Notes under the pieces: generated by a model | Databases searched by the model: none | The model's input: the letters and a program-made list of their open reading frames with translations, nothing else | Told to the model about the DNA's origin: nothing | Assembly: GCA_018400915.1 (NCBI GenBank) | Contig: JAGYLW010000007.1 | Span: 1-37,768 of the forward strand | Reading direction: 5' to 3' | DNA from: Fidelibacterota bacterium | Lineage (GTDB): Bacteria > Fidelibacterota > Fidelibacteria > Fidelibacterales > Fidelibacteraceae | Length of the DNA stretch: 37,768 bases | Program-made: the position numbers and the translations under genes | In this document: positions 1-37,768 of the stretch, in pieces | How the letters are laid out: every line of letters starts with the position of its first letter | How positions within the stretch are numbered: the stretch's first letter is position 1

Positions 1-1
1 C

Positions 2-259
2 AGGGAAGCGCTTGCTTCGGGAAACAAGAATGAGGCCCGGGACGAATTCGGCGACATCCTTTTTGCGCTCGTCAATATCAGCCGTTTTTATGACCTGCAC
101 CCCGAAACTGCCCTGAAGCAAAGCAATGAGAAATTTTACCGGCGTTTTTCCGCTGTGGAAGACCATTACGCCGCGGAAGGCAATGCGATGCAGGACGCCA
201 CGCTGGAAGAACTTGATGCCGTCTGGGAAAAGGTCAAGAAAAAAGAGAAAACATCCTAA
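2..259 (+). CDS. mazG: MazG nucleoside triphosphate pyrophosphohydrolase, C-terminal part
   Basis: The window opens inside this gene; 85 residues and the stop are visible. The reading frame holds the segment DEFGDILFALVNISR, the conserved second-half motif of MazG all-alpha NTP pyrophosphatases, whose acidic residues bind magnesium. After it comes the usual tail with NEKFYRRF and a final helix ending in KKKEKTS. MazG hydrolyses nucleoside triphosphates to monophosphates and pyrophosphate, a house-cleaning role known from the E. coli enzyme. The N-terminal part lies before base 1, so total length cannot be judged. The 216-base gap that follows suggests the next gene has its own promoter. Confidence 0.9.
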   Translation, partial: REALASGNKNEARDEFGDILFALVNISRFYDLHPETALKQSNEKFYRRFSAVEDHYAAEGNAMQDATLEELDAVWEKVKKKEKTS

Positions 260-417
260 ATCCAACGTAAACATAAGCGGCTGCATGCGGAGCTGTTAAG
301 GGGCATATCCTCAGAGAGGCGGAACCCTCTTTCGTTCCCGGACATACATTTCTGTATTTTTTCCGTTCACGGGCGTTTTCAGGGTCCGGAGAAGCGAAAA
401 TGAAGAAAACCCTTGAA

Positions 418-445
418 TTCCCGTCAAAAAATCGTAAATTATAAT
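418..445 (+). promoter_or_regulatory. Predicted sigma-70 promoter of the DUF134/Mrp/NifX cluster
   Basis: A perfect TATAAT lies at 440-445. The -35 region is weak: TTCCCG at 418-423 gives 16-base spacing, while a better hexamer, TTGAAT at 413-418, is 21 bases away. Transcription would start near 451-453, inside the palindrome at 446-457 and about 24 bases before the DUF134 start codon. This is prediction from sequence only. Confidence 0.45.
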
Positions 446-457
446 TGGCATATGCCA
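446..457. promoter_or_regulatory. Perfect 12-bp palindrome, candidate operator
   Basis: TGGCATATGCCA is a perfect inverted repeat directly abutting the TATAAT box and covering the expected transcription start of the cluster. That position suits a repressor. The adjacent gene encodes a DUF134 helix-turn-helix protein, so autoregulation is a reasonable inference. I did not find a second full copy elsewhere in the window. Confidence 0.5.
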
Positions 458-475
458 GAAATGGAGAAAATGAAC

Positions 476-898
476 ATGCCCAGGCCATTTAAGACAAGAC
501 GGATTTACGGCGAGTTCGCTTCGGAGTATTTCAAGCCGCGCGGCCGGCAGCTGGCGGCACTGGAAGAAGTGCATCTCGAAGCCGATGAGATCGAAGCATT
601 ACGGCTTGCAGACCTTGAGGGAAAATATCAGAACGATGCTGCGGAAAAAATGGGGGTTTCACGTCAGACATTCGGAAATATCCTGAAAAGTGCCCGCCGG
701 AAGGTGGCGGATGCCCTGATCACGGCGAAAGCCATCCGTATGAGTCCGGGGGTGTCCGGCGGCATGTGGTGCCGGCGCTGCGGACGAAGCTGGTCGGAAA
801 CGGAAATACAACCCGGCCGTCAGGAATGTCCCGAATGTTATGGCGGAACGGAAACTCCGCTTCGTGGCCGGGGAAGACGAAGAGGTCAAAAACGGTAA
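476..898 (+). CDS. DUF134 (UPF0251) family helix-turn-helix DNA-binding protein
   Basis: This 140-residue protein opens with MPRPFKTRRI, the usual start of DUF134/UPF0251 proteins. It continues through the acidic segment LEADEIEALRLADLEG and a sigma-70-region-4-like helix-turn-helix around residues 49-75 (NDAAEKMGVSRQTFGNIL). A C-terminal zinc ribbon uses C99, C102, C118 and C121, followed by an arginine-rich tail. In-frame starts exist further upstream (TTG 413, ATG 461 and 470). I chose ATG 476 because GGAGAA at 463-468 is well spaced and family members begin here. The family is annotated as DNA-binding and commonly sits beside Mrp-type ATPase and NifX-type genes, as it does here. The likely role is local regulator of this cluster, probably through the palindrome at 446-457 (inference). 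Confidence 0.88.
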   Translation: MPRPFKTRRIYGEFASEYFKPRGRQLAALEEVHLEADEIEALRLADLEGKYQNDAAEKMGVSRQTFGNILKSARRKVADALITAKAIRMSPGVSGGMWCRRCGRSWSETEIQPGRQECPECYGGTETPLRGRGRRRGQKR

Positions 899-921
899 GA
901 TCAAATCAAAAGGAGGATATT

Positions 922-1278
922 ATGCCAAGAGGAGACAAAACAGGACCGGACGGATATGGTCCCATGACAGGAAGGGGGCTCGGCTACTGCAACGGTTATG
1001 AAAGTCCCGGATTTACAAAAGGTGCTCCGCGCGGAGGCGCCGGCTACGGTCGCGGCATGGGCTACGGTCGCGGCATGGGCTATGGTCGCGGCGGCGGTTT
1101 TGGTTTCGGAAGAGGGTTCGGATGGAGAGCGAATTCCGCCCCTTATCCCGGGCCGGCCTATGCTCCACAGGCTCCCAATGACAGATCCGGTGAACTTCGG
1201 GCATTAAAGGACCGGGCTCAACAGATGAAAGAGGACCTTGAAGCCGTCAATGCCCGTATCAGCGAGCTGGAGAAATAG
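922..1278 (+). CDS. DUF5320 glycine-rich small protein
   Basis: The product has 118 residues. The N-terminus (MPRGDKTGPDGYGPMTGRG followed by LGYCNGY) is the signature of DUF5320 proteins. The middle is low complexity, with repeated GYGRGM units at residues 45-60, then a GFGRGFGW stretch. The C-terminal 35 residues form a predicted coiled coil (ELRALKDRAQQMKEDLEAV) ending in SELEK. A strong ribosome site, AGGAGG at 911-916, precedes the ATG. The family function is unknown; members recur next to NifX/NafY-type and Mrp/MinD-type genes in anaerobes. The single cysteine lies in the conserved N-terminal motif. The glycine/arginine-rich style continues in the tail of the next protein, which suggests related histories. 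Confidence 0.85.
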   Translation: MPRGDKTGPDGYGPMTGRGLGYCNGYESPGFTKGAPRGGAGYGRGMGYGRGMGYGRGGGFGFGRGFGWRANSAPYPGPAYAPQAPNDRSGELRALKDRAQQMKEDLEAVNARISELEK

Positions 1279-1279
1279 G

Positions 1280-1606
1280 ATGCTTTACGTTGATCCGGAT
1301 CTGTGCACCGGTTGTGGGGCGTGTGTAAATGCATGTCCCGAAGGCTTTGTCATGGAAAACGGCATCGCTATTGTCAAGGATCCCGATGCTCCGTGTGTCG
1401 GGGAAGCGCAGGGAATATGCCCGGTTTCGGCCATCAGGAACAACGGGCCGGGATCAGAGGCGCCAGCGATGTCCCGGAATCCCGCGCCCCCTTCGACCGG
1501 AAGAGGTTTTGCTTCCGGACAAGGTTCCCGGGGCGGCGGTTTCCGCGGCAGGGGACCTGAAAGGGGCGGTCCTGGTGATATTGTATGCTTCGCGCTGCGG
1601 GCATAA
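1280..1606 (+). CDS. Single-cluster [4Fe-4S] ferredoxin with Gly/Arg-rich tail; C-terminus frameshifted
   Basis: The first 52 residues match small ferredoxins of the Thermotoga type. C9, C12, C15 and C47 (CTGCGACVNACP, later ICPVSAI) are positioned as cluster ligands, and C19 and C39 sit where that type has a disulfide. A proline/glycine/arginine-rich linker of about 50 residues follows. The frame then ends as DIVCFALRA. Removing one base near 1592-1595 would instead continue into a zinc ribbon ending at 1679, so the present C-terminus is probably an artefact or a lesion. The start ATG lies one base after the DUF5320 stop, with GGAG at 1269-1272, so the two genes are co-translated. The likely role is electron carrier for the neighbouring ATPase/NifX-type proteins (inference). 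Confidence 0.82.
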   Translation: MLYVDPDLCTGCGACVNACPEGFVMENGIAIVKDPDAPCVGEAQGICPVSAIRNNGPGSEAPAMSRNPAPPSTGRGFASGQGSRGGGFRGRGPERGGPGDIVCFALRA

Positions 1607-1679
1607 AGAGCCGCACCGGGCGGGACAGCCCTGTTATCAGATGCGCTGTCCGGAATGCAATGCCTTGATGACACGGTAG
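1595..1679 (+). pseudogene. Frameshifted zinc-ribbon C-terminus of the ferredoxin gene
   Basis: In the frame shifted by one base from the ferredoxin, the DNA reads CGHKEPHRAGQPCYQMRCPEC and ends NALMTR with a TAG at 1677-1679. If one base of GCGC at 1592-1595 is removed, the upstream frame joins as VCFACGHKEPH. This makes a four-cysteine ribbon: CxxCGH, then CPEC, with one extra cysteine in PCYQ. I recognise this layout (CxxCG, PH, GxPC, CPxC, MxR) from small proteins in similar clusters. The restored product would be 132 residues. No good independent start codon with a ribosome site is seen for the fragment. It is either a real inactivating indel or a sequencing error. Confidence 0.7.
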
Positions 1680-1709
1680 GGTAAATATACAAAAGATCAG
1701 GATGTGGAT

Positions 1710-1721
1710 CGCATCGATGCG
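1710..1721. repeat. Perfect 12-bp palindrome upstream of the first MinD/Mrp-type gene
   Basis: CGCATCGATGCG is a perfect inverted repeat in the 64-base gap between the zinc-ribbon stop and the ATPase start at 1744. It differs from the palindrome at 446-457. It could be a hairpin or a protein site, but there is no T-run to make it a terminator. Confidence 0.3.
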
Positions 1722-1743
1722 GTGACAGGGAGAATATCTATTT

Positions 1744-2625
1744 ATGAAAATTGCTGTAGCAAGCGGAAAAGGCGGAACGGGGAAAACCACGTTGTCAACC
1801 AATCTGGCATCTTTTCTCGCCGAAAGCCGTGAAACGGTTCTGGCCGACCTGGATGTAGAAGAACCCAACTCGGGCCTGTTCATCCGGGCAGAAGCGGGCG
1901 GGGAGGAAGACAAATATAAAATGATCCCGGAATGGGATGCGGGAAAATGCACTTTATGCGGTATTTGCAGGGAAGTGTGCAATTTTAACGCCATTACGCA
2001 GATCATGGACGAGATCATGGTCTTCCCGCAATTGTGTCACAGCTGTTATGCCTGCTCGGAACTGTGTCCCCGTGACGCATTGCCGATGAAAAAGCAAAAG
2101 ATGGGGGTGCTCCGCTATTTTAAGCAGGGAAATCTTTCCTTTGTTGAAAGTGAACTTGACATCGGTGAAGAGCAGGCGGTGCCGCTGATAGCGCAGACCA
2201 TTGCATACGTGGACAGGCATTGTCCCGGGGATGTCATCAAGATCTTCGATGCCCCGCCGGGAACTTCCTGTCCCGTGATTGAGGCGACAAAAGATGCCGA
2301 CCTCGTTATTCTGGTTACGGAACCCACGCCCGTGGGCCTGCATGATCTCAGCCTGGCGGTTGAGACCATGAAAGCACTGAAAAGGGATTTTTGCGTTGTC
2401 ATCAACCGTGACGGTCTGGGGAATGCCGATGTGGAAAGCTATTGCGTCAGGGAAAATATCCCCGTCATTGCAAAGATCCCGAATCAGAGGAGTATCGCGG
2501 AGTTTTATTCCGACGGAAAATTGTTATATCATGAGATCAGTGCGGTGAAAGATGCCCTGGAGAAGATCATCGCTTATATTGATGCAAGGCCCGGGGCCGG
2601 GAAAACGGAGAAAGGTGCGGAATGA
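1744..2625 (+). CDS. MinD/Mrp-superfamily P-loop ATPase with inserted 2x[4Fe-4S] ferredoxin domain
   Basis: The protein has 293 residues. A deviant Walker A motif, GKGGTGKTT, begins at residue 8. Switch-type aspartates follow in LADLDVEEPN. An inserted ferredoxin domain carries C69, C72, C75, C79 and C98, C101, C104, C108. The switch II region reads DAPPGTSCP. This is the known 'MinD superfamily ATPase with inserted ferredoxin domain', related to Mrp/NBP35 iron-sulfur carriers and NifH-type fold proteins. Such proteins probably move or insert Fe-S or mixed-metal clusters using ATP, but substrates are not established. GGGAG at 1728-1732 serves the ATG. The gene overlaps the next by four bases (ATGA), and its paralogue has cysteines at identical positions, so the pair may act as a heterodimer (inference). 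Confidence 0.9.
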   Translation: MKIAVASGKGGTGKTTLSTNLASFLAESRETVLADLDVEEPNSGLFIRAEAGGEEDKYKMIPEWDAGKCTLCGICREVCNFNAITQIMDEIMVFPQLCHSCYACSELCPRDALPMKKQKMGVLRYFKQGNLSFVESELDIGEEQAVPLIAQTIAYVDRHCPGDVIKIFDAPPGTSCPVIEATKDADLVILVTEPTPVGLHDLSLAVETMKALKRDFCVVINRDGLGNADVESYCVRENIPVIAKIPNQRSIAEFYSDGKLLYHEISAVKDALEKIIAYIDARPGAGKTEKGAE

Positions 2626-3491
2626 AAGAGATCGTGGTCATATCGGGAAAAGGCGGTACGGGGAAAACCTCACTGACAGCTTCTTTTGCATATTTGGGCG
2701 CTGGGGAGATCATTGTTGCCGACTGCGATGTTGATGCGGCGGATATGCATGTCTTCCTGCAGCCGGATTTTGCAAATGAAAAGGATTTTTACAGTGGGCA
2801 GGTGGCGGTCATTGATCCCGGTATATGTACGGATTGCGGGAAATGCGCCCGGACCTGCCGCTTTGACGCTATCCGTGTCATTAACGGCAGGCATACCGTG
2901 AACGCTCTGGATTGCGAAGGCTGCGGCTACTGTTCGAGGATCTGCCCCGTGAACGCCATTACGGACAAGGACAATCATGTGGGCTGGTGGTACTGTTCCG
3001 CGATCAAGACGGGAGCGAAGATGCTGCATGCGAAAATGAAGGTTGGTGCCGAAAACTCCGGCAAACTGGTCGCAAGGGTCAAAAAGGAAGCAAAACGCAT
3101 AGCGGAAAAAGAAAAGAAGAAGCTCGTGCTGGTTGACGGTTCGCCCGGGATCGGATGTCCCGTGGTCTCATCGCTCTCGGGAGCCAGCTATGTGATCCTG
3201 GTCACGGAACCGACCGTCTCCGGACTGCACGACCTTCAGCGGGTAAGTGAACTGGTCGGAAAATTCCGGATCCGTTCGGGGTGTATTGTGAACAAAGCGG
3301 ATTTGAACAGGCATAAAAGGGATGAGATCCATGCCTATCTGAAACAAAACAATATCGACCACCTTGCCGACATCCCCTACGACGAGACATTCACCCGGGC
3401 AATGGTCAGCGGTAAAACCATGACAGAATTTACCGGAAGCCGTGTGCGGAAAATACTGGAAAGCACATGGAACAAGATCGTTAACAAATAA
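2622..3491 (+). CDS. Second MinD/Mrp-superfamily ATPase with inserted 2x[4Fe-4S] domain
   Basis: This 289-residue paralogue of the preceding protein has Walker A GKGGTGKTS starting at residue 9, DCDVDAADMH as the switch I region, and ferredoxin cysteines C69, C72, C75, C79 and C98, C101, C104, C108. Its switch II segment is DGSPGIGCP. A basic, lysine-rich segment (VKKEAKRIAEKEKKK) near residues 155-170 is absent from the partner. The start overlaps the upstream stop as ATGA, implying translational coupling and roughly equal amounts. Desulfovibrio orange-protein clusters also carry two such ATPases together with NifX-type proteins, so a shared complex handling a metal-sulfur cofactor is plausible. 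The cargo is not known from this sequence. Confidence 0.9.
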   Translation: MKEIVVISGKGGTGKTSLTASFAYLGAGEIIVADCDVDAADMHVFLQPDFANEKDFYSGQVAVIDPGICTDCGKCARTCRFDAIRVINGRHTVNALDCEGCGYCSRICPVNAITDKDNHVGWWYCSAIKTGAKMLHAKMKVGAENSGKLVARVKKEAKRIAEKEKKKLVLVDGSPGIGCPVVSSLSGASYVILVTEPTVSGLHDLQRVSELVGKFRIRSGCIVNKADLNRHKRDEIHAYLKQNNIDHLADIPYDETFTRAMVSGKTMTEFTGSRVRKILESTWNKIVNK

Positions 3492-3517
3492 CACAAGCAT
3501 ATAAAAAAAGGAAGCAC

Positions 3518-3856
3518 ATGAAGATCGCATTTACTTCAAAAGGGAAAGACTGGGATGCACCGATAGATCCGAGGTTCGGCCGCACCGAATATTTCTTCAT
3601 TTACGATGAAGCAAGCGGCGGATCGCGGATCGTTGACAATACGGACGTCACATACGAAGCCCACGGAGCCGGCCCCAAAACGGCTCAGCGGCTTTTCGGG
3701 GAAAAGGCGGAGATCCTGATCACCGGCAACGGGCCGGGCGGGAATGCGGCGTCGGTCCTTGAGAAGGCGGGCATGCGGATCTATACGGGTGCCGGGGAGA
3801 TGAGCGTCAAAGAGGCCTATGAGGCCTATAAGAAGGGCGATCTAAAACAATTCTGA
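3518..3856 (+). CDS. NifX/NafY-type dinitrogenase iron-molybdenum cofactor biosynthesis family protein
   Basis: This is a 112-residue protein of the NifX/NafY/orange-protein family. It begins MKIAFTSKGKDWDAPIDPRF, the usual first strand and loop, then GRTEYFFIYD. A central HGAGPKTAQRLF and a GNGPGGNA glycine loop follow, with a final helix that includes VKEAYEAYKKGDL. Family members bind metal-sulfur clusters such as the Mo-Cu cluster of orange protein or FeMo-co precursors. No nif structural gene is present, so a nitrogenase role is not supported. A clear AAGGAAG ribosome site precedes ATG 3518. The gene is 26 bases after the second ATPase and is likely part of the same transcript. Confidence 0.9.
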   Translation: MKIAFTSKGKDWDAPIDPRFGRTEYFFIYDEASGGSRIVDNTDVTYEAHGAGPKTAQRLFGEKAEILITGNGPGGNAASVLEKAGMRIYTGAGEMSVKEAYEAYKKGDLKQF

Positions 3857-3890
3857 AACCGTTCTCCGGCCTTGTCAAGCTGCGGGCATT

Positions 3891-3930
3891 TACGGATCCG
3901 TATCCCGTGAGGCACGTGCCTTACGGATGA
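3891..3930. repeat. Cluster of perfect and near-perfect inverted repeats between the two NifX-type genes
   Basis: The 141-base gap 3857-3997 holds TACGGATCCGTA (3891-3902, perfect) and AGGCACGTGCCT (3910-3921, perfect). The second extends to a 20-plus-base imperfect palindrome from CCGTG to TTACGG. The flanks GCGGGCAT and ATGCCGCA can pair around them. No T-run follows, so this is not a classic terminator. It could be an mRNA processing or stability structure, or a protein-binding site. Confidence 0.45.
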
Positions 3931-3997
3931 ATATGCCGCAAGGGCCCGGCGGAGCGGAGCAGAAGGAAACAATAAAGAAAAAGAACAGGAGAAAAAC

Positions 3998-4333
3998 ATG
4001 GTTATCAGTGTTCCGGTAGTACAGGAAAGACTATCACAGCATTTTGGTCATTGCGAGACCTTTCGTTTCTATCATACCGACAAGGACAATAACATTGTCA
4101 GTACCGAAGATAAAACGCCGCCTCGGCATGAACCCGGCGTGCTTCCCGAATGGCTCTCGGAGGAGGGGGCGGATGTCATCATTACCGGCGGCATGGGAGT
4201 GCATGCCCAGCGGCTTTTCAGCCGTTACGGAATCAAGGTGGTGCTTGGAGCTCCCCCGGAAGACCCCGGCTGTGTTGTCAGGGAATGGATCGGGGGGAAC
4301 CTGCAGACCGGTGCGAACCCCTGTGATCATTAA
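3998..4333 (+). CDS. Second NifX/NafY-type cofactor-binding family protein
   Basis: The protein has 111 residues and the NifX-type fold, but belongs to a different subgroup from the gene at 3518. It shows SQHFGHCETFRFY near the N-terminus, VIITGGMGVHAQRLF in the middle, and the C-terminal signature GANPCDH. H15, H18, C19, and the final C109 and H111 are candidate metal ligands. The ribosome site is CAGGAG at 3986-3991. It is separated from the first NifX-type gene by a palindrome-rich gap, so its expression level may differ. Paired NifX-type proteins beside Mrp-type ATPases are known in anaerobic bacteria and archaea; the cofactor handled is unknown. Confidence 0.88.
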   Translation: MVISVPVVQERLSQHFGHCETFRFYHTDKDNNIVSTEDKTPPRHEPGVLPEWLSEEGADVIITGGMGVHAQRLFSRYGIKVVLGAPPEDPGCVVREWIGGNLQTGANPCDH

Positions 4334-4358
4334 CGGATAGAAACAGAATGCGAGAGAT

Positions 4359-4389
4359 AAAAAAAGCACCCCGCCGCCGGCGGGGTGCT
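4359..4389 (-). terminator. Rho-independent terminator of tRNA-Glu
   Basis: Read on the minus strand, AGCACCCCGCC and GGCGGGGTGCT form an 11-bp GC-rich stem with a three-base loop (4365-4389), followed by a run of seven T. It begins right after the CCA end of the tRNA. On the plus strand no T-run follows, so it mainly serves the tRNA, though it also lies between two convergent units. Confidence 0.9.
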
Positions 4390-4390
4390 G

Positions 4391-4465
4391 TGGTATCCCG
4401 TAGGGGAGTCGAACCCCTGTTGCAGGAATGAAAATCCTGAGTCCTAACCACTGAACGAACGGGAC
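4391..4465 (-). tRNA. tRNA-Glu (anticodon UUC)
   Basis: The minus strand folds as a full cloverleaf of 75 bases with CCA encoded. The acceptor stem pairs GTCCCGT with ACGGGAT, with a G-U closing pair. The D arm contains GTTCAGTGGTTAGGAC. The anticodon stem is CAGGA/TCCTG with loop TTTTCAT, giving anticodon TTC. The T arm is CAGGGGTTCGACTCCCCTA-like, with the standard TTCGA loop. The discriminator base is A. It reads GAA/GAG codons. It has its own promoter and terminator and stands alone. Confidence 0.96.
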
Positions 4466-4482
4466 ACTTGTCAAAGCCCGAA

Positions 4483-4511
4483 AGTATAAAATGTTTTGTA
4501 TAAAGAGGCAA
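4483..4511 (-). promoter_or_regulatory. Promoter of tRNA-Glu
   Basis: On the minus strand TTGCCT (4506-4511) and TATACT (4483-4488) are separated by 17 bases, matching sigma-70 consensus at four and five of six positions. Transcription would start near 4476, about 11 bases before the mature tRNA 5' end. Confidence 0.7.
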
Positions 4512-4579
4512 GAAAAATTTTTATATTTTCCCGATACCTGAGAAAAAACTGAAGCAGGAAGCGCAAAGAGAAGCGATTT

Positions 4580-4595
4580 CACCGCAGCTGCGGTG
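4580..4595. repeat. Perfect 16-bp palindrome downstream of the LolA-like gene
   Basis: CACCGCAGCTGCGGTG is a perfect inverted repeat between the end of the LolA-like gene (4628) and the tRNA promoter. There is no following T-run on either strand. It may be a transcript-end hairpin for the minus-strand envelope operon or a protein site. Confidence 0.4.
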
Positions 4596-4627
4596 TGTTT
4601 GTCTGCGTCGGCCTTCCGGCTGCCGTT

Positions 4628-5407
4628 TCAGGGTTTTTCCAGATAGCTGATCGTGAAATAACGGTCGGGGACATCCGGATTCAGGACAAATTCCCGCATG
4701 ATCATTTCCGAGCTGCGTCCGTTCTGCACATTCCGGACTTTCATGTCGGTGATCAGATAACGCGGGGGTGTTTCACTGACGGTCTCATGATCGGTCACGG
4801 TCAGCACCTTCTGCAGGATGTTGTCAAAATCATAATATTCGGAATGCACGGCCACCAGGGTTTCCTTTGTGATCCAGCTGATCTTGCGGAAAAAGCCGTA
4901 CTCGTCCTCCGCATCCCTGTTGACGGGGCGGATCTCGATCTTCCAGCAGGGAACACCCTGCTGTTCTTCCTCTTCCAGCAGTTCATAACGGAAATCATCC
5001 GGATTAGGAGCGGACATGTCGGCCTTTGAAAATTCCGAACCCATGAAGGAAGAGCTTTTCTCCGAGGACACAATACGCCGCGATTTCCGGCTGACGGGAA
5101 GGTAGATCCACATATCGTCCTCCCGGTCCTCGTGATCGACGATCAGCATGCCCATGCCTTTGACATCCGCAGGTTCAAGGAAACGGATGATGCGCTTTTC
5201 AACATTGTCCGGATAGCTTTTTGAGGCCATAGCGGTGGTCCGCACCCGTTCCCGTTCTTTTGCATCACGGATGACAAGCGTGGAAACCGCCTCCAGTCCG
5301 CTCAGTTTGCTACGTTCACGGGACGACAGAACGATATCCCGCGCTGTCCCGGCGAACAGAGAGGCTCCCAGCAACAGGACCAGGCATGTCACAGATCGTT
5401 TTTTCAT
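4628..5407 (-). CDS. LolA-like outer membrane lipoprotein-sorting protein
   Basis: The product has 259 residues with a signal peptide (MKKRSVTCLVLLLGASLFAG), so it acts in the periplasm. The rest fits the LolA/LolB-like fold of 'outer membrane lipoprotein-sorting protein' relatives encoded beside RND/MMPL exporters. It has a run of strands with KRIIRFLEPADVKGMGMLIV, DDMWIYLPVSRKSRRI, and SKADMSAPNPDDFRYELLEE. The ATG at 5407 was chosen because AAAGGAG precedes it and the signal peptide begins there; the frame stays open further upstream without support. It overlaps the stop of the transporter gene by four bases. It is a likely periplasmic lipid or lipoprotein carrier for that transporter. The cargo is unknown. 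Confidence 0.82.
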   Translation of the reverse strand: MKKRSVTCLVLLLGASLFAGTARDIVLSSRERSKLSGLEAVSTLVIRDAKERERVRTTAMASKSYPDNVEKRIIRFLEPADVKGMGMLIVDHEDREDDMWIYLPVSRKSRRIVSSEKSSSFMGSEFSKADMSAPNPDDFRYELLEEEEQQGVPCWKIEIRPVNRDAEDEYGFFRKISWITKETLVAVHSEYYDFDNILQKVLTVTDHETVSETPPRYLITDMKVRNVQNGRSSEMIMREFVLNPDVPDRYFTISYLEKP

Positions 5408-7680
5408 TTTTTTCTCCTTTCTTCCAGAAATTTGGGTTTCCAGAGCATGCACATGGCCGGTACCAGGACCAGGGCGGCGACAAGACAGACGCTGATAGAG
5501 ATCACCACAAGGAAACCGAAGTACTGTATGGGGCGGAACGCCGAGAACACCAGTGCGGCAAAGCCCACGATCACGGACCAGGCGTTGAACACAATGCCCT
5601 TTCCCGAACCCAGCAATGTGGTACGAACCGCTGTTTCGGGGGTATTACCCCCGCGCAGTTCACTGCGGTAGCGCCAGAGAAAGTGAATGGTATAATCGAC
5701 GCCCACTCCGATCATGATCGAGGACAGCAACGCGGTTGCCGTATCCAGGCGCACGCCGCCGTATCCCATGATCCCGAAGAGAATGATCTCCGCCAGAACA
5801 AGCGGTAGGGAAGCGAACAATCCCGCCGTAAAGGAACGGAAAATAATCATCAGAATGATCGCGATCGCCGTGAAAGCCAGGATCAGTGATTTGATCTGCC
5901 CGTCGACAATGGAAATATTCATGTCCGAAGTGATCATGGCATGTCCGCCCAGCATTTTGACATTAGGGTCATCCCGGGTCAGGTCTTCGATATCGCGGAC
6001 GACTTTCTGGATAATGTATCCGTCCGCCTTGTTGATGCGGACGATCATCTGTGCATGCCGGTAGTCAAAATCGATCAGCTGTTCGAAATCATCCGGGTCC
6101 CCGTTCATATAATACAGTTCGAGATACTGCGCCACCCCCTGTTCCCCCGGAGGCAGGGTATCGTAAAGGGGATGTCCCGGTGCGTACAGTCCTTTCGATA
6201 TTTCACGGATGGCCGTGACGATGGAGGTGACGTCACCGACGTCGGGATGTGACAAGAGGGTCTTTTCGTACGACTGCATGCGTTTCAGCACAGCCGGGTC
6301 CTTGATGTTCCCTTCAAAGAGAACGGACAGGTTCTGTGAACCGCCGAAATGTTCATTGATGACCGAGGAGCTTACTTTGACAGGGTGCTTCTTCTTGAAG
6401 AAATTTTCCATATTCCCGTCGATCTTAAGCATAAAAATGCCGCCGGCCAGTACCAGGGTCAGGATCAGGGCAATGATCATGATCTTTTTCGGATGCACAA
6501 TGATCCGGTCCGAAAGAAAATGCAAAATACGGTCAAGGAAGGAGATCTTCAATTTGCCGTTATGATATTTTTTCTTTTGCGTCCTGACGGGCAGGTAACT
6601 GAGGACGGCGGGGATGAAGAAAAGGCTCAGGAGCACCGCCCAGGTGATCCCGACAGAAGCCAGTATCCCCAGCTGCCGGGCATGGACGATGATATGGACA
6701 AGCAGGCCCAGGATCCCCGCCACCGTGGTGATCCCGGTAACCGTGACCGGCCTTTTCAGGCTGCTGAACGCACCCAGGGCCAGTTTTTTGTTCGTCCATT
6801 CCGGATGCATGCTTTGCAGTTCGTTGTATTTTGCGATAATATGGATCCCGTAATCGTTGGCCACTGCGATCAGCATGACCGGCATGAGGATGGTGACGAT
6901 GGAAATGTGCCAGCCGAGCAGCGGCATCAGTCCGAAAGCAATGATAATGGCCATCAGGACCACCGAAAGCGGAAGGAAAACCCCCCGGAAGCGCCGGAAA
7001 GCAAAATACAGCATGCCCGTCATCAGCAAAAAACCGATGGGCAGAAGGTAGACCACATCCCGGGAAATATCCTGCATGATAGAGGCGTTCACAATGGGAA
7101 GTCCGCCCATATAGATCTTTTCCTCGCCGGGATGTTCCTTTAGGATATTTTGTATTTTCAGGATAATGTCATTCTCTTCAAGATCTTTTCTGACATTCAG
7201 AACGATCGCCGTTTTACTGAGATCCTCCGAGATGACCGTACCACTGACAAAAGGGTTGTCAAGCAGGTCACGCCGCAGCGTTTCGCGGGCTTCTGCGGTT
7301 TCCGGTATGCGGGTTCCCACGGCGGGATCCACCACCATCATACCCTCACGGTGCCGGATGTGCTTTAAGGTGAACAGGGAAGTGACCCGCTCGAACTCAC
7401 TGCGCCGTTCAAACACGCGGGTCAGTTCCTTCACGCGGCGCAGCGTCTCCGGCCTGAGAACATCCTCCGTTTCCAGAACGAGGATAATGATCTTATTGCT
7501 CCCGAAGATGCTTTCGATTGCATCGGTCTGTATCCGCGAGGGCATTTTTTCCGGTATCAGTTCCTTGATGTCGCTTTCAATTTCCAGTTGCGTTAGACCG
7601 AGGACAAAGAGCAGGGTAAGAAGCGGGAACAGGAGGATGATCCAGAAGCGGTATTTCAAAATAAATTTTTCACTGCGCAT
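5404..7680 (-). CDS. RND/MMPL-superfamily transporter
   Basis: The product is a 758-residue inner membrane protein with the duplicated RND layout. Each half has one membrane helix (first WIILLFPLLTLLFVLGL), a large periplasmic loop, then five helices. Both halves carry the conserved fourth-helix segment: VANDYGIHIIAKY in the first and GVGVDYTIHFLWRYRSE in the second, where the aspartate relays protons in this family. It belongs to the 'predicted RND superfamily exporter'/MMPL group associated with lipid or hopanoid export, not to the AcrB drug-efflux type. It lies 12 bases after the barrel protein gene and overlaps the LolA-like gene. The trio suggests inner membrane pump, periplasmic carrier and outer membrane acceptor (inference). 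Confidence 0.88.
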   Translation of the reverse strand: MRSEKFILKYRFWIILLFPLLTLLFVLGLTQLEIESDIKELIPEKMPSRIQTDAIESIFGSNKIIILVLETEDVLRPETLRRVKELTRVFERRSEFERVTSLFTLKHIRHREGMMVVDPAVGTRIPETAEARETLRRDLLDNPFVSGTVISEDLSKTAIVLNVRKDLEENDIILKIQNILKEHPGEEKIYMGGLPIVNASIMQDISRDVVYLLPIGFLLMTGMLYFAFRRFRGVFLPLSVVLMAIIIAFGLMPLLGWHISIVTILMPVMLIAVANDYGIHIIAKYNELQSMHPEWTNKKLALGAFSSLKRPVTVTGITTVAGILGLLVHIIVHARQLGILASVGITWAVLLSLFFIPAVLSYLPVRTQKKKYHNGKLKISFLDRILHFLSDRIIVHPKKIMIIALILTLVLAGGIFMLKIDGNMENFFKKKHPVKVSSSVINEHFGGSQNLSVLFEGNIKDPAVLKRMQSYEKTLLSHPDVGDVTSIVTAIREISKGLYAPGHPLYDTLPPGEQGVAQYLELYYMNGDPDDFEQLIDFDYRHAQMIVRINKADGYIIQKVVRDIEDLTRDDPNVKMLGGHAMITSDMNISIVDGQIKSLILAFTAIAIILMIIFRSFTAGLFASLPLVLAEIILFGIMGYGGVRLDTATALLSSIMIGVGVDYTIHFLWRYRSELRGGNTPETAVRTTLLGSGKGIVFNAWSVIVGFAALVFSAFRPIQYFGFLVVISISVCLVAALVLVPAMCMLWKPKFLEERRKK

Positions 7681-7692
7681 GGCGGGGTTTCC

Positions 7693-8988
7693 TTAAAATG
7701 AGATCCTGATCTCCGCAAATAATCCGTTGTACTGTTCGGACAGAAGCTCAAAGAGCGTGTTGTCCTCGCCTTTGTAAACGGTGGCGCCCAGGCGGATACG
7801 CAGAGCGTCCGCCGGTTCGAAGCTTATTGACGGAGAGAACATGTATTCACTGCCGGTAAAGTAATACAGAAAGGGGGCTTCTATTTCAAAGGTATCATGA
7901 AAAAGCGTCAGCGAGGGACGGATAAAAACCCCGTGCCGGACTTTGTCCTGCTGGCTGAAGAAAAGGCGTTTGTAGGTCAAAAGCCGGTAATCCATGAGCA
8001 GGGCGGGATCCGAAGGAAGCGCCAGTTCCGAGAATGCCGGTATGTATTTTCCGTTGTATTCCACAAGGATCCGCAAAGGCCCCCACGCCCGGTCCAGCCC
8101 GAGCGTCCACTGAACTTCTTTCTCGGGGATGTGGATCTGATCTCCCGCACTGTCGGGGAGCATGTAACTTCCCTCAAAGCGGAAACTCCAGGCGTCTGCG
8201 GTAAATGCCGCATCAAATCCGACGACCTGCTGTCGCCAGGGTTTCTGGTAAAAGCGGTAGCGTATATCCGTCGGGGAATGCACCTGCATTTCCGCGGAAA
8301 ATCCCGGCTGCAGCGCATAGGCATTCAGATAGGAGAATCCGGCGTCGTATTCGCTTGTCGCAAGATCGAGGCGCAGTGCGCCGCCGCTGTTCTTAAGCAC
8401 GGCGTCCGGCGTGAGGATCCCGCCGTACCGGACATTGTCCGGCATTTCAAAAAGCCCGGCAGGAATGATATTGGCGCGGTACACCGGGATCCATATGCCC
8501 TGCAGGCTCGAGGACATGCCCAGGCGCACACTGCTGTTCAGGAAGAAGTTTCCCATGCGCATATCACCGGGATCCCCGTATACGCGGCGGAGGTCCTTCG
8601 GACTGAGGTTGTCAAGGGAGCTAAAGGCGTCCGCGCGCCCCCAGATCTCGATCTGTTTTCCCAGGCGGGTCCGGAAAGGGCCGAAACCGAGATCGACGTA
8701 AGCTTCACGGAGGTTGATCTCCAGGGTGTCTTTCCCCGAAAGCCGGTGATGACGCAGGCGCAGTTCCGCAAAGGCATATGCACGCCGGCCCGCCTCTGCT
8801 TTCAGGCCGATATCAAGGCGGGAAAAAAGATCTTTCGTATGCAGGGAATCCGTCGCGCCGCCGGCGAGCAGTCCGCTGCGGATTTCCCCGCTCAATGCAT
8901 AGTTGAACGTTTTGGACTGCGCACTTTCAAAGAGTCCCTGGGCGAAGACCAGGGATACCGTAAAAAGGAGAACGAACAGTTTTTTCAT
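7693..8988 (-). CDS. Outer membrane beta-barrel protein, DUF1302-like
   Basis: The product has 431 residues, with a signal peptide (MKKLFVLLFTVSLVFAQG) and amphipathic beta-strand repeats to the end, closing in a terminal phenylalanine (AEIRISF) as expected for an outer membrane barrel. The segment LREAYVDLGFGPFRTRLGKQ then IEIWGRADAFSSLDNLSPKD strongly resembles DUF1302-type proteins, which are found with MMPL transporters. No transport substrate can be read from the sequence. It is the first gene of the envelope operon. An AT-rich stretch just upstream (TATTAAT on the minus strand around 9014-9020) could carry a -10 element, but no good -35 is visible. Confidence 0.8.
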   Translation of the reverse strand: MKKLFVLLFTVSLVFAQGLFESAQSKTFNYALSGEIRSGLLAGGATDSLHTKDLFSRLDIGLKAEAGRRAYAFAELRLRHHRLSGKDTLEINLREAYVDLGFGPFRTRLGKQIEIWGRADAFSSLDNLSPKDLRRVYGDPGDMRMGNFFLNSSVRLGMSSSLQGIWIPVYRANIIPAGLFEMPDNVRYGGILTPDAVLKNSGGALRLDLATSEYDAGFSYLNAYALQPGFSAEMQVHSPTDIRYRFYQKPWRQQVVGFDAAFTADAWSFRFEGSYMLPDSAGDQIHIPEKEVQWTLGLDRAWGPLRILVEYNGKYIPAFSELALPSDPALLMDYRLLTYKRLFFSQQDKVRHGVFIRPSLTLFHDTFEIEAPFLYYFTGSEYMFSPSISFEPADALRIRLGATVYKGEDNTLFELLSEQYNGLFAEIRISF

Positions 8989-9159
8989 AGATCCTGCTTT
9001 TTTTTCATGCGGATATTAATACAAAATCCGGCGGAAAGCGTCCAGTCGGCGCGGATTGGACAATATAAAATGTGAAAATAAAGACATGGTATTACCGGCA
9101 CGCAGCCTCAGGGAACATGCCCGGAGCTGAACAACAGCCTTTCAACTTAAAAATCGGGA

Positions 9160-10260
9160 TCAGCGTTTTTTACGGTATTCGGAGGGGGTCATTCCCACGT
9201 GCTTCTTAAAAAGCGTGTTGAAGGAAGATTTTGAGTTAAAGCCCGAATCGTAACCGATCGCAAGGAGCGTAAAGCGGTCATTGCGGGGATCGTTCAGTTT
9301 TTCCTTTGCCGCTTCAATACGATAGGTGTTGATGAAATGATAAAAATTTTTGCCGAGCTTTTCATTGAGTACCTGGGTAATGTGATGCCGGGGAACATGC
9401 AGGCTTTTTGCCACGTCCAGGATGTTCAGCTCCGGTTCCAGGTACGGTTTTTTTTCATCCATGATCTTCAGGAGCTTTTGTTTCATGCCTTCCAGTTCCG
9501 CTGCGCTCAATCCGCTGCGCGAGTACTTTTTCTGTACCTGCTTCCGGGGCGGGGGATAGATCCGGTCCTGCTGAAAACCGAAAATGCTGAAAGCAAAGGC
9601 GTGGAAAACGAGAACGATATTCCCCAGCAGTACCGGGTCCGGGGAAAAGTCACGGACAAGGATACGCGTAAAACCGAGGATCACCACAGCGGCATAGAGA
9701 ACGAAAAAGGAGATCGAGACAAACAGGGCCCAGCCGAGGGTGATCTTCTGGGAGGTGTAGGAATAGAGGTTCCTGACCTTGATGCGGTGCTTGTGCAGCT
9801 TGATAAACGTAATGACCGAGTACCCAAGGAAAGAAAGGATAAGCAGGATCGCATAGGAGAGGCGGAGGCCCTGCAGGGAGTTGCTGACCAGAAAGCTGTC
9901 GAAGTCCAGCACGGGTTCGCTGCGGTAGATCAGGGAAACGATAAAAAAGGCGACCACCGGAACGGCCAGGGTCGGGTAGTAGTAGCGAAGGCGGGGGTTT
10001 TCGGAGATCAGCGAATCCACATAGACATAGAGCAGCGGTCCGTAAACGAAGGGAAGAAAGGGAAACGCGAAAAGTGAAAAGCGGGTGTTCAGCAGGGAAA
10101 GCAGCATATGCAGGGATATAAAGAAGAGCCATACGGCCAGTATATGGTCCGGAAGGCGGGAATGTTTCTTCAGAAGAAACATGATCCCCGCATAAAGGGA
10201 CTGTGCAAAGCCGATCGCCATAATGGCGATGTTCAGGTCATGATGAGCGGTCATAGACAT
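9160..10260 (-). CDS. AraC-family regulator with multi-span membrane sensor domain
   Basis: This 366-residue protein has two parts. The first 235 residues contain about seven hydrophobic helices, for example AVWLFFISLHMLLSLL, LAVPVVAFFIVSLIY, LSYAILLILSFLGYSVITF and ALFVSISFFVLYAAVVIL. The C-terminal 105 residues are an AraC DNA-binding domain with two helix-turn-helix units: LDVAKSLHVPRHHITQVLNE, and FTLLAIGYDSGFNSKSSFNT ending KKHVGMTPSEYRKKR. Membrane AraC regulators of this shape are common in Bacteroidota-like genomes; their signals are mostly unknown. A second start at 10254 is possible, and neither start has a strong ribosome site. It follows the DUF1460 lipoprotein by 13 bases, so they are probably co-transcribed. 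Confidence 0.88.
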   Translation of the reverse strand: MSMTAHHDLNIAIMAIGFAQSLYAGIMFLLKKHSRLPDHILAVWLFFISLHMLLSLLNTRFSLFAFPFLPFVYGPLLYVYVDSLISENPRLRYYYPTLAVPVVAFFIVSLIYRSEPVLDFDSFLVSNSLQGLRLSYAILLILSFLGYSVITFIKLHKHRIKVRNLYSYTSQKITLGWALFVSISFFVLYAAVVILGFTRILVRDFSPDPVLLGNIVLVFHAFAFSIFGFQQDRIYPPPRKQVQKKYSRSGLSAAELEGMKQKLLKIMDEKKPYLEPELNILDVAKSLHVPRHHITQVLNEKLGKNFYHFINTYRIEAAKEKLNDPRNDRFTLLAIGYDSGFNSKSSFNTLFKKHVGMTPSEYRKKR

Positions 10261-10273
10261 GGACCATGGAATA

Positions 10274-11389
10274 TTACGGCATTATCCCGCGAAGCACGGA
10301 ATCCCGTTTTGTCGTTTTCACCGCCTCCGGCTGCACCGGGATGACGCCGATCCGCAATTCCTGCGTTTCGTTCATCAGGTTTTCCAGCGGGTTGTCTTCC
10401 AGGCGCAAAAAACGGTACCCGAGCGTATAGGCTTCGGGAGCCTCAAAGGGTTTCTTTTCTTCGTGGCTTTCGTTATAGGCTTTTATTGCTTTATTGTTGA
10501 TCTCAATTTCCGCATTCTTTTCCTGCTTTTCGAGGTTCGAAGCGGCTGCCGCATCGATCACCTCGCGGAAAGGCTGCTGAATGACCTCCGGCGGGGTCGA
10601 ATGCAGGAAATATACTTCATCTTCATCCGTCATGACGAATCCGTAGTGGCCCACCCACTTGTTGTCTTTATATCCGCGTACCACATTGACGATGTCCCCG
10701 GTCTCCAGCTGATCCAGGATCTCCGGCATGATCTCGAGAGGTATATAACTCCATACAAGGGAATCCTCCGGGAGGGAATAGGGCACACCCCGTTTCCTGA
10801 AGAAGTTCTCTTTGTCGACTTTTACGGTGTCATAGGCCAGCCTGCCTCCGGCAAGGTCCCCGGTAATATTTTGAGCCAGCCAGGTATTGTTGCGTGGCCA
10901 GTCGTATTCTCCGTAGTGATTCCTTGTGGTATAGCCTATGATGCCGTCACGGTACCGGATACGCTGCAGGACTGCAAAGAAACTTTGCCAGTCATGGGCC
11001 AGCGCCATGGCAAGCGTATGTTCGCAAAATACCACGCAATCGCTTTTTTCAAGGCAATACAGGGGCTGCCGGTCGTAAATTTCCACCGGATATTCGCCGA
11101 GAAGATATATTTCATAGGGCTGACCGAGATTTTTTCTGGCAAGGTGTTTGACCCGTTCCTGAAGGCCGGGGATCGTATACTGGAGATAAGGCAGGTACAG
11201 GTCGATCTCCGCGGGTGTGAATGCATGCAGGGGCTTGGAGATCATGGCCTTGAGCTGTTCATGACCGATACCGAGCGTGTCGGCGGCGGCTATCTGGCTT
11301 TCGCTGAGTACCGGAAGCTTTTTTTCGCATCCTGCGGACAGAAGCAGCATCAATAGAACGGTAAGCACCGTGAGGACCTTTCTCTTCAT
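10274..11389 (-). CDS. DUF1460 lipoprotein (NlpC/P60-like amidase-type)
   Basis: The product has 371 residues with a lipoprotein signal: a basic start (MKRKVL), a hydrophobic stretch, and lipobox LSAGC with lipid cysteine C21. The body matches DUF1460: SDCVVFCEHTLAMALAHDW holds the likely catalytic cysteine, followed by RIRYRDGIIGYTTRNHYGEY and, later, VGHYGFVMTDEDEVYFLHST with the likely histidine. DUF1460 structures have an NlpC/P60-type papain-like fold, and N-acetylmuramoyl-L-alanine amidase activity has been proposed. ATG 11389 is preceded by GAGG at good distance; a GTG two codons upstream is less likely. The C-terminal 90 residues, rich in glutamate and lysine, are extra. It probably trims peptidoglycan or related glycopeptides in the periplasm. 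Confidence 0.83.
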   Translation of the reverse strand: MKRKVLTVLTVLLMLLLSAGCEKKLPVLSESQIAAADTLGIGHEQLKAMISKPLHAFTPAEIDLYLPYLQYTIPGLQERVKHLARKNLGQPYEIYLLGEYPVEIYDRQPLYCLEKSDCVVFCEHTLAMALAHDWQSFFAVLQRIRYRDGIIGYTTRNHYGEYDWPRNNTWLAQNITGDLAGGRLAYDTVKVDKENFFRKRGVPYSLPEDSLVWSYIPLEIMPEILDQLETGDIVNVVRGYKDNKWVGHYGFVMTDEDEVYFLHSTPPEVIQQPFREVIDAAAASNLEKQEKNAEIEINNKAIKAYNESHEEKKPFEAPEAYTLGYRFLRLEDNPLENLMNETQELRIGVIPVQPEAVKTTKRDSVLRGIMP

Positions 11390-11476
11390 AAGCACCTCTT
11401 TTTATACGATAAAGATACAAAGTATTTTCTTTTACAGGAAGTAATAATTATCTTCTTGTTTTATGCAAGGGAAAGA

Positions 11477-12850
11477 ATGACGGAGAAAAGCACGCGCGTA
11501 GAAAAACTGATCGATAATCCGCGAAAAGCGGTCTGGAGCCTCTCGGTGCCCGTGTTCCTGGGCATGATCGTTCAGTACATCTATAATCTGACGGACACTT
11601 TTTTCGTTAGCAAGATCAGCGGGGATGCCATCGCCGCCATGCAGTTCAATCAGCCCTTCGTTTTCTTTGCCATCAGCATATGTTTCGGGCTCGGCATCGG
11701 TGTGACGAGCCTGATCTCCCAGGCACTGGGGGCCCGTGACAAGCACCGGGCCAATAATGCGGCCGAACATGCCGTGCTGCTCGGCATTGTGATCGGCCTG
11801 ATCATCTCCTCCGTCAGTATTATTTTCCGCTATCCGATATTCAGGCTTCTCGGAGCGCCCGGGAATATTATCGGACTGGCGGTAAGTTATTTTGAAGTGA
11901 TCGTGTTCGGTTTTGTTTTCAATATCCTCAATGTGTTTTTCCGGGCGATCCTTTCCGGAGAAGGGGACGTAAAGACTCCCGTCCGTTTTATGATCTTCGG
12001 GACCGGTGTCAATATTATCCTGGACCCGATCTTTATCTTTGGTCTTGACCTTGGGATCGCCGGGGCCGCCTGGGCGACGATCACCGCACAGGTGTCCGTT
12101 ACGGTCCTGTTCTTCATTTTCTTTTTCATTAAACGCGGCAGTCTCGTGCAGTTCGCGTTCCGGGATTTTTCCCTGTCCGGGGATATTATCGGCAAGACCT
12201 TCCGGATCGGCCTTCCGGCATCGGTCTCTTTTGCGATCATGTCCTTCGGCCAGATGCTGTATAACCGCATCGTCGTCTTTTTCGGCAGTGACGCCGTGGC
12301 CGGAGTCGGTGTCGGAATGCGGCTGGACCAGCTGTTCTTTCTTCCCATACTGGCCGTCGCTTCCTCCCTGGTTACGCTTATCGGCATGTTCTACGGGGCA
12401 AAACGTGTGGACCTTATGCGTTCAACATACCTGTATGTGATCCGCTGGGGCGAGGTCATCGCCCTGACTTTTGGGCTTTTATTTTACCTTGTTTCTCCTT
12501 ACTTTGTAAGGATATTTTCAACGGATCCGGCAATTACGGGAGTTGCTGTCATGTATGTACGCTTTAACGTTTTCGCCTATCCCTTCATTGTGGTCGGCAT
12601 GGTCTCCGGAAGGGTCTTCCAGGGATTCGGGAAAGGCATGCCCGGCCTGACCATCACCACGATTCGGGTTGCGCTCATTATCGTTCCGCTGGCCATCCTC
12701 TTTACGCGAGTGTTCCATATGGGAGTTCAGGGTGTGTTCATCGCACAGATCGCCGCGTCCGCGCTGTCCGCGTTCCTGGCGTATTTCTGGCTTTCGAACA
12801 ACCTGAAAAAGATCGAACGGGAAGAGATCACATACGGAGAAGCGTCATGA
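11477..12850 (+). CDS. MATE-family multidrug/organic cation efflux transporter
   Basis: The product is a 457-residue inner membrane protein with twelve predicted helices. The N-terminal half has the MATE pattern PVFLGMIVQYIYNLTDTFFV with FGLGIGVTSLISQALGARD. The second half repeats it as FRIGLPASVSFAIMSFGQML and a QLFFLPILAVASSLVTLIG stretch near GMFYGAKR. MATE carriers export cationic compounds in exchange for sodium or protons. The start ATG 11477 has AGGGA upstream; an earlier TTG at 11456 is less likely. It heads a run of overlapping plus-strand genes and diverges from the DUF1460 gene across an 87-base AT-rich gap. The substrate is not predictable. Confidence 0.92.
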   Translation: MTEKSTRVEKLIDNPRKAVWSLSVPVFLGMIVQYIYNLTDTFFVSKISGDAIAAMQFNQPFVFFAISICFGLGIGVTSLISQALGARDKHRANNAAEHAVLLGIVIGLIISSVSIIFRYPIFRLLGAPGNIIGLAVSYFEVIVFGFVFNILNVFFRAILSGEGDVKTPVRFMIFGTGVNIILDPIFIFGLDLGIAGAAWATITAQVSVTVLFFIFFFIKRGSLVQFAFRDFSLSGDIIGKTFRIGLPASVSFAIMSFGQMLYNRIVVFFGSDAVAGVGVGMRLDQLFFLPILAVASSLVTLIGMFYGAKRVDLMRSTYLYVIRWGEVIALTFGLLFYLVSPYFVRIFSTDPAITGVAVMYVRFNVFAYPFIVVGMVSGRVFQGFGKGMPGLTITTIRVALIIVPLAILFTRVFHMGVQGVFIAQIAASALSAFLAYFWLSNNLKKIEREEITYGEAS

Positions 12851-13230
12851 ATAAAGAACTTCGTTATCCGCTGAATATTACGACCAAAGCGGCGCTGAAA
12901 GATATTGCAAAGGGCATACCGGCCTTGCTGAAGCTGTTTTACCGCCTTCTCCGTGACGAACGCACGCCGCGCCGTGTGAAGTGGTGGATCGGCGGTTCGG
13001 CCCTTTACCTGATACTGCCGGTCAATTTGAAATTCCGGAACCTGAAGCGTTTTCCCCTCCGCCTGATCAATTACGTAGACGATGTTATTGTCGTATACGG
13101 CATGGTACAGCGGATCTTCCGGGATACGCCGGAGATACTGCTTGAAGAGCACTGGGATCATGCGCTGCCGTTCAGGGAATGGCAGGATCTGCTCTTTAAG
13201 GTAAAGACCGATATACAGAATATTATCTGA
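12847..13230 (+). CDS. DUF1232 (YkvA-like) small membrane protein, divergent
   Basis: The product has 127 residues. The central part, ERTPRRVKWWIGGSALYLIL and then PVNLKFRNLKRFPLRLINYV plus DDVIVVYGMV, has the DUF1232 order: a helix, a short hydrophobic membrane-inserted segment, and the DD motif. The usual 'SPIDLIPD' turn is replaced by LPVNLKFRN, so the key motif is divergent. Family function is unknown. It overlaps the MATE gene by four bases and precedes malQ by nine bases, so it is translated with them. The call rests on pattern and position. Confidence 0.65.
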   Translation: MNKELRYPLNITTKAALKDIAKGIPALLKLFYRLLRDERTPRRVKWWIGGSALYLILPVNLKFRNLKRFPLRLINYVDDVIVVYGMVQRIFRDTPEILLEEHWDHALPFREWQDLLFKVKTDIQNII

Positions 13231-13239
13231 AAGGGAATT

Positions 13240-14718
13240 ATGCCTGAACGTGCTTCCGGTGTTTTACTGCATGTAAGTTCGCTTCCCTCCGAATGGGGGA
13301 AAGGGGATTTCGGAACAGGGGCCTATGAATTCGTTGACTGGCTGGAAACGTCGGGGCAGTCGCTGTGGCAGATCCTGCCGCTGACCTACCCGGATATGAC
13401 CGGCTCACCGTATGCAAGCCCCTCCGCAAACGCGATCAATCCCGCTTTCGTGAGTCCGGAAATGCTGAAGAAAGACGGGCTTCTGAACGACGATGAATGG
13501 AAGTACTGCCGCTGGGTCCGGGATGGCAATGTGGAGGATGTTAGACAGCAGGCTTTCATGCTGGCATATTTAAACTGGAAAAAACGGGGAGAACGGAAGG
13601 CTTTTGAGAGTTTTTGCGAGCGGCATGCATACTGGCTGGACGACACGGCCCTGTTCATGACCCTCCGGGAATATTTTCCCGGAAGCTGGTATGAATTTCC
13701 CCGTGATCTCCGGGACCGCGGGGAACAAGCGCTCGCCGGGTGGCGGAAAGACCACGCGGATGATATTCAGCAGTTCAAGTTCGAGCAGTTTGTTCTTTTT
13801 GACCAGTGGGGCAGAATAAAAAAATATGCCAACACGAAAGGGATCCGGATCATCGGCGACATTCCGATATTTACTTCCACCGATTCCGCAGATGTCTGGG
13901 CGAACCGGGAACTTTTCAAGCTTGACCGCCGGGGCGTCCCGAAGGTCCTGACCGGTGTTCCTCCGGACCTTTTTACAAGCACGGGGCAATTGTGGGGCCA
14001 GCCGCATTTTGACTGGAAGGCAATGAAAAGCGCGGATTACCGCTGGTGGGTGGAGCGCGTCCGCGTGGGAGTATTGCATGCGGATATCCTGCGGATCGAT
14101 CATTTCCGCGGTTTCTGCGCCGCCTACGAAATTCCCTACGGAGCGGAGACCGCCGTTGAAGGCAAATGGGTTGAGGGTCCCCGGGAGGATATTTTCCGCG
14201 TGCTTCACGGACATATTCCGGACCTGTATATCATTGCCGAGGATCTGGGCGTTATCACCCCGGATGTGACCGCGCTTCGCAAACGCCTGAAGTATCCGGG
14301 GATGAAAGTACTGCAGTTTGCCTTTAACAGTGATGAGAACAACCCCTATCTTCCCGGGAATTATGACCCCCGCGACCGTTTTGTCGTTTACACCGGGACG
14401 CACGACAACAATACGACCCGCGGCTGGTACGAAAAGGCGGAAGATCGTGAAAAGGAAATGCTGGCCCGCCATACAGGCGAAACCGGCAACATTGTCTGGT
14501 CGCTGATAGAAATGGCCTTTCATTCCAATGCGATGTGGGCGGTCATTCCCATGCAGGACATCCTGGACCTGGGGAGTTCCGCACGCATGAACACCCCGGG
14601 GACATTAAGGGGCAACTGGGAATGGCAGATGAAAGCGCTGGACCCTGCGCGGAAAAGGACAAAGGCATTGAAGGGTCTGACAGAGGAAAGCCGGAGAGCA
14701 TGCGCGGCAAAAGCATGA
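13240..14718 (+). CDS. malQ: 4-alpha-glucanotransferase (GH77)
   Basis: The product has 492 residues, typical for a short GH77 enzyme. The N-terminus (RASGVLLHVSSLPSEWGKGD) and IGDIPIFTSTDSADVW are family signatures. The catalytic residues are visible: nucleophile D287 in LRIDHFRGF, acid/base E334 in IIAEDLG, and transition-state stabiliser D389 in GTHDNNT. The enzyme moves alpha-1,4-glucan segments between acceptors in maltodextrin or glycogen metabolism in the cytoplasm. AAGGGA just upstream serves ATG 13240. No other glycogen or maltose genes are nearby, and its neighbours are envelope genes, so the operon link is positional rather than metabolic. Confidence 0.95.
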   Translation: MPERASGVLLHVSSLPSEWGKGDFGTGAYEFVDWLETSGQSLWQILPLTYPDMTGSPYASPSANAINPAFVSPEMLKKDGLLNDDEWKYCRWVRDGNVEDVRQQAFMLAYLNWKKRGERKAFESFCERHAYWLDDTALFMTLREYFPGSWYEFPRDLRDRGEQALAGWRKDHADDIQQFKFEQFVLFDQWGRIKKYANTKGIRIIGDIPIFTSTDSADVWANRELFKLDRRGVPKVLTGVPPDLFTSTGQLWGQPHFDWKAMKSADYRWWVERVRVGVLHADILRIDHFRGFCAAYEIPYGAETAVEGKWVEGPREDIFRVLHGHIPDLYIIAEDLGVITPDVTALRKRLKYPGMKVLQFAFNSDENNPYLPGNYDPRDRFVVYTGTHDNNTTRGWYEKAEDREKEMLARHTGETGNIVWSLIEMAFHSNAMWAVIPMQDILDLGSSARMNTPGTLRGNWEWQMKALDPARKRTKALKGLTEESRRACAAKA

Positions 14719-15488
14719 GTGATGCGAAAGCAACATTTTCCCGCCCCCGGAAAGAGGCACTGAAGACTCCCTTTTATTTTTTCTCCGATACGCATGTTTC
14801 AACCCGCAGAGGGCATGAACAGCAGAAACGCATGGACAGGCTGACCTTACGCCTGCAAAAGATAGAAAGAACAGGGGGTACGCTCTTCATTCTCGGAGAT
14901 TTTTTCGATTTCTGGTTTGACTGCCGGAATTATGTTCCCGAAACGCTTAAGCCTCTTGTCCGCACATTGTCGGATCTCCGGGAAAGAGGCATTGAGATCC
15001 ATTTTATCGGGGGGAACCACGATTACTGGGTACGCGGGTATTTAACCCGCGAGCTGGGAATCCATTTTTATCCGGAAGCGGTCTCTTTCCGCTTTGCCGG
15101 AAAGGCTTTCTATTGTCAGCATGGCGACGAGGTCGTCTATAATCACCCCCTTTATCCGTGGATCCGGAAAATATTGCGGGCTCCCTTGTTTATCGCACTC
15201 CTGAAATGCCTTCCGGCACCATGGATATACGCACTCGGTGAAAGGGTCAGCCACTACAACCGCGCATTGACCCGCATTCCCCGCGTACCGGAAAAAGCCG
15301 TGGACAAAATGCGGGGTTTTCTTCACCGTAAACTGGAAAACGGTCATGATCTGGCGATCAGCGGGCATGTGCACCGACCCTGCCTGGAAGAAAAGGACGG
15401 AAAGAGCATGGTGATCCTGGGAGACTGGATCCATCACTGCAGTTACGGGATCTGGGATGCATCCGGATTCCGCCTTATCCGGGAATGA
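14700..15488 (+). CDS. lpxH: UDP-2,3-diacylglucosamine diphosphatase-type metallophosphoesterase
   Basis: A calcineurin-like phosphoesterase with all metal-site motifs: YFFSDTHVS, LGDFFDFWFD, GGNHDYW, QHGDEV and SGHVHRP, with final GDWIHH. This combination, with the NHDYW and GDEV details, fits LpxH, which cleaves UDP-2,3-diacylglucosamine to lipid X and UMP at the inner membrane in lipid A synthesis. Two starts are possible: ATG 14700 (AGAGGA 12 bases upstream, GGAG too close) or ATG 14715, which overlaps the malQ stop as ATGA. Homologues start close to the first strand, so either only changes a nonconserved tail. Other metallophosphatases of unknown substrate share the fold, so the exact substrate is likely, not proven. 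Confidence 0.85.
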   Translation: MRGKSMSDAKATFSRPRKEALKTPFYFFSDTHVSTRRGHEQQKRMDRLTLRLQKIERTGGTLFILGDFFDFWFDCRNYVPETLKPLVRTLSDLRERGIEIHFIGGNHDYWVRGYLTRELGIHFYPEAVSFRFAGKAFYCQHGDEVVYNHPLYPWIRKILRAPLFIALLKCLPAPWIYALGERVSHYNRALTRIPRVPEKAVDKMRGFLHRKLENGHDLAISGHVHRPCLEEKDGKSMVILGDWIHHCSYGIWDASGFRLIRE

Positions 15489-17257
15489 GAACAATGAAAA
15501 TAAGCTGCAGGATATTCATTGTGATACTGTTTGTCCCTCTCATGGTCGCAAGGGGCTACGGGGCCGATACGACGATGGTATACGCCGACCGGCTGAATCA
15601 TTATTACAGGTTCGGCGGATGGAATCATTTTTCCGCCGTTTACAAAAAGCTTTACGTGAATGCCGGGATCAGCAACAGCAGTTCGGTTTACAGTGAAACG
15701 TCAAGGCTGAAGACGCAGACCGATGTGACGGGTGATCTCCTTTACATTCTCTCTCCGCATTTCCGCACGGGACTGACGGCAAAATACTACCTTTTCCGCG
15801 ATGGCCAGAGCTCCCACGCCTATGATTATGACCAGTCACGGTTCGGGCTGAAGGGTGAATACCGAAAAGCGCAGTACAAGGTGATGCTGGAGAGCGGATA
15901 TGCACGGGAAACGCGTCTCGGTATCCGGGATATGGGCTGGTACGGGGGGATGGAACTGTCACGGGACCGCCAGGGGCGCTTGTTTTATCCGGTGCTTGAC
16001 TGGGATTATTCGCAGATGGGTGACCGGCGGAATTATACCTTTGACAATCGCGTCTCTTTCCGTGTAAAAAACCGTTCCTCGTTTAAAAATACGTTCTCGG
16101 CGGGAGTAAAGGCATATAACCGTGAATACTATATCAGCCGGGATGCCGAAACGGAAGAAAGGCTGAACACGACCGCCTATATACGCAACGACCTGTATTA
16201 CCCCCTGCATGAAAATATTGTCCTGGATTACCGCCTGGACCTTTCCGGCAGCAGTGACGGCCTCCGTTTCCAATATGATGACGAGAAGGAAAGCCGTACA
16301 CGCAGGTACCTCGGATTGCGGAACGATCTGCGTGTAAAGGCGAAGCTGGGTGCATTCAGAGGGTATGTCGGTTTTTCCAATGATTATCAGCAGAACCGCA
16401 CCGAGGCGAGCGACCCGGGGATCTCCCTGCCGGCGGATTATATTTTTGATAAAAAAAGCGTGCTCGCACGTTTATCCTGGCGTATTTCCGAAAATGACAG
16501 TCTTTTTGTCGATTATCTTGGATCGCTGCTTTATTACGACACGCCGGATACGAACAATTATGACGACCGCGACGAGCTGACCTATTCCGTCTCGCCGGCC
16601 TGGCATCACCGGGTGGACAACTATACGCACCTGAGCGTATCGGCGAACATGTTCCTGCACCATTATGTGTACCTGTACCGCCAGCGGTCGGCGCAGAATC
16701 ACTGGAACCGCGTTTTTTCCCTCAGATCGGAATTGAACACCAATATTCCCCGGCTGCTTCGCTGGAAAGCCAGACAGGAGATCTATGCCAATTATTTTGT
16801 TTATGACCATGAGGATTCCGCCTTTGTGCATGTGCAGAGCATGGTGTTCCGCGGTTTAAAGCTTCAGCAGAACCTTCAGTGGTTCCTGCATGCGGACTGG
16901 TTCATCAATGCATATGTGTTCTTCCGTCTGGAGGATAACGGGCTGCTGGACTGGGATGATTTCATTCAGAACCGGACCGACAACAGATATACCCTCAGGA
17001 TGGAGCTGAAACCGGGCTACAAGGCAAAATACTTCAGTATTGCCGCCGGACCGGTGTATGCTTTCCGCAGGGATTTCCGGTATACAGGTCCCGAAGATCG
17101 CGAAGAAAGCTTTCATTCACGGCGGATGGGGGGCGCCGTGAACTTTAAATATGCGAACAGGGTCAGTTTTCAGTACCGCCTGGAACAGGTCCGCCAGACC
17201 GGCACCGCAAAGACCTATCATCAGTCGGGCACGCTGCGCTTCAACTGGATCTTTTGA
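15485..17257 (+). CDS. Outer membrane beta-barrel protein of unknown function
   Basis: The product has about 590 residues, with a signal peptide after MRTMKISCR (hydrophobic FIVILFVPLMVA). The body is built of alternating strands rich in tyrosine, arginine and aspartate, ending TLRFNWIF with a terminal phenylalanine, as in outer membrane barrels. I count roughly two dozen strand-like segments, suggesting a large barrel of more than 16 strands; this is a rough reading. I recognise no named family. ATG 15485 overlaps the lpxH stop as ATGA; ATG 15494 is also possible. The lack of a strong ribosome site suggests translational coupling to lpxH. A link to lipid A handling is only positional. Confidence 0.7.
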   Translation: MRTMKISCRIFIVILFVPLMVARGYGADTTMVYADRLNHYYRFGGWNHFSAVYKKLYVNAGISNSSSVYSETSRLKTQTDVTGDLLYILSPHFRTGLTAKYYLFRDGQSSHAYDYDQSRFGLKGEYRKAQYKVMLESGYARETRLGIRDMGWYGGMELSRDRQGRLFYPVLDWDYSQMGDRRNYTFDNRVSFRVKNRSSFKNTFSAGVKAYNREYYISRDAETEERLNTTAYIRNDLYYPLHENIVLDYRLDLSGSSDGLRFQYDDEKESRTRRYLGLRNDLRVKAKLGAFRGYVGFSNDYQQNRTEASDPGISLPADYIFDKKSVLARLSWRISENDSLFVDYLGSLLYYDTPDTNNYDDRDELTYSVSPAWHHRVDNYTHLSVSANMFLHHYVYLYRQRSAQNHWNRVFSLRSELNTNIPRLLRWKARQEIYANYFVYDHEDSAFVHVQSMVFRGLKLQQNLQWFLHADWFINAYVFFRLEDNGLLDWDDFIQNRTDNRYTLRMELKPGYKAKYFSIAAGPVYAFRRDFRYTGPEDREESFHSRRMGGAVNFKYANRVSFQYRLEQVRQTGTAKTYHQSGTLRFNWIF

Positions 17258-17309
17258 GAACAGATCTTCCACGGATTCCACGCCTGCCCCGGTAAAATAA
17301 CGTTAAATC

Positions 17310-17496
17310 GTTGAGTCGTTGAGGCGTTGAGCTGTTGAGACGAAGGGACATAATGACATCGTCATCCCGAACTGGTTTCGGGATCCCCAACATCTGAGGA
17401 CTCGGTTCCGTTTAGCGTTTAAAGAGCATGAATACCCTGCAGCCTCGACCATGTGGAAAGGCTGAATATAATTAGCCCGGTACGAAGTGCCGGGGC
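17310..17496. repeat. Intergenic structured repeat, copy A
   Basis: It starts with four tandem GTTGAGNN units (17310-17341). A hairpin CCCGAA...TTCGGG follows at 17366-17382. Then comes an 88-base block at 17408-17495 matching copy B (17665-17752) at 82 of 88 positions. The block holds a CAGCCT...AGGCTG stem and a small hairpin, CCGGTA-CGAAG-TGCCGG, at 17477-17493. No ORF of interest is present. Together with copy B it fills the 500-base gap after the barrel gene. Confidence 0.85.
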
Positions 17497-17550
17497 TGCG
17501 AAATGTCATCCAACACCCCACAACCCTGAGGTAATCGAAGGGCGGAAGAG

Positions 17551-17753
17551 GTTGAGTCGTTGAGTCGTTGAGAGGTTGAGATGGGGAGACGAAAGAACAG
17601 AGGGACCACGTCATCCCGTCCGTCAGCTGACGGATCGGGATCCCCAATATATGACGACTGGATCCCGTTTAGCGTTTAAAGAGCATGAATACCCTGCAGC
17701 CTCGACCATGTGGAGAGGCTGAATATAATTAGTCCGGCGCGAAACGCCGGGGC
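17551..17753. repeat. Intergenic structured repeat, copy B
   Basis: It has the same order as copy A: four GTTGAGNN units (17551-17582), then an inverted repeat, here TCCGTCAGCTGACGGA (17619-17634, perfect 16 bp, flanked by CCCG and CGGG). The shared 88-base block is at 17665-17752. Its final hairpin reads CCGGCG-CGAAA-CGCCGG, with pair-preserving changes relative to copy A. The copy ends seven bases before the stop of the DUF3467 gene on the minus strand, so it may form that gene's transcript end. Confidence 0.85.
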
Positions 17754-17759
17754 CGTTGA

Positions 17760-18086
17760 TCAATTGGGAACTTTTTTGTCTTCCGGCTGGAAATTCAGTT
17801 TCGGCTGATTGGGATTCTGGACCTCCCTGATCTCCCCGAAATGCTGTTCATAGCGGGAGATATTGGTGGTGAGCGTTTTCATCAGCGCCTTGGCATGCTG
17901 TGGCGAAAGGATAAGGCGTGATACAACGTTCGCTTTCGGAAGGCCGGGAAGCATCTGGCAGAAATCAAGAATGAACTCGCTGGGACTGTGCGTCACGATC
18001 TGAAGATTTGCGTACTTTCCCTCGGCAGTTTTTTCATTGATATTGATCTCAATGCTGCGTTTGGGATTTTCTTTGTCATTTTTCAT
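17760..18086 (-). CDS. DUF3467 family protein
   Basis: The product has 108 residues. The core matches DUF3467: AEGKYANLQIVTHSPSEFIL, DFCQMLPGLPKANVVSRLIL, then SPQHAKALMKTLTTNISRYE and QHFGEI. The function of the family is unknown. Members are small cytoplasmic proteins often seen in Chlorobi, Ignavibacteria and related phyla. The start ATG 18086 lies inside the 3' end of the upstream zinc-ribbon gene (11-base overlap) with GAAG-type spacing, so the two are a coupled pair. The C-terminal 15 residues after QPKLNF are variable. The stop abuts repeat copy B. Confidence 0.85.
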   Translation of the reverse strand: MKNDKENPKRSIEININEKTAEGKYANLQIVTHSPSEFILDFCQMLPGLPKANVVSRLILSPQHAKALMKTLTTNISRYEQHFGEIREVQNPNQPKLNFQPEDKKVPN

Positions 18087-18474
18087 CTTCGTTATCTTCT
18101 TCTTCGAAGTTAAACACGGAATAGTCCTCTTCTTCGTCTGAATTGGATTCCATGTCAGCAATGAACTCATCTTCAATGGATATCATGTTGTCATCCAGAA
18201 AATCCTGGGGATTGTTGTTCTCCACATCGGCAATGTCATGTTCATCATCCATTTCATTGCTTTCATACTTCAGGAAATCATTCCCGAAAAGCGAGGTGTC
18301 GAAAAAATCGACATTATCCACAATACCCTGTTCTACAATGTATTCTAAAAAGTCAATATATTCTTCAGACTTTAAGTTCGTTTTACAATGCGGGCAGTAC
18401 AAACGCTTTCTCAACTGTTGCTTATTCAGGGGCTCACCGCATCTCGGACAAAGTAATTCGTTAAATGAACTCAA
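18076..18474 (-). CDS. Zinc-ribbon protein with long acidic tail
   Basis: The product has 132 residues. The N-terminal 40 carry two CxxC knuckles, CPRCGEPL and CPHCKTNL, which should bind one zinc. After a short helical linker (EEYIDFLEYIVEQG), the last 70 residues are strongly acidic (for example IEDEFIADMESNSDEEEDY) and probably disordered. I chose TTG 18474 because AAAGAGG sits six bases upstream; the GTG at 18522 would place basic sequence of poor conservation value in front and lacks a site. Base composition is more AT-rich than the neighbours. No family recognised. Acidic tails can mimic nucleic acid or bind basic partners; here the only hint of partner is the overlapping DUF3467 gene. 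Confidence 0.7.
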   Translation of the reverse strand: MSSFNELLCPRCGEPLNKQQLRKRLYCPHCKTNLKSEEYIDFLEYIVEQGIVDNVDFFDTSLFGNDFLKYESNEMDDEHDIADVENNNPQDFLDDNMISIEDEFIADMESNSDEEEDYSVFNFEEEDNEDEK

Positions 18475-18808
18475 AATAAACCTCTTTTCAAATTTTGGAA
18501 AAGATAAGCGTAAGTTTTTCACTATGCAAGTTAAAAATTCAGGTGAAAAGAACCGTGTTTTTGCTGATGACGAAAGAGCCCTGTTTCAGGCGTTCAGCGC
18601 ATCATTTTACAAAAAGTGTATTCTGTAAAAGGTAATAGCATATCACAATCTTTATCCACATAAAAATTGCCGGCTTGCCACCCCTTTTGCAGGATACGCG
18701 GGGATATTGTTTTCGCTCACCGCAATGATCCCGACGTCGAAAGGATTTCTGTTTTAAAACACCTTCCGGTTCCTTATATTATTTTCAATTAAAAAACAAG
18801 GATCAACA
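18475..18808. other. Divergent intergenic region
   Basis: This 334-base AT-rich gap separates the minus-strand zinc-ribbon gene from the plus-strand peptidase gene. On the minus strand TTGCAT, a 17-base spacer and TATCTT near 18502-18530 make a weak promoter candidate for the zinc-ribbon/DUF3467 pair. On the plus strand the stretch TTATATTATTTTCAATT just before 18809 may hold a -10 for the peptidase. No RNA gene or repeat is evident in the middle. Confidence 0.4.
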
Positions 18809-20008
18809 ATGAAGAAAATATTGCTCTCACTGCTAAGTATATTCATTTTTGCCGCCTGCGGCGATATTCCCGTGAGACCGGCGGAAGCATTTGTCAATGA
18901 GGTTCGCGCAGAGGTATGCCCCGACAGAAGGGTGAATATCTTTGACGTGGAATTCGAACAGAAAGGGAAAACGGTGATCCTCCGGGGAGAGATGAACAGC
19001 GAGCGGGGCATGGACAGCCTGGTAACACGCCTGGAACGCGAGGGATACACGGTTGCGAATACCATTCAGCTGCTGCCGGATCATGACGCCCTGGACAGAA
19101 AGGTGTACGGAGTGATCAACCGCGCGGTCGCCAATATCAGGGTGGAGCCTTCCTCACGGAGTGAAATGGCCACCCAGGCGGTCCTGGGGCATCCTCTCCG
19201 CGTTTACAAGAAGGAAGGGGGGCGATATTATGTCCAGACCCCCGACGGTTATCTTGGCTGGGTCGGAGGCGGCGCATTTGCCGCCATGACGGAAGAGGAA
19301 TTCAACGCCTGGCGCAACAGCGAGAAGATGATCTACCTGAAAGACAACGGATATATTTATCAAGAGGCGTCGGAAAATGCGGACCGTATCGGAGACATTA
19401 CCGCCACAAGCCTGGTGAGGATCGCCGGAGCGGAGCACGGTTTTGTAAAAGTCGCCTATCCCGATGGCCGGACCGGCTATATTGACCCTTCATACGGTGA
19501 ACCTTTTGAAGCCTGGAGCGCTTCCGTTCAGCCTGAGGTCGAAAGCATCATTGCCCTGGCAAAGAGTTACATGGGGCGTTCCTATCTCTGGGGAGGGACC
19601 TCCACGAAGATGATGGACTGTTCCGGGTTTACGCGCATTGTCATGATGCTGCACGGCATTTATCTTCCGCGCGACGCCTCCCAGCAGGCATTGGTGGGGA
19701 AAACCGTTGCGGAAGGCAGGGAAGAGATCCAGAAACTTAAACCGGGAGACCTGCTTTTCTTCGGCCGCTTGAGGGAAGACGGAAGCAAACGTGTGACCCA
19801 TGTGGGACTGTATATCGGGGACGACCGGTTCATCCATGAATCCGGCACCGTATTCATTCAGAGCCTGAACCCGGAACACGAAAATTACAGCAAATACCGG
19901 CATGATCAGTTTTTGCATGCAAAGGACGTGATCCATCATGTCGGCGAATACGGTGTTCAGCACGTTCTGGATAATCTGATGTTTTCAGAGAAGCGATCAC
20001 CGGAATGA
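18809..20008 (+). CDS. Lipoprotein with SH3-like domains and C40 (NlpC/P60) peptidase domain
   Basis: The product has 399 residues. Lipobox FAAC gives lipid cysteine C17. A BON-like segment spans roughly residues 45-92, two bacterial SH3-like domains follow near 97-155 and 175-228, and the NlpC/P60 catalytic domain runs from about 243 to 375. C271 in MMDCSGFT, H331 in THVGLYIG and H343 in FIHESG form the expected catalytic set. Such enzymes cut peptide stems of cell wall, usually gamma-D-glutamyl bonds, and here would be anchored in the envelope by lipid. The gene stands alone on the plus strand between divergent and convergent neighbours. The specific bond cut cannot be told. Confidence 0.9.
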   Translation: MKKILLSLLSIFIFAACGDIPVRPAEAFVNEVRAEVCPDRRVNIFDVEFEQKGKTVILRGEMNSERGMDSLVTRLEREGYTVANTIQLLPDHDALDRKVYGVINRAVANIRVEPSSRSEMATQAVLGHPLRVYKKEGGRYYVQTPDGYLGWVGGGAFAAMTEEEFNAWRNSEKMIYLKDNGYIYQEASENADRIGDITATSLVRIAGAEHGFVKVAYPDGRTGYIDPSYGEPFEAWSASVQPEVESIIALAKSYMGRSYLWGGTSTKMMDCSGFTRIVMMLHGIYLPRDASQQALVGKTVAEGREEIQKLKPGDLLFFGRLREDGSKRVTHVGLYIGDDRFIHESGTVFIQSLNPEHENYSKYRHDQFLHAKDVIHHVGEYGVQHVLDNLMFSEKRSPE

Positions 20009-20029
20009 TGCGGTAAAAAAATGGTTCAT

Positions 20030-20061
20030 AAAAAAATGTACGGAGCGTCACGCTCCGCACA
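20030..20061 (-). terminator. Rho-independent terminator after the TonB receptor gene
   Basis: On the minus strand an 11-bp stem, TGTGCGGAGCG/CGCTCCGTACA with a three-base loop (20037-20061), is followed at once by seven T. It lies 60 bases past the receptor stop. In the plus direction the same hairpin is followed about 12 bases later by TTTTTTT, so it may also end the peptidase transcript. Confidence 0.88.
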
Positions 20062-20121
20062 TGTATTATCCCGTTTTTTTATATTCAGCCTGCTGCAGGG
20101 AAAGCGCCGGGATCCCCGGAC

Positions 20122-22611
20122 TTAGAATTCCTCGCCGTCGTCAATGTCAAACCCCTCATCATCAAAACCTTCGCCGCCCCGCTGCCTCTTATCCCGGTAA
20201 TTGTTGATCTTCAGGGATAGATTCAGCGATATCATGGGGGACTGACGTTCAAATACGGAGGTAGTCTTGTAATCGGGAGTGCTGACAACACGTTCATATC
20301 TTCCGGTCCCGAAGATATCGCGGACCTGCAGGGTGGCCGTAAGTTTATCATTAAAGAACTCCTGGCGCAGGGCAAGGTCCGTCATCAGGCCTCCGGAACG
20401 CGTACCCTGGGCGGTCGCGCTTCTGCTGCGGTAATACAGGCCGAACTGGAAACGGGTGTTTTCCTTTATCACAAAAGTGTTCCGCAGCCGGCCGCGGTAA
20501 TTGGTACTCGTTTCGTTAAAATCTTCACCGTAAAGTTCGCCCGAAACCTGATAATGGTACAGGCTTGTACTGAGATTCAGCATCCACCATTTGTACAGGT
20601 TCAGATTGCCGGAAAGCTCTAAGCCCAGTGACTTGTCCTGACCGACGTTCTCGTAGGTATTCAGGATAACGTCCCCGGAGTACACCGTCTGGATGCGCTC
20701 AATCTTGTCATGGGTCTTTTTATAGTAGGCGTCAAGCGAGACAAAACTTTTCCCGAAGCGCTTCTGTACGCTGAAGTCATAGGAATCGCTCATTTCGGGA
20801 ACCAGGTCCGGGTTCCCGATGCGGATGTTATAGGCGTCCCACCAGGTGTAAAAAGGTTCAAGCTGCCAGCCGCGGGGACGTGAGATACGGCGGGTGTAGC
20901 TGGCCATCAGCTGGATATCCGCAGGCAGCTGATAGGAGGCGTGGAAGGTCGGGAAAAGATGCAGGCTGTCAAGCACAAAAGGGGAATCCTGTGCGGTGCT
21001 GTTGATCTCACGATAGGTATATTCCGCCCGTAATCCCGGCTGAAAGCCGAAACGGCCGATCTCACCGGAAAAAAGGGAATAAAAGGAAATGCGGTTCTGT
21101 TTTGACCGGGTCAGGTAGCTGAAATCGTCCTGAAGATCAAATGCTCCGGTGCCCGTATTCAGATAATAGACATTGTTCTCATCTTCCTTCCAGTTGAAGC
21201 GGCCGTTGAACCCCGCTTCGAACATATTGTTCTCACCCAGCGGCAACATGTACTCCACTTCCGTGCGGATGCTGTTCGACGGGCCCCTTTCTTCGGTCTT
21301 CTGTCCCTCCGTGGTGTCTCCCGCTGCATTTTCAAGATAGGTATAGGAGAACTCATTCGAGCTCCAGCGGTAATAGGAGGTATTGACCTTTATCTGATGA
21401 ACGCGGGAAGAGCCGTTCGCATCGTTTCCCGGCCGTTTGCTGCCGGACGAAGCCTTTGCATCTCCGTTTGTGCCGTTGAACTTGTGCGTATAGTCAAGAT
21501 GGGCGCCGCTTCTTCCGCCGCCGCGTTCACTGATATCGTAACTGTTGTAAAATTCCGTATCATAAAGGGTTTCCTGAAGCGGGTCCATATAAGAAATGTT
21601 ATAGGTGTTCCCGGAATTGCTCTGCGAACTCCGCGGACCGTAATAGAAACTCAGGCCCAGGACGTCACTCTTGCTGATGAACCAGTCCAGGCCTCCGCGT
21701 ATCCCGTAGCCGCCGCGCAGATGCTCGCGGCTTCCCTCGGAGTCGTAGATCGCGGTGGTATCCGTATAGTATAATTCGCGCACCACATGCGATTCGCCCG
21801 AGAAATTACGGCGCCGGTAATCCACCGAGGCAAAGGCGTTTATTTTCTCCCCCGTATAATTCAGCAGGACACTGCCGCCCAGGCTGTTCGTTCCGGCGTT
21901 CAGCTCGGCGATACCGTTGATACCCAGCCGCTTGTCGCGCCGGGTGACGAGATTGATGATCCCGGCACCGCCCTCCGCCTCATACTTGGCGGAAGCATTG
22001 GTCATGATCTCAATGTTCTCGATCGAGCTTGCCGGAATACTCTCCAGTGCATCCTGGGGTTCAAGCACGGAGGGCCTGCCGTCGATCATTACGGTAAAAT
22101 TCTCACTTCCCCGCAGGGACACGTTCCCCTCAATATCGACGTCCACGGAGGCGACGTTTTCCAGAATGTCAACGGCGGTGCCGCCCTTGGCGCTTAAAAA
22201 CTGCTGGGCGTCCACGATACGTTTGTCGATCCGGTAGGTAACCGCGGGTTTTTCCGCCGAGACGACAACATCCTCCATCTCAAGCGCCGCGGATTCAAGC
22301 ATGATATTTCCAATCTGTATTTTTTGCTCCCTGTCCCTGATCACGACATCGGGAACGGTTTTCCGTTCGTAACCCATATAGGTGACAACAAGATTATAGC
22401 TTCCCGCGGGGATATTGAAAATACGGAAACTTCCGTCCACTCCGGACATGGTCCCCGTGACCACCTCGTCCTCCGGAATATTGTGTAATGCGACATTTGC
22501 AAATTCAAGAGGTCTGTCCGTTTCGGCGTCTTTTACGTAACCGGTTACCGTAGCAGCAAACAGGATACCGCCCGTAAGTGTCAGGAAGAGGATCATCAGA
22601 CTTTTTTTCAT
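20122..22611 (-). CDS. TonB-dependent receptor-like outer membrane protein with carboxypeptidase-regulatory domain
   Basis: The product has 829 residues. A signal peptide (MKKSLMILFLTLTGGILFAA) is followed by a carboxypeptidase-regulatory-like domain at about 21-100 (GYVKDAETDRPLEFANVAL, later AGSYNLVVTYMGYE). A plug domain covers about 115-225 (VDILENVASVDVDIEGNVSL, EGGAGIINLVTRRDKR). The rest is a large barrel of the 'outer membrane protein beta-barrel' family seen in FCB bacteria. The last 20 residues are unusually acidic and finish in phenylalanine (DIDDGEEF). ATG 22611 was chosen because AAAGG lies upstream and the signal peptide begins there. The substrate is unknown. It is 77 bases downstream of nagB, so an amino-sugar link is possible but unproven. 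Confidence 0.9.
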   Translation of the reverse strand: MKKSLMILFLTLTGGILFAATVTGYVKDAETDRPLEFANVALHNIPEDEVVTGTMSGVDGSFRIFNIPAGSYNLVVTYMGYERKTVPDVVIRDREQKIQIGNIMLESAALEMEDVVVSAEKPAVTYRIDKRIVDAQQFLSAKGGTAVDILENVASVDVDIEGNVSLRGSENFTVMIDGRPSVLEPQDALESIPASSIENIEIMTNASAKYEAEGGAGIINLVTRRDKRLGINGIAELNAGTNSLGGSVLLNYTGEKINAFASVDYRRRNFSGESHVVRELYYTDTTAIYDSEGSREHLRGGYGIRGGLDWFISKSDVLGLSFYYGPRSSQSNSGNTYNISYMDPLQETLYDTEFYNSYDISERGGGRSGAHLDYTHKFNGTNGDAKASSGSKRPGNDANGSSRVHQIKVNTSYYRWSSNEFSYTYLENAAGDTTEGQKTEERGPSNSIRTEVEYMLPLGENNMFEAGFNGRFNWKEDENNVYYLNTGTGAFDLQDDFSYLTRSKQNRISFYSLFSGEIGRFGFQPGLRAEYTYREINSTAQDSPFVLDSLHLFPTFHASYQLPADIQLMASYTRRISRPRGWQLEPFYTWWDAYNIRIGNPDLVPEMSDSYDFSVQKRFGKSFVSLDAYYKKTHDKIERIQTVYSGDVILNTYENVGQDKSLGLELSGNLNLYKWWMLNLSTSLYHYQVSGELYGEDFNETSTNYRGRLRNTFVIKENTRFQFGLYYRSRSATAQGTRSGGLMTDLALRQEFFNDKLTATLQVRDIFGTGRYERVVSTPDYKTTSVFERQSPMISLNLSLKINNYRDKRQRGGEGFDDEGFDIDDGEEF

Positions 22612-22688
22612 GCTAAACCTTTCATGTACTTTTCCGTATTCTTGATGGTTCGACACAGCCGCCGGGGAAAAGTTAACAAATAATGTAT

Positions 22689-23489
22689 TCAGACAGAGGC
22701 AATGGAGTCTTTTTCAATGTCTTTAAAATAACTGACCGTCCCGGCTTTCAGTTCCATGGTCGCCTCGTCGTCGCAGACGATCATGCCGTGCGGATGCAAC
22801 TGGAGGGCGGATGCCGTCCACATGTGGTTAACACCTTCTTCGACCACATGTTTCAGTGCGCGGGCCTTTTTATATCCGTTGACCAGAATAAGGACTTCAC
22901 CGGCATCCATTACCGTACCGACCCCGACGGTCAGCGCCCGTTTCGGCACCTTGCCGACATCATTGTCAAAAAATCGGGAGTTGGCCAGGATCGTGTCATA
23001 GGTCAGGGACTTCACACGGGTCCGCGACTGCAGGGAAGAGCCGGGTTCATTAAAGGCGATATGTCCGTCCGGTCCGATACCTCCGAGGAAAAGCCGGATG
23101 CCCCCCGCGGCCCGGATCTTCTTTTCGTAATTTTCGCATTCTTGCTCCGGGTCTTTTGCGTTCCCGTCGGGGATATTGATATTTTCCGGACGGATGTCGA
23201 TATGCCGGAAAAAATGGTGGTGCATAAAATAATGGTAGCTTTCGGGATGTTCTTCCGGAAGCCCGATATATTCATCCATGTTGAACGTAACGACATGCTC
23301 GAAAGAGACTTCTTTTGCCTGATGCAGGGAGATCAGTTCACGGTATACTCCCAGGGGGGAGGATCCGGTAGGCAGGCCCAGCACGAAAGGACGGTCTTCC
23401 GAAGGCTGGAATTCCCGGATACGCCGAACGATATGCCTTGCGGCAAACGTGCTCATTTTATCATAGTTCTTCAGAATGACGATACGCAT
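22689..23489 (-). CDS. nagB: Glucosamine-6-phosphate deaminase
   Basis: The product has 266 residues, the same length as the E. coli enzyme, and catalytic residues fall at the same numbers: D72 in FNMDEY, D141 and H143 in [11 protein letters not shown], and E148. [12 protein letters not shown] is the phosphate-binding loop. It converts glucosamine-6-phosphate to fructose-6-phosphate and ammonia, linking amino-sugar use to glycolysis. AGGTGA lies just before the ATG. No nagA or nagE lies nearby. The gene is upstream of the TonB receptor on the same strand, so the two may share a transcript. Confidence 0.97.
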
Positions 23490-23604
23490 TCGGTCACCTC
23501 ACATCTTAAACACCGCTATTCTCAAAATGCATCCAAAAATAGCACGGAGAAAGGAAAATAAAAACAATTATTTATAAGTACGACATACTGTCCTGAATCC
23601 GTTG

Positions 23605-23775
23605 AAATGTTGAGTCGTGGAGTTGTTAATTTGTTAATTTGTTGTTGAGTTGTCGAGACGAAGATGCAATATACATCGTCATCCTGTCCGTCAGCTGACG
23701 GATCAGGATCCCAGTACCTTGCAGCCCTGAGCCTGTCGAAACACCGGGACTGCGAAATGCCATCCCGCTTCCGGC
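23605..23775. repeat. Intergenic structured repeat, copy C (diverged)
   Basis: This copy lies in the 402-base gap between nagB and pepD. It shares with copies A and B a GTTGAG-rich start (here mixed with two GTTAATTT tandem units at 23625-23640), GAGACGAAG, the phrase CATCGTCATCC, and the 16-bp palindrome TCCGTCAGCTGACGGA (23687-23702), identical to copy B. It also shares CTGCGAAATG with copy A. It lacks the 88-base block and instead has CAGCCCTGAGCCTGTCGAA. The remainder of the gap shows no gene. Confidence 0.75.
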
Positions 23776-23891
23776 TGTACCTCACAATCCTGATCATCTG
23801 ACGGATCATTTATTTCCGGCGGATGTGATTTTACAATTGTATTAATCGGAAGCATATTATATCTTTCAGCATAAAAAAATCAGGTGATGCG

Positions 23892-25340
23892 ATGGATAAG
23901 ACAACGGAAAAAATATTAAATATTTTTAAGGAAATTTCACAGATCCCCCGCGAATCCAAGCACGAGGAAAAGATCTCCGCGTGGCTGGTCAAATGGGCGG
24001 AAAAGCACGGTTTATACGTGGAGACGGATGAAGTGATGAACGTGCTCATCCGTGTTCCTGCAACGCCGGGCTTTGAGGACCGTCCCGTGGTCGTATTGCA
24101 GGGCCACATGGATATGGTCTGTGAGAAAGCGGAGGGTTCCGTGCATGATTTCAGCAGGGATCCCATTACCTTCATTTACGACGGGGACTGGCTGCATGCC
24201 GACAAGACCACGCTCGGGGCCGATAACGGGGTTGCCCTTGCCTATGCACTGGCCGTGGTGGAACTTGAGATTGCGCATCCCGAACTGGAACTTCTCTTTA
24301 CCGTGGATGAAGAAACGGGGCTTACCGGCGCCAGTGCACTGAAACCCGGCACGCTGAAGGGAAAGATCCTTCTGAACCTGGACTCGGATGACGAGGGTAT
24401 TTTCACGATCGGCTGCTGCGGCGGTGTGGACACGAAGATATGGTTTCCCCTGAATTACGAATCTCTGCATAAAGATGACAAAATATATGATCTGACGATC
24501 AGCGGGTGCCTCGGAGGGCACAGCGGGACGGATATCGTGAAACACCGGGCAAATGCGAACAAGCTTCTTGTCAGAACGCTTTGGTCGCTGCATGAGGCGC
24601 TGCCCCTGCGTTTGATCAGTATGAGCGGCGGAACGGCGCACAACGCTATTCCCCGTGATGCGGCGGCAAAGATCGCCATCCCCTCCGATGCGGAAGAAGC
24701 GGCGGCAACAATCCTGAACCGTATGGTGGAGACCTTCAGGAACGAGTATAAGACGGTTGAAAAGAACATACGCGGGAATATGAAAAGCTCCGGAAAAGAA
24801 AAACACGGGATCACCGGGGTACTGGCCGAACGGATCCTCCGTTTCATGTTCGCCTTTCCCAGCGGCATCGAAGAACTTGATCCTTCCGTTTACAGCGGGA
24901 ATAAACTGATCGCGGAAACGTCGAATAACCTTGCCGTCGTCCGCACGGAGGACAATGCCGTCCGCATTCTCTCCAGTCAGCGCAGCCAGGTCATGTCCGC
25001 CCGCGACATGCTGACCCGGAAGATCGAGATGCTGGCCTATCTGGCCGGAGCGGAATTCAAAAGCGGGAACGGCTATTCCTCATGGCAGCCGGACTGGAAT
25101 TCAAAACTTCTGGCCAAATCCAAAGCGGTCTACCGGGCACATTTCGGGAAAGAACCCAAGGTGAATGTGGTTCACGGAGGACTGGAATGCGGCGTACTGG
25201 GCGCAAAACATGAGGGAATGGACATGATCTCGTTCGGGCCCACCATTGAGAACGCCCATTCTCCCGATGAGAAGCTTTACGTTCCCTCCGTAAGGAAAGT
25301 GTGGGAGTTCCTGACGGAACTTCTGAAAACCCTGAAATAA
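23892..25340 (+). CDS. pepD: Aminoacyl-histidine dipeptidase (peptidase D, M20)
   Basis: The product has 482 residues, close to E. coli PepD (485). The metal-site motifs of the M20C group are present: VLQGHMDMVCEK, TLGADNGVALAYAL, DEETGLTGAS, LNLDSDDEG, and a late HGGLECGVL. A lid domain follows SGCLGGHSGTDI. It hydrolyses dipeptides such as carnosine-type Xaa-His in the cytoplasm using two zinc ions. AGGTGA stands before ATG 23892. It heads the plus-strand run that continues with gatC, though the link to translation and LPS genes is only positional. Confidence 0.95.
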   Translation: MDKTTEKILNIFKEISQIPRESKHEEKISAWLVKWAEKHGLYVETDEVMNVLIRVPATPGFEDRPVVVLQGHMDMVCEKAEGSVHDFSRDPITFIYDGDWLHADKTTLGADNGVALAYALAVVELEIAHPELELLFTVDEETGLTGASALKPGTLKGKILLNLDSDDEGIFTIGCCGGVDTKIWFPLNYESLHKDDKIYDLTISGCLGGHSGTDIVKHRANANKLLVRTLWSLHEALPLRLISMSGGTAHNAIPRDAAAKIAIPSDAEEAAATILNRMVETFRNEYKTVEKNIRGNMKSSGKEKHGITGVLAERILRFMFAFPSGIEELDPSVYSGNKLIAETSNNLAVVRTEDNAVRILSSQRSQVMSARDMLTRKIEMLAYLAGAEFKSGNGYSSWQPDWNSKLLAKSKAVYRAHFGKEPKVNVVHGGLECGVLGAKHEGMDMISFGPTIENAHSPDEKLYVPSVRKVWEFLTELLKTLK

Positions 25341-25356
25341 AATATAAAGGCCGGTC

Positions 25357-27846
<2,490 letters not shown>

Positions 27847-27850
<4 letters not shown>

Positions 27851-28383
27851 GTTCAATGAAATACCTTCTTTATTTACTACCTGCCGCCCTGCTGTTTTTT
27901 TCCTGTGCGGAAACCGGCGATTACGGCAAGCTGCCGGAAGGGCGCATTCCCGATCAGGAAATCTGGGATACTCACGTAACGGTAAGCCGCTCCGGTGAAG
28001 TAAGTTCAAGGATCTATGCTGCGCATCTTGTGAAGTTTGAAGACACGAAGGATATGTATATCCGTGACAGCATGCGCATCGATTTCTATAAAGACGGAAA
28101 ACACACCTCATACCTGACCGCGGACAGCGGACGGGTTAACGAAAGAAGAGAGAATATTGTTGCGGTGGGGAATGTCGTCATGGTGTCCGACAGCGGATTC
28201 ACGGCGTATACGGACAGCCTCTTCTGGATCAACGACAGCAATAAGGTTTATACGAACAGTGCGATCCAGATATATTCCAAAAAGGACACGCTGTACGGAA
28301 CGGACTTTGTCAGTGACACGAAATTCGAGAACTGGACGATCTACAACCCCCTGGGGAAAACCTCCCGCCGTCTGGATCAGTAG
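27847..28383 (+). CDS. lptC: LPS export system protein LptC
   Basis: The product has about 178 residues, with a single N-terminal hydrophobic segment ending in a lipobox-like LLFFSC, so it may be a lipoprotein as in Bacteroidota-type LptC rather than a simple membrane-anchored form. The body follows the LptC/OstA-like jellyroll pattern with regular strands: DTHVTVSRSGEVSSRIYA, SYLTADSGRVNERRENIVAV, GNVVMVSDSGFTAYTDSLFW, TLYGTDFVSDTKFENW. LptC relays LPS from the inner membrane complex to the periplasmic bridge. The start is TTG 27847, overlapping kdsC, with AGGGA five bases upstream; ATG 27856 is an alternative. Confidence 0.88.
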
Positions 28384-28444
28384 TTCGATCCGCAGCGGAT
28401 ATCGTATGCGGGTATTGTGCAGGTCACATTTTCTCCTTCGCGCT

Positions 28445-28472
28445 TTGCAAACACGTACATTCTCGTTATATT
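28445..28472 (+). promoter_or_regulatory. Candidate promoter before lptB-rpoN-hslVU
   Basis: TTGCAA (28445-28450) and TATATT (28467-28472) are separated by 16 bases, matching consensus at four and five positions. Transcription would start near 28479, leaving a leader of only about nine bases. The 104-base lptC-lptB gap is the largest break in this gene run. Confidence 0.45.
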
Positions 28473-28487
28473 TCTCCTGAGGAGAAA
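28471..28487 (+). promoter_or_regulatory. Palindrome enclosing the lptB ribosome binding site
   Basis: TTTCTCC-TGA-GGAGAAA forms a perfect seven-base stem with a three-base loop directly before ATG 28488. The GGAG Shine-Dalgarno lies in the 3' arm, and a second TTTTCTCC upstream near 28430 could pair with it as well. In transcripts reading through from lptC the site would be hidden; transcripts from the predicted promoter would lack the 5' arm. Confidence 0.5.
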
Positions 28488-29219
28488 ATGATGGCGACCT
28501 TAAGAACGGAAAAACTGGTAAAGGTCTACAACCGGAGAAGGGTCGTAAATGCAGTCGATCTGGAAGCGAAGACCGGAGAGATCGTCGGTCTTCTGGGGCC
28601 GAACGGTGCAGGAAAAACCACCACTTTTTATATGATCACGGGTATGATACGCCCCCGTTCCGGACATATCTACCTGGACGGGGAGGATATCACCGCACTG
28701 CCCATGTATAAACGTGCCCGGATGGGGATCGGCTACCTTCCCCAGGAAGCCTCCGTTTTCCGGAAATTGTCCGTGGAGGACAATCTGCGGCTTGTACTGG
28801 AAATGTTCTATAAAGACCGTCAATGGATCCGGAAAAAGATCGATACGCTGGTCAAAGAATTCAAACTGGAAAAAGTCCGGAAAAACAAGGGATTTTCGCT
28901 CAGCGGGGGAGAGCGCAGGCGGACGGAGATCGCAAGGGCCCTTGCCACGGATCCGAAGTTCATTCTTCTGGATGAACCTTTTGCCGGGATCGATCCGATC
29001 GCCGTGGAAGACATCCAGGAAATGGTGGCGGCCCTGAAGCAAAGAGGCATCGGGGTGATCATTACGGACCACAATGTTCATGAGACCCTGTCCATCACCG
29101 ATCATTCCTACCTTCTCTATCAGGGATCGGTACTGAAGGCGGGCAGTGCGGAATTTCTGGCAAATGATCCCGAAGCGCGCCGCCTCTATCTTGGTGCGAA
29201 GTTCAAGCTCGACCGTTAA
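28488..29219 (+). CDS. lptB: LPS export ABC transporter ATPase LptB
   Basis: The product has 243 residues, typical of LptB. Walker A is GPNGAGKTT at residues 37-45, the signature is LSGGERRRTEIARAL, Walker B is FILLDEPFAGIDPIAVEDI, and the switch histidine is in ITDHNVHETL. LSGGERRR and the FAGIDPIAV segment are characteristic of LptB rather than other ABC ATPases. It powers LPS extraction by LptFG in the inner membrane. ATG 28488 or 28491 may be used. rpoN follows after two bases, an order also known from Proteobacteria. No lptA lies between lptC and lptB. Confidence 0.97.
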   Translation: MMATLRTEKLVKVYNRRRVVNAVDLEAKTGEIVGLLGPNGAGKTTTFYMITGMIRPRSGHIYLDGEDITALPMYKRARMGIGYLPQEASVFRKLSVEDNLRLVLEMFYKDRQWIRKKIDTLVKEFKLEKVRKNKGFSLSGGERRRTEIARALATDPKFILLDEPFAGIDPIAVEDIQEMVAALKQRGIGVIITDHNVHETLSITDHSYLLYQGSVLKAGSAEFLANDPEARRLYLGAKFKLDR

Positions 29220-29221
29220 CA

Positions 29222-30565
29222 ATGAAACAGCAGTTAACACAAAAACAAACACAGAAACTTGCGCCCATGCAGCTGATGCTGGCCCGGCTTTCGCAACTGG
29301 GTCAGATGGACCTTGAGCGTGCCGTGGTGCGGGAGGTGGAAAAAAACCCGCTGCTGGAAATAGAAGGGGAGGATCGTGAGGACCCGGGGCCGCGGCCGGC
29401 GGAGGACAATTCCGGTCCTGATCTTCAGGGGGAAGGGTTCACACCATCCCGCTACTCCGGAAAGGGCGTTGACATCAGTGATATCCAGCAGGCGGATGAA
29501 CCGGATTTCTTTGACCGCCTGCTGATCCAGGTTCGTGAGTCGGGGCTGCGCGAAAAGGACCTCCGGCTTGCCGAGGAAATTATCGGGAGCCTGGATGCAA
29601 ACGGTTTTCTGCGGGACATTCCCCTTGAGAATATTGCCTATAAACTGTCCGTTCCCTATGAGCATGCGGAAGAGGTCCTGCGGCGGATCCAGGAAACGGG
29701 ACCGCCGGGTATCGCGGCGCGGAACCTCAGAGAGTGCATGCTCCTGCAGCTGCGTGAGCAGAATGAGGAACCCTTTGTCATTCGCATCATTGAAGATCAT
29801 TACCATGATCTTACTGCAGGCCGTTACGGAAAGATACGGGAAGCACTGGACCTCAGCGAGAACGACATGCAGTATGCGCGTGAACAGATCGGCCGGCTGA
29901 ATCCCAAACCGGCGGCGGGCCACGGGGAATATCTGAAAAAAAGCATTATCCCGGATGTGGTACTGCAGAAAAAGGACGGGCATTTTTATGTTGCGCTGAA
30001 CGAATCGGATACGCCGGGCGTGCGTCTGTCGCCGACCTATCTGAAGATGCTGGGCAGGCGTGACCTTGACCGGGGCGCAAGGCGCTACCTGGAAAGCCAC
30101 AAACAGGCGGCGACGCTGTTCATGCAGGCGATAGAACAGCGGAAACGGTCCATTCTCGCCGTTGCCCGCTCCATTGTAAAACGTCAGCGGGAGTTCCTGC
30201 TGAACCGGCGCGAATACCCCCTGCCGATGATCATGAAAGATGTCGCCGGAGATACGGGGCTGGACATTTCCACCGTGTCCCGCATCGCGAACGGAAAGTA
30301 CATGCAGACACCGGACGGGATATATGAACTGAAATACTTTTTCAGCGAAAGGGCGGGACGCCGTGACAACGTGAGCTCGTCAACACGGGACCTGGAAAGG
30401 GACCTGTTGAAGATCGTGGAAAAGGAGAACAAAAGCGACCCGTTCAGCGACGAGCAATTGCGTGAAGCCCTGATCCGGAAAGGATATCATATTGCACGCC
30501 GCACCGTAGCGAAGTACCGGGAAAAGCTCGGGATCCCCGCTTCGGGAAAGCGGCGGAAACCATAA
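29222..30565 (+). CDS. rpoN: RNA polymerase sigma-54 factor
   Basis: The product has 447 residues with all regions. The glutamine-rich activator-interacting N-terminus reads KQQLTQKQTQKLAPMQLML and NPLLEIE. An acidic linker follows (EGEDREDPGPRPAEDNS). The core-binding domain contains LDANGFLRDIP and TGPPGIAARNLREC. The DNA-binding C-terminus has a helix-turn-helix (DTGLDISTVSRIANGKYMQT) and the RpoN box ARRTVAKYR at 425-433. It directs polymerase to -24/-12 promoters opened by enhancer-binding ATPases. I found no convincing -24/-12 site or enhancer-binding protein in the window, so its targets lie elsewhere. Confidence 0.98.
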   Translation: MKQQLTQKQTQKLAPMQLMLARLSQLGQMDLERAVVREVEKNPLLEIEGEDREDPGPRPAEDNSGPDLQGEGFTPSRYSGKGVDISDIQQADEPDFFDRLLIQVRESGLREKDLRLAEEIIGSLDANGFLRDIPLENIAYKLSVPYEHAEEVLRRIQETGPPGIAARNLRECMLLQLREQNEEPFVIRIIEDHYHDLTAGRYGKIREALDLSENDMQYAREQIGRLNPKPAAGHGEYLKKSIIPDVVLQKKDGHFYVALNESDTPGVRLSPTYLKMLGRRDLDRGARRYLESHKQAATLFMQAIEQRKRSILAVARSIVKRQREFLLNRREYPLPMIMKDVAGDTGLDISTVSRIANGKYMQTPDGIYELKYFFSERAGRRDNVSSSTRDLERDLLKIVEKENKSDPFSDEQLREALIRKGYHIARRTVAKYREKLGIPASGKRRKP

Positions 30566-30576
30566 AAAGGAAGCAC

Positions 30577-31116
30577 ATGGAAAAAATATTAAGTACCACC
30601 ATCCTCGGGGTCCACCGCAACGGGAAAGCCGCCATTGCCGGCGACGGCCAGGTGACCCTCGGCAACACCGTAATGCGTTCCCAGACCGTGAAGGTCCGGA
30701 AACTGTACAACAACAAGATCCTTGCAGGATTTGCCGGTGCCTCGGCGGATGCGTTCAGCCTCTTTGAAAAATTTGAGAATAAGATCAAGGAATACAAGGG
30801 CGATCTGACCCGGGCGGCCGTGGAAATGACCAAGGAATGGCGCCGCGACAAATACCTGCAGAAGCTGGAGGCCCTGCTGATCGTGATGGACAACGACAAC
30901 GGTTACGTTCTGAGCGGTTCGGGCGATGTGATCGATTCCGACGATCACCTGTACGCGATCGGATCCGGCGGCCCGTACGCACTGGCCGCAGCGCGGGCGC
31001 TTATGCACAATACCCGCCTGAATGCAAAAGCGATCGCAGAGAAAAGTCTCAGGATCGCCTCATCAATTTGTATCTACACGAATGAAAATATCACCGTTAT
31101 GGAGCTTGACGAATGA
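30577..31116 (+). CDS. hslV: ATP-dependent protease subunit HslV
   Basis: The product has 179 residues. The protein begins MEKILS before TTILGVHRNGKAAIAGDGQV, so a six-residue propeptide probably has to be removed to expose the N-terminal threonine nucleophile. E. coli needs only Met removal. The DGQVTLGN and ALAAARAL segments match the HslV peptidase of the two-ring proteasome-like HslVU complex. AAGGAAG precedes the ATG. It overlaps hslU by four bases, the usual arrangement. Confidence 0.97.
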   Translation: MEKILSTTILGVHRNGKAAIAGDGQVTLGNTVMRSQTVKVRKLYNNKILAGFAGASADAFSLFEKFENKIKEYKGDLTRAAVEMTKEWRRDKYLQKLEALLIVMDNDNGYVLSGSGDVIDSDDHLYAIGSGGPYALAAARALMHNTRLNAKAIAEKSLRIASSICIYTNENITVMELDE

Positions 31117-32477
31117 AAGCATTAACACCCAAAGAGATCGTAAAAGAACTGGATCGCTTTGTTATCGGCCAGGACAAGGCAAAACGTTCCGTGGCCATTG
31201 CCCTCCGGAACCGCTGGCGCCGTCAGCAGGCGGATGAAAGGATCCGCAATGAGATCCTGCCCAACAATATCATCATGATCGGACCCACCGGAGTGGGCAA
31301 GACCGAAATCGCCCGCCGTCTGGCCGCACTGGCGCAGTCACCCTTTATTAAAGTGGAAGCCACAAAATTCACCGAGGTCGGTTATGTGGGCAGGGACGTC
31401 GAATCCATCGTCCGCGACCTGACCTATATGGCGGTGGACATGGTGGAGAAAGAGCAGGAGGAACGGGTGCGCCAGCGTGCGGAAGAGCTGGCGGATGAAC
31501 GCCTCATGGATCTGCTTTTCCCGGTTGAGTCAAAAGAAAAACTTGACGAGGAAGAGCATGAAAGGATCAACAAGACCCGCGACCGCCTGCGCGCCATGTA
31601 TGAAGAGGGGAAATTCGAGGAACGTTATGTGGAGATCGATGCACCGGTGAAAAAACCGAATATTTCCGGCATCTCGGTCCTGGGTCCCGGAGACGGCGGC
31701 CTGGGCGGGGACATGATGGACAATCCCGGGGAGTTCATCAATGAAGCCATGAGTTCGCTGCTGGGAAAAAAGAAAACGAAAAAACAGAAAATGAAAGTGC
31801 CGGAAGCGCGCAAGATCCTTGTAGAAGAGGAATCCCAGAAACTGATCGACCGGAACAAGGTGATCGAAGAAGCGATGGACCGCGTCCAGCATCACGGCAT
31901 CGTCTTTGTGGACGAGATCGATAAGATCGCGATCAGCAGTGAAGGCAAAGGAGGGGCCGACGTCAGCCGCCAGGGCGTTCAGCGCGACCTGCTTCCCATC
32001 GTGGAAGGAAGTACGGTAAAGACCCGCTATGGCTTTGTCAAGACCGATCATATTCTCTTTATTGCATCCGGGGCCTTCAATGTCAGCAAGCCTTCGGACC
32101 TTATTCCGGAACTGCAGGGCCGTTTCCCCATCCGGGTGGAACTGGACAGCCTGACGACGGAGGATTTCGTGAACATCCTTACCCATCCCCAGAACGCGCT
32201 GATCAAACAGTATCAGGCCCTGCTTCATTCGGAGGATGTGGACCTTGTCTTTGAAAAAGCGGCGATCCGGGAGATCGCGCAGAAGGCGACGGATGTCAAT
32301 GACAAAACGGAAAATATCGGCGCGCGGCGTCTGCACACCATCATGACGCAGATACTCGACGATATTATGTACAATGCGCCCGACGACAGAAAAAAGATCG
32401 TCATCACGCCGGAGAACGTCCGGGAATCCCTGGAATCGATCGTCACGGATGATGATCTCAGCAGGTATATATTGTAA
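31113..32477 (+). CDS. hslU: HslU unfoldase ATPase
   Basis: The product has 454 residues. Walker A GPTGVGKT is at 57-64, the pore motif GYVGRDVES follows, Walker B is VFVDEIDKIA, and the sensor region is IGARRLHTIM. The intermediate domain between about 110 and 240 is rich in charged helices plus a glycine stretch (GPGDGGLGGDMM). The C-terminal tail DDLSRYIL is the segment known to insert into HslV and activate it. It unfolds proteins and feeds them to HslV in the cytoplasm. The start overlaps hslV as ATGA. Confidence 0.98.
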   Translation: MKALTPKEIVKELDRFVIGQDKAKRSVAIALRNRWRRQQADERIRNEILPNNIIMIGPTGVGKTEIARRLAALAQSPFIKVEATKFTEVGYVGRDVESIVRDLTYMAVDMVEKEQEERVRQRAEELADERLMDLLFPVESKEKLDEEEHERINKTRDRLRAMYEEGKFEERYVEIDAPVKKPNISGISVLGPGDGGLGGDMMDNPGEFINEAMSSLLGKKKTKKQKMKVPEARKILVEEESQKLIDRNKVIEEAMDRVQHHGIVFVDEIDKIAISSEGKGGADVSRQGVQRDLLPIVEGSTVKTRYGFVKTDHILFIASGAFNVSKPSDLIPELQGRFPIRVELDSLTTEDFVNILTHPQNALIKQYQALLHSEDVDLVFEKAAIREIAQKATDVNDKTENIGARRLHTIMTQILDDIMYNAPDDRKKIVITPENVRESLESIVTDDDLSRYIL

Positions 32478-33004
32478 TGTTGTTAAGAGACCTACGCCTG
32501 AAACTGTGGATCGGCCGGCTGCGGAAAAAGAAGAAAATACTCTATTTCCCCCGGCCGGTAAGCCTGCAGCACCAGCTGACGGGTGTGAAGAAAGTCTGCA
32601 TCTGCATGCCGGCCGAACATGAACCCTTTTATGATGCGCGGGCCTGTTTGCTGGATGTAGACAGAAAATACCTGGATATCACGCTGGTCCTGGACAAGGC
32701 CCATGAACTGCTGGCTGAACATTCCGGCAGGATCGTTACCTATCCCCGTGAACTGAAGAAACCTTTTCCGGTGCATGAAGAGCAGCTGAAGGATATTCCC
32801 AAAGACTATGATATCGCGATCGACCTTTCTCCCCGGCCGACGGCGCTGACGGCCTACATTACCGGAACACGCGGAAAAAAAATGACGATAGGCACAAAAA
32901 GCAGGGATTTCGATCCTTTCTATACCGTGTTGATAAAGCCCTCCGAAGATTACCGGCATTCCGTGATGACCATGCTTTCCGTGGCAGGGCTGTTAACACC
33001 GTAA
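32477..33004 (+). CDS. Glycosyltransferase-9-like half protein, function unknown
   Basis: The product has 175 residues. After a basic N-terminus (LRLKLWIGRLRKKKKI) the order KKVCICMPAEHEPFYDAR, YLDITLVLDKAHELL, DYDIAIDLSPRPTALTAYIT, and GTRGKKMTIGTK resembles the N-terminal Rossmann domain of heptosyltransferase-type GT9 proteins. The second domain that binds the sugar nucleotide is absent. The ATG shares one base with the hslU stop (TAATG), so translation is coupled. It may be a truncated or specialised relative. An LPS role would fit the neighbourhood but is not shown. A search of structure databases would decide. Confidence 0.5.
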   Translation: MLLRDLRLKLWIGRLRKKKKILYFPRPVSLQHQLTGVKKVCICMPAEHEPFYDARACLLDVDRKYLDITLVLDKAHELLAEHSGRIVTYPRELKKPFPVHEEQLKDIPKDYDIAIDLSPRPTALTAYITGTRGKKMTIGTKSRDFDPFYTVLIKPSEDYRHSVMTMLSVAGLLTP

Positions 33005-33032
33005 CGCGGCGCTACGACAGCCGCATGCCGCT

Positions 33033-33758
33033 TCATTCCCTGTCGTCTTTCAGGCCGGCGACGGTCTTGATCTTTTTTATTTCTTCGTTATTGAGTTTTT
33101 TCCATTTCCCGGGCGGGAGATCATTGGCGGTGATACCCGCAAAAAAGTTGCGGTGAAGGCGGAAGACCCGGGTATCGTAGTGACGGAAGATCCGCTTCAC
33201 TTCGCGCTTTTTCCCTTCGCACAGAATGACGCGGAAATGGGTGCGTTTACGGTTGAGGGCTTCCGCGGTTCCCTGCACGCGTTCTCCCTTGTCTTCCAGG
33301 ATGATCCCTTCGGGCAGTTCCTCTTCCAGAGCGCCCGAGGGAGGGCGGCGCAGGAGCACCTCATATTCTTTTTCCACCTCATGGCCCGGATGTGTCAGGC
33401 GGTAATTCATATCGCCGTCATCCGTGAAAAGGAGGATCCCGGTGGAATCCTTGTCCAGACGGCCGACCGGCATCACATGAAGCACGTTCGGAAGCAGCTG
33501 CATGACGGTCTGGGAATGATGAGGATCCTTGCGGCTGGTAATAAAACCCGGAGGCTTGTGCATTTTTATATACGTATATTGCTTTTTCAGACTTACCGGT
33601 TCCCCGTCGACCAGGACCTCTGATCGTGCGGGATCGATACGCGCGCCGGGACTGTTGACCGTTTCCCCGTCCACCCGGACACGGCCCTGAAAGATGATCT
33701 CATCGCATTTCCGCCGTGAATCCACGCCGCAATGGGCTAAAAATTTATTGAGTCTCAT
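33033..33758 (-). CDS. RluB/RsuA-family rRNA pseudouridine synthase
   Basis: The product has 241 residues. The N-terminal S4 RNA-binding domain reads MRLNKFLAHCGVDSRRKCDE. The catalytic motif is GRLDKDSTGILLFTDDG with nucleophile D102, and the final RVILCEGKKREVKRIFRHYD is typical of the RsuA/RluB/RluE/RluF group. It isomerises a specific uridine in ribosomal RNA. RluB (23S) is the most common member with this length, but the exact site cannot be read. ATG 33758 was chosen from the S4 start; the gene overlaps the holB end by 14 bases. It converges with the upstream plus-strand run across 28 bases. Confidence 0.92.
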   Translation of the reverse strand: MRLNKFLAHCGVDSRRKCDEIIFQGRVRVDGETVNSPGARIDPARSEVLVDGEPVSLKKQYTYIKMHKPPGFITSRKDPHHSQTVMQLLPNVLHVMPVGRLDKDSTGILLFTDDGDMNYRLTHPGHEVEKEYEVLLRRPPSGALEEELPEGIILEDKGERVQGTAEALNRKRTHFRVILCEGKKREVKRIFRHYDTRVFRLHRNFFAGITANDLPPGKWKKLNNEEIKKIKTVAGLKDDRE

Positions 33759-34920
33759 GAGCGGTACTTCTTTTTGATGATAACAGATGCATACGGAGTT
33801 CCATGAACAGATTTGCCAGCGACAAAGGGATATATGCATTCCTGCTGATATCATCAAGCGTTCTTTCAACAAAACGCATCATCTCGTAATGCGGAAAATC
33901 CGGATAAAATTCGGCAAAGCGCCGGATCTCACGGGAGAGGTGGGGATTGATAAGCTGTGCTTCCGCTTCGGGCTGCGAGGACGTCAGCTGGGTGTCCCGG
34001 AGCCAGAAAATGATGAAACGCAGGTAATTCCTGAATTCGGACGGGTCATCTTTCGCGATCTTTGAGAAGCGTTCCGTAAGTGTGTACAGGTCGGCATTTG
34101 TGACACGCCGGTCATTGATCTTTGAACCCATCAGGATGCGCCAGAAATCAAGGATCATCGTGTCGATATCGGAAAAATCCGTTTCGGTAAGATCCTTTGC
34201 ATGCTTTACATTTCCCCCGCTGAGCCGCGCAATCCGCAGTGCGTCCGTTTTATTCCGGCCCTTCCCGACCATATGGTCCGCGATCTTCGTATCCGGGACG
34301 GGATTGAAGCGGACGGTCTGGCAGCGGGAAGCGATCGTGGGAGGCAGGGGATCCACCGACTCGGCGGTCAGGATGAACGTCGTCCCGCGCGGAGGTTCCT
34401 CGAGCACCTTCAGCAGTGCACTGTAAGCCTCCCGGGTTGCCCGTTCGACCCTCTGGATAAGAATGATCTGGCGACCCTTTTCTGCCTGTCCCATGGCAAG
34501 CTTTCTTTTCAATTCCCGTATCGAGCTGATCAGGATATTATTGGCTTTCGGGATGTTCATCTGATAGTAGGGATCGAGGCTGAGTTTCTGTTCTTCCCGG
34601 GTGATCAGCCCAATGTCATCATCGCGGAGACCGGCAAAAGGATCGTTCTCGGAAGGATTTTTGGAACGCGGAAGGGCATGGATAAAATGAAAATTCGGAT
34701 GATTCAGATGCCGTAATTTTGCACAGGCAGGGCACTGGCCGCAGGCGGCTCCGTCCCGGGGATTCCCGCACAGGAACATGGCCGCAACATTCATCGCCAT
34801 GGCGGTTTTCCCGCTCCCTTCGGGGCCTGTAAAAAGGTAGGCGGACCCGATGCGTTTTTTCCCGTTCAGGGCGCGGAAACGTTCCGCGATTTGTTCCTGG
34901 CCGATCAGTTCAAAGATCAT
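33745..34920 (-). CDS. holB: DNA polymerase III delta' subunit
   Basis: The product has 391 residues. A clamp-loader AAA+ fold with Walker A GPEGSGKT at 32-39, the four-cysteine zinc module (C51, C60, C63, C66 in CGNPRDGAACGQCPAC), and the segment EAYSALLKVLEEPPRGTTFI with SRCQTVRF of delta'/gamma proteins. Unlike E. coli delta', the Walker A is intact, as is seen in many other bacteria, so nucleotide binding is possible. It helps load the sliding clamp at replication forks. It overlaps recN by four bases. Confidence 0.92.
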   Translation of the reverse strand: MIFELIGQEQIAERFRALNGKKRIGSAYLFTGPEGSGKTAMAMNVAAMFLCGNPRDGAACGQCPACAKLRHLNHPNFHFIHALPRSKNPSENDPFAGLRDDDIGLITREEQKLSLDPYYQMNIPKANNILISSIRELKRKLAMGQAEKGRQIILIQRVERATREAYSALLKVLEEPPRGTTFILTAESVDPLPPTIASRCQTVRFNPVPDTKIADHMVGKGRNKTDALRIARLSGGNVKHAKDLTETDFSDIDTMILDFWRILMGSKINDRRVTNADLYTLTERFSKIAKDDPSEFRNYLRFIIFWLRDTQLTSSQPEAEAQLINPHLSREIRRFAEFYPDFPHYEMMRFVERTLDDISRNAYIPLSLANLFMELRMHLLSSKRSTAHETQ

Positions 34921-36623
34921 GATGTCCTCAGCAGTTCTTCGGCAGTGCGCAGACTGGCCTCAGTGGTTTTTTTCCCTCCGACGAGCGCGGCGATCTCTTT
35001 CACACGGGCAGAACTGCTGAGCTCACGGATATCGGCGAACGTCCGTTCGTCCCTGCTGAATTTGTCAACGCGATAATGCCGGTCCCCCAGTGCGGCGATC
35101 TGAGGGAGATGGGTGATGCAGAGGATCTGATGATGTTCGGAAAGTTCACGGATCTGTTCCCCCACCACATGGGCGATACGGCCGCTGATGCCGGCATCGA
35201 TCTCATCGAATATCAGTGTGGGTGTCTCGTCATGCCGGGCGAGCACGGTCTTGACGGCCAGCATGATGCGGCTGATCTCACCGCCGGAAGCGATCTTTAC
35301 CAGCGGCTTGTAATCTTCACCCGGATTCGTGATAATGCGGAATTCTGCTTCATCGATGCCGTTGATGCCCGGTTCCACCTTTTTCCCTCCGAAGGGGATA
35401 TGGCATTCGCCGTCCGTGGTCTTCTGATGCAGTTCCACTTTGAATTTCGCATTTTTCATTCCCAGCAGCCGGAGCCGTGCCTCCACTTTTTCACTGAAAT
35501 CCTCACCGGTCTTTTTCAGCGCCTTATGGAAGGCCGCCGCCTTCACCGTCAGATCGCTGCGTGCCTCCTCCAGGGAGGTCGCAAGGGATTTGAGGCGGGT
35601 ATCGTAGTCGGCTTCCGACTGCATTTCTTCTTTCAGCTGCCGGTAATATTCACATAATGCGTCATAGTTCATATTGTGTTTTCGCATCTGGTAATTGATC
35701 GCTCCCACGCGCTCCTGCAGTTCCGCCAGTTTTTGAGGGTCATGCTCAAGGTCATCGCGGTACATCGCCATGCTGCGCCCCACTTCGGTCAGTGAGATCA
35801 GGGCGCTCTGCAGTTCACGGGCGTTGTCCTGAAGATCGCTGTCGACCTGAAGGATGTCCTGCAAGGTTTTTTTGAGGGCTTCTATCTGATGGCTGATCGC
35901 GTTCTCATCTTCATAGAGCGCCCGGGCAAGCCGGTCGGACGCAGCGGCGAGGCGGTTGCTGTTTTCCAGGATCTGCAGTTCGTGCTGCATCTTCTCCAGT
36001 TCGCCTTTTTCGGGTCTGACGGTATCGAGCTCCTGAAAATGGAATTCCCGCAATTCCCGCTCACGAAGATAGATGTCGCGGTGTTTCAGCAATTCCTGAT
36101 AGTGGTGCAGCTGTTGTTTGAAGTGCTGGTACGCTTTCCGGTACTGCCGGATGACCTGCCGGTCCTGAACGCATTTCCCGAGATACAGAAGATGATTCCG
36201 GGGTTTAAAGAGCTTCTGGTTCTCGTGCTGGCCGTGCATTTCCACCAGGTTCGAGCCGATGACCTTCAGGGCGGAGAGCGGAAGGAGTTCGTCGTTAAAG
36301 AATGCGCGGGATTTCCCGCTTGCATGTATTTCACGGCGGATAAGGATATCTCCGCCGGCGTGATCGAGTTCTGCGGCATCCAGGGTTTGCCGGACTTCGG
36401 GATTTACGTGTAACGTGTCGAACTGCGCCTCAACCACGGCCTTTTTACTGCCGCTGCGCAGCAGGCTCATGTCGGCGCGCGCCCCCAGGGCCAGGCCGAG
36501 CGCATCGATAATAATGGATTTTCCCGTGCCGGTCTCACCGGTCAGCATGGAGAGTCCGCGTCCGAGCTCAACCCGGAGAGAGCGGATAATGGCGATATTT
36601 TCAACGGTAAGTGTTCGTAACAT
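34917..36623 (-). CDS. recN: DNA repair protein RecN
   Basis: The product has 568 residues. An SMC-like layout: Walker A GETGTGKS at 29-36, about 300 residues of coiled coil in two arms separated by a shorter hinge (no long SMC hinge), then KIASGGEISRIMLAVK signature and Walker B TLIFDEIDAGISG. RecN acts on double-strand breaks with RecA, holding DNA ends or sisters together. LVEMHGQHENQKLF matches the family's Q-loop region. The gene lies three bases after scpB and overlaps holB. Confidence 0.97.
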   Translation of the reverse strand: MLRTLTVENIAIIRSLRVELGRGLSMLTGETGTGKSIIIDALGLALGARADMSLLRSGSKKAVVEAQFDTLHVNPEVRQTLDAAELDHAGGDILIRREIHASGKSRAFFNDELLPLSALKVIGSNLVEMHGQHENQKLFKPRNHLLYLGKCVQDRQVIRQYRKAYQHFKQQLHHYQELLKHRDIYLRERELREFHFQELDTVRPEKGELEKMQHELQILENSNRLAAASDRLARALYEDENAISHQIEALKKTLQDILQVDSDLQDNARELQSALISLTEVGRSMAMYRDDLEHDPQKLAELQERVGAINYQMRKHNMNYDALCEYYRQLKEEMQSEADYDTRLKSLATSLEEARSDLTVKAAAFHKALKKTGEDFSEKVEARLRLLGMKNAKFKVELHQKTTDGECHIPFGGKKVEPGINGIDEAEFRIITNPGEDYKPLVKIASGGEISRIMLAVKTVLARHDETPTLIFDEIDAGISGRIAHVVGEQIRELSEHHQILCITHLPQIAALGDRHYRVDKFSRDERTFADIRELSSSARVKEIAALVGGKKTTEASLRTAEELLRTS

Positions 36624-36626
36624 AGA

Positions 36627-37235
36627 TCAGTCGGCCGAAAGGTTTTCTTTTTCCGGATTGACTTCCTGGGGCCGGTTCTCTTCCGCCTGGAAAAGCTCGT
36701 TCAGTTCGCGGGTGCGGGGAAGGTCGGCCGGGGAGCGCAGGCCGAAATAACGGAGAAACTCTTCGGTCGTCACATAGAGGAGCGGACGGCCCGCCGCATC
36801 GGCACGTCCGGAAACGGTGACCAGTTCGCGTTCCAGCAGGGTATTGATGACCGCGCTGCAGTTCACGCCCCGTATGCGCTCTATCTCCGGCTTGCTGATG
36901 GGCTGCTTGTAGGCGATCACCGCCAGCGTTTCAAGGGAAGCGTATGTGAGGCGCGCCCGGACATTACGGTTGATGAAATTCCGTACGATATTTTCGAATT
37001 TACGGTTCGTGACGATCTGAAAACCTTTGCCGACCTCCGTAATGCGGAAGGCGTGTTTTGCTTCTGCATAATGACCGTTAAGGGCCTCGACCACTTTCGG
37101 GAGGTCGATGCGATGGCCCTCGTCGAGACTTTCCTTAAGACGCTCCGGCGTAAGCGGAACATCGGAAGCGATAAGAAGCGCTTCCACGATCTGCATGTCC
37201 AGGAGTGTGATGTTTTTACCGGCAGCGTTTTCCAA
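36627..37235 (-). CDS. scpB: Segregation and condensation protein B
   Basis: The product has 202 residues. Two winged-helix domains, with MQIVEALLIASDVPLTPERL, YAEAKHAFRITEVGKGFQIV, and the conserved LETLAVIAYKQPISKPEIER and IRGVNCSAVINTLLERELV. ScpB binds ScpA and SMC in the bacterial condensin. The likely start is TTG 37235, with GGAG six bases upstream; the next in-frame ATG (37196) lacks a site. It begins one base after the scpA stop. The C-terminal 30 residues are variable and acidic. Confidence 0.95.
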   Translation of the reverse strand: MENAAGKNITLLDMQIVEALLIASDVPLTPERLKESLDEGHRIDLPKVVEALNGHYAEAKHAFRITEVGKGFQIVTNRKFENIVRNFINRNVRARLTYASLETLAVIAYKQPISKPEIERIRGVNCSAVINTLLERELVTVSGRADAAGRPLLYVTTEEFLRYFGLRSPADLPRTRELNELFQAEENRPQEVNPEKENLSAD

Positions 37236-37236
37236 A

Positions 37237-37767
37237 TCAGGCTCCGTTTGCTTTTGGCTCGATGATGAAATCGGAAAAACTGTCGCTTTGCGTTACCCGG
37301 ATCTTCTGGCTGCGCATCAGCTCGAGGATGGCGACCACGGTTACCACCAGGACAAGCTTGGTCCTGATCGAGCGGGTGAGGACCGAGAAGCGCAGGCGGG
37401 GATAACGTTTAAAGTGCGAATAGATAAAATGGACCTGTTCAGTGATGCTGGTGTTGTCCGCTGCGACCTCATGGGGGCCGGCGTCGGCGGGCAGGCGGTC
37501 CATCGCCTGTTTGTAGGCGTTAAGAATATCAAAAAGCGATACGCGGCTGAGCGCATCTTCCGGAAGCAGTTCATGGTCAATATAGGACCAGTTCGGATTC
37601 CGGGGGAATTTTCCGGCGTTTTCTTCTTCGAGTTTTTTGAGTTCGCCGCCGATCTCCTTGAAATACTGGTATTCCAGCAGGCGCCGGACCAGCTCGTTCC
37701 TCGGATCTTCGATCTCTTCGTTCTCAATGGCTTCCTGCACCCGCGGGATCAGCATCTGCGCCTTGAT
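37237..37767 (-). CDS. scpA: Segregation and condensation protein A, C-terminal part
   Basis: The first coding part lies beyond the window end; about 176 residues are visible, beginning IKAQMLIPRVQEAIENEEIE. This is the typical middle of ScpA after its N-terminal SMC-neck-binding domain, and the C-terminal winged helix (LVLVVTVVAILELMRSQKIR) follows. ScpA is the kleisin that bridges the SMC heads with ScpB. The linker around residues 75-110 (PADAGPHEVAADN) is unremarkable. An internal ATG at 37755 is not the true start because the open frame and homology continue. Confidence 0.92.
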   Translation of the reverse strand: MKAQMLIPRVQEAIENEEIEDPRNELVRRLLEYQYFKEIGGELKKLEEENAGKFPRNPNWSYIDHELLPEDALSRVSLFDILNAYKQAMDRLPADAGPHEVAADNTSITEQVHFIYSHFKRYPRLRFSVLTRSIRTKLVLVVTVVAILELMRSQKIRVTQSDSFSDFIIEPKANGA

Positions 37768-37768
37768 G

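Follow-up and report, generated by a model that had tools for sequence, protein, structure and literature searches.

Within the window, a stretch of 37,768 nucleotides of DNA from a Fidelibacterota bacterium, positions 476-4333 encode a DUF134 protein, a DUF5320 protein, a ferredoxin whose zinc-ribbon tail is frameshifted, two ATPases and two DiNase (PF02579) proteins, here called NifXa and NifXb; with its operator counted in, the cluster starts at 446. The earlier note had described eight linked coding units, one of them disrupted, and that is indeed the layout: all eight are co-directional and the frameshift falls in the ferredoxin/ribbon gene. The frames of ATPase 1 and ATPase 2 overlap by 4 bases. 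The operon ends at a terminator-like hairpin (4365-4389, no strand assigned, the scored T-tail being that of the minus strand), which lies between NifXb and a tRNA-Glu gene on the opposite strand. An Rfam search of the leader returned no family apart from tRNA, so that RNA regulation of the leader is not supported, and a sigma-70 promoter scan gave matches that were not above shuffled expectation, with none upstream of DUF134.

The first gene (476-898, plus strand, likely start at ATG 476) encodes the DUF134 protein, with a helix-turn-helix and a CxxC-CxxC knuckle (PF02001: 72.5 bits against a cut-off of 27, 4.3e-20). Directly upstream lies the palindrome TGGCATATGCCA (446-457, no strand; TTGGCATATGCCA if read from 445), which occurs as a single exact copy in the genome. 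The same palindrome sits at the same place in four relatives (G011, G012, G013, G017) and, with one mismatch, in two others (G010 and G005), and relatives from several phyla carry TGAACATATGTTCA at the corresponding site. Across 1.5 Mb of related loci, 22/22 near-exact copies of the operator are found at cluster promoters, and the operator sequence covaries with the DUF134 recognition helix. Note that nine matches in a control set of 'unrelated' upstream regions proved, on inspection, to be promoters of the same clusters. Judged from sequence, then, the uncharacterised DUF134 protein can be linked with one particular DNA operator, which is found again before such clusters in several bacterial phyla and which hands the protein a concrete predicted function; the suggestion that DUF134 takes the place of the regulator is backed by the same conserved site. 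No functional study of DUF134, UPF0251, COG1342, DUF5320 or COG1149 was found in the literature searched, subscription papers being outside its coverage. SorC-type regulators next to rpiB share the recognition segment SRPGVSR and, ahead of their own gene, the TGAACATATGTTCA site, but they belong to another family, are longer (about 316 aa) and are without the DUF134 knuckle. The cluster contains no sigma-54 activator, as had been noticed before, and the strong match to an enhancer-binding protein in this genome is on contig C20. The comparison drawn earlier with Desulfovibrio sets under sigma-54 is sound: in the sulfate-reducer loci we examined, as in published work (PMC3897727), the same ATPase pair adjoins sigma-54 activators.

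The DUF5320 protein (922-1278, plus strand; PF17253: 89.9 bits against a cut-off of 27, 2.6e-25) joins a cationic stretch rich in Gly, Arg and aromatic residues to a C-terminal coil that is fused to NifXa elsewhere. Its composition (median pI 9.6, 21% Gly, 11% aromatic, one Cys) is similar to that of the IssA tail (PMC5524996). The single-cluster ferredoxin that follows (1280-1606, plus strand; Fer4: 39.9 bits, 3e-10) has a Gly/Arg-rich tail and a frame that stops early, and the disrupted ribbon tail RCGHKEPHRAGQPCYQMRCPECNALMTR goes on in the next, +1 frame (1593-1679, plus strand). Homologous ribbons occur in the same gene neighbourhood, and relative to their CxxC spacing there is one extra base at 1589-1592. 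Given this frameshift in the ferredoxin/ribbon gene, and since the clusters of three relatives of the same genus (G010, G012, G013) contain no such ferredoxin, the ferredoxin is not essential.

ATPase 1 (1744-2625, plus strand) is MinD-type and ATPase 2 (2622-3491, plus strand) is its paralogue. The assertion that the Fe-S cysteines of the two occupy identical positions is literally true: eight ferredoxin-type cysteines, making up two [4Fe-4S] motifs, lie at residues 69, 72, 75, 79, 98, 101, 104 and 108 in both proteins. A ninth cysteine, in switch II (Cys176 in ATPase 1, Cys179 in ATPase 2), is invariant (99/99 and 110/110, respectively). The nearest folds are MinD, the top structural match, NifH, BchL and Cfd1. 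With NifH, BchL, CooC and the Mrp-NBP35 ATPases the pair shares a deviant Walker A, the fold class and a switch II cysteine whose spacing resembles that of the NifH cluster ligand Cys132, a comparison of ligands that rests on spacing, short-fragment PDB searches having given no usable alignment with NifH/BchL. It differs from them in its inserted 2x[4Fe-4S] domain and in being nearly always paired. Of the bridging-cluster cysteines of NifH, 97 and 132, only the 132-type position is conserved in the ATPases; since Cys97 has no conserved counterpart, a NifH-like bridging cluster is uncertain. Nor do the ATPases have a full-length match to PF10609, the Mrp/NBP35 family, the best stretches covering residues 2-62 in ATPase 1 and 3-25 in ATPase 2.

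The last two genes encode NifXa (3518-3856, plus strand; PF02579, 1.1e-17), which is cysteine-free, and NifXb (3998-4333, plus strand; PF02579, 1.7e-18; NF041136, 1.2e-31). To call these proteins 'NifX/NafY-type', as was done before, is too specific: against NifX proper (TIGR02663) NifXa scores 16.6 bits where the cut-off is 112, and NifXb has no listed match. The genome, which is Neomarinimicrobiota-like and 88% complete, also contains no nitrogenase-type PF00148 (NifD/K-type), in agreement with the statement that nitrogenase genes are missing, and on these two grounds we reject a role in making the nitrogenase cofactor. The nearest relatives of NifXa are TM1290 and orange protein, those of NifXb TM1816 and the C-terminal domain of MrpORP, so that the proposed kinship with orange protein holds. 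NifXb stands alone: a Mrp-DiNase fusion of the MrpORP type is absent here, and Mrp is encoded on a different contig. Since Mrp and NifU/IscU genes are present elsewhere in the genome, the module is not the general route of Fe-S assembly.

Are these genes more than chance neighbours? ATPase 1 has a patchy distribution, occurring in 41 of the 245 genomes of the phylum. DUF5320 accompanies it in 38 of these 41 (Fisher 2e-36, 245 genomes) and DUF134 in 34 (3e-25, same genomes), and in 29 of the 30 genomes where a single contig holds both ATPase 1 and DUF5320 the two lie no more than 10 kb apart. With co-occurrence this far above chance the cluster genes are a real module; that they might rarely co-occur is ruled out, and the linkage described earlier is borne out. 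Beyond the phylum, the ATPase pair adjoins DiNase genes in many bacterial phyla and in archaea, and elsewhere it has IscU/NifU-type scaffolds nearby at 15 of 68 loci and Mrp/NBP35-type ATPases at 26 of 68. A small Cys-rich neighbour of 67 aa was considered as Orp5-like; it has no Pfam match and we do not claim the name.

Natural fusions indicate which of the proteins should form one complex. At two loci (L123 and L133) NifXa, the DUF5320 coil and NifXb form a single polypeptide, and at six (L092, L093, L106, L107, L116, L146) NifXa is fused to a Gly/Arg stretch and coil, as detected with a coil-only model that matched no shuffled controls; these latter fusions resemble the iron-sulphide store IssA. 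Further fusions join NifX to ribbon, DUF134 to ribbon, DUF134 to NifX, ferredoxin to DUF5320, IscU to Mrp and Mrp to NifX. The coil-only model did not bear out an apparent IscU-DUF5320 fusion (L084), nor the coil in L118 and L123.

Because the MrpORP/ORP complex (PMC6345978) and IssA (PMC5524996) both point towards storage or transfer of iron-sulphur material, we infer from these relatives that such material would be the cargo. The reading that we favour, with moderate confidence, is that of an ORP/IssA-like module, with which an anaerobe would store iron-sulphur (metal-sulphide) material and hand it on, and whose expression would be governed by the DUF134 protein that it encodes. NifXa, as a cysteine-free DiNase cradle, NifXb, as a His/Cys-bearing DiNase, and DUF5320 would act as one body, the cationic stretch and coil of DUF5320 providing a multimerising tail; together they would bind anionic Fe-S species and amount to a split IssA to which the DiNase domain of MrpORP is added. 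The ATPases would work together, probably as a heterodimer; each would hold two [4Fe-4S] clusters, and the switch II cysteine that is invariant in each may carry a bridging or transferred cluster. Ferredoxin would bring in electrons, and ATP hydrolysis would power either loading or the handing-over to target proteins. DUF134 would bind the operator beside the promoter, most likely as an autoregulatory repressor, and repression would lift when iron or sulphide status, read by the CxxC-CxxC knuckle, changes. Speaking against this reading, NifXa is on its own here, without an IssA tail; the dispensable ferredoxin, the missing counterpart of NifH Cys97 and the Mrp and NifU/IscU genes elsewhere in the genome also count against it.

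There are other scenarios that might explain the cluster. One is an orange-protein-type role, in which the ATPases assemble or insert a sulphide cluster, Mo-Cu or another Mo-heterometal one, that NifXa carries. NifXa is indeed free of cysteine and matches orange protein 2WFB (8.8e-12), and the ORP complex is built from the same ATPase and DiNase set (PMC6345978). However, TM1290 is closer to NifXa (4.6e-19), the cluster is without any Mo-specific gene, and the frequent IscU and Mrp neighbours along with the IssA-like fusions indicate iron, which leaves this scenario unlikely. We would give no more credence to an ATP-dependent reductase, in which the pair, like NifH/BchL, would pass low-potential electrons to an acceptor and the DiNase proteins would be accessory: the ferredoxin domains of each ATPase, the switch II cysteine and the structural matches to NifH and BchL speak for it, but the core cluster has no conserved catalytic partner, the second NifH ligand is not conserved, and the pair is linked with storage- or scaffold-type proteins. 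Distinctly less probable is cell division or intracellular positioning, once proposed for ORP proteins; MinD is the top structural match, a putative role in positioning the septum is reported for orp genes (PMC3897727) and MrpORP has a polar location (PMC6345978), yet ten metal-type cysteines per ATPase and the Fe-S neighbours and fusions misfit pure positioning, and the patchy occurrence is unlike that of a division gene. Least probable of all, the module might be conserved elsewhere and failing in this genome, as the frameshift could suggest, but no other frame is interrupted, the operator is intact, this copy keeps the residues that do not vary among relatives, and a single-base metagenome error is possible.

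The ORP/IssA-like reading can be taken further, though only tentatively and with less conviction: the cluster might represent a machine, widespread among anaerobes and so far unrecognised, that stores and delivers Fe-S (iron sulphide). In it, a paired ferredoxin-ATPase would fill and empty a split IssA made up of NifXa, NifXb and DUF5320, and a DUF134 repressor that responds to iron-sulphur status would exert control via a CATATG-centred operator, the flanks of which go with its recognition helix. Anaerobes of many phyla carry such genes, here without nitrogenase, and annotation calls them merely DUFs, 'MinD' or 'NifX'; if iron-sulphide storage is true, anaerobes own a distributed equivalent of ferritin or of IssA that includes an ATP-driven delivery step. 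To speak of an undescribed metal-cofactor system was nevertheless an overstatement, every protein family of the cluster being already catalogued and two relatives, the MrpORP/ORP complex (PMC6345978) and IssA (PMC5524996), characterised. Overall, the interpretation in the earlier note survives as regards the linked module, the regulator and the orange-protein kin, and is not supported as regards the NifX/NafY label and the new cofactor.

How close are these two relatives? The ORP complex of Desulfovibrio vulgaris (MrpORP with Orp3, Orp4, Orp5, Orp8, Orp9) likewise has a linked pair of MinD-type ATPases that each bear two [4Fe-4S] motifs, a likeness judged on architecture rather than on the D. 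vulgaris sequences, and likewise combines an orange-protein-like DiNase protein with a MrpORP-type DiNase domain. MrpORP, which has a [3Fe-4S]-binding DiNase domain, passes Fe-S to Orp3/Orp4 (PMC6345978). The present cluster differs in that NifXb is apart from Mrp, no sigma-54 activator is adjacent and no Orp5 was recognised, and it has DUF5320, the ferredoxin/ribbon and the DUF134 operator in addition. IssA (SipA) of Pyrococcus furiosus is a thioferrate storage protein, and IssA-clade proteins increase in pyrite-grown Methanococcus voltae (PMC9431491, PMC8516115). Common to IssA and this cluster are a DiNase domain and a cationic Gly/aromatic-rich stretch, which several relatives of the cluster combine in one protein; here, unlike in IssA, the two are on separate genes (NifXa and DUF5320), a conserved coil is present, and Fe-S ATPases accompany them.

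Reading frames together with Pfam/NCBIfam searches confirm genes for DUF134 and DUF5320, for a ferredoxin, for two P-loop ATPases into which ferredoxin domains are inserted and for two PF02579 (DiNase) proteins, NifXa and NifXb, tightly spaced and all on the plus strand, and we regard it as practically certain that the cluster is real. The genome itself measures 1.72 Mb in 204 contigs and is 87.7% complete, the window being its full contig C172. The ferredoxin frame stops at 1606 (plus strand), and the next frame carries on to 1679 with a zinc ribbon typical of this gene neighbourhood; judged by the CxxC spacing of homologous ribbons, the single extra base that splits them is at 1589-1592, which could be either an assembly error or a real mutation. 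Note that no ferredoxin-ribbon fusion was seen among the other loci examined, and such a ferredoxin is absent from the cluster in the same-genus relatives G010, G012 and G013.

Among 245 genomes of the phylum, 41 have ATPase 1, 42 DUF5320 and 45 DUF134 (matches above cut-off); without correction for relatedness, ATPase 1 coincides with DUF5320 in 38 (Fisher 2e-36) and with DUF134 in 34 (Fisher 3e-25). When ATPase 1 and DUF5320 share a contig they lie less than 10 kb apart in 29 of 30 cases, and ATPase 1 adjoins ATPase 2 in most phylum genomes that possess it. Related sets occur in 80 named loci across Bacteria and Archaea, including Spirochaetes, Campylobacterota, Bacteroidota, Desulfobacterota, Chloroflexota, Planctomycetota, Methanosarcina and Bathyarchaeota. 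Within 6 kb of a clear ATPase 1 (68 loci) we find a NifX-type gene in 63 loci (at least two in 46), DUF5320 in 31, DUF134 in 26, a Mrp-like ATPase in 26 and an IscU-like scaffold in 15; DUF89/ARMT1, radical SAM, metallo-hydrolase, CGGC and ArsP_2 proteins also recur as neighbours beyond the window genus. A third PF02579 protein of the window genome (G000:C146:10269-10532, locus L003) is of a subtype that sits inside the extended cluster in other phylum genomes. On the minus strand at 4628-8988 the window carries a 758-aa transporter-like gene with 274-aa and 431-aa partners, relatives of which adjoin the cluster in genomes G231, G240 and G241 and, in part, G012.

The palindrome TGGCATATGCCA at 446-457, its only exact occurrence in the genome, is very probably the operator of DUF134, as predicted from sequence. 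Across 19 family genomes six exact copies turn up: five directly precede DUF134 (G000, the window genome, and G011, G012, G013 and G017), and the sixth is inside a long open frame. Outside the family the equivalent site is TGAACATATGTTCA: in 1.5 Mb of loci, all of them selected for holding the cluster, 22 of 22 copies with no more than one mismatch are at cluster promoters, while specificity over whole genomes rests on the genome scans. Twenty shuffled palindromes gave 0 or 1 match each and the reversed pattern gave 0. An apparent background of sites in control upstream regions proved on inspection to consist of the same cluster promoters. The copies stand before DUF134 or else before NifXa, DUF5320, a Mrp-type gene or the operon's first gene, the latter positions being those at six loci (L063, L067, L129, L134, L089 and L052) whose operons are not headed by DUF134, which suggests that DUF134 may control these operons in trans.

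The half-site varies with the recognition helix: SR[PS]TF[ST]R pairs with TGAAC-type half-sites, SRQTFGN (window family) with TTGGC, and SRQTFGR with TGGGC or TGAGC, with exceptions in that several DUF134 genes lack a good site. Genome-wide, TGAACATATGTTCA is found at further places too, in particular before SorC-type regulators, and since those with SRPGVSR have it before their own genes, the link between helix and site gains support. In other families of the phylum it precedes SorC-type regulators beside rpiB (L161-L165, L171, L176, L178, L179), whose recognition-helix segment is partly common with DUF134. A CxxC-CxxC knuckle, plausibly a metal sensor, follows the helix in 36 of 46 DUF134 proteins. 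The operator abuts a TATAAT hexamer (440-445) and ends 18 bp upstream of the start codon, an arrangement suggesting that DUF134 would repress; both its binding and the sign of its action are inferred. At L167 and L168 (genomes G243 and G244, where ATPase 1 was not found) DUF134 and its operator adjoin a permease-like gene similar to those of the ArsP_2 type, a hint of a possible tie to metal export.

The paired ATPases have eight ferredoxin cysteines in common at identical positions. A ninth, Cys176 of ATPase 1 (DAPPGTSCP, invariant in 99 of 99 sequences) and Cys179 of ATPase 2 (DGSPGIGCP, 110 of 110), falls in one column of a profile alignment of both families, seven residues past the switch II aspartate, which is the spacing of Asp125 and Cys132 in NifH; no equivalent of NifH Cys97 is conserved in either family. 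A weak BchL match spans the same region. The ninth cysteines may hold a bridging cluster. Confident AlphaFold models (pLDDT 95.4 and 93.5, respectively) match MinD, NifH, BchL, HypB-type and Cfd1/ApbC ATPases, so that, judged by these models, the pair is a member of the ATPase class that includes metal-cluster carriers and reducers.

NifXa has no cysteines, and its nearest solved structures are TM1290, orange protein and MTH1175; those of NifXb are TM1816 and PH0822. In L123 and L133 NifXa-type and NifXb-type domains, 41-53% identical to the window proteins, share a single polypeptide and are joined by a linker that includes a coil-like stretch; the coil-only model gives a significant match in L133 (1e-8) and a weak one in L123. 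With that model the NifXa-Gly/Arg-coil fusions at L092, L093, L106, L107, L116 and L146 reach E-values of 4e-5 to 1e-10 and shuffled controls do not match; the L106 chain additionally has two [4Fe-4S] motifs. Other fusions are DUF134-ribbon, DUF134-NifX, DUF5320-ferredoxin, IscU-Mrp and Mrp-NifX. NifXa, DUF5320 and NifXb probably form one complex. The operator and the tri-domain fusions are apparently undescribed within the searchable literature.

As to purpose, we lean slightly towards iron-sulphur storage or transfer, mainly because of the DiNase/coil fusions and of DUF5320, which resembles the tail of IssA in charge and composition (PMC5524996). IssA-clade proteins increase in pyrite-grown Methanococcus voltae (PMC8516115, PMC9431491), and in vitro MrpORP passes Fe-S on to ORP proteins (PMC6345978). 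The MrpORP C-terminal domain is matched by NifXb (1.2e-31), and the ATPase pair and DiNase types are those of the ORP complex; however, the window cluster is without the Mrp fusion and sigma-54 activator, and we therefore do not file it as ORP. Nor do we file it as IssA, whose parts are similar, since here they are not one polypeptide. We instead regard the gene set as a variant form of iron-sulphur handling systems that are already known.

Follow-up and report, generated by a model that had tools for sequence, protein, structure and literature searches.

The window analysed here, a 37,768-nucleotide stretch at the start of a Fidelibacterota (Marinimicrobia) contig, contains two 88-nt blocks (17408-17495, copy A; 17665-17752, copy B) that are nearly identical and whose few differences partly preserve the pairing of a small hairpin. 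The question raised by this locus is what kind of molecule such paired differences testify to, and what has kept the pairing in place. The preliminary description of this DNA read them as compensatory changes that pointed to selection for an RNA or cruciform structure with a CGAAR loop. Both blocks belong to a repeat island, which together with a relic elsewhere in the window is made up of the following parts:

17258..17759, no strand: the entire repeat island, between convergent genes
17360..17389, plus strand: CGTC-tagged palindromic repeat CGTCATCCCGAACTGGTTTCGGGATCCCCA, upstream of copy A
17408..17439, plus strand: 5′ leader module of copy A (GTTTAGCGTTTAAAGAGCATGAATACCCTG), common to many genomic copies
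17440..17464, plus strand: hairpin 1 of copy A (CAGCCTC GACCATGTGGA AAGGCTG)
17465..17475, plus strand: linker of copy A, AATATAATTAG, with NTAG as a guide-like tag at the foot of hairpin 2
17476..17494, plus strand: hairpin 2 of copy A, CCCGGTACGAAGTGCCGGG, 8-bp stem and GAA triloop (the terminal hairpin of the preliminary description)
17521..17542, plus strand: hairpin 3 of copy A, truncated (CAACCCTGAGGTAATCGAAGGG, 3′ TTG gone); nhmmer partial unit 17515-17550
17609..17647, plus strand: CGTC-tagged palindromic repeat CGTCATCCCGTCCGTCAGCTGACGGATCGGGATCCCCA, upstream of copy B
17665..17696, plus strand: 5′ leader module of copy B, common to many genomic copies
17697..17721, plus strand: hairpin 1 of copy B
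17722..17732, plus strand: linker of copy B, AATATAATTAG
17733..17751, plus strand: hairpin 2 of copy B, TCCGGCGCGAAACGCCGGG, ending 8 nt short of the DUF3467 stop codon (17760-17762; gene on the minus strand)
23715..23740, plus strand: relic of an R1-type unit (start of hairpin 1), behind a CGTC repeat at 23677-23712

Recounted base by base, the two blocks differ at exactly six positions, as had been stated: 17458 (A in copy A, G in copy B), 17476 (C/T), 17481 (T/C), 17482 (A/G), 17487 (G/A) and 17488 (T/C). The pair 17482-17488 changes from A-T to G-C and the pair 17481-17489 from T-G to C-G, so that pairing is kept at both, again as described. The statement that four differences lie in the terminal hairpin holds for those four but falls short as a full count, since position 17476, which pairs with 17494 (C-G in copy A, T-G in copy B), also lies within that hairpin, and five of the six differences are thus packed into 19 of the 88 nt. 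It had also been overlooked that the innermost pair, 17483-17487, is C-G in copy A and is lost in copy B (C/A). The remaining difference, at 17458, replaces a C-A mismatch in hairpin 1 of copy A by C-G in copy B. The repeat extends past the 88 nt, to 119 nt at 90% identity (17378-17496 versus 17635-17753), and is set in a patchwork of CGTC-tagged palindromes and heptads of the GTTGAGTC type. A terminator scan of the island returned one weak site, away from the hairpins. Promoter-like predictions at 17445-17472 and 17702-17729 were not read as promoters because they are due to a TATAAT in the linker, the sequence of which is variable among copies.

The A/B repeat recurs in its genome (1.72 Mb in 204 contigs, 87.7% complete) far beyond chance, with 46 matches by BLAST, 75 units by iterated nhmmer and 74 by a covariance model. 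Each unit consists of hairpin 1 (consensus CARCCC-GA-N..N-GA-GGGYTG), an 11-nt linker ending in NTAG (AAYATNANTAG), hairpin 2 with its 8-bp stem and GNA triloop (CCCGG YRY GNA RYG CCGGG), and a spacer. The four bases before hairpin 2 in 47 units are ATAG (24), TTAG (14), GTAG (8) and TTAA (1). Units stand mostly in head-to-tail arrays, with a commonest period of about 81 bp, and in each of the 40 unit groups all units are on one strand. At the head of an array the form is CAGCC..GGCTG in 31 of 35 cases, and further along it is CAACC..GGTTG in 28 of 30. Since stem type goes with position in the array, a double change that ranks among the two commonest in hairpin 1 amounts to the distinction between hairpin-1 and hairpin-3 types (hp1 and hp3), which relatives show as well, and not a set of scattered independent events. 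On a rough ORF map most copies look intergenic, with convergent neighbours (7) outnumbering divergent ones (3). The family thus has the general properties of REP-like or REPIN-like repeats, being high-copy palindromes with conserved pairing in roughly mapped intergenic positions. An Rfam scan of the window at gathering thresholds returned only a tRNA, so that the repeats match no family there, and a literature search with consensus stretches returned no relevant paper.

The preliminary description would have been contradicted by further copies in which changes break the stem as often as they keep it. Such a pattern was looked for and not seen, in that 97.9% of paired cells pair in 47 distinct units of this genome, against a shuffle mean of 89.5%, and partners slid out of register pair in only 24-47% of cells. 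Cells changed on both sides number 92, compared with a shuffled mean of 32.7, although these counts overstate the number of events because the shuffles leave relatedness in and alleles are shared. Stronger evidence comes from relatives, where stems have diverged widely and 96.7% of cells still pair, with double changes at 15 of 16 pairs; a MAG labelled as another phylum (G245) shows the same pattern at 96.8%. Because both alignments were made by fitting to the model, they are biased in its favour; the divergence with pairing kept can also be read directly, in CCCCGGGTGAAACCCGGGG, CCATGAATGAAATTCATGG, CCGGTGGCGCAGCCACCGG and CCACGGATGAAATCCGTGG. There is therefore strong support for a folded single strand being selected for, or being required for copying.

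As to which strand folds, the GA/GA tandem mismatches of hairpin 1 are kept in 46 and 47 of the 47 copies, the plus strand has 26 T-G pairs against 10 C-A, and the loop of hairpin 2 is GNA in nearly all units, whereas the opposite strand would give TC/TC and C-A mismatches instead. These features favour one folded strand, of DNA or RNA, over a double-stranded cruciform. The proposal of selection for structure accordingly stands for a folded single strand; it does not stand for a cruciform in particular, nor for a known RNA, in view of the Rfam result. The CGAAR loop is not fixed either: the loop is a GNA triloop (GAA in 33 of 47, GCA in 9 of 47) whose closing pair covaries (C-G in 20, T-A in 20, other in 7). 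GNA triloops are very stable in DNA. The folding energy of 111-nt sequences is unremarkable (z -0.7 to -1.6).

The way in which copies A and B came to differ is a separate matter. Their hairpin-2 cores, TACGAAGTG in copy A and CGCGAAACG in copy B, both correspond to alleles found elsewhere in the genome, CCCGGTACGAAGTGCCGGG in 18 copies and CCCGGCGCGAAACGCCGGG in 3, counted over rows with otherwise full CCCGG..CCGGG stems. The recurrence of these alleles, together with the packing of five of the six differences into 19 nt, points to a swap or conversion of the whole allele, and exchange of a whole hairpin is more likely here than stepwise compensation in place. Paired differences between repeat copies thus need not be in-place compensatory mutations when hairpin alleles recur genome-wide.

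A link to transposition came from relatives, in which 41 Y1_Tnp loci were read with their flanks. Perfect hairpins occur at 3.79 per kb beside these genes versus 0.47 per kb further off. A model built solely from units of the window's genome (R1) gave 37 matches in the 41 loci at E<=1 and 30 at E<=0.31; of these best 30, 27 are no more than 600 bp from the gene, where 21% would be expected (p 8e-16, an optimistic value because matches within one locus are not fully independent). Twelve loci contribute to the matches near Y1 genes. At L185, which scores 39.6 bits with R1, at L184 and at both L164 loci, the order is hp1, TAAACGTGAATAA or similar, hp2, hp3 and the ATG, and the mirror order hp3′-hp2′-tag′-hp1′ follows the stop codon, so that inverted copies flank a Y1 HUH transposase gene in these relatives. 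All 38 readable top-scoring Y1 proteins of relatives carry YxxxQxxHH, and hairpins lie on both sides of the gene in 26 of the 38 Fidelibacterota YxxxQxxHH loci. By their Y-x3-Q-x2-HH motif the linked transposases are assigned to TnpAY1 subclass 1.2, and they do not have the RAYT signature. They match NCBIfam NF033573, one of four below its cut-off.

Searches of the window's own genome, which is 87.7% complete, with Y1_Tnp (PF01797) and the TnpA protein of a relative found no Y1 transposase. G004, G006 and G008, which have the most R1 units among the genus relatives, also have Y1 genes, but the hairpins of these genes resemble R1 only weakly and so do not single out the exact cognate enzyme. 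Some R1-bearing genomes, such as G047, have no Y1 match, and the one Y1 gene of G245 has palindromes beside it that are unrelated to R1. Other YxxxQxxHH genes of the phylum (L156, L163, L165, L168 and L170) are flanked on either side by hairpins that are particular to them and unrelated to R1, such as AACCGTTAAAACGGTT with CACCCAACTGAAGTTGGGTG, which suggests many separate pairs of YxxxQxxHH gene and hairpin set.

The full element in relatives reads hp1, AAYRTGAATAG, hp2, about 22-25 nt and hp3, often followed by its mirror image, and mirror-image elements also occur without a gene (L132, L134, L136, L138 and L147). R1 matches at E<=1e-4 were found in 16 of 245 genomes of the phylum, a count from which the filters lose weak matches. 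The MAG G245, labelled Thermoanaerobaculia, has nine mirror-image pairs spanning about 208-236 bp. Mis-binning of a single Thermoanaerobaculia contig (L043) was considered and set aside, as the MAG so labelled has 26 matches on many contigs. In seven of its nine mirror-image elements (L229-L233, L235 and L241) the sequences that lie beyond hairpin 1 likewise form inverted repeats (about 19-63 nt). These contain mismatches, are for the most part different in each copy, and may represent either longer terminal repeats or fold-back duplications.

The island itself lies between a plus-strand gene at 15485-17257 and the minus-strand DUF3467 gene at 17760-18176. The same two genes are adjacent in G002, G003, G004, G005, G006 and G008, with a gap of about 20-150 bp versus 502 bp here, and the junctions of G002, G004 and G005 contain no R1-type unit. 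The short, unit-free junction in relatives suggests that the island was probably gained in this lineage rather than lost in the others. Where hairpin 2 of copy B stands (17733-17762), G002 and G009 have a terminator-like GC hairpin with a T-run.

We think it probable that copies A and B are each a unit of a REP/REPIN-like repeat that is mobile but non-autonomous and is read by a transposase as folded single-stranded DNA. As hairpin units of this kind form the ends of transposase genes in relatives, the paired changes would reflect a mobile-DNA hairpin and not a new RNA. A subclass-1.2 TnpA would bind the hairpins in single-stranded DNA, read the NTAG or TAA tag at the foot of hairpin 2 as a guide, by analogy with IS608 and TnpAREP (PMC6006769, PMC8266576), and cut and rejoin the elements in trans, which would lead to their spread. 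Two things would maintain the pairing, namely that copies unable to fold do not spread and that conversion exchanges hairpin alleles as a whole. The elements of this genome persist in the form of head-to-tail arrays (hp1-hp2-hp3-hp2-hp3 and so on); these are probably remnants or products of slippage, the transposase having been lost or not having been assembled. We infer that the mobiliser of the copies in this genome was likewise a subclass-1.2 TnpA. The chances seem about even for the broader proposal that subclass-1.2 TnpA are the mobilisers of widespread, unnamed three-hairpin miniature elements (hp1-AAYRTGAATAG-hp2-hp3 plus mirror image) in Fidelibacterota and in the MAG labelled Acidobacteriota, with recognition of single-stranded DNA via several hairpins at each end and with TAG/TAA as the guide instead of GTAG.

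The resemblance to REP/REPIN (BIME) repeats and REPtrons (PMC2817692, PMC3116915, PMC3733652) lies in the short GC-rich hairpins with a tag at their foot, in the tens of intergenic copies with compensatory changes among them, such changes being already known among REP copies (PMC2817692, PMC3116915), and, in relatives, in inverted copies around a Y1 HUH transposase gene and doublets as mirror-image elements. Unlike REPs, whose tag is GT[AG]G, the units here mostly have ATAG or TTAG (TAA in some relatives), there are three hairpins per end, the arrays are head-to-tail without mirror copies, which is unusual for REPs, and the flanked transposase carries YxxxQxxHH, not YxxxNP. The Y-x3-Q-x2-HH signature, the HUH motif, the length of about 145 aa and the low copy number agree with TnpAY1 subclass 1.2 (PMC6006769). 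Quentin et al. (2018) described this subclass as mostly from Cyanobacteria and Bacteroidetes and generally without typical terminal secondary structures (PMC6006769), whereas the hosts here are Fidelibacterota and hairpins stand on both sides of most of the genes. As in IS200/IS605, to which the NF033573 matches also point, subterminal hairpins would be the recognition sites; in contrast to that family each end carries several hairpins, arranged in mirror-image order, and copies without a transposase are numerous. Within the searchable literature, both the form with three hairpins and its association with TnpAY1 subclass 1.2 appear to be new. The association suggests a testable role for HUH proteins that had no element in the 2018 survey, and it adds a candidate phylum, in which anatomy and tag are new, to the range of REP/REPIN-type repeats.

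A transcribed structured RNA element that the host retains for its own use, such as a 3′-UTR stabiliser, attenuator or small RNA whose hairpins function as RNA, would account for several of the same observations: the 26 plus-strand G-U cells and the GA/GA tandem mismatches fit RNA as well as single-stranded DNA, hairpin 2 of copy B ends close to the DUF3467 stop codon, and the roughly mapped, mostly intergenic copies favour convergent neighbours. We nevertheless regard it as unlikely, because dozens of dispersed sites require a mechanism of mobility, R1-type units flank transposase genes in relatives, the orthologous junction there lacks the island, the folding energies are unremarkable and no Rfam family is matched. 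Slightly less likely again are canonical GTAG REPs moved by a class-2 RAYT (YxxxNP). Class-2 proteins are present in the genus and the GTAG form of hairpin 2 (8 of 47 copies) comes close to the Pseudomonas mendocina REP GTAGCCCGGATGCAATCCGGG (PMC2817692), but the tag of most copies departs from GT[AG]G, and 20 low-scoring Y1 loci, 15 of them YxxxNP, yielded a single R1 match, whereas YxxxQxxHH genes do have R1 nearby; R1-type repeats flanking a class-2 RAYT, as expected of the GTAG REP superfamily, were thus not found.

That the compensating pair is a coincidence, produced by chance or simple tandem duplication and under no constraint, is very improbable. The window has only two full copies, and these are locally related, as they have in common the 119-nt context and a hairpin-1 allele to which only one other aligned copy (L009) is close; however, dozens more copies keep 97.9% of their pairs, and the same holds in the two other sets. 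attC sites and CRISPR were set aside on anatomy alone, there being no ORF cassettes and no unique spacers between identical repeats, respectively. The reading as a mobile repeat recognised in its single-stranded form is the one we prefer.

The CGTC-tagged palindromes at 17360-17389 and 17609-17647 fit the published type of CGTC, ATCCCG...CGGGAT and CCA (PMC3733652), for which no transposase was known in the 2013 survey, and they are neighbours of the R1 element that lie outside it. Together with the repeat at 23677-23712 they form a recurring arrangement, a CGTC palindrome standing ahead of each of the two full units and ahead of the relic at 23715. Degenerate GTTGAGTC heptad arrays (17302-17339 and 17551-17580) stand in front of each CGTC repeat of the island and also near other copies, such as L013, L014 and L036. 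In some copies (L028:998-1073 and L034:1024-1099) the loop of hairpin 1 contains the palindrome TCCGTCAGCTGACGGA, which has the same core as the CGTC repeat at 17609.
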